64,000 nt of DNA, taken from Comamonadaceae bacterium (GTDB lineage: Bacteria; Pseudomonadota; Gammaproteobacteria; Burkholderiales; Burkholderiaceae_C). Shown in pieces: positions 1 through 64,000 of this stretch. The notes beneath the pieces were generated by a model that did not search any database, was not told the DNA's origin, and saw only the letters and a list, made by a program, of their open reading frames with translations. How positions within the stretch are numbered: position 1 is the stretch's first letter; every line of letters starts with the position of its first letter. The DNA is taken from NCBI GenBank assembly GCA_027484575.1, contig JAIXSQ010000007.1, forward strand, positions 1-64,000, written 5' to 3'. Position numbers and translations under genes: made by a program.

Positions 1-460
1 GCGGGCCCGTGCCCGCGCCCGCGGCCGCCACGCCGGTGCCCGCCACCGGGTCGGCACCGGCGCCATCGCCGGGGCCCTGGCCCTCGGCCGGCCCGCCCGC
101 GGCCGCGCGCGCGCCGCGTCCGGCCAGGGCCAGCATGGCCTGCGGCAGCAAGGCCGCAGCGTCGGCGGCCGGGGCCGCAGCGGCAGCCACCGGCAGGCCC
201 GCACCGGCCTGCTCGGCAGCGGCCGGCGCTGCGGCGTCGGCCTGCGGCGCGTCGCCGGCCGCCAGCGCGGGGCCCGCACCGGCGCCGGCGCCCTCGCCCA
301 GGGCCTGCAGCAGCGCCGCGAAGGCGTCCGCCGGGCCGGCCTCGGCGGCCCCCGCTGCCTTGCCGGGCTCCGGCCGCGCGGCGCCGCCCGCGCGGGCGGC
401 GCCGGCATGGGCATGGGAAGGGGTGTGGGCGGACTTGGCGGTGGCGGTCGGGGTGCTCAT
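1..460 (-). CDS. fliK: Flagellar hook-length control protein FliK, N-terminal part (cut by window edge)
   Basis: FliK is secreted by the flagellar export apparatus. It measures hook length and, through FlhB, switches export from hook to filament substrates. Only about the first 153 codons are present, because the gene continues past base 1. The start ATG at 460 overlaps the fliJ stop (ATGA), so the two are translationally coupled. The visible part is an Ala/Pro/Gly-rich low-complexity region with a short FAALLQAL-type segment near residue 43, typical of the disordered FliK N-terminus. The conserved C-terminal domain lies outside the window, so the call rests on composition plus position as last visible gene of fliFGHIJK. 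Confidence 0.85.
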   Translation of the reverse strand, partial: MSTPTATAKSAHTPSHAHAGAARAGGAARPEPGKAAGAAEAGPADAFAALLQALGEGAGAGAGPALAAGDAPQADAAAPAAAEQAGAGLPVAAAAAPAADAAALLPQAMLALAGRGARAAAGGPAEGQGPGDGAGADPVAGTGVAAAGAGTGP

Positions 461-900
461 GGCAGGGGGTCCTCGGTGCGGGTGGCGGCACGGGCCGCGA
501 ATTCGTCGGCCGCGTGCTGGTCGCGGCGCTGCTCGCGCGCGTGGCGCTGCTGCGCCTGGCGCCGGTCCAGGGTCTCGAAGGCGAGCAGGCGCTGCTGGCA
601 GTCGGCCAGCAGCCGCTGCTGGTGCTCGGCCTGCAGGCGGCGGGCCTCCACGTCCTGCGTCTGCAGGCCGATCGCCTCGTCCAGCCGGCTCACGAACTGC
701 TGGTAGTCGGCCATGCCGGGGCCGTCGCCACGGCCCAGCGCCGCCGGCGAGCGCGCCAGGCATTCCTGCCGGAAGGCCTGCAGCCGCTGCAGCGTGGCGC
801 CGGCCTGCGCCTGCGCCTGCTGGGCCTGCCGCAGCCGGGCCGACTGGGCGTCGCGCGCGGCCTGCGCGCGCTCGATCAGCAGCGGCAGCACGGCGCGCAT
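457..900 (-). CDS. fliJ: Flagellar export chaperone/stalk protein FliJ
   Basis: 147 residues, almost entirely helical, Gln/Arg/Ala-rich and with heptad-like spacing. This fits FliJ, the coiled-coil stalk that sits in the FliI ATPase ring and escorts empty chaperones at the export gate. The start [13 protein letters not shown] is typical of the family. Its ATG shares one base with the fliI stop (TGATG), and its stop overlaps the fliK start by four bases. Sequence conservation is low in this family, so length, coiled-coil character and position between fliI and fliK carry the call. Confidence 0.9.
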   Translation of the reverse strand: MRAVLPLLIERAQAARDAQSARLRQAQQAQAQAGATLQRLQAFRQECLARSPAALGRGDGPGMADYQQFVSRLDEAIGLQTQDVEARRLQAEHQQRLLADCQQRLLAFETLDRRQAQQRHAREQRRDQHAADEFAARAATRTEDPLP

Positions 901-2312
901 CAGCCCCAGCCTCCGGCCTGCGCCATCAGCGCATGCAGCTGCTGCACGCTGCCGGCCAGCGGCGCGCCCTCGCGCATGTCCTGCTGCAGGAAGGCGGCGA
1001 TCTGCGGCTGCAGCCGGATCGCCAGGTCGGCCTGCGGGTCCGAGCCGGGCACGTAGGCGCCCACGGCCAGCAGGTCGCGGTTGCGCTGGTAGCGCGCCCA
1101 CAGCGCCTTGAGCGCGCGGGCCGCCTGCAGCTGGCGCTGGTCGGTCACGTTGTGCATCACGCGCGAGATCGACTGCTCGACGTCGATCGCGGGGTAGTGG
1201 CCCTGCTCGGCGATGGCGCGCGACAGCACGATGTGCCCGTCCAGGATGGCGCGGGCGTTGTCGGCGATCGGGTCCTGCTGGTCGTCGCCCTCGGCCAGCA
1301 CGGTGTAGAACGCCGTGATCGAGCCCACGCCGTTCAGGCCGTTGCCGGTGCGCTCGACCAGCGCCGGCAGGCGGGCGAACACCGAGGGCGGGTAGCCCTT
1401 GGTGGCCGGCGGCTCGCCCAGGGCCAGCGCCATCTCGCGGTGCGCCATCGCGTAGCGGGTCAGCGAATCCATCAGCAGCAGCACGTGCTGGCCGCGGTCG
1501 CGGAAGTACTCGGCCAGCGCGGTGGCATAGGCGGCGCCCTGCATGCGCATCAGCGGCGGCAGGTCGGCCGGGGCGGCCACCACGATGGCGCGCCGGCGGC
1601 CCTCCTCGCCCAGGATGTCCTCGACGAACTCCTTGACCTCGCGGCCGCGCTCGCCGACCAGGCCGACGATGGTCACGTCGGCACGGGTGTAGCGGGCCAT
1701 CATGCCCATGAGCACCGACTTGCCCACGCCGGAGCCGGCGAACAGGCCCAGGCGCTGGCCGCGGCCGACGGTCAGCAGCGCGTTGATCGCGCGCACGCCC
1801 ACGTCCAGCGGCTCGCGCACCGGGTCGCGGTCCATCGCGTTGATCGGCTCGCGCACCAGCGGCTCGTTGCGGGCGCCGAACACCGGCGGCCCGTTGTCCA
1901 GCGGCGCGCCGGAGGGGTCGACCACCCGCCCGAGCAGCGCCTCGCCCATGGGCAGGCGGCGCAGGTGCTGGCCGTGCGCGGGCTGCGCCGGCGCGCCCTG
2001 GCCATAGTGCAGGCCCTCGAAGGGATAGTGGATCGGCTCGACCCGCGCGCCGGGCGACAGGCCGGTGATGTCCCCGGTGGGCATCAGGTGCAGCCGGCCC
2101 TTGGCGAAGCCGACCACCTCGGCCTCGGTGCTGCGGTGGCCGTCGTGCACGCGGCAGACGCTGCCCAGCGGCAGCCGCAGGCCGGTGGCCTCCATCACCA
2201 GGCCGGAGACGCGCACCAGCCGTCCCGCCACGGCCAGCGGCACGCCGCCGGCCAGCAGGCCGCGGTGGGCCTGCAGGTGGTGGCACAGGCGTTGCGGAAG
2301 GGTCGGGTTCAT
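900..2312 (-). CDS. fliI: Flagellum-specific export ATPase FliI
   Basis: 470 residues, normal length. FliI is the soluble F1-beta-like ATPase of the flagellar type III export apparatus and works with FliH and FliJ at the cytoplasmic face. The Walker A loop AGSGVGKS, the Walker B region [11 protein letters not shown] and the export-ATPase signature [11 protein letters not shown] are all present. The ATG at 2312 follows a gap of about 200 bp that holds three palindromic repeats, which separates it from fliH. The gene runs directly into fliJ with a one-base overlap. Confidence 0.97.
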
Positions 2313-2384
2313 GCGCGGGCTCCGCAGGTGGCGTCGGTCCCGCGCCGGCGGGCATTTAGGCGCGAGCGCCGCGCGAGATCGTGG

Positions 2385-2491
2385 GTCCCCGCCTGCGCGG
2401 GGACGACGGGCCCTGCCCCGTCATGCCCGCGCAGGCGGGCATCCACGGTCGGGCGCGGCGGCAGGTGCTGGGTCCCCGCCTGCGCGGGGAC
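2385..2491. repeat. Three copies of a 20-bp palindromic repeat between fliH and fliI
   Basis: Three perfect 8-bp inverted repeats with a 4-nt loop lie at 2385-2404 (GTCCCCGC-ctgc-GCGGGGAC), 2423-2442 (ATGCCCGC-gcag-GCGGGCAT) and 2472-2491 (as the first). The loop shows the middle copy is inverted relative to the others. The same family recurs at 26808 and at 53436-53504. The form resembles dRS3/REP-type dispersed extragenic palindromes. The copies break the otherwise overlapping fliH-fliI junction and could pause or stabilise the transcript. Confidence 0.85.
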
Positions 2492-2511
2492 GACGGGCAG
2501 GTGCCGCGGGC

Positions 2512-3228
2512 TCATGCGAACGGCTCCTCGTCGCGGCCCAGCCGCGCCATCACAGCCTGCCAGCGGGCCTCGAAGCCGGCATCGGCGATGCCGGTGTCGC
2601 CCTCGACGCGGCAGCTGCCGGCCGGCAGGCCGGGGTCCTCGCGCACGCTGCAGTGGCCGGCCTGCACCGCCTCCAGCTGCGGCGCCAGCCGGGCGGCGTC
2701 CTGCGGGTTCAGGTGGATCTCCAGCGCGCTGGCGCCCTCGCCCAGCGCGCGCAGCGCCTCGCGGGCGGCAGGCAGCAGCGCCTCGGGGCCCAGCGACAGC
2801 TCGCGCCGCAGCACCTCGCGGGCGATGTCCACGGCCAGCGTGACCATGTCGCTGGCCAGCTGGGTCTCCAGCGACTGCAGGTCGCGCTGGAAGCCGTCGA
2901 GGATGCGGTTCATGCGCGCGGCCAGGTCGGCCGCGGCGCGCGACTGCGCCGCCTCCAGTGCCTGCGACCCTTGCTCGTAGCCCTGGTCGAAGCCCGCCCG
3001 CAGGCCCTGCTCGTGCCCGCGCCGGTGGCCCAGCGCATAGGCCTGGCGGGCCAGCTCGTTGGAGAAGTCGCGCGCCGACAGCCGCCGCGACGCCTGCGGC
3101 GCGGGCGCGGCCAGCGCCTGCAGGTCGACCAGCCGCGCGCCCTGCAGCGCCTCGGCCGGCGTGATCCGGCTGACCGGCGGCTGCGCGGCCTGCGCCGCCT
3201 GCGCGCCGGACTCAGACGAAGGCTTCAT
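2512..3228 (-). CDS. fliH: Flagellar export ATPase regulator FliH
   Basis: 238 residues. FliH dimerises, binds and restrains FliI, and anchors it to the C-ring (FliN). The N-terminus is variable and Ala/Pro-rich. From about residue 65 there is a run of glycine-spaced residues (ALGHRRGHEQGLRAGFDQG), the GxxxG-type helix typical of FliH, followed by the conserved C-terminal domain with a LAVDIAREVLRREL segment. The start at 3228 lies inside the fliG 3' end, a 17-base overlap. Downstream, three palindromes separate it from fliI. Confidence 0.93.
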   Translation of the reverse strand: MKPSSESGAQAAQAAQPPVSRITPAEALQGARLVDLQALAAPAPQASRRLSARDFSNELARQAYALGHRRGHEQGLRAGFDQGYEQGSQALEAAQSRAAADLAARMNRILDGFQRDLQSLETQLASDMVTLAVDIAREVLRRELSLGPEALLPAAREALRALGEGASALEIHLNPQDAARLAPQLEAVQAGHCSVREDPGLPAGSCRVEGDTGIADAGFEARWQAVMARLGRDEEPFA

Positions 3229-4225
3229 CGCCGCCTCCGCTGAGCATCACCTCGCCCTCGTCGGCCAGGCGCTTGACCAGCTTCAGGATGCCCTTCTGCT
3301 CGGTCTCGACATCCGACAGGCGCACCGGGCCGCGGCTTTCCAGGTCCTCGCGCAGCGTCTCGGCGGCGCGGCTGGACATGTTGGAGAACACGTGCTCGCG
3401 CATCTCGGGCTCGGCGCCCTTGAGCGCCACCACCAGCTGCTCGTTGTTCACCTCGCGCAGCACGCGCTGCATGCTCTTGTTGTCCAGCTTGAGCAGGTCG
3501 GCGAAGGTGAACATCTGCTCCTCGATGCGGGTGGCCAGGTCGGGGTCGTTCTCGCGGATCGCGCCGATCACCGCCGACTCCACGCTGGAGCCCAGGAAGT
3601 TGAGGATCTCGGCGGCAGTCTTGGCGCCGCCCAGCGGGGCCTTGCGCACGCGGTCGCCGCCGGCCAGCACCTTGGACAGCACGTCGTTGAGCTCCTTGAG
3701 CGCGTTCGGCTGGATGCCGTCCAGCGTGGCGATGCGCAGCACGACGTCGGTGCGGGTGCGCTCGTCGAAAGCCTGCAGCACGCCCGAGGCGTGGTCGCGG
3801 TCCAGGTGGACCAGGATGGTGGCGATGATCTGGGGGTGCTCGTTGCGGATCAGCTCGGCGATCGCACCGGGGTCCATCCACTTGAGGCTCTCGATGCCGC
3901 TGACGTCGCGGCCCTGCACGATGCGGTCGATCAGCAGGCCGGCCTTGTCCTCGCCCAGCGCGCGCTTGAGCACGTTGGAGACGTAGGCGCCGGTGTCGCT
4001 GACCAGCGAGCGCTGGGTCTCCACCGTGCGGCCGAAGCGCTCGAGCACCGAGTCGAACTCGGCGTCGGCGACGGTGGTCAGGCGGGCCATGCGTTCGCCG
4101 ATGCGCTGCACCTCCTTGGGCGACAGGTGCTTGAACACCTCGGCGGCGTATTCCTCGCCCAGCGCCAGCAGCAGGATGGCGCTGGCCTGGATGCCTTCTT
4201 CCTCGGCGGCGGTCAGGGCGGCCAT
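3212..4225 (-). CDS. fliG: Flagellar motor switch protein FliG
   Basis: 337 residues, normal length. FliG is the rotor protein of the C-ring that contacts MotA and generates torque; its N-terminus binds FliF. The middle domain includes the EHPQ motif (NEHPQIIATILVHLD), and the C-terminal domain carries the charged torque helix (ESRGPVRLSDVETEQKGILKLVK) with conserved Arg and Asp residues. It begins 18 bases after the fliF stop and overlaps fliH. Confidence 0.98.
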   Translation of the reverse strand: MAALTAAEEEGIQASAILLLALGEEYAAEVFKHLSPKEVQRIGERMARLTTVADAEFDSVLERFGRTVETQRSLVSDTGAYVSNVLKRALGEDKAGLLIDRIVQGRDVSGIESLKWMDPGAIAELIRNEHPQIIATILVHLDRDHASGVLQAFDERTRTDVVLRIATLDGIQPNALKELNDVLSKVLAGGDRVRKAPLGGAKTAAEILNFLGSSVESAVIGAIRENDPDLATRIEEQMFTFADLLKLDNKSMQRVLREVNNEQLVVALKGAEPEMREHVFSNMSSRAAETLREDLESRGPVRLSDVETEQKGILKLVKRLADEGEVMLSGGGDEAFV

Positions 4226-4243
4226 GGTGTGCTCGTTCCGTTC

Positions 4244-5989
4244 TCAGGCAGGGGTGCTGGTGGCCCAGCTGCGCACGACGTTGGCGACCGTCGCCGGGTC
4301 CTGCTTGGCCAGCTGGCGGATGCCTTCCAGCGAGTTGACGCGGGCCTGCTGGCGCGCGGCCTCGGCGGTGGGCAGCAGCGGCACGGCGTCGGGGTCCGGG
4401 GTGACCTTCACCCGCGGCGAGCCGTCGGCGTTGGCCTGCGCGCCCGCGGCGCCGGCCGGCGTGTTCAGGTCGATCGCGTCCTGCACCGTGGCCTCCAGGC
4501 GGCGCGCGGGCGGCGGGCTGCGCACGGCCTTGAGCGCCGGGCGCACGAAGCCCAGGATCACGATCAGGGCCAGCAGGGGCAGCGCCACCCAGGGCGCCAG
4601 CCGGATCGCCAGGTCCTGCACCTCGGGCTGCTTCCACAGGGGCAGCTCGGGGCCGCCGGCGACGGCGGTGGTGGTGAACGGCGCGTTGACCACCTGCACG
4701 GTGTCGCCGCGCTCCTTGTTGTAGCCGATGGCCTCGCGCACCAGCGCGTTGACCTGCTCGAGCTGCTCGGCCGGCAGGCCCGCGGCCTTGCCCGGCTTGC
4801 CGTCCGCGCCGGCCAGGGTCATGTGGTTGACCAGCACCGCCGCCGACAGGCGCTTGACGTTGCCGCTGGCGTTGCGGGTGACCTTGATGGTCTTGTCGAC
4901 CTCGTAGTTGGTCACCGCGTCGCGCTTGACGCCCCCGGCGGCGGCGGCGCCCGTGCCGGTGGTCAGCGCGCCGGGCGCGCCGTTGACCGGCGAGGTGGGC
5001 GTGGCCGGCGGCTGGTTGGACAGCGCGCCCGGGCTGCCGCCCGCGCCGGCGCCACCGGCCCCCGGTGCCTCGGACAGCTGCTGGCTGCGCACGGCCGCCG
5101 GGTTGGTGCCCTGGTTGGGGCCGTAGGTCTCGGCGGTGGACTCGCTCTGGGTGAAGTCGATGTCGGCCGTGACCTGGGCGCGCACGTTGCCCGGGCCGAC
5201 GATGGGCTCGAGGATCGCGACGATGCGCTGCTGCAGTGCCTGCTCGGACTGGCGCACGTACTGCAGCTGCGAGGCGTCCAGGCCGGCCAGCTTCTCGTCG
5301 GGGGCCTGCGACAGCAGGTTGCCGTTCTGGTCCACCACCGACACCGCCTTGGGCGTCATCTCGGGCACGCTGGAGGCCACCAGGTGGACGATGCCCGCGA
5401 CCTGCGAGCGGTCCAGGTTGCGGCCGTTGTACAGCGTCAGCAGCACCGAGGCCGACGGCTTCATCTGCTCGCGCAGGAAGGCGGTCTGGTTGGGCAGCGC
5501 CAGGTGCACCCGCGCCGACTGCACCGCCGACAGCGCCATGATCGAGCGGGCCAGCTCGCCCTCGAGCCCGCGCTGGAAATTGAGCCGCTCCTGGAACTGG
5601 GTGGTGCCGAACTTCTGGTTCTCCATCAGCTCGAAGCCCACCGTGCCGCCCTTGGGCAGGCCCTGCGAGGCGAGCTTCATGCGCACGTCGTTGACCTTGT
5701 CCGACGGCACCAGGATCGCGGCGCCGCCCTCGGCGAACTTGTAGGGCACGTTCAGCTGCGCCAGCGCCCCCAGCACCGCGCCGCCGTCCTTGTCGGACAG
5801 GCTGGTGTAGAGGATGCGCCAGTCGGGCTGCCGGCCGGCACTGACCGCCCAGGCGATCAGGGCCGTCATGGCCAGGGTGGCGAGGGCCAGGCCGAACCTG
5901 CTGCGTGCGGGCATGGCCTGCAGGCGCTGGAACGGCTGGAAGGCCGGGACGTCGGTCGGGGCGGCGGTGGAGGGCAAGCGGGTGTCCAT
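4244..5989 (-). CDS. fliF: Flagellar MS-ring protein FliF
   Basis: 581 residues from ATG 5989; a TTG two codons upstream could also serve. FliF builds the MS ring in the inner membrane that houses the export gate and carries FliG. TM1 lies at about residues 32-50 (FGLALATLAMTALIAWAV), and ring-building motifs of the YscJ/FliF type follow (RILYTSLSDKDGG, QARVHLALP). A Pro/Gly/Thr-rich periplasmic linker comes next, then TM2 near residues 465-485 (APWVALPLLALIVILGFV), and a cytoplasmic tail that binds FliG. It is the first gene of the minus-strand operon, 79 bases from a strong sigma-28-like promoter. Confidence 0.97.
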   Translation of the reverse strand: MDTRLPSTAAPTDVPAFQPFQRLQAMPARSRFGLALATLAMTALIAWAVSAGRQPDWRILYTSLSDKDGGAVLGALAQLNVPYKFAEGGAAILVPSDKVNDVRMKLASQGLPKGGTVGFELMENQKFGTTQFQERLNFQRGLEGELARSIMALSAVQSARVHLALPNQTAFLREQMKPSASVLLTLYNGRNLDRSQVAGIVHLVASSVPEMTPKAVSVVDQNGNLLSQAPDEKLAGLDASQLQYVRQSEQALQQRIVAILEPIVGPGNVRAQVTADIDFTQSESTAETYGPNQGTNPAAVRSQQLSEAPGAGGAGAGGSPGALSNQPPATPTSPVNGAPGALTTGTGAAAAGGVKRDAVTNYEVDKTIKVTRNASGNVKRLSAAVLVNHMTLAGADGKPGKAAGLPAEQLEQVNALVREAIGYNKERGDTVQVVNAPFTTTAVAGGPELPLWKQPEVQDLAIRLAPWVALPLLALIVILGFVRPALKAVRSPPPARRLEATVQDAIDLNTPAGAAGAQANADGSPRVKVTPDPDAVPLLPTAEAARQQARVNSLEGIRQLAKQDPATVANVVRSWATSTPA

Positions 5990-6067
5990 GGACAATACGG
6001 TTCGCCCGGCGATTCTTCCCGCAGCGTCCCTGCCGGCTTGCGGCGATATGCGGGGGTTTCGCGCCCC

Positions 6068-6094
6068 TTATCGGCCGCCGCAGGCAGAACTTGA
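6068..6094 (-). promoter_or_regulatory. Sigma-28 (FliA)-type promoter of fliFGHIJK
   Basis: Read on the minus strand, TCAAGTTC, an 11-base spacer and GCCGATAA. This is close to the enteric FliA consensus (TAAAGTTT-N11-GCCGATAA), with a perfect -10. It lies about 79 bases upstream of the fliF ATG. No equally good element faces fliE on the other strand. Confidence 0.85.
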
Positions 6095-6148
6095 GCCGTA
6101 CAGTGCATCCACCCTCCCGACCAACGCCCCCGCGCGAGCACTGCCGCC

Positions 6149-6487
6149 ATGACCATCCCGCCCGCCGGCTCCGGCCTGCCCACCCCGCTGCTCGACGCCC
6201 TGCGACGCAATGCGGCGGCGCGGGCCAGCCAGCCGGCCGCCGCGCCGGAGAAGGCGGCGGGCAGCCCCTCGTTCGTCAATGCGCTGGACCAGGCGCTCAA
6301 GTCCGTCAGCGCCGCGCAGGAAGATGCGAGCGCCAAGGCGGTGGCCTTCCAGCGCGACCCCTCCTCGGTCAGCCTCGAGGAGACGATGGTCGCGATGCAG
6401 AAGTCGCAGATCGGCTTCCAGTCGGCGCTGCACGTGCGCAACCGGCTGGTGTCGGCCTACAGCGACATCATGAACATGCAGGTCTGA
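6149..6487 (+). CDS. fliE: Flagellar hook-basal body protein FliE
   Basis: 112 residues. FliE is the small adaptor joining the MS ring and export gate to the proximal rod (FlgB). The disordered N-terminus is followed by conserved helices with FVNALDQALKSV and the C-terminal QKSQIGFQSALHVRNRLVSAYSDIMNMQV-type segment found across the family. It is transcribed away from fliF, from which it is separated by about 160 bases, and is followed after 70 bases by a hybrid kinase on the same strand. Confidence 0.95.
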   Translation: MTIPPAGSGLPTPLLDALRRNAAARASQPAAAPEKAAGSPSFVNALDQALKSVSAAQEDASAKAVAFQRDPSSVSLEETMVAMQKSQIGFQSALHVRNRLVSAYSDIMNMQV

Positions 6488-6557
6488 GCGCGCCCGCCAG
6501 CCCGCCCGCGGCCCGGACCCTGCGCCGGCGGCCGTCCCCCCTTCCCGCCCGCCGCCC

Positions 6558-10307
<3,750 letters not shown>

Positions 10308-10401
10308 GCCGTTTGCCTAAGCCGGTTGCGGCAGATCCCTATCAAGGGGCGGGGGTCGCTCCCTAACCTGCGGCGTGCTGCCCTTGCACATCCTGCCGCC
10401 C

Positions 10402-10911
10402 ATGCGCGTCCTCCAGCGACTCCTGCCCTGCCTGTTCGCCTGTGCCCTGCTCGGCCCCGCCGCGGCTTCGGGCCCGTCCGCGCCCACCGCCGCCCGCCCC
10501 GACCCCGAACTGCTGGTCGACGGCCGGCTGCGCGCGCCGCACCAGCCGCTGCGGCTGGGGCTGGCGGCGCTCGACCAGCTGCCGCAGCACAGCTTCACCG
10601 CCGACACGCCCTGGTACCGCCGCCCGATCACGGTCAGCGGCCCGCTGCTGCGCGACGTGCTCGCCCTGGCCGGTGCCGACGGCACCCAGCTGCGCGCGGT
10701 GGCGCTCAACGAATACCAGGTCGTCATCCCGGTCGAGGACGCCCAGCGCCACCGGGTGATCGTCGCCACGCGCATGGACGGCCAGCCCATGCCGGTGCGC
10801 GACAAGGGCCCGTTCTTCGTCATCTACCCCTTCGACGCCGAGCCCCAGCTGCGCCAGGCCACCTACTACGCCCGCTCGATCTGGCAGTTGCGCCGCCTGA
10901 CTGTCGAATGA
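10402..10911 (+). CDS. Small secreted protein of the sulfite oxidase/molybdopterin-binding fold, probably a signalling partner
   Basis: 169 residues from ATG 10402; an in-frame ATG at 10375 would only lengthen the signal peptide. An N-terminal signal peptide (LLPCLFACALLGPAAA) is followed by a compact domain with the pattern of stand-alone oxidoreductase molybdopterin-binding domains (ITVSGPLLRDVLALAGA, ALNEYQVVIPVED, RDKGPFFVIYPFD, YYARSIWQLRRL). The mature part has no cysteine, so the usual Mo-ligating Cys is missing and catalysis is doubtful. The hybrid kinase 237 bases downstream on the same strand suggests it is a periplasmic ligand-binding input. Function is inferred. Confidence 0.7.
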   Translation: MRVLQRLLPCLFACALLGPAAASGPSAPTAARPDPELLVDGRLRAPHQPLRLGLAALDQLPQHSFTADTPWYRRPITVSGPLLRDVLALAGADGTQLRAVALNEYQVVIPVEDAQRHRVIVATRMDGQPMPVRDKGPFFVIYPFDAEPQLRQATYYARSIWQLRRLTVE

Positions 10912-11148
10912 AGCTGTGACCGAACCCGCGACGCCCACGTGAGACGCGCCATGACCGTCCTTCAGCACCAGCGCGGCCAGCAGCGCGTCCCACCCGTCGG
11001 GCCGGGGCGCTGCGCGGCGCATGCGCGCGTTGCGGCCCTTGGCCAGGCGGCCAGCCTGACCTGCGGACCGCGCCTTCGCCTGCGCCCCGCAGCACCCCGT
11101 CGCGGGCGCCGCCGGTTCACTCACAGCTTCTGATCCGCTGGACCCGCC

Positions 11149-13407
<2,259 letters not shown>

Positions 13408-13420
13408 GCGGCCGTGCGCC

Positions 13421-14404
13421 TCAGGCCGCCAGCGGCCGGGCCAGGTACACGCCCTCGCGGCCGGGCACCGGCTGCAGCGTGGGCATCAGCACGGCGCAGT
13501 CCTCGGGCGCCTCGATGCGCAGGTCGCCGTCGGTGGCGACCAGCTCGCCCGCGCGGAAGGTCTCGAAGCCACGCAGCGGCCGGGTGAAGGCGAACTGCGG
13601 CGTCTGCACGACCACCGTGCGCAGCAGCTGGTAGCGCCGCTGCGGCGCGCGCGGCGCCGGCGGGCGCGGTGCGACCAGGCCGAAGTGCGCCAGGAAGTCC
13701 AGCGTCACCTCCACCGCCAGCGCGCCGGTGGCGGCGCGGAAATGCTGGCCGCACTCGGCCACCAGCGCGCAGCCCGCGCCTTCCCCCGGCTCGCCGTGGC
13801 GGCCGTGCTGGATCACCGGCGTGCCCGAGCCCAGGCCGTCGGGCATCAGCAGGTGCACCGCCGGCCGGCCGATGGCCAGCGCCACCTGCGCATTGCGGCC
13901 GAAGGCCGGGTACACCCAGAAGGGCTGCACGTCCTGCGAAGTCGAATGCAGGTCCAGGATGTGGTCGGCCGCGGCCAGCACCGGCCGCAGTTCGCGGGCG
14001 CGGCGCAGTTCGGGGCTGTCCTCGGTGCCGTCCAGCTGCTGCGCCGACCAGACGCGGTTGAGGTTGTGCACCAGCTGGCGGCTGGCGAACGGGCGGGCCG
14101 AGTCAAAGCTCTCGTAGGCGGCCACGTTGGCGAAGCTCACCGTCAGCGTGCCCACCAGCGGCCGCACGCCCTGGTCCAGCAGGTGGCAGGCGGCGACCAT
14201 GCCGCAGAACTCGTTGCCGTGGGTCAGCGCGTTGACCAGCACGTGCGGGCCGGGCCGGCCGCTGTCGAAGCGGTGGACGTAGGCGATGCCGGTGTTGCCG
14301 GCGCGGTAGGCCGACAAATCGCGCGGCAGCAGTTCCAGCGGCGGCACGGGCGGCTCGGCCGCAGCGGCGGTGGCGGTGGCGGTGGCGGTCGGAGAAGGCG
14401 TCAT
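13421..14404 (-). CDS. Succinylglutamate desuccinylase/aspartoacylase (AstE/AspA) family protein
   Basis: 327 residues. Members are zinc-dependent carboxypeptidase-fold enzymes that remove acyl groups from N-acyl amino acids. Zinc-binding and catalytic signatures are visible: THGNEFCG (His and Glu), LDLHSTS (His) and a late AVEVTLDF segment. The N-terminus is a Thr/Ala repeat (residues 1-16), so the true start could be later. It follows the sensor kinase gene on the same strand after 46 bases and ends 13 bases from the converging hybrid kinase. It sits outside any ast operon, so the arginine-degradation role is not supported and the substrate is unknown. Confidence 0.85.
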   Translation of the reverse strand: MTPSPTATATATAAAAEPPVPPLELLPRDLSAYRAGNTGIAYVHRFDSGRPGPHVLVNALTHGNEFCGMVAACHLLDQGVRPLVGTLTVSFANVAAYESFDSARPFASRQLVHNLNRVWSAQQLDGTEDSPELRRARELRPVLAAADHILDLHSTSQDVQPFWVYPAFGRNAQVALAIGRPAVHLLMPDGLGSGTPVIQHGRHGEPGEGAGCALVAECGQHFRAATGALAVEVTLDFLAHFGLVAPRPPAPRAPQRRYQLLRTVVVQTPQFAFTRPLRGFETFRAGELVATDGDLRIEAPEDCAVLMPTLQPVPGREGVYLARPLAA

Positions 14405-14450
14405 GGGCGCCGATTGTCGGCCGCGCGGGACGGCTGCCCTGTGCCGGGCG

Positions 14451-16907
14451 CTACAGCGCAGCGGCCTGCGGCCCGAGCCGCCGCGCGGCGGGCAGCGTGA
14501 ACCGGAAGGTCGCGCCCTCCCCCGGCCGTGCATCGGCCCAGATCCGGCCCCCGTGCCGCTCGACGATGCGCCGCACCAGCGCCAGCCCGATCCCGGTGCC
14601 CGGGAACTCGGTGTCGGCATGCAGCCGGCCGAAGGGCTTGAACAGCCGGCCCTCGGCCCACTGCGGCTCGAAGCCCGCCCCGTTGTCGGCGACCGAGAAC
14701 ACCAGCTCGCCATCGACCTCGTCGCAGGCCACCGCCACCCGGGGCTCGGCACGGCCGGCGCTGTACTTGAACGCGTTGGACAGCAGGTTGTGCCAGACCT
14801 GGCGGAAGGTGGCGGGATCGGCCTGCACCTGCGGCAGGGCCCCCAGGCTCACCTGCGCCTGCGGCGGCACCTGCAGTTCCTGCAGCACCTCGGCGACCAG
14901 GCGCCCCACGTCCACCGGCGCCTCGGCCATGGCGGCGCGTCCGGTGCGGGCCAGGGCCAGCAGGCCCTCGATCAGCGCGTTCATGCGGGTGGTGTTCGCG
15001 ACGACGCGGGCACCCCAGGATTGCGCCCGCGCCAGGTCGCCGCGCTCCAGGGCCTCCAGCTGCGCCTGGGTGAAGCCCTCGATCGAGGCCAGCGGCGCCC
15101 GCAGGTCGTGCGCCACCGAGTACGAGAAGGCCTCGAGCGCGGCGTTGGCCGTGCGCAGCTCGGCGGTGCGCTCGACGATGCGCTGCTCGAGCGTGACGTT
15201 CAGCCGCTGCAGCGCGCGCTGCGCCTGGTGCAGCTCGGTCACGTCGGTCAGCGAGCCGTACCAGAGCACGCCATCGCCCTCGCGCTCGGGTTGGGCGGTG
15301 GCCAGCACGTCACGCTCGCGGCCGCTGGGCAGGCGCACCCGGTAGGCCATGGACACCGGGGTGAGCTCGCGCGCCGACCGCTCCAGGGCGGCGGCCACCC
15401 GGGCCTGGTCGTCCGGGTGGATGCGCTGCAGCGTGAGGTCGCCGTTGTCGGCGACCTCGGCCGGCTCCAGCTCCATCAGCTGGCGCACGGCCTCGCTGAC
15501 GTAGGGCACGGTCTGGCGGCCGGCGGCGTCGCGCCGGAACATGAACACCACGCTGGGCACGTTGCGGCCCAGCTTTTCCACCTGCTCGCGCCAGCCGCGT
15601 TCGCGCTCGGCCAGCCGGGCCTGCAGCTGGGGCAGGCGTTCCAGCAGGTGGTTCAGGCCGTCGGCCACGGCCACCAGCTCGGCGGCGCCGGTGCGCGGCG
15701 CGCGCTCCCCCAGCTCGCCCTGGGCCGCGCCCTCGGCCACCCGGGCCAGCGCCGCCAGCGGCACGGTCACCTGGCGCGTGACCCGCAGCACCATCCAGAT
15801 CACCAGCAGCAGGATGACCAGGCCCACCAGCGCCGTGCGCAGCAGCGCCTGGCGCGCCGGGGCGTACAGGGCGTCGGCCGGCATGCCCGCCGACGCGATC
15901 CAGCCCGTTCCCGGGACCGGCACCGACACCAGCATGCGGTCGACCCGGTCCAGCCCGGTGGCACGGAACAGGCGCCCCGTGCCGTTGGCCGCCAGGGCGG
16001 CGCGCTGCGCGGCCGCCAGCGGCTGGCCGACGTACCGGCCGGGATCGGGATCGCGGGCGACGACCACGCCCGCGTGGTCGATCACGGACACCGAACCCGC
16101 CTCGATCGGGGAGCCGGCCGCGATCTGCGACAGCAGGCCGGCCGGCAGCAGCAGCTCGACCGCCCCGGCGACCTCGCCGTCGGGGCCGCGCAGCGGATGC
16201 GCCACGCCGAAGATCCAGGCGTCGCCGTTGCTGGAGCGCTCGACAGGCCCGACGAGCACCCCGTCCAGGCCGGACAGGCTGCCCAGCCACGGCCGCGCGT
16301 CCGGCCGGCGCACCCCGCGGGTGCCGCCGCAGATCCGCCGGCCCCGCAGGTCGAAGGTCGTGACGTCCAGCACGCCGGCGCCCAGGCTGGCCAGCTCGGC
16401 GAGCAGGCGGTCGCAGCGGCCGGGGTCCAGGCTGGCCACGGACGGGCGCTGCGCCAGGCTCTGCACCATGGCCCCGTGCCCGGCCAGGAACACGCCCAGG
16501 TCGCGCGCGACGCTCTCGGCCGTGGCCCGCACCGCGCGTTCGGCCTGGTCGGCCTGGCCGCGTGCGCCCGTCCACAGGTGCCAGCCGAACAGGCCGGCCA
16601 TCGGCAGCGCCGTCACGAGCACCAGCCGCGCCAGGATCGCCACGAGCGAGGTTCGCGCCGACGCCAGCGGAACGGGCCATGGCGCACGGGCCGGCCGCAC
16701 CCAAGGCCGGCTGGCCGCGAGGTAGACCACCAGCGCCGACAGGGCCACGAAGGCCGCGGCCTTCCAGGACTGGAAGCGGGCGAGCGCGTCGGCCGCGAAC
16801 AGCCGCTCGCCGAGGGCGTCGGACAGCAGGACCCAGGCCAGGCCAAGGACCAGGTAGATGCCGGCGGCCGCGAGCGCCCGCGCACGCGGGCCGGCCGGGA
16901 ACCTCAT
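14451..16907 (-). CDS. Membrane sensor histidine kinase (dCache-HAMP-PAS-HisKA-HATPase)
   Basis: 818 residues. Two N-terminal membrane helices (about 14-34 and 48-65, ending YLAASRPW) form a module seen at the front of many PAS kinases. A third helix (about 88-112), a large extracytoplasmic Cache-like domain (115-350) and a fourth helix (352-373) follow. Then come HAMP, PAS (VPYVSEAVRQLMELEP), HisKA with His600 in SVAHDLRAPL, and an HATPase (VADNGAGFEP, GTGIGLALV). There is no receiver or HPt, and no adjacent regulator. It heads a likely two-gene unit with the AstE/AspA-like gene downstream. Confidence 0.9.
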   Translation of the reverse strand: MRFPAGPRARALAAAGIYLVLGLAWVLLSDALGERLFAADALARFQSWKAAAFVALSALVVYLAASRPWVRPARAPWPVPLASARTSLVAILARLVLVTALPMAGLFGWHLWTGARGQADQAERAVRATAESVARDLGVFLAGHGAMVQSLAQRPSVASLDPGRCDRLLAELASLGAGVLDVTTFDLRGRRICGGTRGVRRPDARPWLGSLSGLDGVLVGPVERSSNGDAWIFGVAHPLRGPDGEVAGAVELLLPAGLLSQIAAGSPIEAGSVSVIDHAGVVVARDPDPGRYVGQPLAAAQRAALAANGTGRLFRATGLDRVDRMLVSVPVPGTGWIASAGMPADALYAPARQALLRTALVGLVILLLVIWMVLRVTRQVTVPLAALARVAEGAAQGELGERAPRTGAAELVAVADGLNHLLERLPQLQARLAERERGWREQVEKLGRNVPSVVFMFRRDAAGRQTVPYVSEAVRQLMELEPAEVADNGDLTLQRIHPDDQARVAAALERSARELTPVSMAYRVRLPSGRERDVLATAQPEREGDGVLWYGSLTDVTELHQAQRALQRLNVTLEQRIVERTAELRTANAALEAFSYSVAHDLRAPLASIEGFTQAQLEALERGDLARAQSWGARVVANTTRMNALIEGLLALARTGRAAMAEAPVDVGRLVAEVLQELQVPPQAQVSLGALPQVQADPATFRQVWHNLLSNAFKYSAGRAEPRVAVACDEVDGELVFSVADNGAGFEPQWAEGRLFKPFGRLHADTEFPGTGIGLALVRRIVERHGGRIWADARPGEGATFRFTLPAARRLGPQAAAL

Positions 16908-16974
16908 CGGGCGGAAGGCGCCGGGCGGCGCGCGGGCAGCAGCATGCGGCGATTGTCGCCGCCGCGGGCGGCGC

Positions 16975-17292
16975 TCAATGCAGCGTGAACGAGCTGCCCA
17001 TCGCCCACGCGGGCGGGTCCAGCAGCGCCGGCAGCGGCTCGCACATGCGGCGGATCTCGGCGTCGCGCTCGACGATCTGGCGCAGGATGCGCATGCGCTC
17101 GCCCTGCTCCTCGCGCGGCAGCGGTTGCAGCCGTGCCATCTCGGTCAGGCGGGCGATGACGACGGCGCAGGCGCCTTCGAGGCGGCAGACGCTGTCCCAG
17201 TCGCCGGCGCGGGCCGCCGCGAGCATCTCGCGGCTGGCGCCGTCCAGCGCCTCGTAGTGGCGCAGCAGGGCACTGGGGGCGCGGCCGTCCAT
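16975..17292 (-). CDS. fliT: Flagellar protein FliT (FliD chaperone)
   Basis: 105 residues from ATG 17292, chosen because GGAG lies ten bases upstream; upstream ATGs at 17331 and 17319 overlap fliS. The product is a short helical protein (LLRHYEALDGASREMLAAARAGDW, then an Arg/Glu-rich helix with a DAEIRRM segment) matching the FliT pattern. FliT chaperones the filament cap FliD and, in enterics, also inhibits FlhDC. It sits directly after fliS, as is usual. The family is weakly conserved, so position contributes much. Confidence 0.85.
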   Translation of the reverse strand: MDGRAPSALLRHYEALDGASREMLAAARAGDWDSVCRLEGACAVVIARLTEMARLQPLPREEQGERMRILRQIVERDAEIRRMCEPLPALLDPPAWAMGSSFTLH

Positions 17293-17311
17293 GGTGGTGA
17301 TGCTCCGCACG

Positions 17312-17734
17312 TCAGGCATGCAGGTCCGCATGCGCGTCGGGGCGCTTGGGGGCGATCTGGGCCCAGGCCGAGCGCAGGTCGCCCAGCAGGCGGGCCACCT
17401 CGGCCAGCGCCACGTCGCTGTTGTGCAGGTTGGCCAGGAACAGCCGCGAGACCATGTGCTCGTAGAGCGAGCGCAGGTTCTCGGTCATGGCCGGGTCGCC
17501 CCGGTCCTCGAGTGCGGCCTTCAGGCCCTCGTCGATGATCCGCATCGCCCGGGTGATGGTGCTGGTCTTGGTGGCCGTGTCACCGGTGTCGATCGCATGC
17601 CGCGCCTGCAGCACGGCGGCCAGCGCGCCGTCGTACAGCAGCATGACGAGCTGGTGCGGGTCGGCCTGCGACACCGCGGTCACGGTGCCGACGTTGCGGT
17701 ACTGGTCGATGGGCGGGAGCTGGGAGGTGAACAT
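17312..17734 (-). CDS. fliS: Flagellar export chaperone FliS
   Basis: 140 residues. FliS binds the C-terminus of flagellin in the cytoplasm and keeps it unfolded for export. Family features are present: an N-terminal YRNVGTVTAVSQADPHQLVMLLYDGAL-type segment, the helical bundle with AMRIIDEGLKAALE, and LRSLYEHMVSRLFLAN. It is followed by fliT and preceded by its own sigma-28-like promoter 21 bases upstream of the ATG. Confidence 0.96.
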   Translation of the reverse strand: MFTSQLPPIDQYRNVGTVTAVSQADPHQLVMLLYDGALAAVLQARHAIDTGDTATKTSTITRAMRIIDEGLKAALEDRGDPAMTENLRSLYEHMVSRLFLANLHNSDVALAEVARLLGDLRSAWAQIAPKRPDAHADLHA

Positions 17735-17754
17735 GGCAGCGGTCCTTGCCCATC

Positions 17755-17781
17755 ATTTCGGCGCCGGGCGCCGGGACTTGA
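17755..17781 (-). promoter_or_regulatory. Sigma-28 (FliA)-type promoter of fliS-fliT
   Basis: Minus strand: TCAAGTCC, 11-base spacer, GCCGAAAT. Position and spacing match the fliF and motA elements. A second GAAGTCCCGGG lies just upstream, a near-direct repeat of the -35 region. Confidence 0.8.
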
Positions 17782-17824
17782 GCGCCGCGCCCCGGGACTT
17801 CAGGCGCGGGCTGTCGGGGACGGC

Positions 17825-19261
17825 TCAGCCCAATCCGAGCGCGGACTTCATCTTGGCCATCTGGGCGTTCAGGGTGCTCATCTGGGAATCCAGCGCCTGG
17901 TACTGGGTGCGCAGGCGCACCTCGGTGCGCTCCAGCCGCGCCTCCATGGCGTCCTGCTGCTTCTTGTTGGCATCCACGGTGCGCCGGATGCCGGCCATGC
18001 GCGAGCCCACCGTGCCGTCGTCGGCCGACATGGCCTTGGCGAAGTCGCGCAGCCGCAGCGACAGCCCGCGCGAGTTCGGGTCGCTGCCGTCCTGGGCCCG
18101 GGTGAACAGCGCCGCCAGCTGCCCGGGCGCCTCCAGCGCCTTGGCGAAACGCGCCTCGTCGATCTTGAGCGAGCCGTCCTGCTGCAGGGCGATGCCCGCC
18201 GCCGCCAAGCTGTTGGGCGCCTGCAGGCCGGCCACCGCGCCGCGCACCATCCCGCGCAGCCCGTTGAGCAGCGACACGGCGGTCGAGTCCGCCTGCAGCG
18301 CCCCCCGGCTGGCGCCGCCGGGATCGGCCTGGGTCTGGTTGCGCAGCGTGGTGTTCAGCGCGTTGTAGGCGTTGACGAAGTCGGTCACGTTCTTGCGGAT
18401 CCCGCTGTCCTGCACCGCCACGGTCAGCTGCACCGGCTCGGTGGTGGGCTGCCGCAGGGTCAGCGTCACGCCGTCCAGCACGTCCTTGGGGGTGTTCGTC
18501 GCGCTGGTCAGGGCCACGCCGTCGAGCGAGAACCGCGCGTCCTGGGCCGGCTGCGTCTGGGCCAGGCCACCGGCCACCGGGGTGGCCGGGTTCCAGGCCA
18601 GCGCCGACAGGCCGGCGGCGTCGGTGTTGTTGCCGTCCGCGTCGGCGGCCTCGATGCGCACCGAGCTGTCGGCACCGTCGGCGCCGCGCAGCACCAGGCG
18701 CGAGCCCTGGGCGTCGTTGACGATCGAGGCGGTCACCCCGGCCTTGGCGGCGTTGATCGCGTCGCGGACCCCGGCCAGCGTGTCGTTGGGCGCGGCGATC
18801 GTCACGGCCACGGGCGTGGCGCCGGCGCGCGGGGTGAAGCTGCCGTCGGCGGCCGTGGTGCCCAGCGTGACCGTCAGGGTGCCGGTGCCGACCGTCGCGG
18901 CCGACGTCGCGTAGCGTCCGCTCGCCAGGATCTGCGGCCTGGCCAGCTGGGCCACCTCGAGCGTGTGCGTGCCGGCGGCGGCGCCCGCGCCCGCCGTCGC
19001 GCTGGCCACGTCGGGGTCGCCGACCGTGGCCTGCACCGGCCGCCAGGCGTCGGCCGAGGACAGCCGGTCGGCCACGTCGCGCAGGTTCGACAGCTGGGAC
19101 TGCAGCGTGCCGAACGCCGACAGCTTGGTCTGGAAGCTCGCGGCCTGCTTCTGCAGCTGCGTCAGCGGCTGCTTCTCGATCGTCATCAGCCCGTTGACGA
19201 TGCTCGTCACGTCCAGCCCGCTGCCGATGCCGGTACTGCTCATCGCGGGAAGGGAGGACAT
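17825..19261 (-). CDS. fliD: Flagellar filament cap protein FliD
   Basis: 478 residues. FliD forms the pentameric cap that folds flagellin subunits into the growing filament. The N-terminal GIGSGLDVTSIVNGLMTIEKQPL motif and FQTKLSAFGTLQSQL are classic, the central region is Thr/Ala/Gly-rich, and the C-terminus is a coiled coil (RLERTEVRLRTQYQALDSQMS) typical of the leg domain. A second in-frame ATG six codons in is possible. It lies between fliC and fliS with the same orientation. Confidence 0.97.
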   Translation of the reverse strand: MSSLPAMSSTGIGSGLDVTSIVNGLMTIEKQPLTQLQKQAASFQTKLSAFGTLQSQLSNLRDVADRLSSADAWRPVQATVGDPDVASATAGAGAAAGTHTLEVAQLARPQILASGRYATSAATVGTGTLTVTLGTTAADGSFTPRAGATPVAVTIAAPNDTLAGVRDAINAAKAGVTASIVNDAQGSRLVLRGADGADSSVRIEAADADGNNTDAAGLSALAWNPATPVAGGLAQTQPAQDARFSLDGVALTSATNTPKDVLDGVTLTLRQPTTEPVQLTVAVQDSGIRKNVTDFVNAYNALNTTLRNQTQADPGGASRGALQADSTAVSLLNGLRGMVRGAVAGLQAPNSLAAAGIALQQDGSLKIDEARFAKALEAPGQLAALFTRAQDGSDPNSRGLSLRLRDFAKAMSADDGTVGSRMAGIRRTVDANKKQQDAMEARLERTEVRLRTQYQALDSQMSTLNAQMAKMKSALGLG

Positions 19262-19294
19262 GGCGTGCTCGTTCTCGGGTGGTCGATCCTGGGG

Positions 19295-19321
19295 TTATCG
19301 GCGCCGGGCGTCAGTTCCTGA
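19295..19321 (-). promoter_or_regulatory. Possible sigma-28-type promoter of fliD
   Basis: Minus strand: perfect -10 GCCGATAA, but a weak -35 (TCAGGAAC) at the correct 11-base spacing. It overlaps the 3' end of the upstream flagellin gene. With no clear terminator after that gene, fliD may also receive read-through. Confidence 0.55.
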
Positions 19322-20450
19322 GCAGCTGCATCACCTGCTGGGGCAGCTGGTTGGCCTGCGACAGCATCGCATTGCCGGCCTGCTGCAGGATCTGCGCGCG
19401 TGCCAGGTTGGCGGTCTCGGCGGCGAAGTCGGTGTCCATGATCCGCGAGCGGGCCGCGGTGACGTTCTCGGCCGCGATCTGGATGTTGGAGACCGCGCTC
19501 TCGAAGCGGCTCTGCACCGCGCCGAGTGTGGCGCGGGCGCCGTTGATCTGGGCCAGCGACGCGTCGGCCTGGCGGATCGCCAGCTGGGCGCCGCCGTAGG
19601 AGCTGATGTCCAGGGCGGCCATGTTGCCGCTGGTCGTGGCGGTGGTGGTGCCGGTGGCGAAGCCGATGTCGGCGGCCGCGCCGGTCCCGCCGATCACGAT
19701 GTCGGCCGAGGACGTCAGCGTGATCTGGCCGGTCGAGGCGTCCATGAAGGCGCCGACGCCCGTCTGCTGCGACTTGGCGTTGATCGCGTCCACCAGCTGG
19801 GCCGCCCGCTGCGAGGTCGAGCCGACCGCGGCCAGCGCGCCGATGTCGACCGTGTTGATCGTCATCGAGCCGGCGGCCAGGGCGCCGTTGTTGGTGATGG
19901 TGCCCACGGCGACCGAGGTCGTCGCGTTGTTGACCACGCCCATGCCCGCCAGCGTGGCGTTGGTGATGCCCGAGATCTGGATGCCCTGCCCCGCATCGGC
20001 ACCGACCTGGAACACGGCCGAGGTGAACGAGCCGTCGATCAGCTTGGTGCCGTTGAAGGTGGTCGTGTTCGCGACGCGGTCGATTTCCTGCTTGAGCTGC
20101 GCCACCTCGGCCTGCAGCGCGGCGCGGTCGGTGGAGTTGTTGGTGGCGTTGGACGACTGGACGGACAGTTCGCGCACCCGCTGGACCATCTCGCCGATCT
20201 TGCCGAGCGCGCCCTCGGCCGTCTGGGCCAGCGAGACGCCGTCGTTGGCGTTGCGCGCCGCGACGTTCAGCCCGCGGACCTGGGCGTTCATGCGCTCGGC
20301 GATGGCCAGGCCGGCCGCATCGTCCTTGGCGCTGTTGACGCGCATGCCGCTGGACAGGCGCTGGATGGTGGTGTTGAGCGCGGCCTGCGAGGTGTTCAGG
20401 TTGCGCTGGGTGTTCAGGGACGACAGGTTGGTGTTGATGACCGACGGCAT
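19311..20450 (-). CDS. fliC: Flagellin FliC, copy 1
   Basis: 379 residues, a short flagellin. The N-terminal D0/D1 coil (MPSVINTNLSSLNTQRNL, RINSAKDDAAGLAIAERM-type) and C-terminal D1/D0 segments (RSRIMDTDFAAETANLARAQIL, GNAMLSQANQLPQQVMQLL) are intact. The variable middle (about 180-290) is short and Ala/Thr/Gly-rich. It is closely related to the second flagellin just upstream, and both ends are nearly identical. Unlike copy 2, I find no sigma-28 element in the 263 bp before it; a perfect 14-bp inverted repeat sits 16-29 bases before the ATG instead. Confidence 0.97.
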   Translation of the reverse strand: MPSVINTNLSSLNTQRNLNTSQAALNTTIQRLSSGMRVNSAKDDAAGLAIAERMNAQVRGLNVAARNANDGVSLAQTAEGALGKIGEMVQRVRELSVQSSNATNNSTDRAALQAEVAQLKQEIDRVANTTTFNGTKLIDGSFTSAVFQVGADAGQGIQISGITNATLAGMGVVNNATTSVAVGTITNNGALAAGSMTINTVDIGALAAVGSTSQRAAQLVDAINAKSQQTGVGAFMDASTGQITLTSSADIVIGGTGAAADIGFATGTTTATTSGNMAALDISSYGGAQLAIRQADASLAQINGARATLGAVQSRFESAVSNIQIAAENVTAARSRIMDTDFAAETANLARAQILQQAGNAMLSQANQLPQQVMQLLRN

Positions 20451-20465
20451 GGCGGGACTCCAATC

Positions 20466-20479
20466 GAAAACGTGTTTTC
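20466..20479. promoter_or_regulatory. Perfect inverted repeat in the leader of flagellin copy 1
   Basis: GAAAAC-GT-GTTTTC, an AT-rich palindrome in very GC-rich surroundings, ends 15 bases before the fliC copy 1 ATG. Position fits an operator or a leader element affecting translation. Nothing else in the window matches it by eye. Confidence 0.45.
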
Positions 20480-20683
20480 AACCGGATCGCCGGGCCGGGG
20501 GCGCTTCGCAGCGCCTGTCCCGCCAGCTTCCGGAACGCCCTGCGCCATGGAAGGAGCCATGGCTGGCAGGATGTCCGTGACTGTGCATGCGCGCAGGACG
20601 TCGGCAAGCGCGGAGAAGCGGGCAGGACGCCGGCCATTTCCGGCCGCCGCCCCGCCCGCCCTGCGCGTGCGTCCGACTGTGCT

Positions 20684-20703
20684 GCCGGCCCTGCGGGGCC
20701 GGC
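20684..20703 (-). terminator. Possible hairpin terminator after flagellin copy 2
   Basis: GCCGGCCC and GGGCCGGC form an 8-bp stem around a 4-nt loop, 10 bases past the fliC copy 2 stop. There is no T-run after it on the minus strand, so it may attenuate or protect the transcript rather than end it. Confidence 0.45.
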
Positions 20704-20713
20704 GCGCGGTGGG

Positions 20714-21850
20714 TCAGCGCAGCAGGCTGAGCACCGACTGCGGCAGCTGGTTGGCCTGCGACAGCATCGCGTTGCCGGCCTGCTGCAGGATCTGCGCGCG
20801 GGTCAGGTTGGCCGTCTCGGCGGCGAAGTCCGTGTCCATGATCCGGGACTTGGCGGCCGTGATGCTCTCCGACTGGATCTGGATGTTGGAGACGGCGCTC
20901 TCGAAGCGGCTCTGGATGGCGCCCAGGTTGGCGCGGGCGGTGTTGATCTGCGACAGCGCGGCGTCGGTCTGGCGGATGGCCAGCTGCGCGCTGCCGTAGC
21001 CGGTCACGCTCAGGGCGGCCAGGTTGCCGCTGGAGGTGGCGGTCGTCGTGCCGGCGGCGAAGCCGATCGCCGTCGCCGCGCCGGTGCCGGCGACCACGAT
21101 GTCGGCCGAGGAGCTCAGCGTGATCTGGCCGGTGGTGTTGTCCAGCGCCGCGCCCACGCCCGTCTGCTGCGACTTGTTGTTGATCGCGTCGACCAGCTGC
21201 GCCGAGCGCTGCGAGACCGAGCCGACCGCCGACAGGGCGCCGATGTCCACGCCGTTGATGGTCATCGAGCCGGCCGCCAGCGCGCCGCTGCCGGTGATGG
21301 TGCTGGTGGCCACCGACACGGTGGCGTTGTTCACCACGCCCATGCCGGCCAGGGTCGCGTTGGTGATCGAGGAGACGGTGATCTTCTCGTCGGCATTGGC
21401 GCCGACCTGGAAGATCGCCGAGGTGAACGAACCGTCGATCAGCTTGGTGCCGTTGAAGGACGTGTTGTTCGCCACACGGTCGATTTCCGACATCAGCTGC
21501 GAGACTTCCGACTGCAGCGCGGCGCGGTCGGTGTTGTTGTTGGTGGCGTTGGACGACTGCACGGCCAGTTCACGCACGCGCTGGACCATGTCGCCGATCT
21601 TGCCCAGCGCGCCTTCGGCGGTCTGCGCCAGCGACACGCCGTCGTTGGCGTTGCGGGCGGCCACGGTCAGGCCGCGCACCTGGGCGTTCATGCGCTCGGC
21701 AATCGCCAGGCCGGCGGCATCGTCCTTGGCGCTGTTGATGCGCAGGCCGGAGGACAGGCGCTGGATCGAGGTGTTGAGGGCGGCCTGCGAGGTGCCCAGG
21801 GTGCGCTGGGTGTTGAGCGAGGCGACGTTGGTGTTGATGACGGAAGGCAT
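20714..21850 (-). CDS. fliC: Flagellin FliC, copy 2
   Basis: 378 residues from ATG 21850. The same architecture as copy 1 with conserved D0/D1 ends (MPSVINTNVASLNTQRTL, KSRIMDTDFAAETANLTRAQIL) and a short variable middle (about 180-290) where most differences lie. A sigma-28-like promoter lies about 88 bases upstream and a hairpin follows the stop. It is the likely main flagellin; copy 1 lies 263 bp downstream on the same strand. Confidence 0.97.
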   Translation of the reverse strand: MPSVINTNVASLNTQRTLGTSQAALNTSIQRLSSGLRINSAKDDAAGLAIAERMNAQVRGLTVAARNANDGVSLAQTAEGALGKIGDMVQRVRELAVQSSNATNNNTDRAALQSEVSQLMSEIDRVANNTSFNGTKLIDGSFTSAIFQVGANADEKITVSSITNATLAGMGVVNNATVSVATSTITGSGALAAGSMTINGVDIGALSAVGSVSQRSAQLVDAINNKSQQTGVGAALDNTTGQITLSSSADIVVAGTGAATAIGFAAGTTTATSSGNLAALSVTGYGSAQLAIRQTDAALSQINTARANLGAIQSRFESAVSNIQIQSESITAAKSRIMDTDFAAETANLTRAQILQQAGNAMLSQANQLPQSVLSLLR

Positions 21851-21937
21851 GTGCTGCTCCTGCAAATCGGGCCCACGTGGCCCTGGCATACCGCGACAGG
21901 TTCGCGGCCCGGCGGGGAGTTGCCCCGTTGCCCTCCG

Positions 21938-21965
21938 TCTTCGGCCCGCCCGGCGTGGCACTTGA
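21938..21965 (-). promoter_or_regulatory. Sigma-28-like promoter of flagellin copy 2
   Basis: Minus strand: TCAAGTGC, 12-base spacer, GCCGAAGA. The spacer is one base longer than at the other sites. It is the only good FliA-type candidate upstream of this gene. Confidence 0.65.
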
Positions 21966-22307
21966 GCAGCGCACGGCAGGTATTTTTTTGCGGCGCAGCC
22001 CTCAAGCCGCAGCGCGGATTGCCGACTTCCGCGCGCCGCATGCAGGCAGCTTGGCTGCACTGGCTGCAACAGGATGTACAGCGATTTCCGTGGTGGCCGC
22101 ACGCGGTTGTGGCGCGGGTGCCTCAGCAGTGGCGCACAGCCGTTTCTCCTCTGGAGCACCACCGCGCCCCGGCACCCTTGATCTGTCGCAAGTGAGCCGT
22201 AAGCAAATTGCTGATGGGGTACGGGCGATCTTCTCATTCATGTTTTGTTACGGCCTCGCACACTTCCTTCACCAACCCGAACAAGCCACCTCCCAGGAGC
22301 AGCCAAC
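21966..22307 (+). promoter_or_regulatory. Upstream control region of flhDC
   Basis: About 340 bases without a gene, with several AT-rich patches unusual here: a run of seven T near 21982 and an A/T-rich stretch at 22195-22260. One housekeeping-type candidate is TTGCTG at 22208 with TCTCAT 18 bases on. AGGAG at 22295-22299 is the flhD ribosome site. In other flagellar systems this is where global regulators act on the master operon; no specific operator could be identified. Confidence 0.4.
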
Positions 22308-22640
22308 ATGCCGACCGACCAGATCGCCAGCGAGATCCGTGACCTGAACCTCTCGTACCTGATGCTCGCCCAGTCCATGCTGCGCGCCGACAAGGCCCAG
22401 GCCCTGTTCCGCCTGGGCATCAGCGAGGACGTCGCCGACATCATCGTCGCCATGTCCCCCCAGCAGCTGCTGCGCGCCGCCTCGCGCAACCTGATGCTGT
22501 GCGCGATGCGCTTCGACGACGAGATGGTCTGGGGCCTGCTGACCGACAAGCACAGCCCCCGCGCCACCGAGGACTCCACCGCCAGCCGCCTGCACGCCAG
22601 CGTGCTGATGGCCGGCCGCACCACCACGCTGACGGTCTGA
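22308..22640 (+). CDS. flhD: Flagellar master regulator subunit FlhD
   Basis: 110 residues. FlhD with FlhC forms the FlhD4C2 activator of early flagellar operons. The sequence has the family pattern (IASEIRDLNLSYLMLAQ, LGISEDVADIIVAM, SPQQLLRAASRNLMLCAMRFDD), including Cys65, equivalent to the cysteine that links FlhD dimers in E. coli. The ATG at 22308 was chosen over the in-frame one at 22245 because AGGAG lies nine bases before it and homology begins there. flhC follows after 31 bases. Confidence 0.97.
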   Translation: MPTDQIASEIRDLNLSYLMLAQSMLRADKAQALFRLGISEDVADIIVAMSPQQLLRAASRNLMLCAMRFDDEMVWGLLTDKHSPRATEDSTASRLHASVLMAGRTTTLTV

Positions 22641-22671
22641 GCACCGGCCGCAGCTGCAGGGGACGACGACC

Positions 22672-23208
22672 ATGACCAAGAGCCTGATCGCCGAGAGCCA
22701 GGAACTGACCCGCGCGGTGCAGCTGATCAAGCTGGGCGCCCGCATGGCGGTGCTCGAGGCCGAGACCAGCCTGTCGCACGAGCGCCTGGTGCGCCTGCAC
22801 CGCGAGGTCACCGGCCAGTCGCCGTCCAAGGGCCAGCTGCCCTACTCGACCGACTGGTTCATGGCCTGGCAGCCGAACATCCACAGCTCGCTGTTCATGA
22901 ACATCCACGAGCGGCTGGACAAGTCGATCGCGCTGGCGCCGATCGACCTGCTGATGAAGGCCTGGGAGCTGTACCGCGAGGAGCTGCGCACGCTGGACGT
23001 CGAGCCCATGCTGTCGATCACCCGCGCCTGGCGCCTGGTCAAGTTCGTCGACAGCGACATGCTGTGCCTGACCGCCTGCACCCAGTGCGGCGGCCACTTC
23101 GTCACCCACACCCACGAGTGGGGACCGGGCTTCAAGCCCTATGTGTGCGGGCTGTGCGAGCCGCCGGCACGCGCGGGCAAGAGCAAGCGCGCCGGCGCCA
23201 TCCACTGA
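22672..23208 (+). CDS. flhC: Flagellar master regulator subunit FlhC
   Basis: 178 residues. FlhC is the DNA-contacting partner of FlhD. The C-terminal zinc site is visible as Cys136-x2-Cys139 and Cys159-x2-Cys162, and the body carries conserved segments (RAVQLIKLGARMAVLEAET, TDWFMAWQPNIHSS). A strong hairpin terminator follows within 30 bases, so flhDC looks like a two-gene operon. Confidence 0.97.
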   Translation: MTKSLIAESQELTRAVQLIKLGARMAVLEAETSLSHERLVRLHREVTGQSPSKGQLPYSTDWFMAWQPNIHSSLFMNIHERLDKSIALAPIDLLMKAWELYREELRTLDVEPMLSITRAWRLVKFVDSDMLCLTACTQCGGHFVTHTHEWGPGFKPYVCGLCEPPARAGKSKRAGAIH

Positions 23209-23234
23209 AGCCGCGCGTTCGAAGGTTGGAAAAG

Positions 23235-23262
23235 AGGCCGGGATCCCGGCCTTCTTCGTTTC
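23235..23262 (+). terminator. Rho-independent terminator after flhDC
   Basis: A perfect 9-bp palindrome (AGGCCGGGA/TCCCGGCCT) is followed by a T-rich stretch (tcttcgtttct). It separates flhDC from the motA promoter. Confidence 0.8.
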
Positions 23263-23282
23263 TGGAACACGTGAGTGGGCGC

Positions 23283-23309
23283 TCAAGGCCCGCCCTCCCC
23301 TGCCGACAA
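23283..23309 (+). promoter_or_regulatory. Sigma-28 (FliA)-type promoter of motA-motB-cheY-cheZ
   Basis: TCAAGGCC, 11-base spacer, GCCGACAA, about 57 bases before the motA ATG. Motility and chemotaxis genes are late-class in FlhDC systems, in keeping with this element. Confidence 0.82.
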
Positions 23310-23365
23310 TCTTCTCGTGCATCGCCGGCGTGTCGCCATCCGCATGCACCGGAGCCGCCCACACC

Positions 23366-24235
23366 ATGTTCGTCCTGATCGGTTACGTCGTCGTCATCGC
23401 CTGTGTCTTCGGCGGCTACGCGCTGGCCGGCGGCAAGTTCGCCGTGATCATCAAGGCGGCCCCGGTGGAGCTGTTCATCATCGGCGGCGCCGCCGCCGGC
23501 GCCTTCCTGGTGAGCAACAGCGCCAAGACCATCAAGGCGACGGTCGCCTTCCTGCCCAAGCTGCTCAAGGGCTCCAAGTACACCAAGGCGCGCTACATGG
23601 AGCTGATGTCGCTGCTCTACGACGTGCTGGTCAAGGCCCGCAAGGAGGGCCTGATGTCCATCGAGGGCGACGTCGAGAAGCCCGAGGACAGCGCCATCTT
23701 CAAGAAGTACCCGCTGATCTCGGCCGACCACCACCTGATGGAGTTCATCACCGACTACCTGCGGATGATGGTCTCGGGCAACCTGAACGCGCACGAGCTC
23801 GAGAACCTGATGGACAACGAGATCGACACCCACCACCACGAGGCCTGCGTGCCCGCCGGCGCGATCCAGGCGGTCGGCGACGGCCTGCCCGCCTTCGGCA
23901 TCGTGGCCGCGGTGCTGGGCGTGGTGAAGACCATGGCGTCGGTGGGCGCCTCGCCCGCGGTGCTGGGGCAGATGATCGCCGGCGCCCTGGTGGGCACCTT
24001 CCTGGGCATCCTGATGGCCTACGGCTTCGTCAGCCCGCTGGCCAGCCTGGCCAACCAGAAGGTGGACGAGGAGACCAAGGAGCTGCAGTGCATCAAAGCC
24101 ACGCTGCTGGCCAGCGTGCAGGGCTACGCCCCGGCCATCGCCCTGGAGTTCGGCCGCAAGGTGCTGTATTCGACCGAGCGTCCCGGCTTCGCCGAGCTCG
24201 AGAGCCACGTCAAGGGCGCCAAGAAGGCGGCCTGA
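23366..24235 (+). CDS. motA: Flagellar motor stator protein MotA
   Basis: 289 residues from ATG 23366. MotA and MotB form the proton-driven stator. Four membrane helices are visible: two near the N-terminus (VLIGYVVVIACVFGGYAL; ELFIIGGAAAGAFLV) and two after the cytoplasmic domain (AFGIVAAVLGVVKTM; LVGTFLGILMAYGFV). The large cytoplasmic loop that meets FliG includes the conserved RYMELMSLLYDVL and EGLMSIEGDVE stretches. motB follows after 34 bases. Confidence 0.97.
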   Translation: MFVLIGYVVVIACVFGGYALAGGKFAVIIKAAPVELFIIGGAAAGAFLVSNSAKTIKATVAFLPKLLKGSKYTKARYMELMSLLYDVLVKARKEGLMSIEGDVEKPEDSAIFKKYPLISADHHLMEFITDYLRMMVSGNLNAHELENLMDNEIDTHHHEACVPAGAIQAVGDGLPAFGIVAAVLGVVKTMASVGASPAVLGQMIAGALVGTFLGILMAYGFVSPLASLANQKVDEETKELQCIKATLLASVQGYAPAIALEFGRKVLYSTERPGFAELESHVKGAKKAA

Positions 24236-24269
24236 GCGGCCCGCCCCCAGCGCCACCGAGGACACGACC

Positions 24270-25277
24270 ATGGCCAGCAGTTCCGGCAAGCTCCAGCCGA
24301 TCATCATCAAGCGCGTCAAGAAGGGCGGCCACGGCGGCCACCACGGCGGCGCCTGGAAGATCGCCTATGCCGACTTCGTGACGGCCATGATGGCCTTCTT
24401 CCTGCTCATGTGGCTGCTGGGCTCCACCGCCCAGGGCGACCTGCAGGGCATCGCCGCCTACTTCCAGAGCCCGCTGAAGGTCGCCCTGACCGGCGGCTCG
24501 GGCTCGGGCGACAGCTCCAGCCTGATCAAGGGCGGCGGCCAGTCGCTCACCCGCACCAACGGCAACGAGCGCCGCGGCGAGGTCGAGGCCGACAAGCGCG
24601 CCTACAACCTGCAGGCCCTGCGCTCGGAGGTCGAGGCCCGCGACGCCGAGGTGGTCAAGGAGATGCAGCGGCGCGTCGAGGCCGCGATCGCGGCCAACCC
24701 GCGGCTGGCGGCCCTGGCCGCGCAGATGCGGCTGGACCCCACCGCCGACGGCCTGCGCATCCAGATCGTGGACGACCAGGGCCGGCCGATGTTCGACAGC
24801 GGCAGCGCCCGCGTGAAGGACTACATGCGCGAGCTGCTGCGGCAGATCGGCGCCATCGTCAACGAGTCCGGCGGCCAGGTCGTGCTGTCGGGCCACACCG
24901 ACGCCTCGGCCTACTCGGGCGGCGAGCGCGGCTACTCGAACTGGGAGCTGTCCTCCGACCGGGCCAACGCCTCGCGCCGCGAGCTGCTGGCCGGCGGCCT
25001 GGCCGAGGAGCGCATCGTGCGCGTGCTCGGCCTGGGCTCGTCGGTGCCCTTCGAGCCCAAGGACCCGCTGTCGCCGCTGAACCGCCGCATCTCGATCCTG
25101 GTGCTGGGCCAGCTGGGCGCCGAACGCTGGGCCGGCGGCTCCGAGGTGCCCGTCTCGGAAGCCCAGGCCCTGGAAAACATCCTCAAGCGCCGCGAAGCCG
25201 CGGCGCCCCCGGCGCCGGCCGCTCCGGCCCCCGCCGCCCCTGCGCAACCCTCGCCTTCCAATGGAGTCCGCCCATGA
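24270..25277 (+). CDS. motB: Flagellar motor stator protein MotB
   Basis: 335 residues. MotB anchors the stator to peptidoglycan and carries the proton-binding aspartate. The short basic N-terminus leads into the single membrane helix [20 protein letters not shown], with Asp35 as the expected proton site. A periplasmic linker and OmpA-like domain follow ([39 protein letters not shown]). The C-terminal tail is Ala/Pro-rich. The stop overlaps the cheY start by four bases. Confidence 0.97.
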
Positions 25278-25672
25278 GCACCCCCGCTGACCTCAAGTTC
25301 CTGATCGTCGACGACTTCTCGACCATGCGCCGCATCGTGCGCAACCTGCTGAAGGAGGCCGGCCACGCCAACGCCGACGAGGCCGAGGATGGCGTGGCCG
25401 CCCTGCAGAAGCTCAAGGGCGGCAGCTTCGACTTCGTCGTGTCGGACATCAACATGCCCAACATGAACGGCTTCGAGCTGCTGTCGGCCATCCGCGCCGA
25501 GCCCTCGCTGTCCAAGCTGCCGGTGCTGATGATCACCGCCGAGGCGCGCAAGGAGGACATCGTGATGGCCGCCCAGGCCGGCGCCAGCGGCTACATCGTC
25601 AAGCCCTTCACCAAGGCGACGCTGGAGGAGAAGGTCAACAAGATCCTGCAGAAGCTGCAGGCTCCCGCCTGA
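25274..25672 (+). CDS. cheY: Chemotaxis response regulator CheY
   Basis: 132 residues, a stand-alone receiver domain. Phospho-CheY binds the FliM switch and changes motor rotation. The acidic pair (VDDFSTMRR), phosphorylation site Asp58 ([10 protein letters not shown]), Thr88 (LMITAEA) and Lys110 (YIVKPF) are all in place. Translation is coupled to motB by ATGA, and cheZ follows after 20 bases. cheA, cheW, cheR and cheB are not in the window. Confidence 0.97.
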
Positions 25673-25692
25673 GCCGCCGGGAGGAACCCCAG

Positions 25693-26298
25693 ATGGCCGA
25701 CCTCATCGCCACCGAAGCACCCGTCGATCCGCAAGAGTTCTACCAGCGCGTCGGCGAGATCACGCGCACGCTGCACACCGCGCTGCGCGAGCTGGGCTAC
25801 GACAAGAAGATCGAGACCAGCCTGTCCCACCTGCCCGATGCCCGCTCGCGCCTGAGCTACATCGCGCGGCTGACCGGCGAGGCCGCCGAGAAGGTGCTCA
25901 ACACCGTCGACGCCGCGCAGGCCAGCCAGTCCGACCTGGGCCGCCGCGCCGCCGACCTGGAAGGCCGGCTGGCCGCCGGCGAGCCGCTGCCGGCCGAGGC
26001 CATGCTGGCTTTCGTGCGCGAGGTGCGCGCCGGCACCGAGCGGACCGCCGGCCAGCTGACCGACATCATGCTGGCCCAGGACTTCCACGACCTGACCGGC
26101 CAGACCGTGCACAAGGTGGTGAACGTCGCCGCCGACCTGGAGGAGTCGCTGCTCAAGCTGCTGCTCGAGGCCACGCCGCCCGCCCCAGCCCCGGCCGAGC
26201 GCGGCGCGCTCGACGGCCCGGTGCACGATCCGCGCCGCAACGACGTGGTGGCCAACCAGGCCCAGGTCGACGACCTGCTGGAGTCGCTCGGGTTCTGA
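25693..26298 (+). CDS. cheZ: CheY-P phosphatase CheZ
   Basis: 201 residues. CheZ removes phosphate from CheY. The catalytic signature is QDFHDLTGQ, with Asp133 and Gln137 matching E. coli Asp143/Gln147. The C-terminal peptide QAQVDDLLESLGF is the CheY-tethering helix. A GC-rich hairpin lies 25 bases after the stop, ending the motA-cheZ unit. Confidence 0.97.
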   Translation: MADLIATEAPVDPQEFYQRVGEITRTLHTALRELGYDKKIETSLSHLPDARSRLSYIARLTGEAAEKVLNTVDAAQASQSDLGRRAADLEGRLAAGEPLPAEAMLAFVREVRAGTERTAGQLTDIMLAQDFHDLTGQTVHKVVNVAADLEESLLKLLLEATPPAPAPAERGALDGPVHDPRRNDVVANQAQVDDLLESLGF

Positions 26299-26323
26299 GC
26301 GCTGCCACCGCGTGGCACCCGAG

Positions 26324-26344
26324 AAGGCGGCCGCTGGCCGCCTT
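26324..26344. terminator. Hairpin terminator between cheZ and a converging small gene
   Basis: Perfect 9-bp stem AAGGCGGCC/GGCCGCCTT with a 3-nt loop. On the plus strand a few T follow; the stem could serve both converging transcripts. Confidence 0.7.
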
Positions 26345-26352
26345 CGCCGCTT

Positions 26353-26559
26353 TCAGGATTCCATCGACCCGGCGAACGCCTGCGCGAAGGCGGCGTCGCC
26401 GGCCGGCTCGTCGAAGCTGAGCAGCAACGGGTGGTAGGGATCCAGGCGCGCCCTGCCCTCCCACGGCACCAGGAAGTCCTGCAGCCGGCGCCGGTCGCCG
26501 GGCGACAGGTCGTGCAATTCCCAGGCGATCGGCGGGCTGGTGCGGCGGGTGATGCGCAT
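26353..26559 (-). CDS. Small conserved-looking hypothetical protein
   Basis: 68 residues from ATG 26559; the frame stays open to an ATG at 26595. I do not recognise it. Codon use is normal for this genome (strong G/C at third positions). The product is soluble and has a mildly charged centre (WELHDLSPGDRRRLQDFLVPWEGR) followed by an acidic C-terminus. It lies alone on the minus strand, converging on cheZ across a hairpin. Confidence 0.55.
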   Translation of the reverse strand: MRITRRTSPPIAWELHDLSPGDRRRLQDFLVPWEGRARLDPYHPLLLSFDEPAGDAAFAQAFAGSMES

Positions 26560-27002
26560 GGCCCATGCTGGCCCGGCCCGCCGGCCGGGGCCCATCGGAC
26601 GGGCGCCCTGGCGGGTGTCGGCGGCGCACCGACGGGGCGGGCAGGCGACGGGGCGACAGGACGGCGGACCATGGCGGCGCCCTTCCTGCCCACCACCTCA
26701 CGGCGCCTGCACGCGGGCGGGGGTGGGCCGGGGCGGCGACTTTGGCTCGCCTCAGGAGCCGCCGCGGCCCACCCCCGACCGCGCGCCACGGACGGAGGCC
26801 GGACTGGATCCCCGCCTGCGCGGGGATGACGGAGTGGGGCTGGGACGAGGGAGTGGGGCGGCGATGTCGGAGGCGGGCGGGATGACGGCTCGGGGCAGGC
26901 GCGGCGCACCGGAGAGATACCCCCCTCCTCCCCCCTTCTTCCTCGCTTAAGTTTTCCGGCCGGCTCGAACAATGCCATGGACCCCCCAGTCCATCCGCAC
27001 CC
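26560..27002. other. Intergenic region upstream of flhB with one palindromic repeat
   Basis: About 440 bases with no supportable gene. It is very GC-rich, with polypurine tracts at 26830-26900 and a pyrimidine run at 26920-26946. A copy of the dispersed palindrome lies at 26808-26827. Just before flhB, TTAAGTTT at 26947 matches a sigma-28 -35 box, but the sequence 11 bases on (CGAACAAT) is a poor -10, so the flhB promoter is not defined. Confidence 0.6.
26808..26827. repeat. Dispersed 20-bp palindrome upstream of flhB
   Basis: ATCCCCGC-ctgc-GCGGGGAT, a perfect 8-bp inverted repeat with the same loop and orientation as the copies at 2385 and 2472. Confidence 0.85.
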
Positions 27003-28148
27003 GTGTCCGACTCGTCCGAAACCAGCCGCGAAGACCGCCAGCTCGAAGCGTCCCAGCAACGCCTGGACAAGGCACGCGAGGACGGCCAGCTGCCGCGCTC
27101 GCGCGAGCTGGCGCACCTGGCGGCGGCCGGCTGCCTGCTGGCGCTGCTGATGGCCGGCGGGCCCTGGCTGGGCAAGGGCGCGCTGGAGATCGTCGGCGAG
27201 GGCCTGCGCTTTTCGCGCGAGGCCGTCTTCCAGGACCGCACCATGGGCCTGCGCCTGGGGACGCTGGGGCTGCAGGGCGCGGTGCTGGTCGTGCCTGTGG
27301 TCGGCGCCATCGCCGTGCTGCTGGCCGGCGCCGCCGTCGCCGTGGGCGGCTGGAACTTCACCACCAAGGCGCTGGAGCCCAAGTTCGAGCGCCTGGACCC
27401 GCTGGCGGGCTTCGGCCGCCTGGTCTCGCGCCATGCGCTGCTGGAGCACCTGCGCACCATCACCGTCTGCACCGCCCTGCTCGGCCTGGCCGGCTGGTGG
27501 ATGCTGCGCCACCTGCAGGACCTGCAGGACCTGGGCCGCATGCCGCTGGCCGCCGGCCTGGCCGAGGGCTTCGCCTGGATCGCCACCGGCCTGTCGGTGC
27601 TGGCGGGCGTGGCCGCCGTCGCCGCGCTGCTGGACGCGCCGCTGCAGGTCTTCAAGCACAAGGCCGACCTGCGCATGACGCAGGACGAGGCCAGGCAGGA
27701 ACACAAGGAAGCCGAGGGCGACCCGCACATGAAGGGCGAGCGCCGCCGGCGCCAGCGCGAGATGTCGCGCGGCCGGATGCTGGCCGCCGTGCCGTCGGCC
27801 AGCGTGATCGTCACCAACCCGACCCACTACGCGGTCGCCCTGCGCTACGAGGAAGGCGACACCGGCGCGCCGGTGGTGGTCGCCATGGGCGCCGACCACC
27901 TGGCGCTGAAGATCCGCGAAGTCGCCGCCGCCGCCCGCGTCCCCACCCTGGAGGCCCCGCCGCTGGCCCGCGCCCTGTACGCGCACGGCGAGGTCGGCCG
28001 CGAGGTGCCGGTGCAGCTGTACACCGCGGTCGCCCAGGTGCTGGCCTGGGTGTTCGCGCTGCGCACCGCCCGCCGCGCCCCGGCCGAGCCGGTGATCGAG
28101 GTGCCGGCCGGCATGGACCCGCACGAGGGCAAGGAGCTGGCTGAATGA
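27003..28148 (+). CDS. flhB: Flagellar export switch protein FlhB
   Basis: 381 residues, GTG start; the nearby ATG at 26977 is out of frame. FlhB is an export-gate membrane protein whose cytoplasmic domain cleaves itself at NPTH and, with FliK, changes substrate specificity. The N-terminus has the usual SSETSREDRQLEASQQRLDKAREDGQLPRS-type charged lead, then four membrane helices. The autocleavage site NPTH is at residues 272-275. The stop overlaps the flhA start (ATGA). Confidence 0.97.
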   Translation: MSDSSETSREDRQLEASQQRLDKAREDGQLPRSRELAHLAAAGCLLALLMAGGPWLGKGALEIVGEGLRFSREAVFQDRTMGLRLGTLGLQGAVLVVPVVGAIAVLLAGAAVAVGGWNFTTKALEPKFERLDPLAGFGRLVSRHALLEHLRTITVCTALLGLAGWWMLRHLQDLQDLGRMPLAAGLAEGFAWIATGLSVLAGVAAVAALLDAPLQVFKHKADLRMTQDEARQEHKEAEGDPHMKGERRRRQREMSRGRMLAAVPSASVIVTNPTHYAVALRYEEGDTGAPVVVAMGADHLALKIREVAAAARVPTLEAPPLARALYAHGEVGREVPVQLYTAVAQVLAWVFALRTARRAPAEPVIEVPAGMDPHEGKELAE

Positions 28149-30247
28149 GCGCCGTCGTGCCCGCCACCGCCTCGCCCGTCGCCGGCGGCCGTCCCGCCTG
28201 GCTGGCCGGCATGCCCGGCGCCCGCGCGCTGGGCGCGCCGCTGCTCATCGTGCTGATCCTGGCGATGATGCTGGTGCCGCTGCCGCCGTTCGCGCTGGAC
28301 CTGCTGTTCTCCTTCAACATCGCGCTGTCGCTGGTGGTGCTGATGGTGGCCAGCTACACCAAGCGCACGCTGGACTTCGCGGCCTTCCCCACCGTGCTGC
28401 TGGTCACCACGCTGATGCGGCTGTCGCTCAACGTGGCCTCGACCCGCGCCGTGCTGCTCAACGGCCACACCGGCACCGGCGCCGCCGGCCAGGTGATCGA
28501 GTCCTTCGCCCACTTCCTGATCGGCGGCAGCTTCGCGGTCGGCATCGTGGTGTTCGCGATCCTGACCATCATCAACTTCGTCGTCATCACCAAGGGCGCC
28601 GGCCGCATCGCCGAGGTCTCGGCCCGCTTCGCCCTGGACGCGATGCCCGGCAAGCAGATGGCCATCGATGCCGACATGGCCGCCGGCAGCATCGACGAGA
28701 AGGAAGCCCGCAAGCGCCGCAACGAGGTCACGCAGGAGGCCGAGTTCTACGGCTCCATGGACGGCGCCTCCAAGTTCGTGCGCGGCGACGCCATCGCCGG
28801 CATCCTGATCCTGTTCATCAACGTGATCGGCGGCCTGGCCATCGGCGTGCTGCAGCACAACCTGCCGGTCGCATCGGCCGCCGAGACCTACGTGCTGCTG
28901 GCCATCGGCGACGGCCTGGTGGCCCAGGTGCCCGCACTGGTGATCTCGGTGGCCGCCGGCCTGATCGTCTCGCGCGTGGGCGAGGAGGACATCGGCAACC
29001 AGGTCGCCACCCAGCTGTTCGCCATCCCGCGCGCGCTGGGCCTGACCGCGGCCGTGGTCGGCGTGCTGGGCCTGATCCCGGGCATGCCGCACATCCCGTT
29101 CCTGCTGCTGGCCGGCCTGTTCGGCTGGGGCGCCTGGTTCCTGGCCAAGCTGGCCAACCGGCCCAAGCCGGCCGAGCCCGATGCCCCCGTGGCCGGCGCC
29201 AACCCGAACGGCGAGGCCAGCTGGGACGACGTCACGCCGGTGGACATCCTGGGCCTGGAGGTGGGCTACCGCCTGATCGCGCTGGTCGACAAGGCCCAGG
29301 GCGGCGACCTGCTGGGCCGCATCAAGGGCGTGCGCAAGAAGTTCGCCGGCGAGGTGGGCTTCCTGCCGCCGCCCGTGCACATCCGCGACAACCTGGAGCT
29401 GCACCCCTCGGCCTACCGCATCCTGCTGCGCGGCGTGGTGGTGGGCGAAGGCCAGGCCTTCGCCGGCATGTTCCTGGCGATCAACCCCGGCCACATCAAG
29501 GTGCCGCTGGCCGGCACGGTCACCCGCGACCCGGCCTTCGGCCTGGAGGCGACCTGGATCGAGGCGCGCCTGCGCGAGCAGGCCCAGGCCTCGGGCTACA
29601 CCGTGGTGGATGCCTCCACCGTGCTGGCCACGCACCTGAACCACGTCATGCAGAGCCAGGCCGCCCAGCTGCTGGGCCGCGCCGAGGTGCAGGACCTGCT
29701 GGACCACGCCAAGAAGTACGCCCCCGGCCTGGTGGAGGACACCGTGCCCAAGCAGGTGCCGCTGCCGGTGCTGCAGAAGGTGCTGCGCAACCTGCTGGAG
29801 GAGACCGTGCACATCCGCGACCTGCGGGCGGTGCTGGAGATCCTGGCCGAGAACGGCGGCGTGACCGATCCCGAGCTGCTCACCCGCGAGGTGCGCATCG
29901 GGCTGGCCGCCGCCATCGTGCAGGGCCTGTACGGCGCCCAGAAGGAACTCGGGGTGCTGGCCGTCGAGCCCGGCCTCGAGCAGGTGCTGGTGCAGGCGCT
30001 GTCGCCCCAGGCCACCGCCCCGCTGGACCCCGGCATGGCCGAGCTGCTGGTGCAGCAGGCCGCCGAGGCCGCGAAGGAACAGGAGGAGGCGGGCCTGCCG
30101 GCCTGCCTGCTGGTGCCCGACCGCATCCGCACGCCGATGGCGCGGCTGGTGCGGCGCAAGGCACCGCGCCTGCACGTGCTGGCGCATAGCGAGATCCCCC
30201 GCACCCACACCATCCAGATCCAACGCGTCATCGGAGTCGCACCATGA
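28145..30247 (+). CDS. flhA: Flagellar export gate protein FlhA
   Basis: 700 residues, normal length. FlhA is the large export-gate subunit; its cytoplasmic ring docks chaperone-substrate complexes. The N-terminal half has about eight membrane helices and the highly conserved FHIPEP-family loop (RIAEVSARFALDAMPGKQMAIDADM, then DGASKFVRGDAIAGI). The C-terminal half is the soluble ring domain. It is coupled by four-base overlaps to flhB before it and flhF after it. Confidence 0.98.
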   Translation: MSAVVPATASPVAGGRPAWLAGMPGARALGAPLLIVLILAMMLVPLPPFALDLLFSFNIALSLVVLMVASYTKRTLDFAAFPTVLLVTTLMRLSLNVASTRAVLLNGHTGTGAAGQVIESFAHFLIGGSFAVGIVVFAILTIINFVVITKGAGRIAEVSARFALDAMPGKQMAIDADMAAGSIDEKEARKRRNEVTQEAEFYGSMDGASKFVRGDAIAGILILFINVIGGLAIGVLQHNLPVASAAETYVLLAIGDGLVAQVPALVISVAAGLIVSRVGEEDIGNQVATQLFAIPRALGLTAAVVGVLGLIPGMPHIPFLLLAGLFGWGAWFLAKLANRPKPAEPDAPVAGANPNGEASWDDVTPVDILGLEVGYRLIALVDKAQGGDLLGRIKGVRKKFAGEVGFLPPPVHIRDNLELHPSAYRILLRGVVVGEGQAFAGMFLAINPGHIKVPLAGTVTRDPAFGLEATWIEARLREQAQASGYTVVDASTVLATHLNHVMQSQAAQLLGRAEVQDLLDHAKKYAPGLVEDTVPKQVPLPVLQKVLRNLLEETVHIRDLRAVLEILAENGGVTDPELLTREVRIGLAAAIVQGLYGAQKELGVLAVEPGLEQVLVQALSPQATAPLDPGMAELLVQQAAEAAKEQEEAGLPACLLVPDRIRTPMARLVRRKAPRLHVLAHSEIPRTHTIQIQRVIGVAP

Positions 30248-31803
30248 ATGTGAAGCGCTTTGTCGGCAAGAACGCCCGTGAGGCCATGGCCCAGGCCCGC
30301 GCCGCCTTCGGCGAGGACGCCGTGGTGCTGTCCAACCGCCCGGTGCCCGGTGGCGTCGAGATCCTGGCCACGGCCGGTGCCGAGATCGGCAGCGCCGCGC
30401 GCCTGCCGGCCCCCGCCCCCGCGCAGCAGCAGGCCGCGGACGAGCCCGCACCGGCCCGCCCCCGCGCGCGCCCGGCCCGCGCCGCCGCCACGGCCCCGGC
30501 GGCGCCGGCCGCCGGTGACGACACCGCGACCATGAGCACGGTGTCGTTCCAGCAGTTCGTGCGTGAGCGCCAGCGCCAGGAGGCCGAGTCTGCCAAGCTG
30601 CGCGCCGCCGCCGGCCGCGCCGCCGAGCAGGTCGCCGGCATGCCCGAGCCGGCCGCGCCGGCGCCTGCCGCGCCCGCCGCCGCCTTCACCGCCCCGGCGC
30701 GCCGCACCGCGCCGGTGGAGCCCGGCCGCTTCGCCCGCGAGGCCCTGGCCGCCGCCGAATCCGACGCCGCCTTCGACCCGCTGCAGGGCATCGACTTCCA
30801 GGCCTCGCGCCCGCCGGTGGGCCCGGCCGCCTACAGCCGCATCGAAGGCGTCAAGGACCGCGACGGCAGCGAGGAGGTGATGGCCGAGCTGCGCCAGCTG
30901 CGCAACAGCATCAGCCAGCAGCTGTCGGGCATGGCCTGGTTCGACAGCGTGCGCCGCAGCCCCGCGCAGACGCGCCTGCTGCGCACCCTGCTGGGCAACG
31001 GCTTCTCGGCCACGCTGACCCGCCGCCTGGTGGAGAAGCTGCCCGAGGACCTGGGCGAGGCCCAGGCCGATGCCTGGCTGCTGAACATGCTGGCGCACAA
31101 CCTGCGCACCAGCGGCGACGAGTGCATCCAGAACCGTGGCGGCGTGTACGCGCTGGTGGGCCCCACCGGCGTGGGCAAGACCACCACCACCGCCAAGATC
31201 GCGGCCAACTTCGCGCTCAAGCACGGGCCCGGCTCGGTCGGCCTGATCACGGTGGACACCTACCGCATGGCCGCCGGCGACCAGCTGCGCGCCTTCGGCA
31301 AGATCCTGGGCATCCCGGTGCACACCGCGCGCGACGCCGCCTCGCTGGCCGACCTGCTGGACCTGTTCGGCGGCAAGAAGCTGGTGCTGGTGGACACCGT
31401 CGGCGTGGGCCAGCGCGACCGCCGCCTGCCCGAGCTGTTCGCCGCCCTGCCCCAGCGCCGGCTGCAGCGCCTGCTGGTGCTCAACGCCGCGGTGCAGGGC
31501 GAGACCCTGGACGAGGTGGTGCAGGCCTACAGCAGCGGCCCCGGCACGCGCTGCGTCATCTCCAAGCTGGACGAGTCGGCCCGCTGCGGCGGCGCGATCG
31601 ACGTCGCCATCCGCCACCAGCTGGTGGTCGAGGGCATCGCCAACGGCCAGCGCGTGCCCGAGGACTGGCACGCCGCCCGCGGCACGCTGCTGGCGCAGAA
31701 GGCGCTGATGCGGCCCTCGGGCAGCTTCGCGCCGGACGAGAACGAACTGGGCCTGGTGCTGACCATGCCGCCGGCGCCGGTGGCGGGAGCCTCGCGTGCT
31801 TGA
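30244..31803 (+). CDS. flhF: SRP-type GTPase FlhF
   Basis: 519 residues. FlhF is an SRP-family GTPase that governs where and whether flagella are built. It has a conserved short N-terminal segment (MNVKRFVGKNAREAM), then a long Ala/Pro linker (about 55-180), the N domain, and the G domain with P-loop GPTGVGKT (306-313), DTYRMAAGDQLRAFG and DTVGVGQRD. The linker is longer than in many homologues. Its 3' end overlaps flhG by eight bases. Confidence 0.95.
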   Translation: MNVKRFVGKNAREAMAQARAAFGEDAVVLSNRPVPGGVEILATAGAEIGSAARLPAPAPAQQQAADEPAPARPRARPARAAATAPAAPAAGDDTATMSTVSFQQFVRERQRQEAESAKLRAAAGRAAEQVAGMPEPAAPAPAAPAAAFTAPARRTAPVEPGRFAREALAAAESDAAFDPLQGIDFQASRPPVGPAAYSRIEGVKDRDGSEEVMAELRQLRNSISQQLSGMAWFDSVRRSPAQTRLLRTLLGNGFSATLTRRLVEKLPEDLGEAQADAWLLNMLAHNLRTSGDECIQNRGGVYALVGPTGVGKTTTTAKIAANFALKHGPGSVGLITVDTYRMAAGDQLRAFGKILGIPVHTARDAASLADLLDLFGGKKLVLVDTVGVGQRDRRLPELFAALPQRRLQRLLVLNAAVQGETLDEVVQAYSSGPGTRCVISKLDESARCGGAIDVAIRHQLVVEGIANGQRVPEDWHAARGTLLAQKALMRPSGSFAPDENELGLVLTMPPAPVAGASRA

Positions 31804-32539
31804 CCAGGGCAACGACCAGGCCGCCGGGCTGCGCCAGCTGATGGCGCAGGCCGCGCCGCTGGCCATGCTGGCCTTCCCGCTGGACGGCGGGCCGGGCGCG
31901 TGGATCGCCCAGTTGGCCCACGCGCTGCGCGCCCTGGGCCGCAAGCCCGTGGTGCTGGACGCCGGCCGCGGCACCGTGGCCGCCGCCTTCGGCCTGAAGC
32001 TGCGGCACGAACTGCTGGACCTGCTGCAGGGCAGCAGGCCGTTCGACGACGTGGCGCGCACCACCGACGACGGCGTGTGGGTGCTGCGCGGCGAGCGCGG
32101 CATCGACGCCTTCGTGGCCTCGGGCGCGCCGGCGCAGCAGCTGCTGGGCGGCTTCGCCCGCCTGTCGCAGGGCTTCGACGAACTGCTGCTGGCCATGCCG
32201 GCCGGCGAGCTGGCCTGCCTGGCCGCGCCCGGCCGCAGCGTGCCGGTGCTGGGCATGGACGTGGGCTCGCAGGGCCGCGTGGAGAGCTACGCCCTGCTCA
32301 AGCACATGGCCGGCGGCTTCGGTTACCGGCGCTTTTCCTGCGTGGTGCGCGGGGCCGACAACGCGGCGCACGCGGCCGAGGAGCACGCCCGCCTGGCCCA
32401 GGCCGCGCGCCAGTTCCTGGACACCGAGGTGCTGCTGGCCGGCTGGCTGCCGGCCGGCCCCGAGGGCCGCGAGGCCGCGCTGGCCCACACCGCCGACACC
32501 CTGCTGCGCACCGCGGCCACCCCCCTGCTGGCCGCCTGA
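31796..32539 (+). CDS. flhG: FlhG/FleN-like MinD-family protein with degenerate nucleotide-binding site
   Basis: 247 residues, GTG start within the flhF 3' end. FlhG normally is a MinD-like ATPase that limits flagellar number by acting on FlhF. Position between flhF and fliA and the fold pattern (ALGRKPVVLDAGRGTVAAAFGL, YALLKHMAGGFGYRRFSCVVRG) fit. However, the P-loop is missing: where GKGGVGKT is expected, residues 28-36 read FPLDGGPGA with no lysine. ATP binding is therefore doubtful and the protein may act as a non-switching partner. Confidence 0.8.
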   Translation: MLDQGNDQAAGLRQLMAQAAPLAMLAFPLDGGPGAWIAQLAHALRALGRKPVVLDAGRGTVAAAFGLKLRHELLDLLQGSRPFDDVARTTDDGVWVLRGERGIDAFVASGAPAQQLLGGFARLSQGFDELLLAMPAGELACLAAPGRSVPVLGMDVGSQGRVESYALLKHMAGGFGYRRFSCVVRGADNAAHAAEEHARLAQAARQFLDTEVLLAGWLPAGPEGREAALAHTADTLLRTAATPLLAA

Positions 32540-32560
32540 GATTTCACGAGAGAGTCCCGC

Positions 32561-33283
32561 ATGTACACCGCCAAAGGAACGCTGCAAGCCCCTGCCACCG
32601 CCGGCATCGAGGCCTACCTGCCGATGGTGCGCCGCACGGCCCACCGCATGATCGGCCGGCTGCCCGCCAACGTGGAGGTCGACGACCTGATCCAGGCCGG
32701 CGTGATGGGCCTGATGGAGGCGCTGGAGCGCTACGAGCAGGGCCACGGCGCGCAGTTCGAGACCTTCGCCATGCAACGCGTGCGCGGCGCGATGCTCGAC
32801 GAGCTGCGCGGCACCGACTGGGTGCCCCGCTCGGTGCGCAAGCACCAGCGCGAGATCGCCGAGGCGGTGCACGCGCTGGAGCACCAGCTGCACCGCGCGC
32901 CCACCGACGGCGAGATCGCCAAGCACCTGGGCGTCACGCTGCAGCAGTACCAGGACATGCTGCTGGACGTGCGCGGCGCCCAGCTGGTCTACACCGACGA
33001 CTACGAGGCCGACGAGGGCGAGACCCACTACCTGGACCGCCACGTGACGCCCGACGACAAGGCCGATCCCTCGGCGCAGCTGAACGACCGGCGCTTCCGC
33101 GAGGCGCTGGTGGCCGCGATCGAGGACCTGCCCGAGCGCGAGCAGTACGTGATGTCCATGTACTACGAGCACGACATGAACCTCAAGGAGATCGCCGCCG
33201 TCCTGGGCGTGACCGAGTCCCGCGTGTGCCAGCTGCACAGCCAGGCCGTGGCCCGGCTGCGCTCGCGCCTGAAGGCGTGGTGA
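32561..33283 (+). CDS. fliA: Flagellar sigma factor FliA (sigma-28)
   Basis: 240 residues. FliA directs RNA polymerase to late flagellar promoters and is held by FlgM until hook completion. Regions 2 (DDLIQAGVMGLMEALERYEQ, FETFAMQRVRGAMLDELR), 3 (APTDGEIAKHLGV) and 4 (MNLKEIAAVLGVTESRVCQLHSQAV) are present. It closes the flhB-flhA-flhF-flhG-fliA series, 21 bases after flhG. Confidence 0.98.
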   Translation: MYTAKGTLQAPATAGIEAYLPMVRRTAHRMIGRLPANVEVDDLIQAGVMGLMEALERYEQGHGAQFETFAMQRVRGAMLDELRGTDWVPRSVRKHQREIAEAVHALEHQLHRAPTDGEIAKHLGVTLQQYQDMLLDVRGAQLVYTDDYEADEGETHYLDRHVTPDDKADPSAQLNDRRFREALVAAIEDLPEREQYVMSMYYEHDMNLKEIAAVLGVTESRVCQLHSQAVARLRSRLKAW

Positions 33284-33316
33284 GCGGCCAGGTCGAGGCC
33301 TTAGGCAACTTTCCCA

Positions 33317-33343
33317 TGCAGTCGCGCCGATCGCAGCCGAAAC
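33317..33343 (+). promoter_or_regulatory. Possible sigma-28-type promoter of the first chemoreceptor
   Basis: TGCAGTCG, 11-base spacer, GCCGAAAC, about 84 bases before the ATG. The -10 is good and the -35 weak. A 7-bp hairpin (GGACCGG/CCGGTCC, 33363-33381) follows in the leader. Confidence 0.5.
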
Positions 33344-33426
33344 AACGACGAGCGACCCCTCGGGACCGGCGTCACCGGTCCTGAGCACGACACAGCCCAG
33401 ACGACGACACCAAGAAAGCACCTGCC

Positions 33427-35667
33427 ATGCAACTCGTCCTTCGACCTGCCATCGCCCTGATGGGCCGGCTGCGCCTGACCGCCAAGTTCGCCCTGGTCGG
33501 CACCATCGTGTTCGGCCTGCTGCTGGTGCTGGGGGGGCTCGCGCTGTCCCAGCTGCACGACCGGGTGCAGCTGCTGCGGGCCGAGCGTGCCGCCGTGGCC
33601 GTGATGGGCGAGGTGGTCGAGTGGAACAAGGTGCTGATCGAGAACCGCCGCATCGCGATCACCGCGGCGCCGGGCGATGCCAGCGTGCGCGACCGGCTGG
33701 CGCGGCAGGCCGCGGTGGTGGAGGCCACCCTCCAGCGGCTGGAGGCCAAGGTGGCCGCGGGCAGCGACGTGTTCGACATGGCCAAGCCCACGCGCGGCCT
33801 GCGCGAGGGCTGGGAGCGGCTGCAGAAGGAACTGGCGGCGCTGCCGCTGGACGCGGATTTCACCAAGAAGGCCTTCGCGGCCCACGCGCCCGAGTACGGA
33901 CGCCTGTACGAATACCTGCGCCTGCTGCACGGCGCCTCGGCGATGGCCTCCGAGACCGACGCCGACCTGGTCTACCTGGGCTGGGCCCTGGCCAACAACA
34001 CCCCCATGACCGCCGGCGTCAGCGTGCGCATCGCCGCCTACACCACCATGAACATCGGCCGCGGCACCATCGCGCCGGCCGACCGGGTGTTCTACGAGGT
34101 CACCGACGCGCGCCTGGCCGACACCTTCGGCGCGGTCAAGATCCTGCTGGAGAGCGCGGGCAAGGCCAACCCGGTGGCGCAGGCGGGCATCGGCGCGCCG
34201 CTGGACGCCTTCAAGACCCGCTACGGCGAGTACCTGGCCTGGGTGCGCAAGCAGTTCATCGCCGCCGAGTCGCTGGGCACGACCGCCGAGCAGGCCCAGC
34301 AGGCCGCCCAGCCCGCCATCGACGCCGCCTGGGCGCTGGTCGAGGCCAACCGCGCCACCCTGGACAGCCTGCTGGTCGAGCGCCTCGCCACGGCGGCCCT
34401 GCACCGCAACCTGGTCGGCGGCGCGCTGCTGGCCGGCATCCTGGCCTGCCTGTGGCTGTGCGCCGGCATGGCGGTGGGCGTGCGGCGCACCCTGGCCGAC
34501 GCCGGCAATGGCGTGCGTGCGATGGCCGAGGGCCGGCTGGGCCAGGTGCCCGCGCCCACCACGCGCGACGAATTCGCCGCCCTGCTGGTCGACCTGCAGA
34601 CGGCCGACCAGGCGCTGGCGCGGATGATCGCCGCCGTGCGCGACAACGCCGGCTCGGTGGCCACCGCCTCCAGCCAGATCGCCCAGGGCAACACCGACCT
34701 GTCCAGCCGCACCGAGGAACAGGCCAGCGCGCTGCAGCAGACCGCCGCCTCGATGAAGCAGCTGTCCGAGACCGTGCAGTCCAACGCCGCCAATGCGCAG
34801 CAGGGCAACCAGCTGGCCGCCGACGCCAGCGAGGTCGCCGGCCGCGGCGGCCAGGTGGTGGGCCAGGTCGTGGACACCATGAAGGGCATCCACGAGAGCA
34901 GCCGCCGCATCGCCGACATCATCGGCACCATCGACGGCATCGCCTTCCAGACCAACATCCTGGCGCTCAATGCCGCGGTGGAAGCGGCCCGCGCGGGTGA
35001 GCAGGGCCGCGGCTTTGCGGTGGTGGCCAGCGAGGTGCGCTCGCTGGCGCAGCGCAGCGCGGACGCCGCCAAGGAGATCAAGCAGCTGATCACCGACAGC
35101 GTCGGCCGTGTCGAGCAGGGCACGCAGCTGGCCGACCAGGCCGGCAGCACCATGCACGAGGTGGTGGCGGCGATCGCCCGCGTGACCGCCCTGATGGGCG
35201 AGATCAGCGCCGCCAGCCGCGAGCAGAGCGCCGGCGTCGCCCAGGTGGGTGACGCCGTGCAGCAGATGGACCAGGCCACGCAGCAGAACGCCGCGCTGGT
35301 CGAGCAGAGCGCCGCTGCCGCCGACAGCCTCAAGGCCCAGGCCCGCCAGCTGGTGCAGACCGTGGGCGTGTTCCGGCTTCCCGGCGGCGATGCCGCGCCC
35401 GCACCGGGGCTCGCGCCCGCCCCCATGCCCGCGCCGGTCCGCATCGCCGCGCCCCGCGCCGCGGCCACCGCGGCGGCTCCAGCCGCGCGCACCGCGCCGG
35501 CTCCTGCCGCGCGCCCGGCGCCGATGCCCGCCGCGACCCGCAGCCCCGCGGCCGCGGCCACCCGGCGCGCGCAGCCCACGGCGCCCGCCCCTGCCCTGCC
35601 TGCGGCCCGCCCGCAGCCGAAGGCGGCGGTGGAGGCGGCCGGCGACGACGACTGGCAGACCTTCTGA
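33427..35667 (+). CDS. Methyl-accepting chemotaxis protein 1
   Basis: 746 residues. TM1 is at about residues 18-40, a helical periplasmic sensing domain at 42-333 and TM2 at 335-358. HAMP and the signalling domain follow (about 425-640, hairpin tip [33 protein letters not shown]). A Pro/Ala/Arg linker of about 85 residues ends in DDDWQTF, an xWxxF tether for CheR/CheB. The sensing domain is not one I can name. The signalling domain is almost identical in DNA to that of the next gene. Confidence 0.95.
34653..35352 (+). repeat. Direct repeat, copy A (chemoreceptor signalling domain)
   Basis: About 700 bases that align without gaps, at a constant offset of 2361, to 37014-37713. Only scattered mismatches were seen, mostly silent. 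It marks a recent duplication or gene conversion between the two receptors. Confidence 0.85.
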
Positions 35668-35817
35668 CCGGACGGGACGGCGCAGGGCGCGCTGAAGCGC
35701 CTGCGCCGATCCCACCCGGCCAGGGTGGCGCGCACGACGCAGCCGCCGCGGCGGCGTCGGCCGGCCCCGGCGCCGACGCGCCATGTTCCGAAGAGACAAC
35801 AACGACCCGAGCCCCCC

Positions 35818-37929
35818 ATGACACAACGCTGGATCCGCGACCTGCCGCTGCGCGGCAAGTTCCTCCTCATCGCCGCGGTGGTGACGCTGCTGTGGCTGGT
35901 GCCCGTCACGCTGCTGGTGCGCGACCAGCTGGCCGACCTGCAGGTGGCCCGCACCGAGGCCGCGGCCGTCGCGCCCGCCCGCTCCTTGCTGCAGCTGGTG
36001 CGGCTGACCCAGAAGCACCGCGGGCTGAGCGCCCAGTGGCTGGGTGGCGTGGAGGCGGCCGGCGCCAACCGCGCGCAGCGCGAGAAGGACATCGAGGCCG
36101 CCTGGGCCGCCACCGCCGCGGCCCTGCAGCAGGCCGGTGAAGCCGGCCTGGCCGAGCGGCTGGCCACCCTGGCCGGCGACTGGAAGCCGCTGCCGGCGGC
36201 CGTCGCCGCGCGCCAGGTGCCCGCGGCGGAGAGCTTCAGCCGCCACACCGCCATGGTGCAGGCGCAGCTGGACCTGCTCAAGGACCTGTCGCAGGCCTCG
36301 GGCATCGCCCGCCACCCGGTGCCCCACGGCTTCTACCTGCAGGCGGCCGTGCTCGACCACATGCCGGCGGCGGCCGAGATGTTCGGCCAGCTGCGCGCAC
36401 GCGGCAGCCTGCTGCTGGCCCGCGGCGAGATCGGCAGCGTCGAGCGCGCCAAGCTGGAGGCGCTGGCCGAGCTCGGGCGGGTGCGCAACGCGCAGGCCCA
36501 TGCCCTGCTCGAGCGCGCCGCCCAGGCCGATGCCCGCGCGCATGCCTCGGTCGCCGAGCCGCAGGCCGCGGCCGCCCGCGAGATCCAGTCGGTGCTCAAG
36601 CTGGCCAAGGACGAGATCCTGGAAGCCTCGACGCTGCAGTACGAGCCCGCGGCCTGGTTCGCCGCCACCACCAAGGCGATCGACAGCCAGTTCGCGCTGA
36701 TCGACGCCGGCATGGCGCAACTGGAGCGCGACCTGCGCGCGTCGGTCGACGTGACCGGCACCCGCATGGCCGTGGTGTGCGGCCTGCTGCTGGCCCTGGC
36801 CGTCCTGGGCGGCTGGCTGCTGGCGACGGTCGCGCGCCAGACCCGCGGCTCGCTGATGCAGGCACTGGACGTGGCCGAGGCCGTGGGCGCCGGCCGGCTC
36901 GACGTGGCCATCCGCGCCGACGGCCGGGACGAGGCCGGGCAGCTGCTCGATGCCCTGGCCCGCATGGCGGCGCAGCTGCGCAGCGTGGTGCAGCAGGTGC
37001 GCCACAACGCCGACTCGGTGGCCACCGCCAGCGGCCAGATCGCCCAGGGCAACACCGACCTGTCCAGCCGCACCGAGGAGCAGGCCAGCGCGCTGCAGCA
37101 GACCGCCGCCTCGATGAAGCAGCTGTCCGAGACCGTACAGTCCAACGCCGCCAATGCCGAGCAGGGCAACCAGCTGGCCGCCGACGCCAGCGAGGTCGCC
37201 GGCCGCGGCGGCCAGGTGGTGGGCCAGGTGGTGGACACGATGAAGGGCATCCACGAGAGCAGCCGCCGCATCGCCGACATCATCGGCACCATCGACGGCA
37301 TCGCCTTCCAGACCAACATCCTGGCGCTCAATGCGGCGGTTGAAGCCGCCCGCGCCGGTGAGCAGGGCCGCGGTTTCGCGGTCGTGGCCAGCGAGGTGCG
37401 CTCGCTGGCCCAGCGCAGCGCCGACGCCGCCAAGGAGATCAAGCAGCTGATCACCGACAGCGTGGGCCGCGTCGAGCAGGGCACGCACCTGGCCGACCAG
37501 GCCGGCGCGACCATGCACGAGGTCGTCGAGGCCATCGCCCGGGTGAATGCGCTCATGGCCGGCATCAGTGCCGCCAGCCGCGAGCAGAGCGCCGGCGTGG
37601 CGCAGGTGGGCGAGGCGGTCCAGCAGATGGACCAGGCCACGCAGCAGAACGCCGCGCTGGTCGAGCAGAGCGCCGCCGCCGCCGACAGCCTCAAGTCCCA
37701 GGCCCGCCAACTGGTCGAGGCGGTGGCCGCCTTCCGGCTGGTCGAGGGCGAGGCCGGCCCGCTCGCGGCCGCCGCCCCGCTGCCGCCGCCCCTGCCCGCC
37801 GTGCCGGTGCCGCGCGCCATGCCGGCGGCAACTCCGCGCGCGGCGGCGGCCCCGGCGCGCAGCGCGGCCGCCCCGGTGGCCCCGGTGGCCGCCAAGGCGG
37901 GCGCCGACGACGACTGGCAGACCTTCTGA
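35818..37929 (+). CDS. Methyl-accepting chemotaxis protein 2 with NIT-type sensing domain
   Basis: 703 residues from ATG 35818. TM1 is at about 13-35. The periplasmic domain matches the nitrate/nitrite-sensing (NIT) pattern ([20 protein letters not shown] and a long helical bundle), followed by TM2 (about 318-340), HAMP and a signalling domain near-identical to receptor 1. It also ends in DDDWQTF. The NIT call suggests a nitrate- or nitrite-like ligand but is not proof. No clear sigma-28 element was found in the 150 bases upstream. Confidence 0.93.
37014..37713 (+). repeat. Direct repeat, copy B (chemoreceptor signalling domain)
   Basis: The partner of 34653-35352 at a constant offset of 2361 bases. 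The flanking sensing domains and C-terminal linkers differ, so only the output module is shared. Confidence 0.85.
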
Positions 37930-38054
37930 GCGGCGGCAGGCTGCGGCCTGCGCCGACAGCCAGGCGGCGTGGCGGGCCGACAGCGCCCGCCACCGCCGCC
38001 GGCCACCCTGCTCCACCGAGGACGGCGCCCCGCGGTCCTGGCACAGGAGCAGCC

Positions 38055-38372
38055 ATGGCCGAGATGAACGGCGACGACAACCCCACCCTGGATCCCCCCA
38101 AGCCGGCCCGCACCACCGGAGCGGCCGTCGGCGCCACCGCCGGCGCCGCCACCGGTGCGGCGGCAGGCATCGCCGGCGGCCCCGTGGGCGCAGCCATCGG
38201 TGCCGTGGCTGGCGCCGTGCTGGGCGCCACCGCAGGGCTGGCCGCCAGCGGCGACGACAGCGCGCCGGGCCCGTCGACGCCGGCCGCCACCAGCAGCGGC
38301 CCCCGCGCCGAAGGCGGCGGCAACGACGATCGGCCCGACGGGCGGGATCAGGCCGGCGCGCGCTCCGCCTGA
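38055..38372 (+). CDS. Small glycine-zipper protein
   Basis: 105 residues. A central stretch (about 20-66) alternates Gly, Ala and Thr at four-residue spacing (GAAVGATAGAATGAAAG, GPVGAAIGAVAGAVLGATAG), the glycine-zipper pattern of membrane-inserting or oligomerising helices. Both ends are polar and disordered. There is no signal peptide. The 3' end overlaps the converging sensor kinase by 25 bases. Function unknown. Confidence 0.7.
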   Translation: MAEMNGDDNPTLDPPKPARTTGAAVGATAGAATGAAAGIAGGPVGAAIGAVAGAVLGATAGLAASGDDSAPGPSTPAATSSGPRAEGGGNDDRPDGRDQAGARSA

Positions 38373-39760
38373 CCGCGCCGGCCGGCGCCGTCCAGGCGCG
38401 GCTGCCGGCCCAGCGTGAAGGCGATCCGTGCGCCGCCGCCGGGGCGCAGGCTGGCCCGCACCTGGCCGCCATGCTGCTCGACCAGCCGGCGCACGATGGC
38501 CAGGCCCACGCCCGAGCCTTCGAACTCCTGGGCGCCGTGCGCGCGGTGGAACAGGTCGAACAGGCGCTCGGCCTGGTCGGCCTGGAAGCCCGGGCCGTTG
38601 TCGGCCACCTCGAACAGCGGCACGCCGTCGGGCTGCTCGCTGCGCCACACCTCGACCAGCGGCTGCTCGACGCCGATGCTGAACTTGCAGGCATTGCCCA
38701 GCAGGTTGTCGAACACCTGCCGCAGCATCATCTCGTCGCCGCGCACCGGGCCCAGCGGCGCCACCGCGAAGCGCACCTGCGGCCAGCGCACCTGCAGGTC
38801 GGCCACCACGTCGGCCACCACGCCGTCCAGCGGCACCAGGCCGGGCTGCCAGTCCAGCTGCTGGGCCCGCGTGTAGTCGAGCAGCCGGTCGAGCATGGAC
38901 AACAGCCAGCGGGCATTGCGTCCGATCCGGGCCGCCAGGTGGCGGTCGCGCTCGTCCAGGCCGGGGCGCTGGCCCAGCACGTCGGCGTAGCCCGCCATGG
39001 CCAGCACCGGGGTGCGCAGGTCGTGCGAGACGGAGTGCACGATCAGGCCCATGTCGCGGGCGCTGCCCTGCAGTTCGCGGGTGCGCTCCTCGACGCGCGC
39101 CTCGAGCTGGTCGGCCTGGGCCTGCACGACCTGCAGGCGCGCCTCGCGCTCGCGCAAGGCGTCCTGCTCCAGCCGCACCGAGCGCTCGCGCAGGTCGTCC
39201 AGGTCCTGCCGCACCAGGGTCGTGCCCAGCAGCAGCAGCACCAGCATCGTGGCCAGGGTGACGAACTCGTTGAACGGGTGCACCACCAGCTGCGGCTGCA
39301 CGTTCCAGTGCAGCAGCGACCAGCCCAGGGCGCCGTAGCCCAGCAGCGCGGCCAGCGACAGGCCCGCCGCCGCGCGGAAGCCCAGGGTCACGGCGCAGAA
39401 GCTCACGCCCACCAGCAGGCTGCCGCCCTGGGCCACGCCGATGCGCGCGGTCAGCCAGTACAGCAGCAGGCTGGGCAGCACCATCAGGATGGCCGAGGCC
39501 AGCACCACCAGCCGCACGCGGCGGCCGCGCTGCAGGCGGCGGCGCAGCAGTTCGAGCGACAGCGTGGTGACCAGCGCCGTGCCCGGCGTGAAGGTGCTGC
39601 GGGTGTAGCCGGCGCCCAGGATGACCAGGTAGGCCAGCAGGACGAAGGCCACGGTCAGGCCGATCAGGTCGCTGGCCAGCCCGGCGATGCGGCTGTCCTC
39701 GTCGTCGACCAGCCACGCCGGCGGCGGGAACAGGCGCCGCACGAGGGGTCGGATCTGCAT
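38348..39760 (-). CDS. Membrane-bound sensor histidine kinase
   Basis: 470 residues from ATG 39760; a TTG three codons upstream is less likely. Five or six membrane helices occupy residues 25-185 with little outside the bilayer, so the stimulus is probably sensed in the membrane. A coiled coil (RLEQDALREREARLQVVQAQ) leads to HisKA with His246 in SVSHDLRTP, then an HATPase (VADNGPGF, GSGVGLAIV). No receiver is attached and no regulator gene is adjacent. It converges on the glycine-zipper gene. Confidence 0.88.
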   Translation of the reverse strand: MQIRPLVRRLFPPPAWLVDDEDSRIAGLASDLIGLTVAFVLLAYLVILGAGYTRSTFTPGTALVTTLSLELLRRRLQRGRRVRLVVLASAILMVLPSLLLYWLTARIGVAQGGSLLVGVSFCAVTLGFRAAAGLSLAALLGYGALGWSLLHWNVQPQLVVHPFNEFVTLATMLVLLLLGTTLVRQDLDDLRERSVRLEQDALREREARLQVVQAQADQLEARVEERTRELQGSARDMGLIVHSVSHDLRTPVLAMAGYADVLGQRPGLDERDRHLAARIGRNARWLLSMLDRLLDYTRAQQLDWQPGLVPLDGVVADVVADLQVRWPQVRFAVAPLGPVRGDEMMLRQVFDNLLGNACKFSIGVEQPLVEVWRSEQPDGVPLFEVADNGPGFQADQAERLFDLFHRAHGAQEFEGSGVGLAIVRRLVEQHGGQVRASLRPGGGARIAFTLGRQPRLDGAGRRGQAERAPA

Positions 39761-39875
39761 GGGGGACAACGCGTGGACTGCGGTTGAGCTGGGGAGGGCG
39801 ACCCATTGTGTCAGCCGTGGCGCTGCCGCGCCATGCCCCGGCGCCAGGGGCCCGCAACCGGCCCCGGCCCGGGGC

Positions 39876-40235
39876 TCAGGGCGCCTCGGTGCGCACCGAC
39901 AGCGGCTCCAGCGTGGCGGGGTCCAGCTCGATGCGCAGCAGCCGGGCCACCGGGCCGCTGGGCAGCTCGCGCGGGACCTGGCTGCGTTCGGGGTAGACGT
40001 TGCCCAGCAGCGGCCCCTCGCGCGGATGCCGCACCACCGGCAGCCAGCTGACCACCGGGCGCGGCTTGCGCCGGAACCGCAGGCCGGGCGCCGCCCGCAC
40101 CAGCGTGGCCACGGCCACGCCGGGGTCCATGTCGGTCCAGCCGTCCTCGTTGGGCGTGACCTGCACCACCTCGCCGTCCAGGACGGCCCGGATCAGCTCG
40201 GCATTGGGGACGGCGGGGGACGGCTCGGGTTCCAT
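39876..40235 (-). CDS. Hypothetical protein
   Basis: 119 residues from ATG 40235. I do not recognise it. It is a soluble, Pro-rich protein with a central segment (DGWTDMDPGVAVATLVRAAPGLRFRRKPRP split by charged turns) and no cysteines. It follows the trehalose synthase gene on the same strand after 87 bases and could be co-transcribed with it. Codon use is normal for the region. Confidence 0.6.
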   Translation of the reverse strand: MEPEPSPAVPNAELIRAVLDGEVVQVTPNEDGWTDMDPGVAVATLVRAAPGLRFRRKPRPVVSWLPVVRHPREGPLLGNVYPERSQVPRELPSGPVARLLRIELDPATLEPLSVRTEAP

Positions 40236-40322
40236 GCGCCGCGATGGTGGGCCAGCGACGCGCCGCCCGGCGCGCCGCCGCAACGCCTCGAAGCACTCCT
40301 TGCGTCCGGATGCCGGCCGCGT

Positions 40323-42569
40323 TCACGCCGCCCGGGCGTCGCTGTGCCGGCGCAGCCGCTGGGACACCCGCTCGCGCAGGCGCCAGCGGGCCGCGTCGGT
40401 CAGCATGTGGCCGGCCCAGCGGTAGACGTTGTATTCCTGGACCGCGCTGCGCAGCGCCGCCATGCGCTCGCGCTGCTCGGCCGCCGGCATGGTCAGCGCC
40501 CGGTGCAGCGCATCGGCCACCTCCTCCACGTGGTAGGGATTGACCACCAGCGCCTCGGCCAGCTCGCGCGCGGCGCCGGCATAGCGGCTGAGCACCAGCA
40601 CGCCCTGCTCGTCGTCGCGGGCGGCCACGAACTCCTTGCACACCAGGTTCATGCCGTCGTGCAGGCTGGTGACCACGCAGGCGTCGGCGGCCCGGTACAG
40701 CCGCTGCACCGCCTCGGGCCCGTGGTGCTGCGCCAGCAGACGCACCGGCGCATGCCCGCCGGTGGAAAAGCGCTGGTTGATCCGCTCGGCCACCGCATGG
40801 ATGCGCTGCTGGAAGGCCTGGTACTCCTCCAGCTCGCCGCGGGTGGGCGCGGCCACCTGCACGAAGGTGAAGCGGCCCTGCCATTGCGGATGCTTTTCCA
40901 GCAGCCGCTCGACCGCGTGCAGCCGCTCGAGGATGCCCTTGGTGTAGTCGAAGCGGTCCACGCCCACGGCGATGCGGTGGTGCGCGGGGATGCCCAGCTG
41001 GGCGCCCAGCGCGCGCCGGCAGTCGGCGGGCGAGGCCCAGCCGCCCTGCTCCGCCGCCGTCGGCCAGGCGATGGAGATCGGGTAGGCCTCCACCAGCGTC
41101 TGCTCGCCGCGGAACGACACCGAGGAATGCTCGTGCTCGATGCGCGCCTCGAGGTTGCGGTCCACCGTCTCCAGGAAGTTCTTGCAGTGCCCCGGCGTGT
41201 GGAAGCCCATGATCGTGGAGCCCAGCATTCCCTCCAGCAGCTCCTGGGTCCAGGGGCAGATGCCGAAGGACTCGGGGTTGGGCCAGGGGATGTGCCAGAA
41301 GGTCAGGATGGTCGCGCGCGGCAGCCGGCGCCGCACCATGGCCGGCAGCAGGGCGAAGTGGTAGTCCTGCACCAGCACCACCGGGTCGTCGCTGCGGGCC
41401 TCGGCCACCACCGCGTCGGCGAACAGCTGGTTGACCGCCTTGTAGGCCTCCCAGTCGGACTCGCGGAACACCGGCCGCACGTGGGCCACGTGGCACAGCG
41501 GCCACAGGCCCTCGTTGGCGAAGCCGTAGTAGTAGCCCTGCTCCTGCTGCGGCGTCAGCCACAGGCGCCGAAGCCGGTACTCGGACTGCCCCGGCGGCAG
41601 CGCCACGCGGTCGTGCCGGTCCACCGTGTCGCGGTCGGCGCTGCCGCTGCCGTGCGCGATCCAGGTGCCCGAGCAGGCGCGCATCACGGGTTCGACCGCC
41701 GTCACCAGGCCGCTGGCCGGCCGCCGCACCACCACCTCGCCGCGCGCGTCGCGGTCGTGGATGTAGGGCTCGCGGTTGGACACGACGATCACCTCGTCGC
41801 CGCGCAACTGGCTGCGCAGCAGGGCCTGCAGCCGCGGCGCATCCCAGCCGCCCTCGTGCACGCGGCTGCGCCGCAGCTGGTCGTCCAGGTCGCGCAGCCG
41901 CTCGCGCAGTTCGGTGGCGATCGGCTCGAGCTCGGGCGACGGCGGCGCCATCGGCCGCAGCAGGCCCTCGCCGCGCAGCAGCGCCCGGGTGCCGCGGATC
42001 CAGCCGCGCCAGCTCAGCTGGGCCACCACCATGGTCACCAACGCCATCAGCACGCCCAGCCCGGTGACCAGCGCCACCAGCCAGCGCCGCGTGTCCTGGC
42101 TGCGGCGGTCGATGAAGCTCAGGTCGTGCAGCAGCACCAGGTGCCCCGTGGGCCCGGCCTCGGCCTGCACCGGATGCATGCTCAGGTGCACCGGCCCGCC
42201 CTCGATGCGCAGCCGCGGCTCGGGCTCGGCCGCCACCCGCGCCGCCTCCTCGCAGTCCAGGCTGGGGGGCATCAGCAGTGTGCGCACGGCCATGCGGCCG
42301 TCGGGCGCGCACCAGCCCATGGCGACCAGGCGCTCGTCCTGCACGGTGCGGCCGAACAGCGCCTGCAAGCGCCGCAGGTTCGCGTCCTGCACCGCCTGCG
42401 CGACGCTCTCGGACATGGAGTTGGCCACCAGCGCGCCGCGCAGGTTCAGGTCGCGCGCGAACCAGCGCAGCGTGAGGCGGTCCATCACCGGCACCGCCAG
42501 CCACGCGGCGGCGGCCAGGACCAGCACCAGGGGGACCAGGAATCGCAGTTGCAGGGGGAGTGACTTCAT
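40323..42569 (-). CDS. otsA: Trehalose-6-phosphate synthase (GT20) with N-terminal sensor-like membrane domain
   Basis: 748 residues, far longer than soluble OtsA (about 470). TM1 (9-27), an extracytoplasmic stretch (28-160), TM2 (163-184) and a HAMP-like helical linker (185-250) precede the catalytic domain, which begins near 258 (VIVVSNREPYIHD). GT20 landmarks follow: VQDYHFALLP, FWHIPWPNPE, VGVDRFDYTKGI and SLHDGMNLVCKEF. It should make trehalose 6-phosphate from a nucleotide-glucose and glucose 6-phosphate at the inner membrane. GAAGG precedes the ATG. No otsB phosphatase is nearby. Confidence 0.9.
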   Translation of the reverse strand: MKSLPLQLRFLVPLVLVLAAAAWLAVPVMDRLTLRWFARDLNLRGALVANSMSESVAQAVQDANLRRLQALFGRTVQDERLVAMGWCAPDGRMAVRTLLMPPSLDCEEAARVAAEPEPRLRIEGGPVHLSMHPVQAEAGPTGHLVLLHDLSFIDRRSQDTRRWLVALVTGLGVLMALVTMVVAQLSWRGWIRGTRALLRGEGLLRPMAPPSPELEPIATELRERLRDLDDQLRRSRVHEGGWDAPRLQALLRSQLRGDEVIVVSNREPYIHDRDARGEVVVRRPASGLVTAVEPVMRACSGTWIAHGSGSADRDTVDRHDRVALPPGQSEYRLRRLWLTPQQEQGYYYGFANEGLWPLCHVAHVRPVFRESDWEAYKAVNQLFADAVVAEARSDDPVVLVQDYHFALLPAMVRRRLPRATILTFWHIPWPNPESFGICPWTQELLEGMLGSTIMGFHTPGHCKNFLETVDRNLEARIEHEHSSVSFRGEQTLVEAYPISIAWPTAAEQGGWASPADCRRALGAQLGIPAHHRIAVGVDRFDYTKGILERLHAVERLLEKHPQWQGRFTFVQVAAPTRGELEEYQAFQQRIHAVAERINQRFSTGGHAPVRLLAQHHGPEAVQRLYRAADACVVTSLHDGMNLVCKEFVAARDDEQGVLVLSRYAGAARELAEALVVNPYHVEEVADALHRALTMPAAEQRERMAALRSAVQEYNVYRWAGHMLTDAARWRLRERVSQRLRRHSDARAA

Positions 42570-42765
42570 CGTGCCTTCGTGCGGGCCCGCAGGCCCGGGA
42601 ACCCGCCCCTGCGGCGGGGAAGGCGGATTCTGGCGAGGAACACCGCGCGCCGGAGCGCGACAGTGCAACCGCAAGCAACCTTCAACCCGACGTTGGAGCG
42701 CGGCCGCGGGTTGTTCGGCCGGCCGCCAGCACGCGCGGCGGGCGGGGCCTAGGATCCGCCCGCCC

Positions 42766-44010
42766 ATGCCCGCCCTCGCCGCCCCTGCTGCCGATCCCGT
42801 CGACGCCCCTGCGGCCACATGGCCCGACGGCCTGCCGCCCACCCGCGCGGCCGCGCTGGCGCGCATCGCCCGCGTGCAACCGGCCGCGTACGCCCGCACC
42901 CGCAACCACCTGGACGGTGCCGTCACCGGCCTGTCGCCCTACCTGACCCACGGGCTGGTCACGCTGCCCGAGGTCCTGGCCGGCGTGCTCGCGCGCGGCC
43001 CGCTGCCGGTGACGCACAAGCTGGTCGACGAGCTGGGCTGGCGCGCCTACTTCCGCCACGTGTGGGCCCACCGCGGCGACGCGATCCTGCAGTCGCTGCA
43101 CGGCGGCCCCCGGCCCGAGGCCGCCTACGCCCGCACGCTGCCGGCCGACATCCGCGAGGGCCGCACCGGCGTGCCGGTGATCGACGAGGCGGTGCGCACG
43201 CTCCACGCCACCGGCACGCTGCACAACCATGCCCGCATGTGGCTGGCCAGCTACGTGGTGCACCTGCGCCAGGTGCACTGGCGCGCCGGCGCCGACTGGC
43301 TGGTGGCGCACCTGCTCGACGGCGACCTGGCCAGCAACCACCTGAGCTGGCAGTGGATCGCCGGCACGGGCAGCCACAAGCCCTACCTGTTCGACGCGCA
43401 GAACGTGGCCCGGTTCGCACCGCCGGCCTGGCACAGCCCGGGCACGGTGGTGGACCGGGGCTACGAGGAACTCGAGGCCATCGCGCACGGGCGCCTGCGC
43501 CTGGCCCATCCGCGGCCGCTGCCGCCGCCCGCGGGCCTGGCCGAACCCGTGCTGCTGCCGGCCCCGCCCGCGGCGCCCGGGCTGGACGCCCCCGGCCCCG
43601 CCGGCGCCGCCGGCCTGCAGGGCCGCCACGTCTGGCTGGTGCACCCCTGGGCGCTGCGGCCTCCCCCGCCCGGGCTGCCGCCGGGCACGCTGGTGCTGGG
43701 CGTCTACCCGCGCGAGGTGCACGCGGCCTGGCCCTGGCCGGCCGCGCGCTGGCACTGGGTGGACACGGCCATGGCCGCGGTCGCGCCCACGCGCTGGCTC
43801 GTCGATGCCGCGACGCTGCAGGCCGCGCTGGCCGGCGCGGCCTCGGTGCGCACCGCCGATGACCCGCACATCGGCGGCTGGCTGCCGCGCGCCGTGCAGC
43901 GGCTGCCTGCGCCGGCGCTGTTCCCGGCGGTGGACCGCCCGTGCAGCAGCTACTCGCAGTGGCGCACGCGCGCGCTGCGCGGGCTGCACGACGCGGGGGA
44001 GCTGCTGTGA
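42766..44010 (+). CDS. Photolyase/cryptochrome-like protein with FAD domain first and alpha/beta domain last
   Basis: 414 residues. The first about 270 residues are the photolyase FAD-binding domain: TGLSPYLTHG, DELGWRAYFRHVW, GRTGVPVIDEAVRTLHATGTLHNHARMWLAS and NHLSWQWIAGTG. Normally an alpha/beta domain of about 200 residues precedes this; here only some 45 do. Instead an alpha/beta-like segment (GRHVWLVHPWALRP, TLVLGVYPRE) follows at 285-414 and ends in SYSQWRTRAL, like the end of the usual N-terminal domain. The order looks circularly permuted. The stop overlaps the next gene's GTG. Confidence 0.78.
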   Translation: MPALAAPAADPVDAPAATWPDGLPPTRAAALARIARVQPAAYARTRNHLDGAVTGLSPYLTHGLVTLPEVLAGVLARGPLPVTHKLVDELGWRAYFRHVWAHRGDAILQSLHGGPRPEAAYARTLPADIREGRTGVPVIDEAVRTLHATGTLHNHARMWLASYVVHLRQVHWRAGADWLVAHLLDGDLASNHLSWQWIAGTGSHKPYLFDAQNVARFAPPAWHSPGTVVDRGYEELEAIAHGRLRLAHPRPLPPPAGLAEPVLLPAPPAAPGLDAPGPAGAAGLQGRHVWLVHPWALRPPPPGLPPGTLVLGVYPREVHAAWPWPAARWHWVDTAMAAVAPTRWLVDAATLQAALAGAASVRTADDPHIGGWLPRAVQRLPAPALFPAVDRPCSSYSQWRTRALRGLHDAGELL

Positions 44011-44945
44011 GCACGACGCCGCAGGAGCCGGCCACCGACGACCGCCTGACAGTGCTGTACGACGGCGGCTGCCCGCTGTGCCGGCGCGAGATCGCCCATG
44101 TGCAGGGGCTGGCTGGGCGCCGGGGCGGCGCGGGCCTGTGCTTCGTCGACATCGCCGCGCCCGAGGCGGGCTTGCCGCCGGCCGAACGCGCCGCGCTGCT
44201 GGCGCGCTTCCACGTGCAGCGCGCCGACGGCGGTCGGCTGGACGGTGCGGCCGCCTTCGTGGCCATGTGGGAGCGGCTGCCCGGCTGGCGCTGGCTGGCC
44301 CGCGCGGCCCGGCTGCCCGGCGCGCTGGCGCTGCTGGAGCTGGCCTACCGCGGCTTCCTGCGGCTGCGGCCGGCCCTGCAGGCCGCGGCCCGCCGGCTCG
44401 AGCCCGCCCCCGGCGCCGCCGGCCTGACGCCGCACCTGGAGCGCGAGCTGCGCTCGGACCATGCCGGCGAGACCGGCGCGGTCTGGATCTACCGGGGCCT
44501 GGCCACCGTCGCCGGCTGGCGTGGCGACGTGGCGCTGGCGGAGTTCGCGCGCCGCCACGGCGCGACCGAGGCCGAGCACCTGCAGCTGGTCGAGGCCTGG
44601 CTGCCGCCGGCACGGCGCAGCCGCCTGCTGCCGGCCTGGCGGGTGGCCGGCTGGCTGACCGGCGCGCTGCCGGCGCTGGCCGGCCCGCGCGCGGTGCATG
44701 CCACCATCGCCGCGGTCGAGACCTTCGTGGACCGGCACTACCAGCAGCAGGTCGACCACCTGGTGGCGCACGGCGGGCCCGAGGGCCTGCTGCCGCTGCT
44801 GCTGCGCTGCCAGGCCGACGAATGCCACCACCGCGACGAGGCGGCGGCGCTGGCCGGCCCCCACCGGCCGTGGTGGCTGCGCGCCTGGTGCGCGCTGGTG
44901 GGCGCCGGCTCGGCCGGGGCGGTGGTGCTGGCGCGGCGGCTCTGA
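44007..44945 (+). CDS. DCC (DUF393) thiol-disulfide domain fused to COQ7-type demethoxyubiquinone hydroxylase domain
   Basis: 312 residues from GTG 44007, which overlaps the preceding stop (GTGA). The N-terminal DCC domain (about 12-115) has LYDGGCPLCRRE with Cys22 and Cys25. From about 140 a COQ7-like diiron domain follows: SDHAGETGAVWIYRG (His152, Glu155), TEAEHLQLVE and DECHHRDEA, all expected metal ligands. COQ7 hydroxylates demethoxyubiquinone in ubiquinone synthesis. The role of the attached thiol domain is unknown; it could supply or sense redox state. Coupled translation with the photolyase-like gene is notable. Confidence 0.82.
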   Translation: MSTTPQEPATDDRLTVLYDGGCPLCRREIAHVQGLAGRRGGAGLCFVDIAAPEAGLPPAERAALLARFHVQRADGGRLDGAAAFVAMWERLPGWRWLARAARLPGALALLELAYRGFLRLRPALQAAARRLEPAPGAAGLTPHLERELRSDHAGETGAVWIYRGLATVAGWRGDVALAEFARRHGATEAEHLQLVEAWLPPARRSRLLPAWRVAGWLTGALPALAGPRAVHATIAAVETFVDRHYQQQVDHLVAHGGPEGLLPLLLRCQADECHHRDEAAALAGPHRPWWLRAWCALVGAGSAGAVVLARRL

Positions 44946-44993
44946 GCCACGGCGCGGCCGTGGCGGCGCGGGGCTGACTTACGATCGCGCCCC

Positions 44994-45242
44994 ATGACCG
45001 AACCGACCGAGCGCCCCGCCTTCCCCGACCGCCTGTCCATCGACGCGCGCAGCCCCCACCACGTGGCGGCCATCTTCGCCCACGACGTCGGCATCCGCTT
45101 CAACGGCAAGGAGCGGCAGGACGTCGAGGAGTACTGCATCAGCGAAGGCTGGGTCAAGGTCCCGGCCGGCAAGACCGTGGACCGCAAGGGCAACCCGCTG
45201 ATGCTCAAGCTCAAGGGGACGGTGGAGCCGTTCTACAAGTGA
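44994..45242 (+). CDS. DUF3297 family protein
   Basis: 82 residues, small and basic-acidic mixed. Family pattern is clear: LPDRLSIDxRSPHH-type opening, HDVGIRFNGKER, VEEYCISEGWVKV, and a Lys-rich end (KGNPLMLKLKGTVEPFYK). The function of the family is not known. It stands alone, 48 bases after the DCC-COQ7 gene, and converges on flgN across a strong hairpin. Confidence 0.9.
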   Translation: MTEPTERPAFPDRLSIDARSPHHVAAIFAHDVGIRFNGKERQDVEEYCISEGWVKVPAGKTVDRKGNPLMLKLKGTVEPFYK

Positions 45243-45248
45243 ACGGCG

Positions 45249-45268
45249 CGCGGGGCGCGTGCCCCGCG
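45249..45268. terminator. Hairpin between converging DUF3297 gene and flgN
   Basis: Perfect 8-bp stem CGCGGGGC/GCCCCGCG with a 4-nt loop, sitting between two converging stops. No T-run on either side, so the terminator call rests on position. Confidence 0.55.
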
Positions 45269-45272
45269 ACGC

Positions 45273-45653
45273 TCAGGCGCGGCCGTAGCCGCCGGCGCTG
45301 AGCACGCCACCGGCGGGCGTGCCGGCGCGGCCGTAGGTGCCGCGCAGCTGGTGGTCCTGCAGCCGGGCGCTGCCCGCGCCCAGGGCATCCAGCGATTGCT
45401 GCACGTCGTGCAGCCGGCGGCCCACCGCCACCTGGCTGGCCACGGCCTGCGCCTGCAGGGCGAGGATCAAGGGCCGCAGCGCCTGCGGCGCGTCGCCGCG
45501 CGGGGCCAGCCGCGCCAGGGCGGCCAGGTGCGGCCGCACCTGCGCGGCCAGGGCCGGCAGCGCGTCGGCATCGCCGTCGCGCAGGGCCTGGGATTGCCGG
45601 GCCAGCAGCCCTTCCAGGGCCACCAGCGTGCCGGCGAGGTCGTCCTGGATCAC
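45273..45653 (-). CDS. flgN: Flagellar chaperone FlgN
   Basis: 126 residues. FlgN escorts the hook-filament junction proteins FlgK and FlgL to the export gate. The sequence is a helical bundle (LVALEGLLARQSQALRDGD, AVASQVAVGRRLHDVQQSLDALG) with a Gly/Tyr-rich tail ending GYGRA, as seen in many FlgN. Its ATG overlaps the flgM stop. Weak family conservation is offset by position next to flgM. Confidence 0.88.
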   Translation of the reverse strand: MIQDDLAGTLVALEGLLARQSQALRDGDADALPALAAQVRPHLAALARLAPRGDAPQALRPLILALQAQAVASQVAVGRRLHDVQQSLDALGAGSARLQDHQLRGTYGRAGTPAGGVLSAGGYGRA

Positions 45654-45943
45654 GCGCTGCGCGGCGCCAGCAGGGCCGCGGCGTCGGCGATCAGGCCGTC
45701 GGCGATCTTGCCGGCGTTGACGGTGAAGCGTCCCTCGGCGATGGCCGAGCGGATGGCATCGACCTTGGCCTGGTCGAAGTCACCGGCGCCGGCCGCGCCC
45801 AGCGTGCTGGCGGCGGCCGACACGTCCACCCGGTCGGTGGCCGGGGTGGCGGACAGCGGCCCGGTGGCCGAGGCGCCGCCCGCGCGGGTGCTGCGCAGCT
45901 GCGTGTCGACGGCGGTCGTGTCGTGGGTCGATCCGATCTTCAT
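45650..45943 (-). CDS. flgM: Anti-sigma-28 factor FlgM
   Basis: 97 residues from ATG 45943. FlgM binds and silences FliA until exported through the completed hook. The start MKIGSTHD, a low-complexity first half (as expected of a mostly disordered protein) and the conserved C-terminal helices (VDAIRSAIAEGRFTVNAGKIADGLIADAAALL) fit well. Its own sigma-28-like promoter lies about 37 bases upstream, giving the usual FliA-FlgM feedback loop. Confidence 0.95.
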   Translation of the reverse strand: MKIGSTHDTTAVDTQLRSTRAGGASATGPLSATPATDRVDVSAAASTLGAAGAGDFDQAKVDAIRSAIAEGRFTVNAGKIADGLIADAAALLAPRSA

Positions 45944-45979
45944 GGGGTTCTCCGCGGCCACGGGGGCCCGTACTGCACA

Positions 45980-46006
45980 TCTTCGGCGTCCGGCCAGGAT
46001 TCTGAA
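45980..46006 (-). promoter_or_regulatory. Sigma-28-type promoter of flgM-flgN
   Basis: Minus strand: TTCAGAAT, 11-base spacer, GCCGAAGA. It falls in the 148-base gap between flgA and flgM, so flgMN can be expressed apart from flgA. Confidence 0.72.
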
Positions 46007-46091
46007 GGGCGGATAAGCGCCGGGTTCCCCCGGCATTTGCACCACCCCCGGCGCCGTCTCCCCCGGGCCTTCGGCAGGTGGCGCGGAAACT

Positions 46092-46856
46092 TTAGAGCGC
46101 GACCTCGACCAGCCGGCCCTCGCGGGCGGTGCCGGTCAGGATCTTGCCCAGTTCGGTGCGCACCCGCACCGGCTGGCCCTCGGCGGCGGCGCTGAGCGCC
46201 TGGCCCGAGGCGGTGACCGCGAAACCGGTGCCCGCGATGCGCAGGCGCACCGCATCGCCGATCTGCACCACCTGGGCGGTGCGCAGCAGGTCGGTGCGCA
46301 GCACCTGGCCGGGCGGCACGGCGCGCACCAGGGTGCGGCCGGCCAACTGGCCCAGCTCGCGCACCGGCAGGCCCGGCTCGCGGGTGAATTCCACCTCCTG
46401 CTCGCGCACCTCGGGCTCGGCCGGCGTGGTGCCGGCGGCCAGCGGCGCCTGGGCCACGACGGCCACGCCCCAGGCGCGCACCTGGGCCGGCACCATCAGC
46501 GTCCAGGCCGCACCCTCGACGCAGCGCACCCCCACCGCCACCCGCCCCCAGGGCCGCGCGCCGGTGGGCAGGAAGGCCTCGGTGCGGGCGCACGGCGCCA
46601 GCTCGGCACGCCCGGCCAGCGGCAGCAGCTGGATGTCCCAGCGCGTGAGCTGGGTGCCCTGGGCCTGCAGCGGCGCCGCCAGCACCTCGCGCAGCCGCGC
46701 CTCGGTGGGCAGGCCCGGCATCGCCGGGGCCGCGGGAGCGACCTGGGCGGCCGCGGGCGCGGCGGCACCCAGCGCGCAGGCCAGGGCCAGCAGGCCGCCG
46801 GCGAGGCGGCGGGACGGGAGCGGGCGGGCTGGGCAGGCGGAGCGGACGACAGGCAC
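46092..46856 (-). CDS. flgA: P-ring assembly chaperone FlgA
   Basis: 254 residues from GTG 46856; no in-frame ATG fits, so the start is uncertain. A basic lead and signal peptide (LAGGLLALACALGAAAPAAA) direct it to the periplasm, where FlgA helps FlgI assemble the P ring. The C-terminal half has the SAF/FlgA pattern (VRAVPPGQVLRTDLLRTAQVVQIGDAVRL, AAAEGQPVRVRTELGKILTGTA). It is divergent from flgB and upstream of flgMN. Confidence 0.92.
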   Translation of the reverse strand: MPVVRSACPARPLPSRRLAGGLLALACALGAAAPAAAQVAPAAPAMPGLPTEARLREVLAAPLQAQGTQLTRWDIQLLPLAGRAELAPCARTEAFLPTGARPWGRVAVGVRCVEGAAWTLMVPAQVRAWGVAVVAQAPLAAGTTPAEPEVREQEVEFTREPGLPVRELGQLAGRTLVRAVPPGQVLRTDLLRTAQVVQIGDAVRLRIAGTGFAVTASGQALSAAAEGQPVRVRTELGKILTGTAREGRLVEVAL

Positions 46857-46952
46857 GGGGCGGTTCCGGGACGGTGGGAGGCTGGCACTGTAGGGCGCGG
46901 CCTCGCGCGGGCGCGGGGGCAAAAGACGCGACAAGCCCCCCTTTCTCCTTGC

Positions 46953-46979
46953 TTCAGTCCGGGCGGCCGCTGCCGATAC
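46953..46979 (+). promoter_or_regulatory. Sigma-28-type promoter of flgB-flgC-flgD-flgE-flgF-flgG-flgH-flgI
   Basis: TTCAGTCC, 11-base spacer, GCCGATAC, 43 bases before the flgB ATG. Rod and hook genes are middle-class in enterics, so a FliA-type site here hints that class assignment differs in this organism, or that a second promoter exists. Confidence 0.75.
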
Positions 46980-47021
46980 TGCGCCGCATGCCGGGGATGG
47001 GCCCCGGCCGGAGTCGCCGCC

Positions 47022-47426
47022 ATGAGCCTGTTCACCGCCGCCATCGACCGCCACGGCCAGGCGCTGGAGCTGCTGGCCCAGCGCCAGCGGGTGCTGGGCG
47101 GCAACATCGCCAACGCCGACACGCCGGGCTACAAGGCGCGCGACTTCGATTTCGCCGGCGCCCTGCGCGCGGCCCAGGCAGGCACCGGCGGCGCGATGCG
47201 CGCCACCGACCCGCGCCACCTGGCCACCGGCGGCGCCCCGGCCGGCGGCACGGCCGGCCCCGAGCTGAAGTACCGCGCCGCCGAGCAGCCCGCGCTGGAC
47301 GGCAACACCGTCGACCTGGACCGCGAGCGCGCCGTCTTCGCGGACAACGCGGTGCGCTACGAGGCGACGCTGCGCTTCATCAATTCCAACGTGCGGACCA
47401 TGCTGTCCGCCATCACGGGGCAATAG
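47022..47426 (+). CDS. flgB: Flagellar proximal rod protein FlgB
   Basis: 134 residues. FlgB is the first rod protein, next to FliE. The N-terminal rod signature is present (RQRVLGGNIANADTPGYKARDFDF), as is a C-terminal helix (NAVRYEATLRFINSNVRTMLSAI). GGAG lies nine bases before the ATG. It is the first gene of the plus-strand flg operon and is followed within three bases by flgC. Confidence 0.97.
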   Translation: MSLFTAAIDRHGQALELLAQRQRVLGGNIANADTPGYKARDFDFAGALRAAQAGTGGAMRATDPRHLATGGAPAGGTAGPELKYRAAEQPALDGNTVDLDRERAVFADNAVRYEATLRFINSNVRTMLSAITGQ

Positions 47427-47428
47427 CC

Positions 47429-47836
47429 ATGTCGCTGTTCAACCTGTTCACGATCTCGGGCAGCGCCGTCTCGGCGCAGAGCAAGCGGCTCAACGTCGTG
47501 GCCTCCAACCTGGCCAACGCCGACAGCGTCGCCGGCCCCGACGGCCAGCCCTACAAGGCCCGGCAGATCAACTTCGCCACCGAGCTGGCGTCCAACGGCG
47601 AGACCGCCGGCGTGCGCGTGTCCGGCATCACCGAGACCCAGGCGCCCGGGCGCCGGGTGCACGACCCGGCGCATCCCATGGCGGGCGAGGACGGCTACGT
47701 GACCCACTCCAACGTGAACGTGGTCGACGAAATGGTCAACATGATCTCGGCCTCGCGCTCCTACCAGAACAACGTCGAGGTGATGAACACCGCGCGCTCG
47801 CTGCTGGCCAAGACGCTGCAGATGGGCCAGGGCTGA
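47429..47836 (+). CDS. flgC: Flagellar rod protein FlgC
   Basis: 135 residues from ATG 47429. FlgC is a proximal rod subunit. The N-terminal helix with LNVVASNLANADS, and a C-terminal segment with SNVNVVDEMVNMISASRSYQNNVEVMNT, are the standard rod/hook family ends. It lies two bases after flgB and 25 bases before flgD. Confidence 0.97.
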   Translation: MSLFNLFTISGSAVSAQSKRLNVVASNLANADSVAGPDGQPYKARQINFATELASNGETAGVRVSGITETQAPGRRVHDPAHPMAGEDGYVTHSNVNVVDEMVNMISASRSYQNNVEVMNTARSLLAKTLQMGQG

Positions 47837-47861
47837 TTCCCGATTTCCCGCGAGGCACCGC

Positions 47862-48539
47862 ATGACCACCGTCACCTCCCCCACCAGCACCGGCGCCACG
47901 GCGGCCGCATCGGCCGCCAAGGCCTCGGGCCTGACCAGCGCCGCCGACCAGCAGGACCGGTTCATGAAGCTGCTCGTCGCGCAGATGAAGAACCAGGACC
48001 CGCTGAACCCGATGGACAACGCGCAGATGACCAGCCAGATCGCGCAGATCAACACCGTCGGCGGCATCGAGAAGCTCAATGGCACCGTGCAGTCGCTGCT
48101 GGCGGCCTTCGGCGCGATGCAGGCGCAGTCGGCCACCGAGCTGGCCGGCCGCGGCGTGCTGGTCGAGGGCGACCGGCTGCAGCTGGCCAACGGCGCGGCC
48201 GTCGGTGGCGTGCAGCTGGCCGGCAAGGCCGATGCCGTCAACGTCGACATCCTGGATGCCGGCGGCAGCGTGGTGCGCACCCTGCAGCTGGGCGCCGCCG
48301 CCCAGGGCGGGGCCCGCAGCTTCGCCTGGGACGGCAAGCTGGCCGACGGCAGCGCCGCCCCCGAGGGCAGCTACCGCATCCGCGCCACCGCCATCACCGC
48401 CGGCAAGCCGGCCAACGTGCCCACGCTGGCCGGCGCCCTGGTGCAGTCGGTCAACGCACCGTCCGACGGCACCGGCGCGCAGCTGGACCTGGGCAAGCTG
48501 GGCCTGGTGCCCGTGACCGCCGTCCGTTCCTATTTCTGA
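47862..48539 (+). CDS. flgD: Hook-capping scaffold protein FlgD
   Basis: 225 residues. FlgD caps the growing hook and is removed when the hook is complete. The N-terminal segment QQDRFMKLLVAQMKNQDPLNPMDNAQMTSQ-type is diagnostic, and the rest is the FlgD Ig-like/tudor region (SFAWDGKLADGSAAPEGSYRI). It is followed after 19 bases by flgE. Confidence 0.97.
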   Translation: MTTVTSPTSTGATAAASAAKASGLTSAADQQDRFMKLLVAQMKNQDPLNPMDNAQMTSQIAQINTVGGIEKLNGTVQSLLAAFGAMQAQSATELAGRGVLVEGDRLQLANGAAVGGVQLAGKADAVNVDILDAGGSVVRTLQLGAAAQGGARSFAWDGKLADGSAAPEGSYRIRATAITAGKPANVPTLAGALVQSVNAPSDGTGAQLDLGKLGLVPVTAVRSYF

Positions 48540-48558
48540 CCCCCACGAGGACCCCGCC

Positions 48559-49878
48559 ATGAGTTTCCAGCAAGGCATCAGCGGACTGAACGCTGCAGCG
48601 CGCAACCTCGAGGTGATAGGCAACAACATCGCCAACGCCAACACCGTGGGCGCCAAGGTGTCGCGCGCCGAGTTCGCCGACATCTACGCCAACGCCGCCG
48701 TCTACCAGTCGGCCGGGGCGCCCGGCATGGGCGTGCAGGTGCGCGCGATCACGCAGCAGTTCGGCCAGGGCTCGATCCGCGCCACCGAGAACACCAACGA
48801 CCTGGCGATCAACGGCCAGGGCTTCTTCGTGGTGCAGAAGCCGGGCGAGCTGGACCGCGCCTACACCCGCAACGGCCAGTTCCAGCTGGACAAGAACAGC
48901 TACATGGTCACGGCCGACGGCCTGCGCCTGAAGGGCTTCACGGTCGACCCCACGACCGGCCGCTCCACCGGCGTGCTCAGCGACATCCAGCTGCCGCAGG
49001 CGGGCATCCTGCCCAACACCACCAGCACGGCCAGGCTGGGCGTCAACCTGGACGCGCGCACCACGGCGCCCACCGGCAGCACGCCGGCCTTCGCCCTCGG
49101 CAACCCCGACTCGTACACCTCGTCGACCTCGATGACGGTCTACGACCAGCAGGGCAACGAGCACGTGCTGGGCACCTACTACCGCCGCACCGCCACCGCC
49201 AACCAGTGGGACGTCTACACCTCGCTGGACGGCGCCGCCGTGCCCGCGTTCACCACCGGCACCCAGCTGCCGGTGGGCCGCCTGACGTTCAATCCCGACG
49301 GCACGCTCAACGCCGCGCAATCGGGCACGCTCGATGCCACCGGCACCGCCATCGCCACCGCCGGCAGCGCGCTCGCGCTGCAGCTGCCCTTCCCCGCCGC
49401 GACCCTGCCGGTGCCGCCCTCGGTCTCGACCACCGTGGCGCCGGTGTCGCTGTCGTTCGCCAGCGCCACGCAGTTCGGCAGCGCTTTCGGCGTGACCGAC
49501 GTCTCGCAGGACGGCTACGGCCCCGGCCAGCTGACCGGCTTCGTGGTGGACGCGCAGGGCACGGTGCAGGCGCGCTACTCGAACGGCCGCACCGTCGCCG
49601 CCGCCCGCGTCGCGCTGGCCGACTTCCAGAACGACCAGGGCCTGATTTCCATGGGCAACAACGTCTGGCGCGCCACCACCGTTTCGGGCACGCCGGCGAT
49701 CGGCGAGCCGGGCACCGGCAACCTCGGCGTGCTGCAGGGCGGCGCGCTGGAGGACAGCAACATCGACCTGACCACGCAGCTGGTGGACATGATCACCGCG
49801 CAGCGCGCCTACCAGGCCAACGCGCAGACGATCAAGACGCAGGACCAGATGCTGTCCACCCTCGTCAACCTGCGCTGA
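48559..49878 (+). CDS. flgE: Flagellar hook protein FlgE
   Basis: 439 residues. FlgE polymerises into the curved hook. N-terminal signature (FQQGISGLNAAARNLEVIGNNIANANTVG), the domain with INGQGFFVVQ and TRNGQFQLDKNSYMVTADGLRLKGF, and the C-terminal VDMITAQRAYQANAQTIKTQDQML helix are all present. Length and order are normal for the cluster. Confidence 0.98.
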   Translation: MSFQQGISGLNAAARNLEVIGNNIANANTVGAKVSRAEFADIYANAAVYQSAGAPGMGVQVRAITQQFGQGSIRATENTNDLAINGQGFFVVQKPGELDRAYTRNGQFQLDKNSYMVTADGLRLKGFTVDPTTGRSTGVLSDIQLPQAGILPNTTSTARLGVNLDARTTAPTGSTPAFALGNPDSYTSSTSMTVYDQQGNEHVLGTYYRRTATANQWDVYTSLDGAAVPAFTTGTQLPVGRLTFNPDGTLNAAQSGTLDATGTAIATAGSALALQLPFPAATLPVPPSVSTTVAPVSLSFASATQFGSAFGVTDVSQDGYGPGQLTGFVVDAQGTVQARYSNGRTVAAARVALADFQNDQGLISMGNNVWRATTVSGTPAIGEPGTGNLGVLQGGALEDSNIDLTTQLVDMITAQRAYQANAQTIKTQDQMLSTLVNLR

Positions 49879-49900
49879 CCTGCCGCACGGCTGAACCGCC

Positions 49901-50635
49901 ATGGATCGCCTGATCTACACCGCCGCCGCCGGCGCCCGCGCCCTGACGCAGCGCCAGGACGGCATCGCCAACAACCTGGCCAACGCCAACACGCCGGGCT
50001 TCCGCGCCGACAACGTGGCGTTCCGGGCGGTGCCGGTGCGCGGCGACGGCGACCCCACCCGGGTGGTCTCGCTGGAAGCCTCGGCCGGCTACGACGACAG
50101 CAGCGGCCCGATCCAGCAGACCGGCCGCGCGCTCGACGTGGCCGTGCTGGGCAAGGGCTGGATCGCGGTGCAGGCGCCCGACGGCACCGAGGCCTACACC
50201 CGCGCCGGCGCGCTGCAGGTGGACGACCAGGGCCAGCTCAAGACCGCGGCCGGCGCGCCGGTCACCGGCGAGGGCGGCCCGCTGACCGTGCCGGCCGGCA
50301 CCACGGTGGCGATCGCCCGCGACGGCACCGTCACGGCCCGCGGCACCACCGGCCCGGCCCAGACGGTCGGCAAGATCAAGCTGGTGAACCCGCCGGCGGC
50401 CGACCTGCGCAAGGGCCCGGACGGCCTGATGCGCCTGGCCGGCGGCGAGGAGGCCCCCGCCGACCCGCAGGTGCGCGTCGCCTCGGGCGCGCTGGAGGGC
50501 AGCAACGTGAACGTGGTCGAGGCGATGGTCGGGATGATCGCCGCCGCCCGCCAGTTCGAGACCACCATGAAGCTGCTGCAGACCGCCGACCAGAACGACC
50601 AACGGGCCAGCCAGCTGCTCGCCCCGGCCCGCTGA
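49901..50635 (+). CDS. flgF: Flagellar rod protein FlgF
   Basis: 244 residues. FlgF is a rod subunit between FlgC and FlgG. The start [33 protein letters not shown]-type, and the C-terminal [28 protein letters not shown] helix are typical. It is separated from flgE by 22 and from flgG by 29 bases. Confidence 0.97.
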
Positions 50636-50664
50636 CCCGATCCCCGATTTCCCAGGAGAACCCC

Positions 50665-51447
50665 ATGCTGCGCTCGCTCGACATCGCCAAGACCGGCCTG
50701 GAGGCCCAGCAGACCCAGCTGGACGCCATCACGCACAACCTCGCCAACGTCGGCACCACCGGCTACAAGAAGAGCCGCGCCGTCTTCGAGGACCTGCTGT
50801 ACCAGAACCTGCGCCAGGCCGGCGGCACCAACGCCGCCGAGACCACGCTGCCCACCGGCCTGCAGCTGGGCAGCGGCGTGCGCACGGTGGCGACTTCGCG
50901 CAACTTCAGCCAGGGCGCGCTGAACCAGACCGGCAACCAGCTGGACATCGCGATCAACGGCCAGGGCTTCTTCCAGATCCAGATGCCCGACGGCAGCGCC
51001 GCCTACACCCGCGACGGCGGCTTCCAGGTGGACGCGCAGGGCCAGCTGGTGACCGCCAGCGGCTTCGCGCTGTCGCCGGCCGTGACCATCCCGCCGACCG
51101 CGCAGAGCATCACCGTCGCGCGCGACGGCGCGGTGACCGTGCAGCTGCCCAACAACCCGACGCCGCAGCAGGTGGGCCAGATCACGCTGGCGCACTTCGT
51201 CAACCCGGCCGGCCTGGACCCGCGGGGCGGCAACCTCTACACCGAGACCGCCGCCAGCGGCACCGCCACCACCGGCAACCCCGGTGCCAACGGCAACGGC
51301 CTGCTGACCCAGGGCGCGCTCGAATCGTCGAACGTGAACGTGGTCGAGGAGCTGGTGGCCATGATCCAGACCCAGCGCGCCTACGAGATCAACTCCAAGG
51401 CGATCCAGACCAGCGACCAGATGCTGGGCCGGCTGTCGCAGCTGTGA
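50665..51447 (+). CDS. flgG: Flagellar distal rod protein FlgG
   Basis: 260 residues, the standard length. FlgG forms the distal rod through the P and L rings. The start [37 protein letters not shown]-type and the C-terminal [28 protein letters not shown] segment match closely. It is followed directly by flgH. Confidence 0.98.
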
Positions 51448-51461
51448 GCCGGGCCGCCGCC

Positions 51462-52154
51462 ATGAGCCCCGCCCTCGCCTGCCGCCCGCTGCGCACGCTC
51501 GGCGTGCTGGCCGCCGCCGCCCTGCTGGGCGCCTGCGCCACCGTGACCACCCCGCCGGTGGAGATGCTCGCCACCGCGCCCATGGTGCCGCCGGCGCCGC
51601 CCACCGCGACGCCCACCGCCGGCGCGATCTTCAACGCCGCCGCGCACCGGCCGCTGTTCGAGGACCGCCGCGCGCGGCTGGTCGGCGACACGCTGACGAT
51701 CCAGATCGAGGAGACCGTCACCGCCAGCCAGGCCTCGACCACCAAGCTGGACCGCAGCGGCAAGGCCTCGGCCAGCGTGTCCGCGATCCCGTTCGCCCCG
51801 GCCAGCCTGCTGGGCCGCATGGGCGTGGGCGGCGAGTCGAACGTGACCACCAACGGCGACGGCGCCACCAACAGCACCAACACCTTCACCGGCGTGATCA
51901 CCGTCACCGTGCGGCAGGTGCTGCCCAACGGCAACCTGCTGGTCACCGGCGAGAAGCAGATCGGCGTGAACCAGAACGTGGACGTGCTGCGCTTCTCCGG
52001 CGTGGTCAACCCCGTGGCCATCCGCGCCGGCAACGTCGTCAGCTCCACCCAGATCGCCGACGCCCGCCTGGAGCAGCGCGGCCGCGGCGACGTGGGGCGG
52101 ATCCAGGGGATGGGCTGGCTGTCGCGGTTCTTCCTGTCCGTCGCACCTGTATGA
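51462..52154 (+). CDS. flgH: Flagellar L-ring lipoprotein FlgH
   Basis: 230 residues from ATG 51462. A GTG at 51444, overlapping the flgG stop, is an alternative that adds six residues. FlgH forms the outer-membrane L ring. A lipobox is visible (LAAAALLGAC), and the family segments LFEDRRARLVGDTLTIQIEE, TGVITVTVRQVLPNGNLLVTGEKQI and SSTQIADARLE follow. The stop overlaps the flgI start (ATGA). Confidence 0.96.
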   Translation: MSPALACRPLRTLGVLAAAALLGACATVTTPPVEMLATAPMVPPAPPTATPTAGAIFNAAAHRPLFEDRRARLVGDTLTIQIEETVTASQASTTKLDRSGKASASVSAIPFAPASLLGRMGVGGESNVTTNGDGATNSTNTFTGVITVTVRQVLPNGNLLVTGEKQIGVNQNVDVLRFSGVVNPVAIRAGNVVSSTQIADARLEQRGRGDVGRIQGMGWLSRFFLSVAPV

Positions 52155-53413
52155 CGCTCCCCCCCGATGCCGCCTTCGGCGGCCTCCCCCCCAGGGGGGC
52201 GGCACCTGCGGCCCGGCAAAGCCGGTTCCGCGCTGCCTGCTGGCCAGCCCTTCTCGGCGGGCTGGCGCTGTGCCTCGGCATGGCCCTCGCCACACAGGCT
52301 CGCGCCCAGACTACCTCGCCCCGCAGCGCAGCCCCCACGACCGTGGCCGCGGCCGCGCCGGCGGCGCCGGCCGGCGGGACCGAGCGCATCCGCGACCTGG
52401 CCTCGGTGGCCGGCGTGCGGGTCAACCAGCTGATCGGCTACGGCGTCGTCGTGGGCCTGGACGGCAGCGGCGACGCGACCAACCAGGTGCAGTTCACCGG
52501 CCAGAGCGTGCAGTCGCTGCTGTCGCAGTTCGGCGTGACGCTGCCGCCGGGCGTGAACCCGCAGATGCGCAATGTGGCCGCGGTGATGGTCACCGCCGCC
52601 CTGCCCGCCTTCGCGCAGCCGGGCCAGCAGATCGACATCACGGTCTCGTCGCTGGGCAACGCCCGCAGCCTGCGCGGCGGCACCCTGCTGCTGACGCCGC
52701 TGCGCGGCGCCGACGGCCAGATCTACGCGATGGCGCAGGGCAACCTGGTCATCGGCGGCGCGGGCGCGGCCGCCGGCGGCAGCCGCGTGGCCATCAACCA
52801 CCTGCTGGCCGGCCGCGTGCCGGGCGGCGCGACGGTCGAGCGCGCGGTCGCCAACGCGGCGCTCGAGTCCGACACCATCCACCTGGAGCTGAACACCACC
52901 GACTTCACCACCGCCCGCGGCGTGGCCGAGGCGATCAACAAGCACTTCGGCAGCGAGGCGGCCGAGCCGCTGGATGCGCGCGTGGTGCAGGTCAGGCTGC
53001 CGGCCGGCAGCCGCGTGCGCCAGGTCGCCGAGATCGAGAACCTCGCGGTCGCGCTGGCCGCGCCGCCGGCGCGGGTGATCGTCAACGCGCGCACCGGCTC
53101 GGTGGTGATCAACCAGTCCGTCAAGCTCGGGCCCGTGGCCGTGGCCCACGGCAGCCTCTCGGTCACCGTCTCCAGCACGCCCGTCGTCAGCCAGCCCAAC
53201 CCGCTGTCGCAAGGCCAGACGGTCGTGGGCGAGAAGGCCGACATCCGCATCTCGCAGGGCGCCGGCACGCTGTTCAACGTGCCAGCCAGCGCCGACCTGG
53301 CCGAGATCGTCAAGTCCCTCAACGCCCTGGGCGCCACCGCGCAGGACCTGATCGGGATCCTGCAGGCGATCAAGGCGGCAGGGGCGCTGAAGGCCGAGCT
53401 CGAGATCATCTGA
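52151..53413 (+). CDS. flgI: Flagellar P-ring protein FlgI
   Basis: 420 residues from ATG 52151. FlgI forms the periplasmic P ring. The mature part is well conserved (ERIRDLASVAGVRVNQLIGYG, VVVGLDGSGDATNQVQFT, ITVSSLGNARSLRGGTL, LGATAQDLIGILQAIKAAGALKAELEII). The signal peptide is odd: about 28 residues (MTLPPDAAFGGLPPRGAAPAARQ onward) precede the hydrophobic core PALLGGLALCLGMAL. That lead is encoded by a hairpin-rich repeat (52169-52225). No better start codon was found. Confidence 0.95.
   Translation: MTLPPDAAFGGLPPRGAAPAARQSRFRAACWPALLGGLALCLGMALATQARAQTTSPRSAAPTTVAAAAPAAPAGGTERIRDLASVAGVRVNQLIGYGVVVGLDGSGDATNQVQFTGQSVQSLLSQFGVTLPPGVNPQMRNVAAVMVTAALPAFAQPGQQIDITVSSLGNARSLRGGTLLLTPLRGADGQIYAMAQGNLVIGGAGAAAGGSRVAINHLLAGRVPGGATVERAVANAALESDTIHLELNTTDFTTARGVAEAINKHFGSEAAEPLDARVVQVRLPAGSRVRQVAEIENLAVALAAPPARVIVNARTGSVVINQSVKLGPVAVAHGSLSVTVSSTPVVSQPNPLSQGQTVVGEKADIRISQGAGTLFNVPASADLAEIVKSLNALGATAQDLIGILQAIKAAGALKAELEII
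52169..52225. repeat. Hairpin-rich dispersed-type repeat inside the 5' end of flgI
   Basis: Three inverted repeats in a row: GCCGCC-ttc-GGCGGC (52169-52183), a C7-a-G6 tract (52186-52199) and CCGGC-aaa-GCCGG (52213-52225). The 14-mer at 52202-52215 (gcacctgcggcccg) recurs at 53420-53433 just after flgI. The pattern is that of an extragenic repeat that has become coding. Confidence 0.65.
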
Positions 53414-53419
53414 TCCTGC

Positions 53420-53504
53420 GCACCTGCGGCCCGTCGTCCCCGCGCAGGCGGGGACCCATGAACCACCGCAGTGGGTGAGCGTGGATCCCCGCCTCCGCGG
53501 GGAT
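53420..53504. repeat. Palindromic repeat pair between flgI and flgJ
   Basis: Two members of the 20-bp palindrome family in opposite orientation: 53436-53455 (GTCCCCGC-gcag-GCGGGGAC) and 53485-53504 (ATCCCCGC-ctcc-GCGGGGAT). The first is preceded by the 14-mer shared with the flgI 5' repeat. The pair lies 10-90 bases after the flgI stop and could act as a transcript end or stabiliser. Confidence 0.82.
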
Positions 53505-53582
53505 GACGGATGGGTGGGCGCCCCGGACCCGGTCCAGCGGGATTGCCTCCCAAACACCCCGCTTCTCCACGCACCGGCACCC

Positions 53583-53609
53583 TCAAGTCCGGCGCATCCT
53601 TGCCGGCAC
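53583..53609 (+). promoter_or_regulatory. Sigma-28-type promoter of flgJ-flgK-flgL
   Basis: TCAAGTCC (identical to the fliS -35), 11-base spacer, GCCGGCAC, about 25 bases before the flgJ ATG. The -10 keeps GCCG but is otherwise weak. FlgK and FlgL are late proteins in many systems, which fits a separate FliA promoter here. Confidence 0.6.
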
Positions 53610-53634
53610 CGTCGCAGACCCACGACCACCGGCC

Positions 53635-54528
53635 ATGCAGACCCAGCCCACCACCGCCCTCGCCACCGACCAGCGCTCGCTCGACGCGCTGCGCCAGCAG
53701 GCCGCGCGCGACCCGAAGTCGGCGACGCGCCAGGCGGCGCTGCAGTTCGAGGGGCTGTTCATGCAGATGGTGGTCAAGAGCATGCGCGATGCCACGCCCA
53801 AGGCCGATGGCCAGGACAGCAGCGCCGAGACCTTCACCGGCATGCTGGACCAGCAGTTCGCCAAGTCGGCCTCGGGCCGCCCGGGCGGGCTGGCGGACAT
53901 GATCGAGCAGCAGTTGACGCGCCACATGCGCAACCTGCAGCCGGTCTCCCCCGAGAACCAGCCGGCCGCGGCCACCCCCGCCGCGCCCGCCGTCCCCAGC
54001 ACCACCAGCCTGGGCCCGATGAGCGCCGGCGCCGGCAGCGCCCTGGCCCGCATGGGCACGCGGGCGCAGGCCTTCATCCGCGACATGCTGCCGCACGCCA
54101 AGGAGGCCGAGCGCGCCACCGGCGTGCCGGCCCACTACATCCTGGGACAGGCCGCGCTCGAGTCGGGCTGGGGCCGCGCCGAGATCCGCAACGCCGACGG
54201 CTCGGGCTCGTTCAACCTGTTCGGCATCAAGGCCACCGGCTGGAAGCGCGGCAGCACCGACCAGATGACCACCGAGTACGTGGCCGGCCAGCCGGTGCGC
54301 CAGAAGGCCGCCTTCCGCAGCTACGGCTCGTACACCGAGGCCTTCACCGACTACGCCCGCATGCTGGCGGGCAGCCCCCGCTATGCCCAGGCCGTGCGCG
54401 GTGCGGCCAGCCCCGAGCAGTTCGCCGGCGCCATGCAGCGCGCCGGCTACGCCACCGACCCGCAGTACGCCAGCAAGCTGGCCAGGACCATCAACACGGC
54501 CCTGGCCGTGCAACGCGCACTGGGCTGA
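53635..54528 (+). CDS. flgJ: Flagellar rod-associated peptidoglycan hydrolase FlgJ
   Basis: 297 residues from ATG 53635. FlgJ caps the rod and cuts the peptidoglycan for its passage. The N-terminal rod-cap domain (RQAALQFEGLFMQMVVKSMRDATPK, LDQQFAKSAS) is joined by a Pro/Ala linker (100-130) to a glucosaminidase-type domain with catalytic Glu176 (GQAALESGWGRAEIRN) and SFNLFGIKATGW. Both domains are intact, as in other beta- and gammaproteobacteria. flgK follows three bases after the stop. Confidence 0.96.
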   Translation: MQTQPTTALATDQRSLDALRQQAARDPKSATRQAALQFEGLFMQMVVKSMRDATPKADGQDSSAETFTGMLDQQFAKSASGRPGGLADMIEQQLTRHMRNLQPVSPENQPAAATPAAPAVPSTTSLGPMSAGAGSALARMGTRAQAFIRDMLPHAKEAERATGVPAHYILGQAALESGWGRAEIRNADGSGSFNLFGIKATGWKRGSTDQMTTEYVAGQPVRQKAAFRSYGSYTEAFTDYARMLAGSPRYAQAVRGAASPEQFAGAMQRAGYATDPQYASKLARTINTALAVQRALG

Positions 54529-54531
54529 CGC

Positions 54532-56427
54532 ATGACCTCCTCCCTGCTGTCCATCGGCAGCCGCGCCCTCAACGTCGCGCAGGGTGCGCTGTCGACGGTC
54601 TCGCACAACATCGCCAATGCCAACACCGACGGCTACTCGCGCCAGGACGCGGTGCTGTCCACCGCCGGCGGGCGCTTCACCGGCGCGGGCTTCTTCGGCC
54701 AGGGCGTGCAGATCTCCACCGTGCGGCGCAACTACGACCAGTTCCTCACCGGCAGCGTGCAGGCGGCCACCGCCACCAGCGCGGCCGATGCCGCGCGCGC
54801 CACGGGGCTGCAGTCGCTCGATGCGGTGTTCGGCGATCCCGAGCTGGGCATCGGCGCCTCGCTCGACGCCTTCTACGCGGCCGCCGGCGACCTGGCCAAC
54901 CGGCCGGCCGACACCGCGACGCGGCAGGTCTTCCTGGGCCGCGCCCAGCAGCTGGCCCAGCGCACCTCCACCGTCGGCGCCCAGCTGCAGGAGCTGGTCG
55001 CCCAGGCCGACAGCAAGCTCAAGTTCGACGTCGTGCAGGTCAACACGCGGCTGGACGAGGTGCACAAGCTCAACGACCAGATCGCCCGCCTCAAGGGCAC
55101 GGGCCAGCCGCCCAACGACCTGCTGGACCAGCGCGATGCGGCCATCACGGCGCTCAATGGCCTGCTGGCCGTGCGCACCGTGGAGCAGGACGACGGCTCG
55201 CTGGCCGTGTTCGCGGCCGCCGGGGCGCCGTTGCTGGTAGGCGCGCAGCAGTCGGTGCTGGCGGCGGTGCCCGACCCCTCGGTGCCGGCACGCACCGCGA
55301 TCCAGCTGAAGGTCGGCGGCAGCACCCAGTGGATGGATGCGAATGCGCTGGGCGGCGGCAGCCTGGCCGGCACGCTGCGCCTGCGCGACCAGGACCTGGC
55401 GGCCGCGATCAACCAGGTCGGCCGCCTGGCCACCGTGGTGGCCGGCGCCTTCAATGCGCAGCAGGACGTGGGCGTCGACGCCACCGGCGCGCGCGGCCAG
55501 CCGCTGTTCACCGTGCCCGCGCCCACGGCCCGCGCGCGCGACGGCAACGCCGGCAGCGGCACCGTGGGCGTGTCGATCGCCGACGCCTCGGCCCTGCAGC
55601 CGAGCGACTACGAGGTGCGCTGGGACGGCAGCCAGTACGCCATCACCCGGCTGTCGGACAACCAGGTGACCACCGTGGCCAGCCTGCCGGCCACGCTGGA
55701 CGGCCTGCGGCTGACCGGCACGGGCACCCCCGCCGTCGGCGACGGCTGGCGCGTCACCCCGCTGGCCGCCGCGGCCACCGGCCTGGCGGCGCGGCCGCTG
55801 GGCACCCGCGACGTGGCCACCGGCTACGCCGCCACCGTGCAGGCCAACGCCACCAACGCGGGCAGCGTCCGGGCCACGGCCTTCGCGGTGGGGCGCTACG
55901 ACCCGGCCAACGCCGCCACGGTCACCATCACCTTCACCAGCCCGACCACCTTCGACGTCACCGGCGTGCCGGGCGGGCCGCTGACCAACCAGGCCTACAC
56001 CCCGGGCGCGAAGCTGCCGCCCACCGGCGACTGGAACGGCTGGACGCTCACGCTGGACGGCACCCCCGCCGCGGGCGACGGCATGCGCGTCGGCGCCACG
56101 TCCTCGCCGGCCGCGGACAACCGCAACGCGCTGGCGCTGCAGGGCCTGGGCAGCGCCCCGCTGCTGGCCGGCGGCACCCTCAACCAGGCCTACGCCGCCC
56201 TGCTGGGCGACGTGGGCAACCGGGTCCAGACCGGCCAGGCGGCCGCCGACGTGTCGCAGGCGCTGCAGGCCGAGGCCGTGCAGCGGCAGCAGACCGTGGC
56301 CGGCGTGAACCTGGACGAGGAGGCGGCCAACCTGCTGCGCTACCAGCAGGCCTACCAGGCCTGCGCGCGCATCGTGCAGGCCAGCCAGACCCTGTTCGAC
56401 AGCCTGCTGGCGGCCACCAGCCGCTGA
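54532..56427 (+). CDS. flgK: Hook-filament junction protein FlgK (HAP1)
   Basis: 631 residues. FlgK joins the hook to the filament. The N-terminus (SRALNVAQGALSTVSHNIANANTDGYSRQDA), the DLLDQRDAAITALNGLL-type segment and the C-terminal helix (VNLDEEAANLLRYQQAYQACARIVQASQTLFDSLL) are all standard. The middle is a long Thr/Ala/Gly-rich variable region. It lies three bases after flgJ and 29 before flgL. Confidence 0.97.
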   Translation: MTSSLLSIGSRALNVAQGALSTVSHNIANANTDGYSRQDAVLSTAGGRFTGAGFFGQGVQISTVRRNYDQFLTGSVQAATATSAADAARATGLQSLDAVFGDPELGIGASLDAFYAAAGDLANRPADTATRQVFLGRAQQLAQRTSTVGAQLQELVAQADSKLKFDVVQVNTRLDEVHKLNDQIARLKGTGQPPNDLLDQRDAAITALNGLLAVRTVEQDDGSLAVFAAAGAPLLVGAQQSVLAAVPDPSVPARTAIQLKVGGSTQWMDANALGGGSLAGTLRLRDQDLAAAINQVGRLATVVAGAFNAQQDVGVDATGARGQPLFTVPAPTARARDGNAGSGTVGVSIADASALQPSDYEVRWDGSQYAITRLSDNQVTTVASLPATLDGLRLTGTGTPAVGDGWRVTPLAAAATGLAARPLGTRDVATGYAATVQANATNAGSVRATAFAVGRYDPANAATVTITFTSPTTFDVTGVPGGPLTNQAYTPGAKLPPTGDWNGWTLTLDGTPAAGDGMRVGATSSPAADNRNALALQGLGSAPLLAGGTLNQAYAALLGDVGNRVQTGQAAADVSQALQAEAVQRQQTVAGVNLDEEAANLLRYQQAYQACARIVQASQTLFDSLLAATSR

Positions 56428-56456
56428 GCGGCCGCACCGATCCCCCGGAGTCCCCC

Positions 56457-57653
56457 ATGCGCGTGCCCACCCTGCAGACCTCACGCCAGCAACTGGATGT
56501 CATCTCCACCCGGCAGGCCGACCAGGCCCGCCTGCAGCAGCAGATCGCCAGTGGCGTGCGGGTGCGCTCGCCCGGCGACGACCCGGCGGCCGCGGCGCAG
56601 GCCGAACTGGCCCGCAGCAGCCTGGCGCGGCTGGCGCAGGACCAGCGCGCCACGCAGCTGGCCACCAGCCTGCTGAGCACCGCCGACGGCGCGATCGCGC
56701 GCGGGGTCGACCTGCTGCAGTCGGCCCGCGACGCGATGGTGGCGGCGGGCAACCCGGCCTACGGCCCGAGCGACCGGCAGGCGCTGGCCATGCAGCTGCG
56801 CAGCGCCCGTGAGCAGCTGCTGCAGCTGGCCAACACCACCGACGGCGCGGGCGGCTACCTGTTCGGCGGCCAGGGCACGGCCACCCAGCCGGTGGGCGGC
56901 TCGCAGACTCCCGCCTACCTGGCCCCGGCCGGCGAGCAGCGCATCGGCGAAGGCGGCGCGTACGACGCCACCGTCGACGGCCGCGCGGTGTTCATGGCCG
57001 TGCCCGCCGGCAACGGCGTGTTCACCACCGCCTCGGCGGCCGGCAACACCGGCACCGGCTGGATCGGCGCCGGCAGCGTCTACGACGCCAACCTGCTGAC
57101 GGGCCGCCCCTACGCGATCACCATCGGCGGCACGGCAACCGCGCCCACCTACGCCGTCACCGACACCAGCACCACGCCGCCGGCCGCGGTCGCCAGCGGC
57201 GCCTTCGCCAGCGGCGCCGACATCGACATCGCCGGCCAGCGGGTGCGCATCGGCGGCACGCCGGCGCCGGGCGACAGCTTCACGCTGGCGCCGGCGGGCC
57301 AGCGCAGCGTGTTCGCCAACCTCGACGACGCGATCGCGCTGCTCGAGGCCCCGTTCGTGGGCCGGCCGGCCTACAACGAGCGGCTCGAGCAGGTGCTCAG
57401 CGGCGTGGACCGCGCCCTGGACGGCTTCAACCTGGCCCGCGCCCGGGTGGGCGAATCGCTCAAGGGCGTGGAGGCGGCCGCCAGCCAGAACGAGCTGTCC
57501 TCGATCGCGCAGACCGGCCGCAAGAGCGGCCTGGTGGACACCGACCTGCCCCGCGCCATCGCCGAGCTGCAGGCCAGCCAGACCAGCACCGAGGCCGCGC
57601 TCAAGGTGTACGCCAGCAGCGGCCGCAAGTCGCTGTTCGACCTGCTGGGCTGA
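56457..57653 (+). CDS. flgL: Hook-filament junction protein FlgL (HAP3)
   Basis: 398 residues from ATG 56457, preceded by CGGAG. FlgL is the second junction protein, between FlgK and flagellin. N-terminal flagellin-like coil (LQQQIASGVRVRSPGDDPAAAAQAELARSSL-type), AREQLLQLANTTDGAGGYLFGG, and C-terminal coil (FNLARARVGESLKGVEAAASQNELSSIAQTGRKSGL, KVYASSGRKSLFDLL) match. It is the last gene of the flg series; a small hairpin follows. Confidence 0.96.
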   Translation: MRVPTLQTSRQQLDVISTRQADQARLQQQIASGVRVRSPGDDPAAAAQAELARSSLARLAQDQRATQLATSLLSTADGAIARGVDLLQSARDAMVAAGNPAYGPSDRQALAMQLRSAREQLLQLANTTDGAGGYLFGGQGTATQPVGGSQTPAYLAPAGEQRIGEGGAYDATVDGRAVFMAVPAGNGVFTTASAAGNTGTGWIGAGSVYDANLLTGRPYAITIGGTATAPTYAVTDTSTTPPAAVASGAFASGADIDIAGQRVRIGGTPAPGDSFTLAPAGQRSVFANLDDAIALLEAPFVGRPAYNERLEQVLSGVDRALDGFNLARARVGESLKGVEAAASQNELSSIAQTGRKSGLVDTDLPRAIAELQASQTSTEAALKVYASSGRKSLFDLLG

Positions 57654-57674
57654 GGCCCCGCGGGCCCGGCGCGC

Positions 57675-58502
57675 TCAGTGCAGCGCGTCGGCCACCAGGT
57701 GGGCCACGCCCGGCCCGGGCAGGTTCAGCAGCTCGGCGCCGGCGGCCCGCAGGTCTTCCTGCACCACCGGGTGCTGCCAGCCCAGCTCCAGGTGCCGGGC
57801 GATGCGCACCGCGAACCGCACCGTCTGCGCCGCCGAGCCGTTCTCGTCCAGCGCCCGGGCGGCCTCGCGCACGGCGCCGTGCAGGCCCCAGTCCTGCAGC
57901 AGCCGCCGCCCCAGCCAGCCCAGGTCGCAGCCCAGCAGCATCGTCTGCGCCTGCAGCGTGCGCAGCTGCGGCTGCTCGCGCAGCAGCCGCGGGATCGCGG
58001 CGGCCGCATGGGGCGCCTCGACCCACAGCAGGATGCTGGGGAAGTCGTGCAGCAGCGCCCCCTGGTGCAGCAGTTCGGCGTCGCCGTCGTTGCGGTGCAC
58101 CGCGAAGGCGGCCGCGATCCGGGCCGACGCATGCGCGATGTCGATCGCGGCCCGCGCGCCGGCCAGCGCCGCGGGATCGTGCGCGAGCCGGTCCTCCAGC
58201 GTGGGCAGGTCGCCGAAGGCGCGGAAGAACGGCTCGATGCCGGTGAGCACCAGCGCCGAGGTCACCGTCTGCACGCGGTTGGACAGCCGGTCCCCCAGGG
58301 TCGACGCGACGTGCTGCAGGACCCGCAGGCACAGCAGCGGGTCGCGCAGCGCGATGTCGGCCAGGCGGTGGGCGTCGACCTCGTCCTCCCGGCCGGCCCA
58401 GGCGGCGATGGCCTCGCGGCTGGCCGCCAGCACGGGCAGCTGCCCGGGGACCAGGGCGAGCACGCGCTGGGCGATGACGTTGGGTCGCACGGCAGTCTCC
58501 AT
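57675..58502 (-). CDS. HDOD-domain protein, probably FliA-controlled
   Basis: 275 residues from ATG 58502. HDOD domains are catalytically altered relatives of HD phosphohydrolases used in signalling. Features include DIALRDPLLCLRVLQHVAS, an ALVLTGIEPFFRAFGDLPTLED segment, and a late HD-like region (LLHQGALLHDFPSILLW). No other domain is attached. It converges on flgL and is divergent from a response regulator gene. A near-consensus sigma-28 element precedes it, so it is likely co-regulated with flagella. Role is unknown; motility or chemotaxis signalling is a fair guess. Confidence 0.85.
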   Translation of the reverse strand: METAVRPNVIAQRVLALVPGQLPVLAASREAIAAWAGREDEVDAHRLADIALRDPLLCLRVLQHVASTLGDRLSNRVQTVTSALVLTGIEPFFRAFGDLPTLEDRLAHDPAALAGARAAIDIAHASARIAAAFAVHRNDGDAELLHQGALLHDFPSILLWVEAPHAAAAIPRLLREQPQLRTLQAQTMLLGCDLGWLGRRLLQDWGLHGAVREAARALDENGSAAQTVRFAVRIARHLELGWQHPVVQEDLRAAGAELLNLPGPGVAHLVADALH

Positions 58503-58509
58503 GGACGGA

Positions 58510-58536
58510 GTTTCGGCCCGGGCGGCGGAAACTGAA
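58510..58536 (-). promoter_or_regulatory. Sigma-28-type promoter of the HDOD gene
   Basis: Minus strand: TTCAGTTT, 11-base spacer, GCCGAAAC, only eight bases before the ATG at its nearest point. The -10 is identical to the one proposed for chemoreceptor 1, and the -35 is the best TTCAG form in the window. The very short leader leaves little room for a ribosome site; a later start codon would solve this. Confidence 0.7.
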
Positions 58537-58546
58537 AACCCGGCGA

Positions 58547-58567
58547 CCTTAGGCATACGCCCTAAGG
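58547..58567. promoter_or_regulatory. Inverted repeat between HDOD gene and response regulator
   Basis: CCTTAGG-catacgc-CCTAAGG, a perfect 7-bp inverted repeat centred between the two divergent genes. Spacing and symmetry fit a dimeric regulator's operator. No second copy was seen. Confidence 0.5.
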
Positions 58568-58613
58568 GTGTCCCCTGTGCTGCGGCGAACATCGGCCGTT
58601 ACCTGTTGTATCC

Positions 58614-59306
58614 ATGAACATCCTGATCGTCGACGACGACGAGCTGGCACGGCTCTCCTTGTCCAACATCCTCGGCGCCGTCGAGGGCGTCACCGGCGTC
58701 GCGGAGGCCGAGGACGGCGAGCAGGCCTGGGAGCTGCTGGCCGGCGGCCTGCGGCCCCTGGTGTGCTGCTGCGACGTGCGCATGCCCCGGCTGGACGGCC
58801 TGGGCCTGCTGCGCCGCGCCCGCGGGCACGCCCTGTGGCGCGACCTGCCCTTCCTGCTGGTGTCCTCGGCCAGCGACCGTGCCACCGTGCAGGACGCGAT
58901 CGCCATCGGCGTGGCCGGCTACATCCTCAAGCCCTACATGGCGGTGCAGACGCGTGCCACGGTGGCGCGCCTGCTGCGCGAGCAGCAGGCGGCCCGCGCC
59001 GAGGCGGCGTTGGCGACGCGCCGGCGGCTGGGCGTCGACCGCGCGGGCATGGCCCAGCTGCTGGGACGGCTGCGCGAAGACGCGGTGGGCGTGGCGGCGC
59101 AGCTGGACGCCGAGGGGAACGCCCCGGCCGCCGACCTGGAGCGGTTGCAGCGCGCCAGCGAGGTCCTGGGCCTGTGGCGTGCCGCCGCGCTGCTGGGGCA
59201 GGCCCGCGCCGGCGGTGCCAGCGCGGCCCCCGTCCTGGGCGAACTGGCCTGCCTCGTGGACGACCGGCTGGCCGAGCTCGCCCACGGGGCGCCGCTGGCG
59301 GCCTGA
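58614..59306 (+). CDS. Response regulator with uncharacterised helical C-terminus
   Basis: 230 residues. The receiver (1-120) has the acidic cluster (VDDDELARLS), Asp54 (CCDVRMPRLDG), a Ser-Ser-Ala switch region and Lys (YILKPYM). The last 100 residues are helical and Ala/Leu/Arg-rich with no recognisable DNA-binding, GGDEF, EAL or HD motif, so the output mode is unknown. It sits six bases before a hybrid kinase, the likely partner, and is divergent from the HDOD gene. Confidence 0.85.
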   Translation: MNILIVDDDELARLSLSNILGAVEGVTGVAEAEDGEQAWELLAGGLRPLVCCCDVRMPRLDGLGLLRRARGHALWRDLPFLLVSSASDRATVQDAIAIGVAGYILKPYMAVQTRATVARLLREQQAARAEAALATRRRLGVDRAGMAQLLGRLREDAVGVAAQLDAEGNAPAADLERLQRASEVLGLWRAAALLGQARAGGASAAPVLGELACLVDDRLAELAHGAPLAA

Positions 59307-59312
59307 CGGCAG

Positions 59313-62300
59313 ATGGACAGCGGCCAACCGATCCTCGCCGCGGCGGACCGGGCCCGCCCCGCGGACGAGTCGCGGCGCCTGGAGCGGCTGGCGGCACTGC
59401 GCGTGCTGGACACCCCGCCCGAGCCGGTGCTGGACGGCTTCACGCGGCTGGCGGCCCGCATGGCGGGCATGCCGCTGGCCGGCCTGTCGCTGGTGGCCGG
59501 CGACCGGCAATGGCTCAAGGCCGCCTGGGGCATGCCCGCGGGCACCTCGCTGCCGCTGGCGGTCTCGTTCTGCGCCCACGCGGTGCGCGGCGACGGCGTG
59601 TTCGAGGTCGAGGACGCACGCACCGACCCCCGTTTCGCCGGCAACCCGCTGGTGACCGACGGGCCGCGGCTGGTGCACTACGCCGGCGCGCCGCTGCGCC
59701 TGCCCGGCGGCGAGCAGGTGGGCACCCTGTGCCTGCTGGACACCCGGCCCGGCCGGCTCACCGAGGGCCAGCGCGCGCAGTTGCAGGACCTCGCCGACGA
59801 GGCGGTGCAGGTGCTGCTGCTGCGCCAGCAGGAGCAGCACCTGCGGCACGAGCGCCAGCTGCTGGGCCACGACCTGCTCGCCCGCACGGCGCCGGTGGGC
59901 CTGTGCTGGCGCACGCTGGACACCGCGGTTGTCGAAGCCAACGACCAGTGGTGGCAGCTGCTGGGGGCACCGTCGTTCGGCGCGGTGGCCGGCCATGGCT
60001 GGCAACGGCACGTGCATCCGGACGACCTGCCCGGGCTGCTGGCCCTGTGGGGCCAGGCGATCGCGGGCGGGCGCCCGTGCGAAGGGAGCTTCCGCACCGC
60101 CCAACCCGGCGCACCGCGCTGGCTGCGTTTTCGCGCCGAGCCGGTGGTGCTCGAAGGTGGCACGCCCGGCTACGTCGGCTGCCTGACCGATGCGACCGTG
60201 CAGGAGCGGCTGCAGCGCGAGCTGCAGGCCAAGAACGACCTGCTCGAAGCCGTGATCGAGCACCTGCCCGCGGGCCTGACGGTGTTCGACGACCACCTGC
60301 GCCACGTGGTGAGCAACCGCACCGTGCGCGAGATGCTGCAACTGCCCGAGGCGCTGCTGGCGCAGCCGCACGCCAGCTTCCAGGCGCTGGCGCTGCACAT
60401 CGCCCGGCGCGGCGACTACGGCAGCGGCGACCCGGCCGACCACGTGGCCGAGCGGATCCGCATCATGCGCAGCGGCGCCACCCACCGCGACGAGCGCCGC
60501 CTGCCCGACGGCCGGGTGGTCGAGATCCACGGCCGCCACATGCCGGACGGCCGCGTGGTCACGACCTACACCGACGTGACCGAGGCCCGGGCGGCCACCA
60601 CCCAGCTGAAGGTCAGCCAGCAGCGGCTGACGCTGGCCCTGGACGCCTCGCAGCTGGGCCTGTGGGAGTACGACGCGACCACCGGCGAGCTGCAGCTGTG
60701 GGGGCGCTGGGCCGGGCTGCTGGGCCTGCCAGGCAACGCGGTGCTGCGCGACACGGCGGACGTGCAGCGGCTGCTGCCGCCCGAGGATGCCGCCCGGCTG
60801 CTGGAGGCGCGGCGCGCGCTGTTCAAGGGCGAGGTCCCCCGGCTGTCCATCGAGCACCGCATGCACACCCTGCAGGGCAAGACCGTGTGGCTGCACACGC
60901 AGGGGCAGGTCAGCCAGCGCGGCGCCGATGGCCGGGTGCTGCGGCTGGTGGGCACCTGCCAGAACATCACCCCGCGCCGCGAGGCCGACCAGCGCCTGCA
61001 GGACGCGCTGGCGGCCGCCGGCGAGGCCAGCCGCGCCAAGGGCGAGTTCCTCGCCACCATGAGCCACGAGATCCGCACGCCGATCAACGGCGTGATCGGC
61101 CTGACCCAGCTGCTGTCGCAGGCCGCGCTGCCGGCGCGCGAGGCGGGCTACGTCGGCATGATCGACAGCTGCGCCAAGTCGCTGCTCGGGCTGGTCGACA
61201 ACATCCTGGACTTCTCCAAGATCGAGGCGAACCGCGTCACCGTGAGCGAGGCCCCGACCGACCTGCGCGCCCTGGTGCGCGAGGTGGCCGACGTGTTCAC
61301 CGTGCGCGCCGCCGAGAAGGACATCGGCTTCAGCGCGCAGGTGGGCGCCCAGGTTCCCGGGCACGTGCTGGCCGACCGCGACCGGCTGCGCCAGATCCTG
61401 CTGAACCTGCTGGGCAACGCCTGCAAGTTCACCGTGCGCGGCAGCTTCCGCCTGGACGTGCGGGCCGATGGCGGCCAGCTCGCGTTCGCGGTCAGCGACA
61501 CCGGCATCGGCATCGCGCCGGCCGACCAGGCGCGGCTGTTCACCCGCTTCACGCAGGCGGACTCGTCGGCCGCGCGGCGCTACCAGGGCACGGGCCTGGG
61601 GCTGGCGATCTCGCGCGAGCTGGCCCGCTTGATGGGCGGCGACATCGCCCTGGACAGCCAGCCGGGCAGCGGCTCGACCTTCACGCTGCGCCTGCCGCTG
61701 CAGCCGGTGCTGCTGCCGGCGGCGCCGGCGCCCGCCCCGTGCACGCCCGCGCCGGCGCCGGCGCGTCTGCTGCTGGTCGAGGACAACGAGGTGAACCGCC
61801 TGGTGGCCCAGGGCCTGCTCGCCGGGCTGGGCTACCACGCGGTCGACGTGGCCGAAGACGGGCTGCAGGCGCTGGAGGCCTGCGCCGCCGCGCCCTATGA
61901 CCTGGTGCTGATGGACTGCCAGATGCCGGGCATGGACGGCTTCCAGGCCACCGCGGCCCTGCGCGCGCGGGGGCTGCGCATGCCCATCGTGGCCCTGACC
62001 GCGCATGCCATGGCCGGCGACCGCGACCGCTGCCTGCAGGCCGGCATGGACGACTACCTGACCAAGCCGGTCGAGCCGCGGCTGCTGGGCGAGAAGCTGG
62101 CGCGCTGGCTCGCCCCGGCATCCGCGCCCGGCGCGGGCGAGGCCGCCCCCGCGCCTGCCGCGGCCGACACCGCCGCTGGGCCGCCGGCCTGGGACCCGGC
62201 CGCGCTGGCCGAGCGCTTCCTGGGCAACACCGCCCTGTTCGGCCGGGCACGCCAGATCTTCCTGGCCCGCACCGCCGAGACGCTGGCCGAGCTGCTGGCG

Positions 62301-62498
62301 GCGGCGGAGCCCGCCGCGGTCGGCCGGCTGGCCCACAAGCTCAAGGGCTCGGCGGCGACGGTGGGCGCCCCGGCGCTGGCGGCGCTGTGCGCGGCGCTCG
62401 AGGCATCCCCGGTGGCCGGCGCGGCCCTGGACGGCTGGCGGCGCGAGGCCGAGGCGGCGCTGCAGGCCTGGTCGGAGGCGACCGCGCAGCTCGCCTGA
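59313..62498 (+). CDS. Cytoplasmic GAF-PAS-PAS-PAS hybrid histidine kinase with receiver and HPt
   Basis: 1061 residues with no membrane helix. A GAF domain (about 20-165, [24 protein letters not shown]), three PAS domains (about 190-310, 310-430, 440-560), HisKA with His585 ([13 protein letters not shown]), an HATPase ([16 protein letters not shown]), a receiver with Asp868 ([10 protein letters not shown]) and an HPt with His1008 ([13 protein letters not shown]) follow. All phosphorelay residues are present. It should sense internal signals and pass phosphate to the response regulator encoded just upstream. Confidence 0.9.
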
Positions 62499-62629
62499 GC
62501 CCGGGCGGTGCGGGCGCGGCCCCTGTCGTGCCGCGGCCACGCGCTCCCCCATGGCGGCAGGCGGGTCGCCGCCGGCATGGTAGAAGCGCGGCAGGCCCGC
62601 CAGAGGCCGTCCGAATCAGGGGGACTCAC

Positions 62630-63112
62630 ATGATCGACCTGCGCCGGCTGTTCCAGCGCGACGCGCGCGACAGCTATCCGTCCACCGGCATCGCGCCCGG
62701 TCCGCACCCCATCGCCGAACTGCAGGGCGAGTACGGCAACGTCGTGCGCGCCCTGTTCGCGCGCGCGGGCATCGCGCCGGCCGCGGTGCACCTGGACCTG
62801 CGCCACCTGGGCGCCGCGCCGGACGAGCGGCCGGTGTTCCTGGCGATGGTCCGCCTGATGGCCTGGGACCGCGCCTCGTCGCTGCGGCTGTCGCTGGGCC
62901 TGCCGCTGCTCGAGCGCTCGCTGCGCCGCCAGCTGCGCGGCAGCTGGCTGCTGGAGGTCAGCCACTTCGGCGGCCTGTGGCTGCATGCCTCGACCCCGCT
63001 GCAGGAGGACCCGGATGCCTTGCGCGAGCTGCGCGCGCTGGTGGTCTCGCTGGGCGCCGACGGACCCGGCAGCCCGCGGCTGGCCGACACGGCCTGGGGA
63101 CCGCCCGGCTGA
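62630..63112 (+). CDS. Hypothetical protein
   Basis: 160 residues from ATG 62630, with a purine-rich stretch (cagggggac) before it. I do not recognise it. It looks soluble, with a leader containing DSYPSTGIAPGPHPIAELQGEYG, a compact centre (VHLDLRHLGAAPDERPVFLAMVRLM) and LRRQLRGSWLLEVSHFGGLWLH. No cysteine pairs or membrane helices. It follows the hybrid kinase after 131 bases and ends nine bases from the converging LuxR-type gene. Confidence 0.65.
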   Translation: MIDLRRLFQRDARDSYPSTGIAPGPHPIAELQGEYGNVVRALFARAGIAPAAVHLDLRHLGAAPDERPVFLAMVRLMAWDRASSLRLSLGLPLLERSLRRQLRGSWLLEVSHFGGLWLHASTPLQEDPDALRELRALVVSLGADGPGSPRLADTAWGPPG

Positions 63113-63121
63113 CGCCGCGCC

Positions 63122-64000
63122 TCAGTGGGGCCCGTGCCAGCCCTGCGCCAGCCCGGTCACCAGGTGCACGATCTCGGCCTGGCGGCTCACCCCGAGCTTG
63201 AGCGACAGCGACTTGAGCTGGCTGCGCGCGGTGTGGATGCTGATGCCGCGCTGCTGCGCGTGGTCGGCCAGGGTGTCGCCCCGCGCCAGGGTGGTGGCCA
63301 GCTGGGCCTCGGCGGGGCTCAGGCCGTAGAGCTGCCGCAGCGCCGACGCCGGCGCCGCCGGCGTGCGCTGCTCCTTGACGAACAGGGCCAGGTGGCGGCT
63401 GCCGGCCAGCGGGTCGGGCAGCGCGACCACCGCCGCCTGCAGCCGCGGCAGCCCCGGCTTGCCGGGCAGCAGGAAGCACAGGTCCGACAGCGCCTCGCGC
63501 GCCGTCGCCGGGCGCGCATAGGCCTCGAAGCGCTCGCGCAGCTGCGGCGTGCGGAAGGTCAGCACGTCGCCTTCCAGGCGCAGCTCGGTCTGGGTCTCCA
63601 GCAGCGCGCGGGCGCACTCGTTCAGGTGCACCACCGTCGCGTCGGGGCGCAGGATCAGCACACCCTGCGCCATGCGGTCCAGCGTGTGCAGCACCGGGCC
63701 GACCAGCCGGCTGGCCTGCTGCAGCCGCTTGTGGCCGCCAAAGGCCGCATGCAGGTGCGGCAGCAGCGAGGCCAGCGCCTGCTGCTCGGCCGGTTCGAAG
63801 CGCGGCCGGGATTCGGGCCGGGTGAAGCTCACGCGCACCTGCGAGGCCGCATCGGCATGCACGATGCCGCCGACCACGTAGAACACGTCCACGTGCCGCA
63901 GCCAGCCCGACCAGTACTCGGTCGCCTTCAGGCGGCTGTCGGGAAACAGCTGCGAGGACAGCAGGATCGCGCCCGGCACCATCGCCTCGCTGGTGGCCCA
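63122..64000 (-). CDS. LuxR-type transcriptional regulator (cut by window edge)
   Basis: The reading frame continues past base 64000, so the N-terminus is missing; 292 codons are visible. The C-terminal 60 residues are a LuxR/GerE helix-turn-helix (LSPAEAQLATTLARGDTLADHAQQRGISIHTARSQLKSLSLKLG). The centre has a PAS-like region (LDRMAQGVLILRPDATVVHLNECARALL). There is no receiver in the visible part, so it probably answers to a ligand rather than phosphorylation. Target genes cannot be told from the sequence. Confidence 0.85.
   Translation of the reverse strand, partial: WATSEAMVPGAILLSSQLFPDSRLKATEYWSGWLRHVDVFYVVGGIVHADAASQVRVSFTRPESRPRFEPAEQQALASLLPHLHAAFGGHKRLQQASRLVGPVLHTLDRMAQGVLILRPDATVVHLNECARALLETQTELRLEGDVLTFRTPQLRERFEAYARPATAREALSDLCFLLPGKPGLPRLQAAVVALPDPLAGSRHLALFVKEQRTPAAPASALRQLYGLSPAEAQLATTLARGDTLADHAQQRGISIHTARSQLKSLSLKLGVSRQAEIVHLVTGLAQGWHGPH

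Follow-up and report, generated by a model that had tools for sequence, protein, structure and literature searches.

The window analysed here, a stretch of 64,000 nucleotides of a Comamonadaceae genome, carries on its minus strand an open reading frame at 40323-42569 that runs from ATG to stop and encodes 748 amino acids. A Shine-Dalgarno-like GAAGG (42574-42578) ends 4 bases ahead of the ATG; scans for promoters and terminators found none. Conservation over 79 aligned proteins, comprising the window protein and 78 uncut frames (loci L033 and L061, cut by contig ends, were excluded), rules out a chance or wrong frame. The product is a fusion in which a first membrane helix (TM1), about 131 extracytoplasmic residues, a second membrane helix (TM2) and a helix-loop-helix precede an intact GT20 domain, as follows.

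40323-42569, minus strand: fused trehalose-6-phosphate synthase gene (748 aa; frame, alignment with 78 homologues, Shine-Dalgarno-like GAAGG).
42480-42545, minus strand: TM1, residues 9-30, at the start of a long helix 4-61 (hydropathy, AlphaFold2 helix; P13 invariant).
42087-42479, minus strand: putative extracytoplasmic sensor domain of PDC/Cache fold, residues 31-161 (AlphaFold2, Foldseek, VIA-align, conservation; invariant W36, D40, R44, R80, C87, C106 and D149).
42012-42086, minus strand: TM2, residues 162-186 (hydropathy, AlphaFold2 helix 151-199).
41859-42011, minus strand: HAMP-like helix-loop-helix, residues 187-237 (AlphaFold2 at low pLDDT, hhalign; no Pfam HAMP).
Within 41859-42011, minus strand: parts of the HAMP-like segment, namely a helix to residue 199, a loop 200-214 and a helix 215-237 (AlphaFold2).
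41796-41846, minus strand: pre-catalytic helix, residues 242-258 (W242 and L247 invariant; matched in sensor-less relatives too).
40392-41795, minus strand: GT20 catalytic domain, residues 259-726 (Pfam, PDB relatives, site residues).

Kyte-Doolittle windows of the window protein exceed 1.6 only at residues 3-34 and 162-187, indicating two membrane helices. By the same hydropathy measure, 77 of the 79 homologues have exactly two hydrophobic segments before GT20, the exceptions being L032, which is without the 25 columns of TM2, and L051, with three segments. L032 is a 706-residue homologue from a metagenome-assembled genome (MAG), and its missing TM2 columns reflect either a real deletion or an assembly error.

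The catalytic part matches the Pfam GT20 family (PF00982) at residues 259-726 with 412 bits (E 4.2e-123, cut-off 32.5 bits). For the window protein Pfam gave glycosyltransferase families and no others: two further matches of this kind were both under their cut-offs, and HisKA and HATPase domains were absent. Sixteen chosen positions, which we take to be donor- and acceptor-site residues (R266, G287, Y347, W356, D402, H426, R539, K544, D638-V643, K645 and E646), are identical in 79/79 homologues and in the soluble OtsA of the window's own genome; position 597 is I, V or L across the homologues. The nearest solved structures, by sequence as well as by fold, are trehalose-6-phosphate synthases, and like OtsA of E. 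coli (1gz5, 1uqu) and M. thermoresistibile (5jij) the fusion has a full GT20 domain. While it shares its site residues with the soluble OtsA of the same genome, the latter has 472 residues and consists of GT20 alone, whereas in the fusion the catalytic domain is preceded by an N-terminal stretch of about 258 residues that includes the sensor-like membrane module. Counted by hand in the alignment, the three donor-preference positions named in an excerpt of PMC6879718 correspond to V572, H616 and A620 of the fusion. An earlier sequence-only reading of this DNA had proposed a gene at these coordinates with two membrane helices, about 130 residues between them and an intact OtsA-type GT20 domain; frame and hydropathy confirm the first three points, and the Pfam match together with the 16 invariant site positions supports the last.

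The usual outputs of PDC/Cache-fold sensors are kinases, chemotaxis or enzymes of second-messenger turnover. The AlphaFold2 model of the full protein, built on the 79-row alignment (mean pLDDT 88.6, pTM 0.70), places helices at 4-61 and 65-78, five strands over 83-149 with a helix at 106-113, and a helix at 151-199. This arrangement, with a long N-terminal helix and a five-strand sheet between two transmembrane helices, is a predicted PDC/Cache fold; the N-terminal part modelled alone gave the same fold, with ten-residue pLDDT means of at least 95 over residues 41-150. In a VIA-align comparison with the PDB, the N-terminal model matched WalK (9a5d, itself an integrative model) with Z 12.0 over 193 aligned residues (rmsd 4.2), followed by WalK 4ywz (Z 11.5), CitA 8biy (Z 11.2, rmsd 2.6), LuxQ 3c30 (Z 10.9), CusS (Z 10.5) and DcuS (Z 9.9). 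Nearly all of the best 50 structural neighbours are extracytoplasmic sensor domains; middling Z scores are common with this measure, and the argument rests on the shared kind, length and layout of the neighbours. Foldseek against the PDB returned two matches with E below 0.001, WalK (9a5d, 3.6e-5) and KinD (8.6e-4), and the next-ranked were the CitA and DctB sensor domains. The seven sensor residues listed above are identical in 79/79 proteins, unchanged when an 80th row was added, and the invariance of C87 and C106 suggests that they may form a disulfide. Among the relatives, L143, which shares a genome with L011 as its second copy, is a full-length fusion with a proline-rich insertion in the sensor domain, before the last conserved strand.

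By sequence, the N-terminal part has no significant solved relative, the best match (E 0.4) being a designed protein, and with matches admitted up to E 10 Pfam assigned no Cache, CHASE or sensor family to the window protein. Over the 79 members, Pfam matched CHASE4 in five (best E 0.0027), Sensor PF13796 in one (0.0039), dCache_3 in one (0.023) and CusS in one (0.21). The commonest match was an implausible one, Adeno_E3B in 22 of the 79 (0.00029), which marks the noise level of such weak Pfam matches. On the model, the N-terminal domain is thus of PDC/Cache fold, outside any Pfam Cache family.

Model confidence is lowest in the linker behind TM2, where ten-residue pLDDT means are 48-64 over residues 191-240. 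The Pfam HAMP family (PF00672) did not match the window protein, and HAMP was absent among 25 of the 42 Pfam families matched by any of the 79 members; elsewhere in the same genome there are 35 Pfam HAMP matches of up to 55.9 bits. When the linker alignment was compared by hhalign with 23 HAMPs of the same genome, the match had a probability of 7-8% (E about 0.005) and a score of 15.8, against a top score of 14.9 in 100 column-shuffled linker controls. The whole N-terminal alignment matched at the same place with a probability of 1.2% (E 0.045). The register is that of a HAMP domain, with G200 on the G of GDL and E213 on the E of DEI, and both residues are at least 90% conserved. Because the match is weak, though in the right register, and Pfam gave no HAMP, we term the linker HAMP-like and do not accept it as a classical HAMP. 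The layout of a sensor kinase, which the sequence-only reading had seen in this protein, is supported by the PDC/Cache fold of the model and by a helix-loop-helix of HAMP proportions after TM2, modelled there at low confidence; its HAMP-like linker stands as a weak profile-profile similarity and not as a Pfam match. The window's genome also has an apparent poly-HAMP protein (C10:225158-228902; loci L090-L098, L101, L103, L105, L107 and L108) whose two open frames, of 1985 and 2970 aa, contain 14 Pfam HAMPs.

In the model, the fusion has the same order of TM1, PDC fold, TM2 and helix pair as the PDC/Cache sensor kinases WalK, CitA, DcuS, DctB and LuxQ. It differs from them in lacking a kinase domain and Pfam Cache and HAMP matches, and its output is a biosynthetic glycosyltransferase. 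We consider it probable that the fusion is a transmembrane receptor enzyme, that is, a trehalose-6-phosphate synthase under transmembrane control. The site residues, the two helices, the modelled sensor fold, the conservation within one clade, the linkage to OtsB and the status of the fusion as the sole GT20 in many genomes, the last three described below, support this reading. If the likeness to sensor kinases in fold and layout holds for the mechanism, the periplasmic PDC/Cache-fold domain (residues 31-161) would read a signal from outside, which is probably either a small ligand or the physical condition of the envelope, and a change in this domain would shift TM2 and, through the HAMP-like helix pair, alter the activity of the cytoplasmic OtsA-type GT20 domain. 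The parts that such signal transfer would use are present and conserved. The GT20 domain would join nucleotide-glucose and glucose-6-phosphate to trehalose-6-phosphate, from which OtsB would then take off the phosphate. The membrane topology, dimerisation, an effect of the sensor on activity, the product and the identity of the signal are inferred.

A survey of relatives for the same fusion, which the sequence-only reading had proposed, recovered at least 80 fusion loci with 51-73% identity to the window protein (at least 586 pattern matches in the genome scan, of which 580 encoded some relative). By record labels, the loci belong mainly to Burkholderiales and to relatives of Geobacter and Desulfuromonas; further labels, on MAG loci, are Myxococcota, Bdellovibrionota, Gemmatimonadota, Acidobacteriota and Cloacimonadota. 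This spread over labels of several phyla rules out a one-off assembly fusion.

A GT20 tree of 98 rows was built by a quick method with SH-aLRT support only, and three of its end branches are long. In this tree the clade that contains the fusions is split from the eight soluble rows with a support of 99. The label "fused" requires 3 changes, of which the starred branches force 2, compared with 15.1 in shuffles; this is consistent with a module gained once and lost twice. The first loss would be a clade with a single transmembrane segment, made up of six rows of one genus (L133-L138) and a copy on plasmid pAA02 of Aminobacter aminovorans (L139). The second would be L116, which has no hydrophobic segment and whose place in the tree, on a long branch, is unsure. 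A short sensor-less copy outside the tree, L142, likewise has no hydrophobic segment. Distances between the sensor parts track those between the GT20 parts (Mantel r 0.715, with 0.116 the highest of 999 permutations); this tracking shows shared descent, and taken alone it does not tell sensing from tethering.

The single-TM enzymes L133-L139 share the GT20 clade and the pre-catalytic helix of the fusion and differ from it in having one hydrophobic segment and no stretch of PDC length ahead of GT20. With one TM in these relatives and none in L116 and L142, catalysis in the fusion clade may not need the sensor. These single-TM relatives make tethering a serious alternative and the main rival: the N-terminus would serve only to keep the enzyme at the inner membrane, close to the envelope, to transporters or to OtsB, with the PDC-fold domain as a structural or protein-binding element and no switching. 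That the one-genus relatives (six examined of eight matched) and the Aminobacter plasmid copy keep one hydrophobic N-terminal segment after losing the sensor agrees with an anchoring role. A single TM would suffice for an anchor, however, and the seven invariant polar, aromatic or cysteine residues of the sensor (79/79) exceed what an anchor needs. Moreover, L116 and L142 do without any hydrophobic segment, so the anchor is dispensable as well. We regard tethering alone as unlikely.

How often the fusion is a genome's sole GT20 was read from several samples. In a sample of 80 genomes from the window's family, GT20 occurs in 35 and the complete sensor module in eight, a ninth match (G006) covering the pre-catalytic helix only. 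The fusion is the only GT20 in six of these eight; the other two, the window's genome and G056, carry a soluble-type OtsA as well. In G056 the fusion gene (L126, C1:3880965-3882352) is split over two frames. Across 249 genomes of the phylum, 13 had a module match, of which four, the window's own included, were full or nearly so; eight others covered the pre-catalytic part only, and all came from the single-TM genus mentioned above. Of 300 genomes of the order, 21 have the module, again with the window's own included, and four more gave a weak partial match. In all 20 of the other order genomes the module continues in frame into GT20, which is the only GT20 in 19 of them. From the 80 genomes behind the named loci we picked 27, mostly isolates: 16 have one GT20 only, six (Ramlibacter and Caenimonas) also have a soluble-OtsA-type match, four have two long frames (the one second copy that was read is a full fusion), and one has two long frames and a short sensor-less frame. 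Across the combined samples, 39 of 53 genomes have no GT20 besides the fusion, where two genomes that recur between samples by their coordinates (G327 = G062 and G345 = G576) are counted once.

These counts bear on another explanation, in which the membrane domain senses but signals to a partner, and the GT20 domain serves mainly as a scaffold or reporter with catalysis secondary. A precedent exists in the proposal, made in the title and opening abstract of PMC5685639 and mentioned in an excerpt of PMC6879718, that OtsA acts as an osmotic stress sensor in Arthrobacter. Since the window's genome and the six Ramlibacter and Caenimonas genomes have a second, soluble-type OtsA, they may not need the fusion for catalysis. 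Nevertheless, the site residues are invariant in 79/79 proteins, including those from genomes with a second OtsA, and in the 39 of 53 genomes no other GT20 is at hand. We consider signalling to a partner improbable, and retain a catalytically active receptor enzyme as the preferred reading.

The gene neighbourhood also points to trehalose synthesis. By tblastn, OtsB is present in 69/80 loci, directly downstream on the same strand in 66, and GH15 in 45/80, where each cluster was named by the Pfam result of a single member; that OtsB adjoins the fusion in most relatives is a further likeness to OtsA. The 11 loci without OtsB are L003-L006, L019, L027 and L029 (Ramlibacter by name or tree place), L035, L042, L046 and L067, and L006 and L046 end soon after the fusion gene. 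Within the 64-kb window, neither OtsB nor GH15 was found at E 1e-8. Its genome (4.40 Mb, 99.47% complete) has a cluster of otsB, GH15 and soluble otsA elsewhere (C7), and on this ground the fusion is probably a second, separately controlled synthase here.

A conserved operon of the fusion with the genes next to it in the window was not supported. About 40 bases after the synthase gene, a candidate frame of 135 aa (39876-40283, minus strand) matched neither a Pfam nor an NCBIfam family, and tblastn did not find it in any of the 80 loci. The following histidine kinase (38348-39769, on the same strand as the synthase) has HisKA and HATPase_c domains and an N-terminal half that is hydrophobic by eye; it gave weak tblastn matches only, at 26-33% identity in 4/80 loci. 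The divergent neighbour (42769-44010, plus strand), with the FAD-binding domain of DNA photolyase as its sole Pfam match, had no tblastn match in the 80 loci.

The NCBIfam scores put the fusion in a divergent TPS-like GT20 subfamily, not assigned to the OtsA equivalog, since it does not reach the cut-off of TIGR02400 (433.6 bits against 564.85). A product other than trehalose-6-phosphate, such as a glucosylglycerol-type phosphate, would agree with that and with a score under the cut-off of the bifunctional TPS/TPP model (482.4 bits against 634), but is very improbable, as the glucosylglycerol-phosphate synthase model scores far lower (297.9 bits, cut-off 569), the site residues are kept and OtsB accompanies most of the loci.

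The closest parallels among the papers covered are the Arthrobacter OtsA, an enzyme of trehalose synthesis linked with sensing, for which the title and opening abstract lines (PMC5685639) mention no membrane domain, and mycobacterial OtsA, described in an excerpt of PMC6879718 as being under allosteric control by metabolites. No description of a sensor-GT20 fusion was found in the openly licensed literature, as judged by titles and the start of abstracts; what appears undescribed is the combination of a known enzyme family with a known sensor fold. We tentatively suggest, at slightly less than even odds, that such fusions are widespread receptor enzymes of the one-component kind. Their periplasmic PDC sensor would directly control how a compatible solute is made, and the sole trehalose-6-phosphate synthase of many bacteria would itself be a transmembrane receptor, acting with neither transcription nor a kinase. 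If so, many bacteria, among them Burkholderiales and relatives of Geobacter, would set trehalose synthesis by an extracytoplasmic cue, a glycosyltransferase output would place an osmoprotectant under direct post-translational control from outside, and the proteins annotated as plain trehalose-6-phosphate synthase would include a class of receptors.

As to the cue, osmotic stress is a reasonable guess, given that trehalose acts as an osmoprotectant and that 6/80 loci contain a gene for an MscS-type channel (Pfam on one member, the rest by BLAST cluster), which is thin evidence. A ligand is as likely, judging from the related fold of CitA, which binds citrate according to PDB titles.

We also considered whether the module is shared with other outputs, and rejected this, as the regions viewed from the order genomes showed only weak partial matches, to GGDEF/EAL or permease-like proteins. 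The module profile weakly finds membrane GGDEF/EAL receptors, in one of which a Pfam dCache_3 ends within the matched stretch. The 25 matches in the 300 order genomes include the four weak partial ones (E 6e-5 to 0.0045), which are not GT20 fusions where seen: of the four (G599, G621, G365 and G571) the first three were viewed, and among these a single genus supplies two GGDEF/EAL proteins, identified by Pfam in one case and by eye in the other, while the third protein is permease-like by eye. A match from the phylum genomes (G296) is also a GGDEF/EAL protein.

Among plasmid records, 355 had a match, none of which spans 80% of the query. The contig of L045, labelled Cloacimonadota, carries a synthase nearly identical to that of Geobacter UBA4074 (L046; end branches 0.022 and 0) and is possibly misbinned. 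In the tree, the Arenimonas copy (Lysobacteraceae, L028) falls among rows from Burkholderiales; frames of the OtsB and GH15 clusters lie upstream of it, and a transfer is possible.
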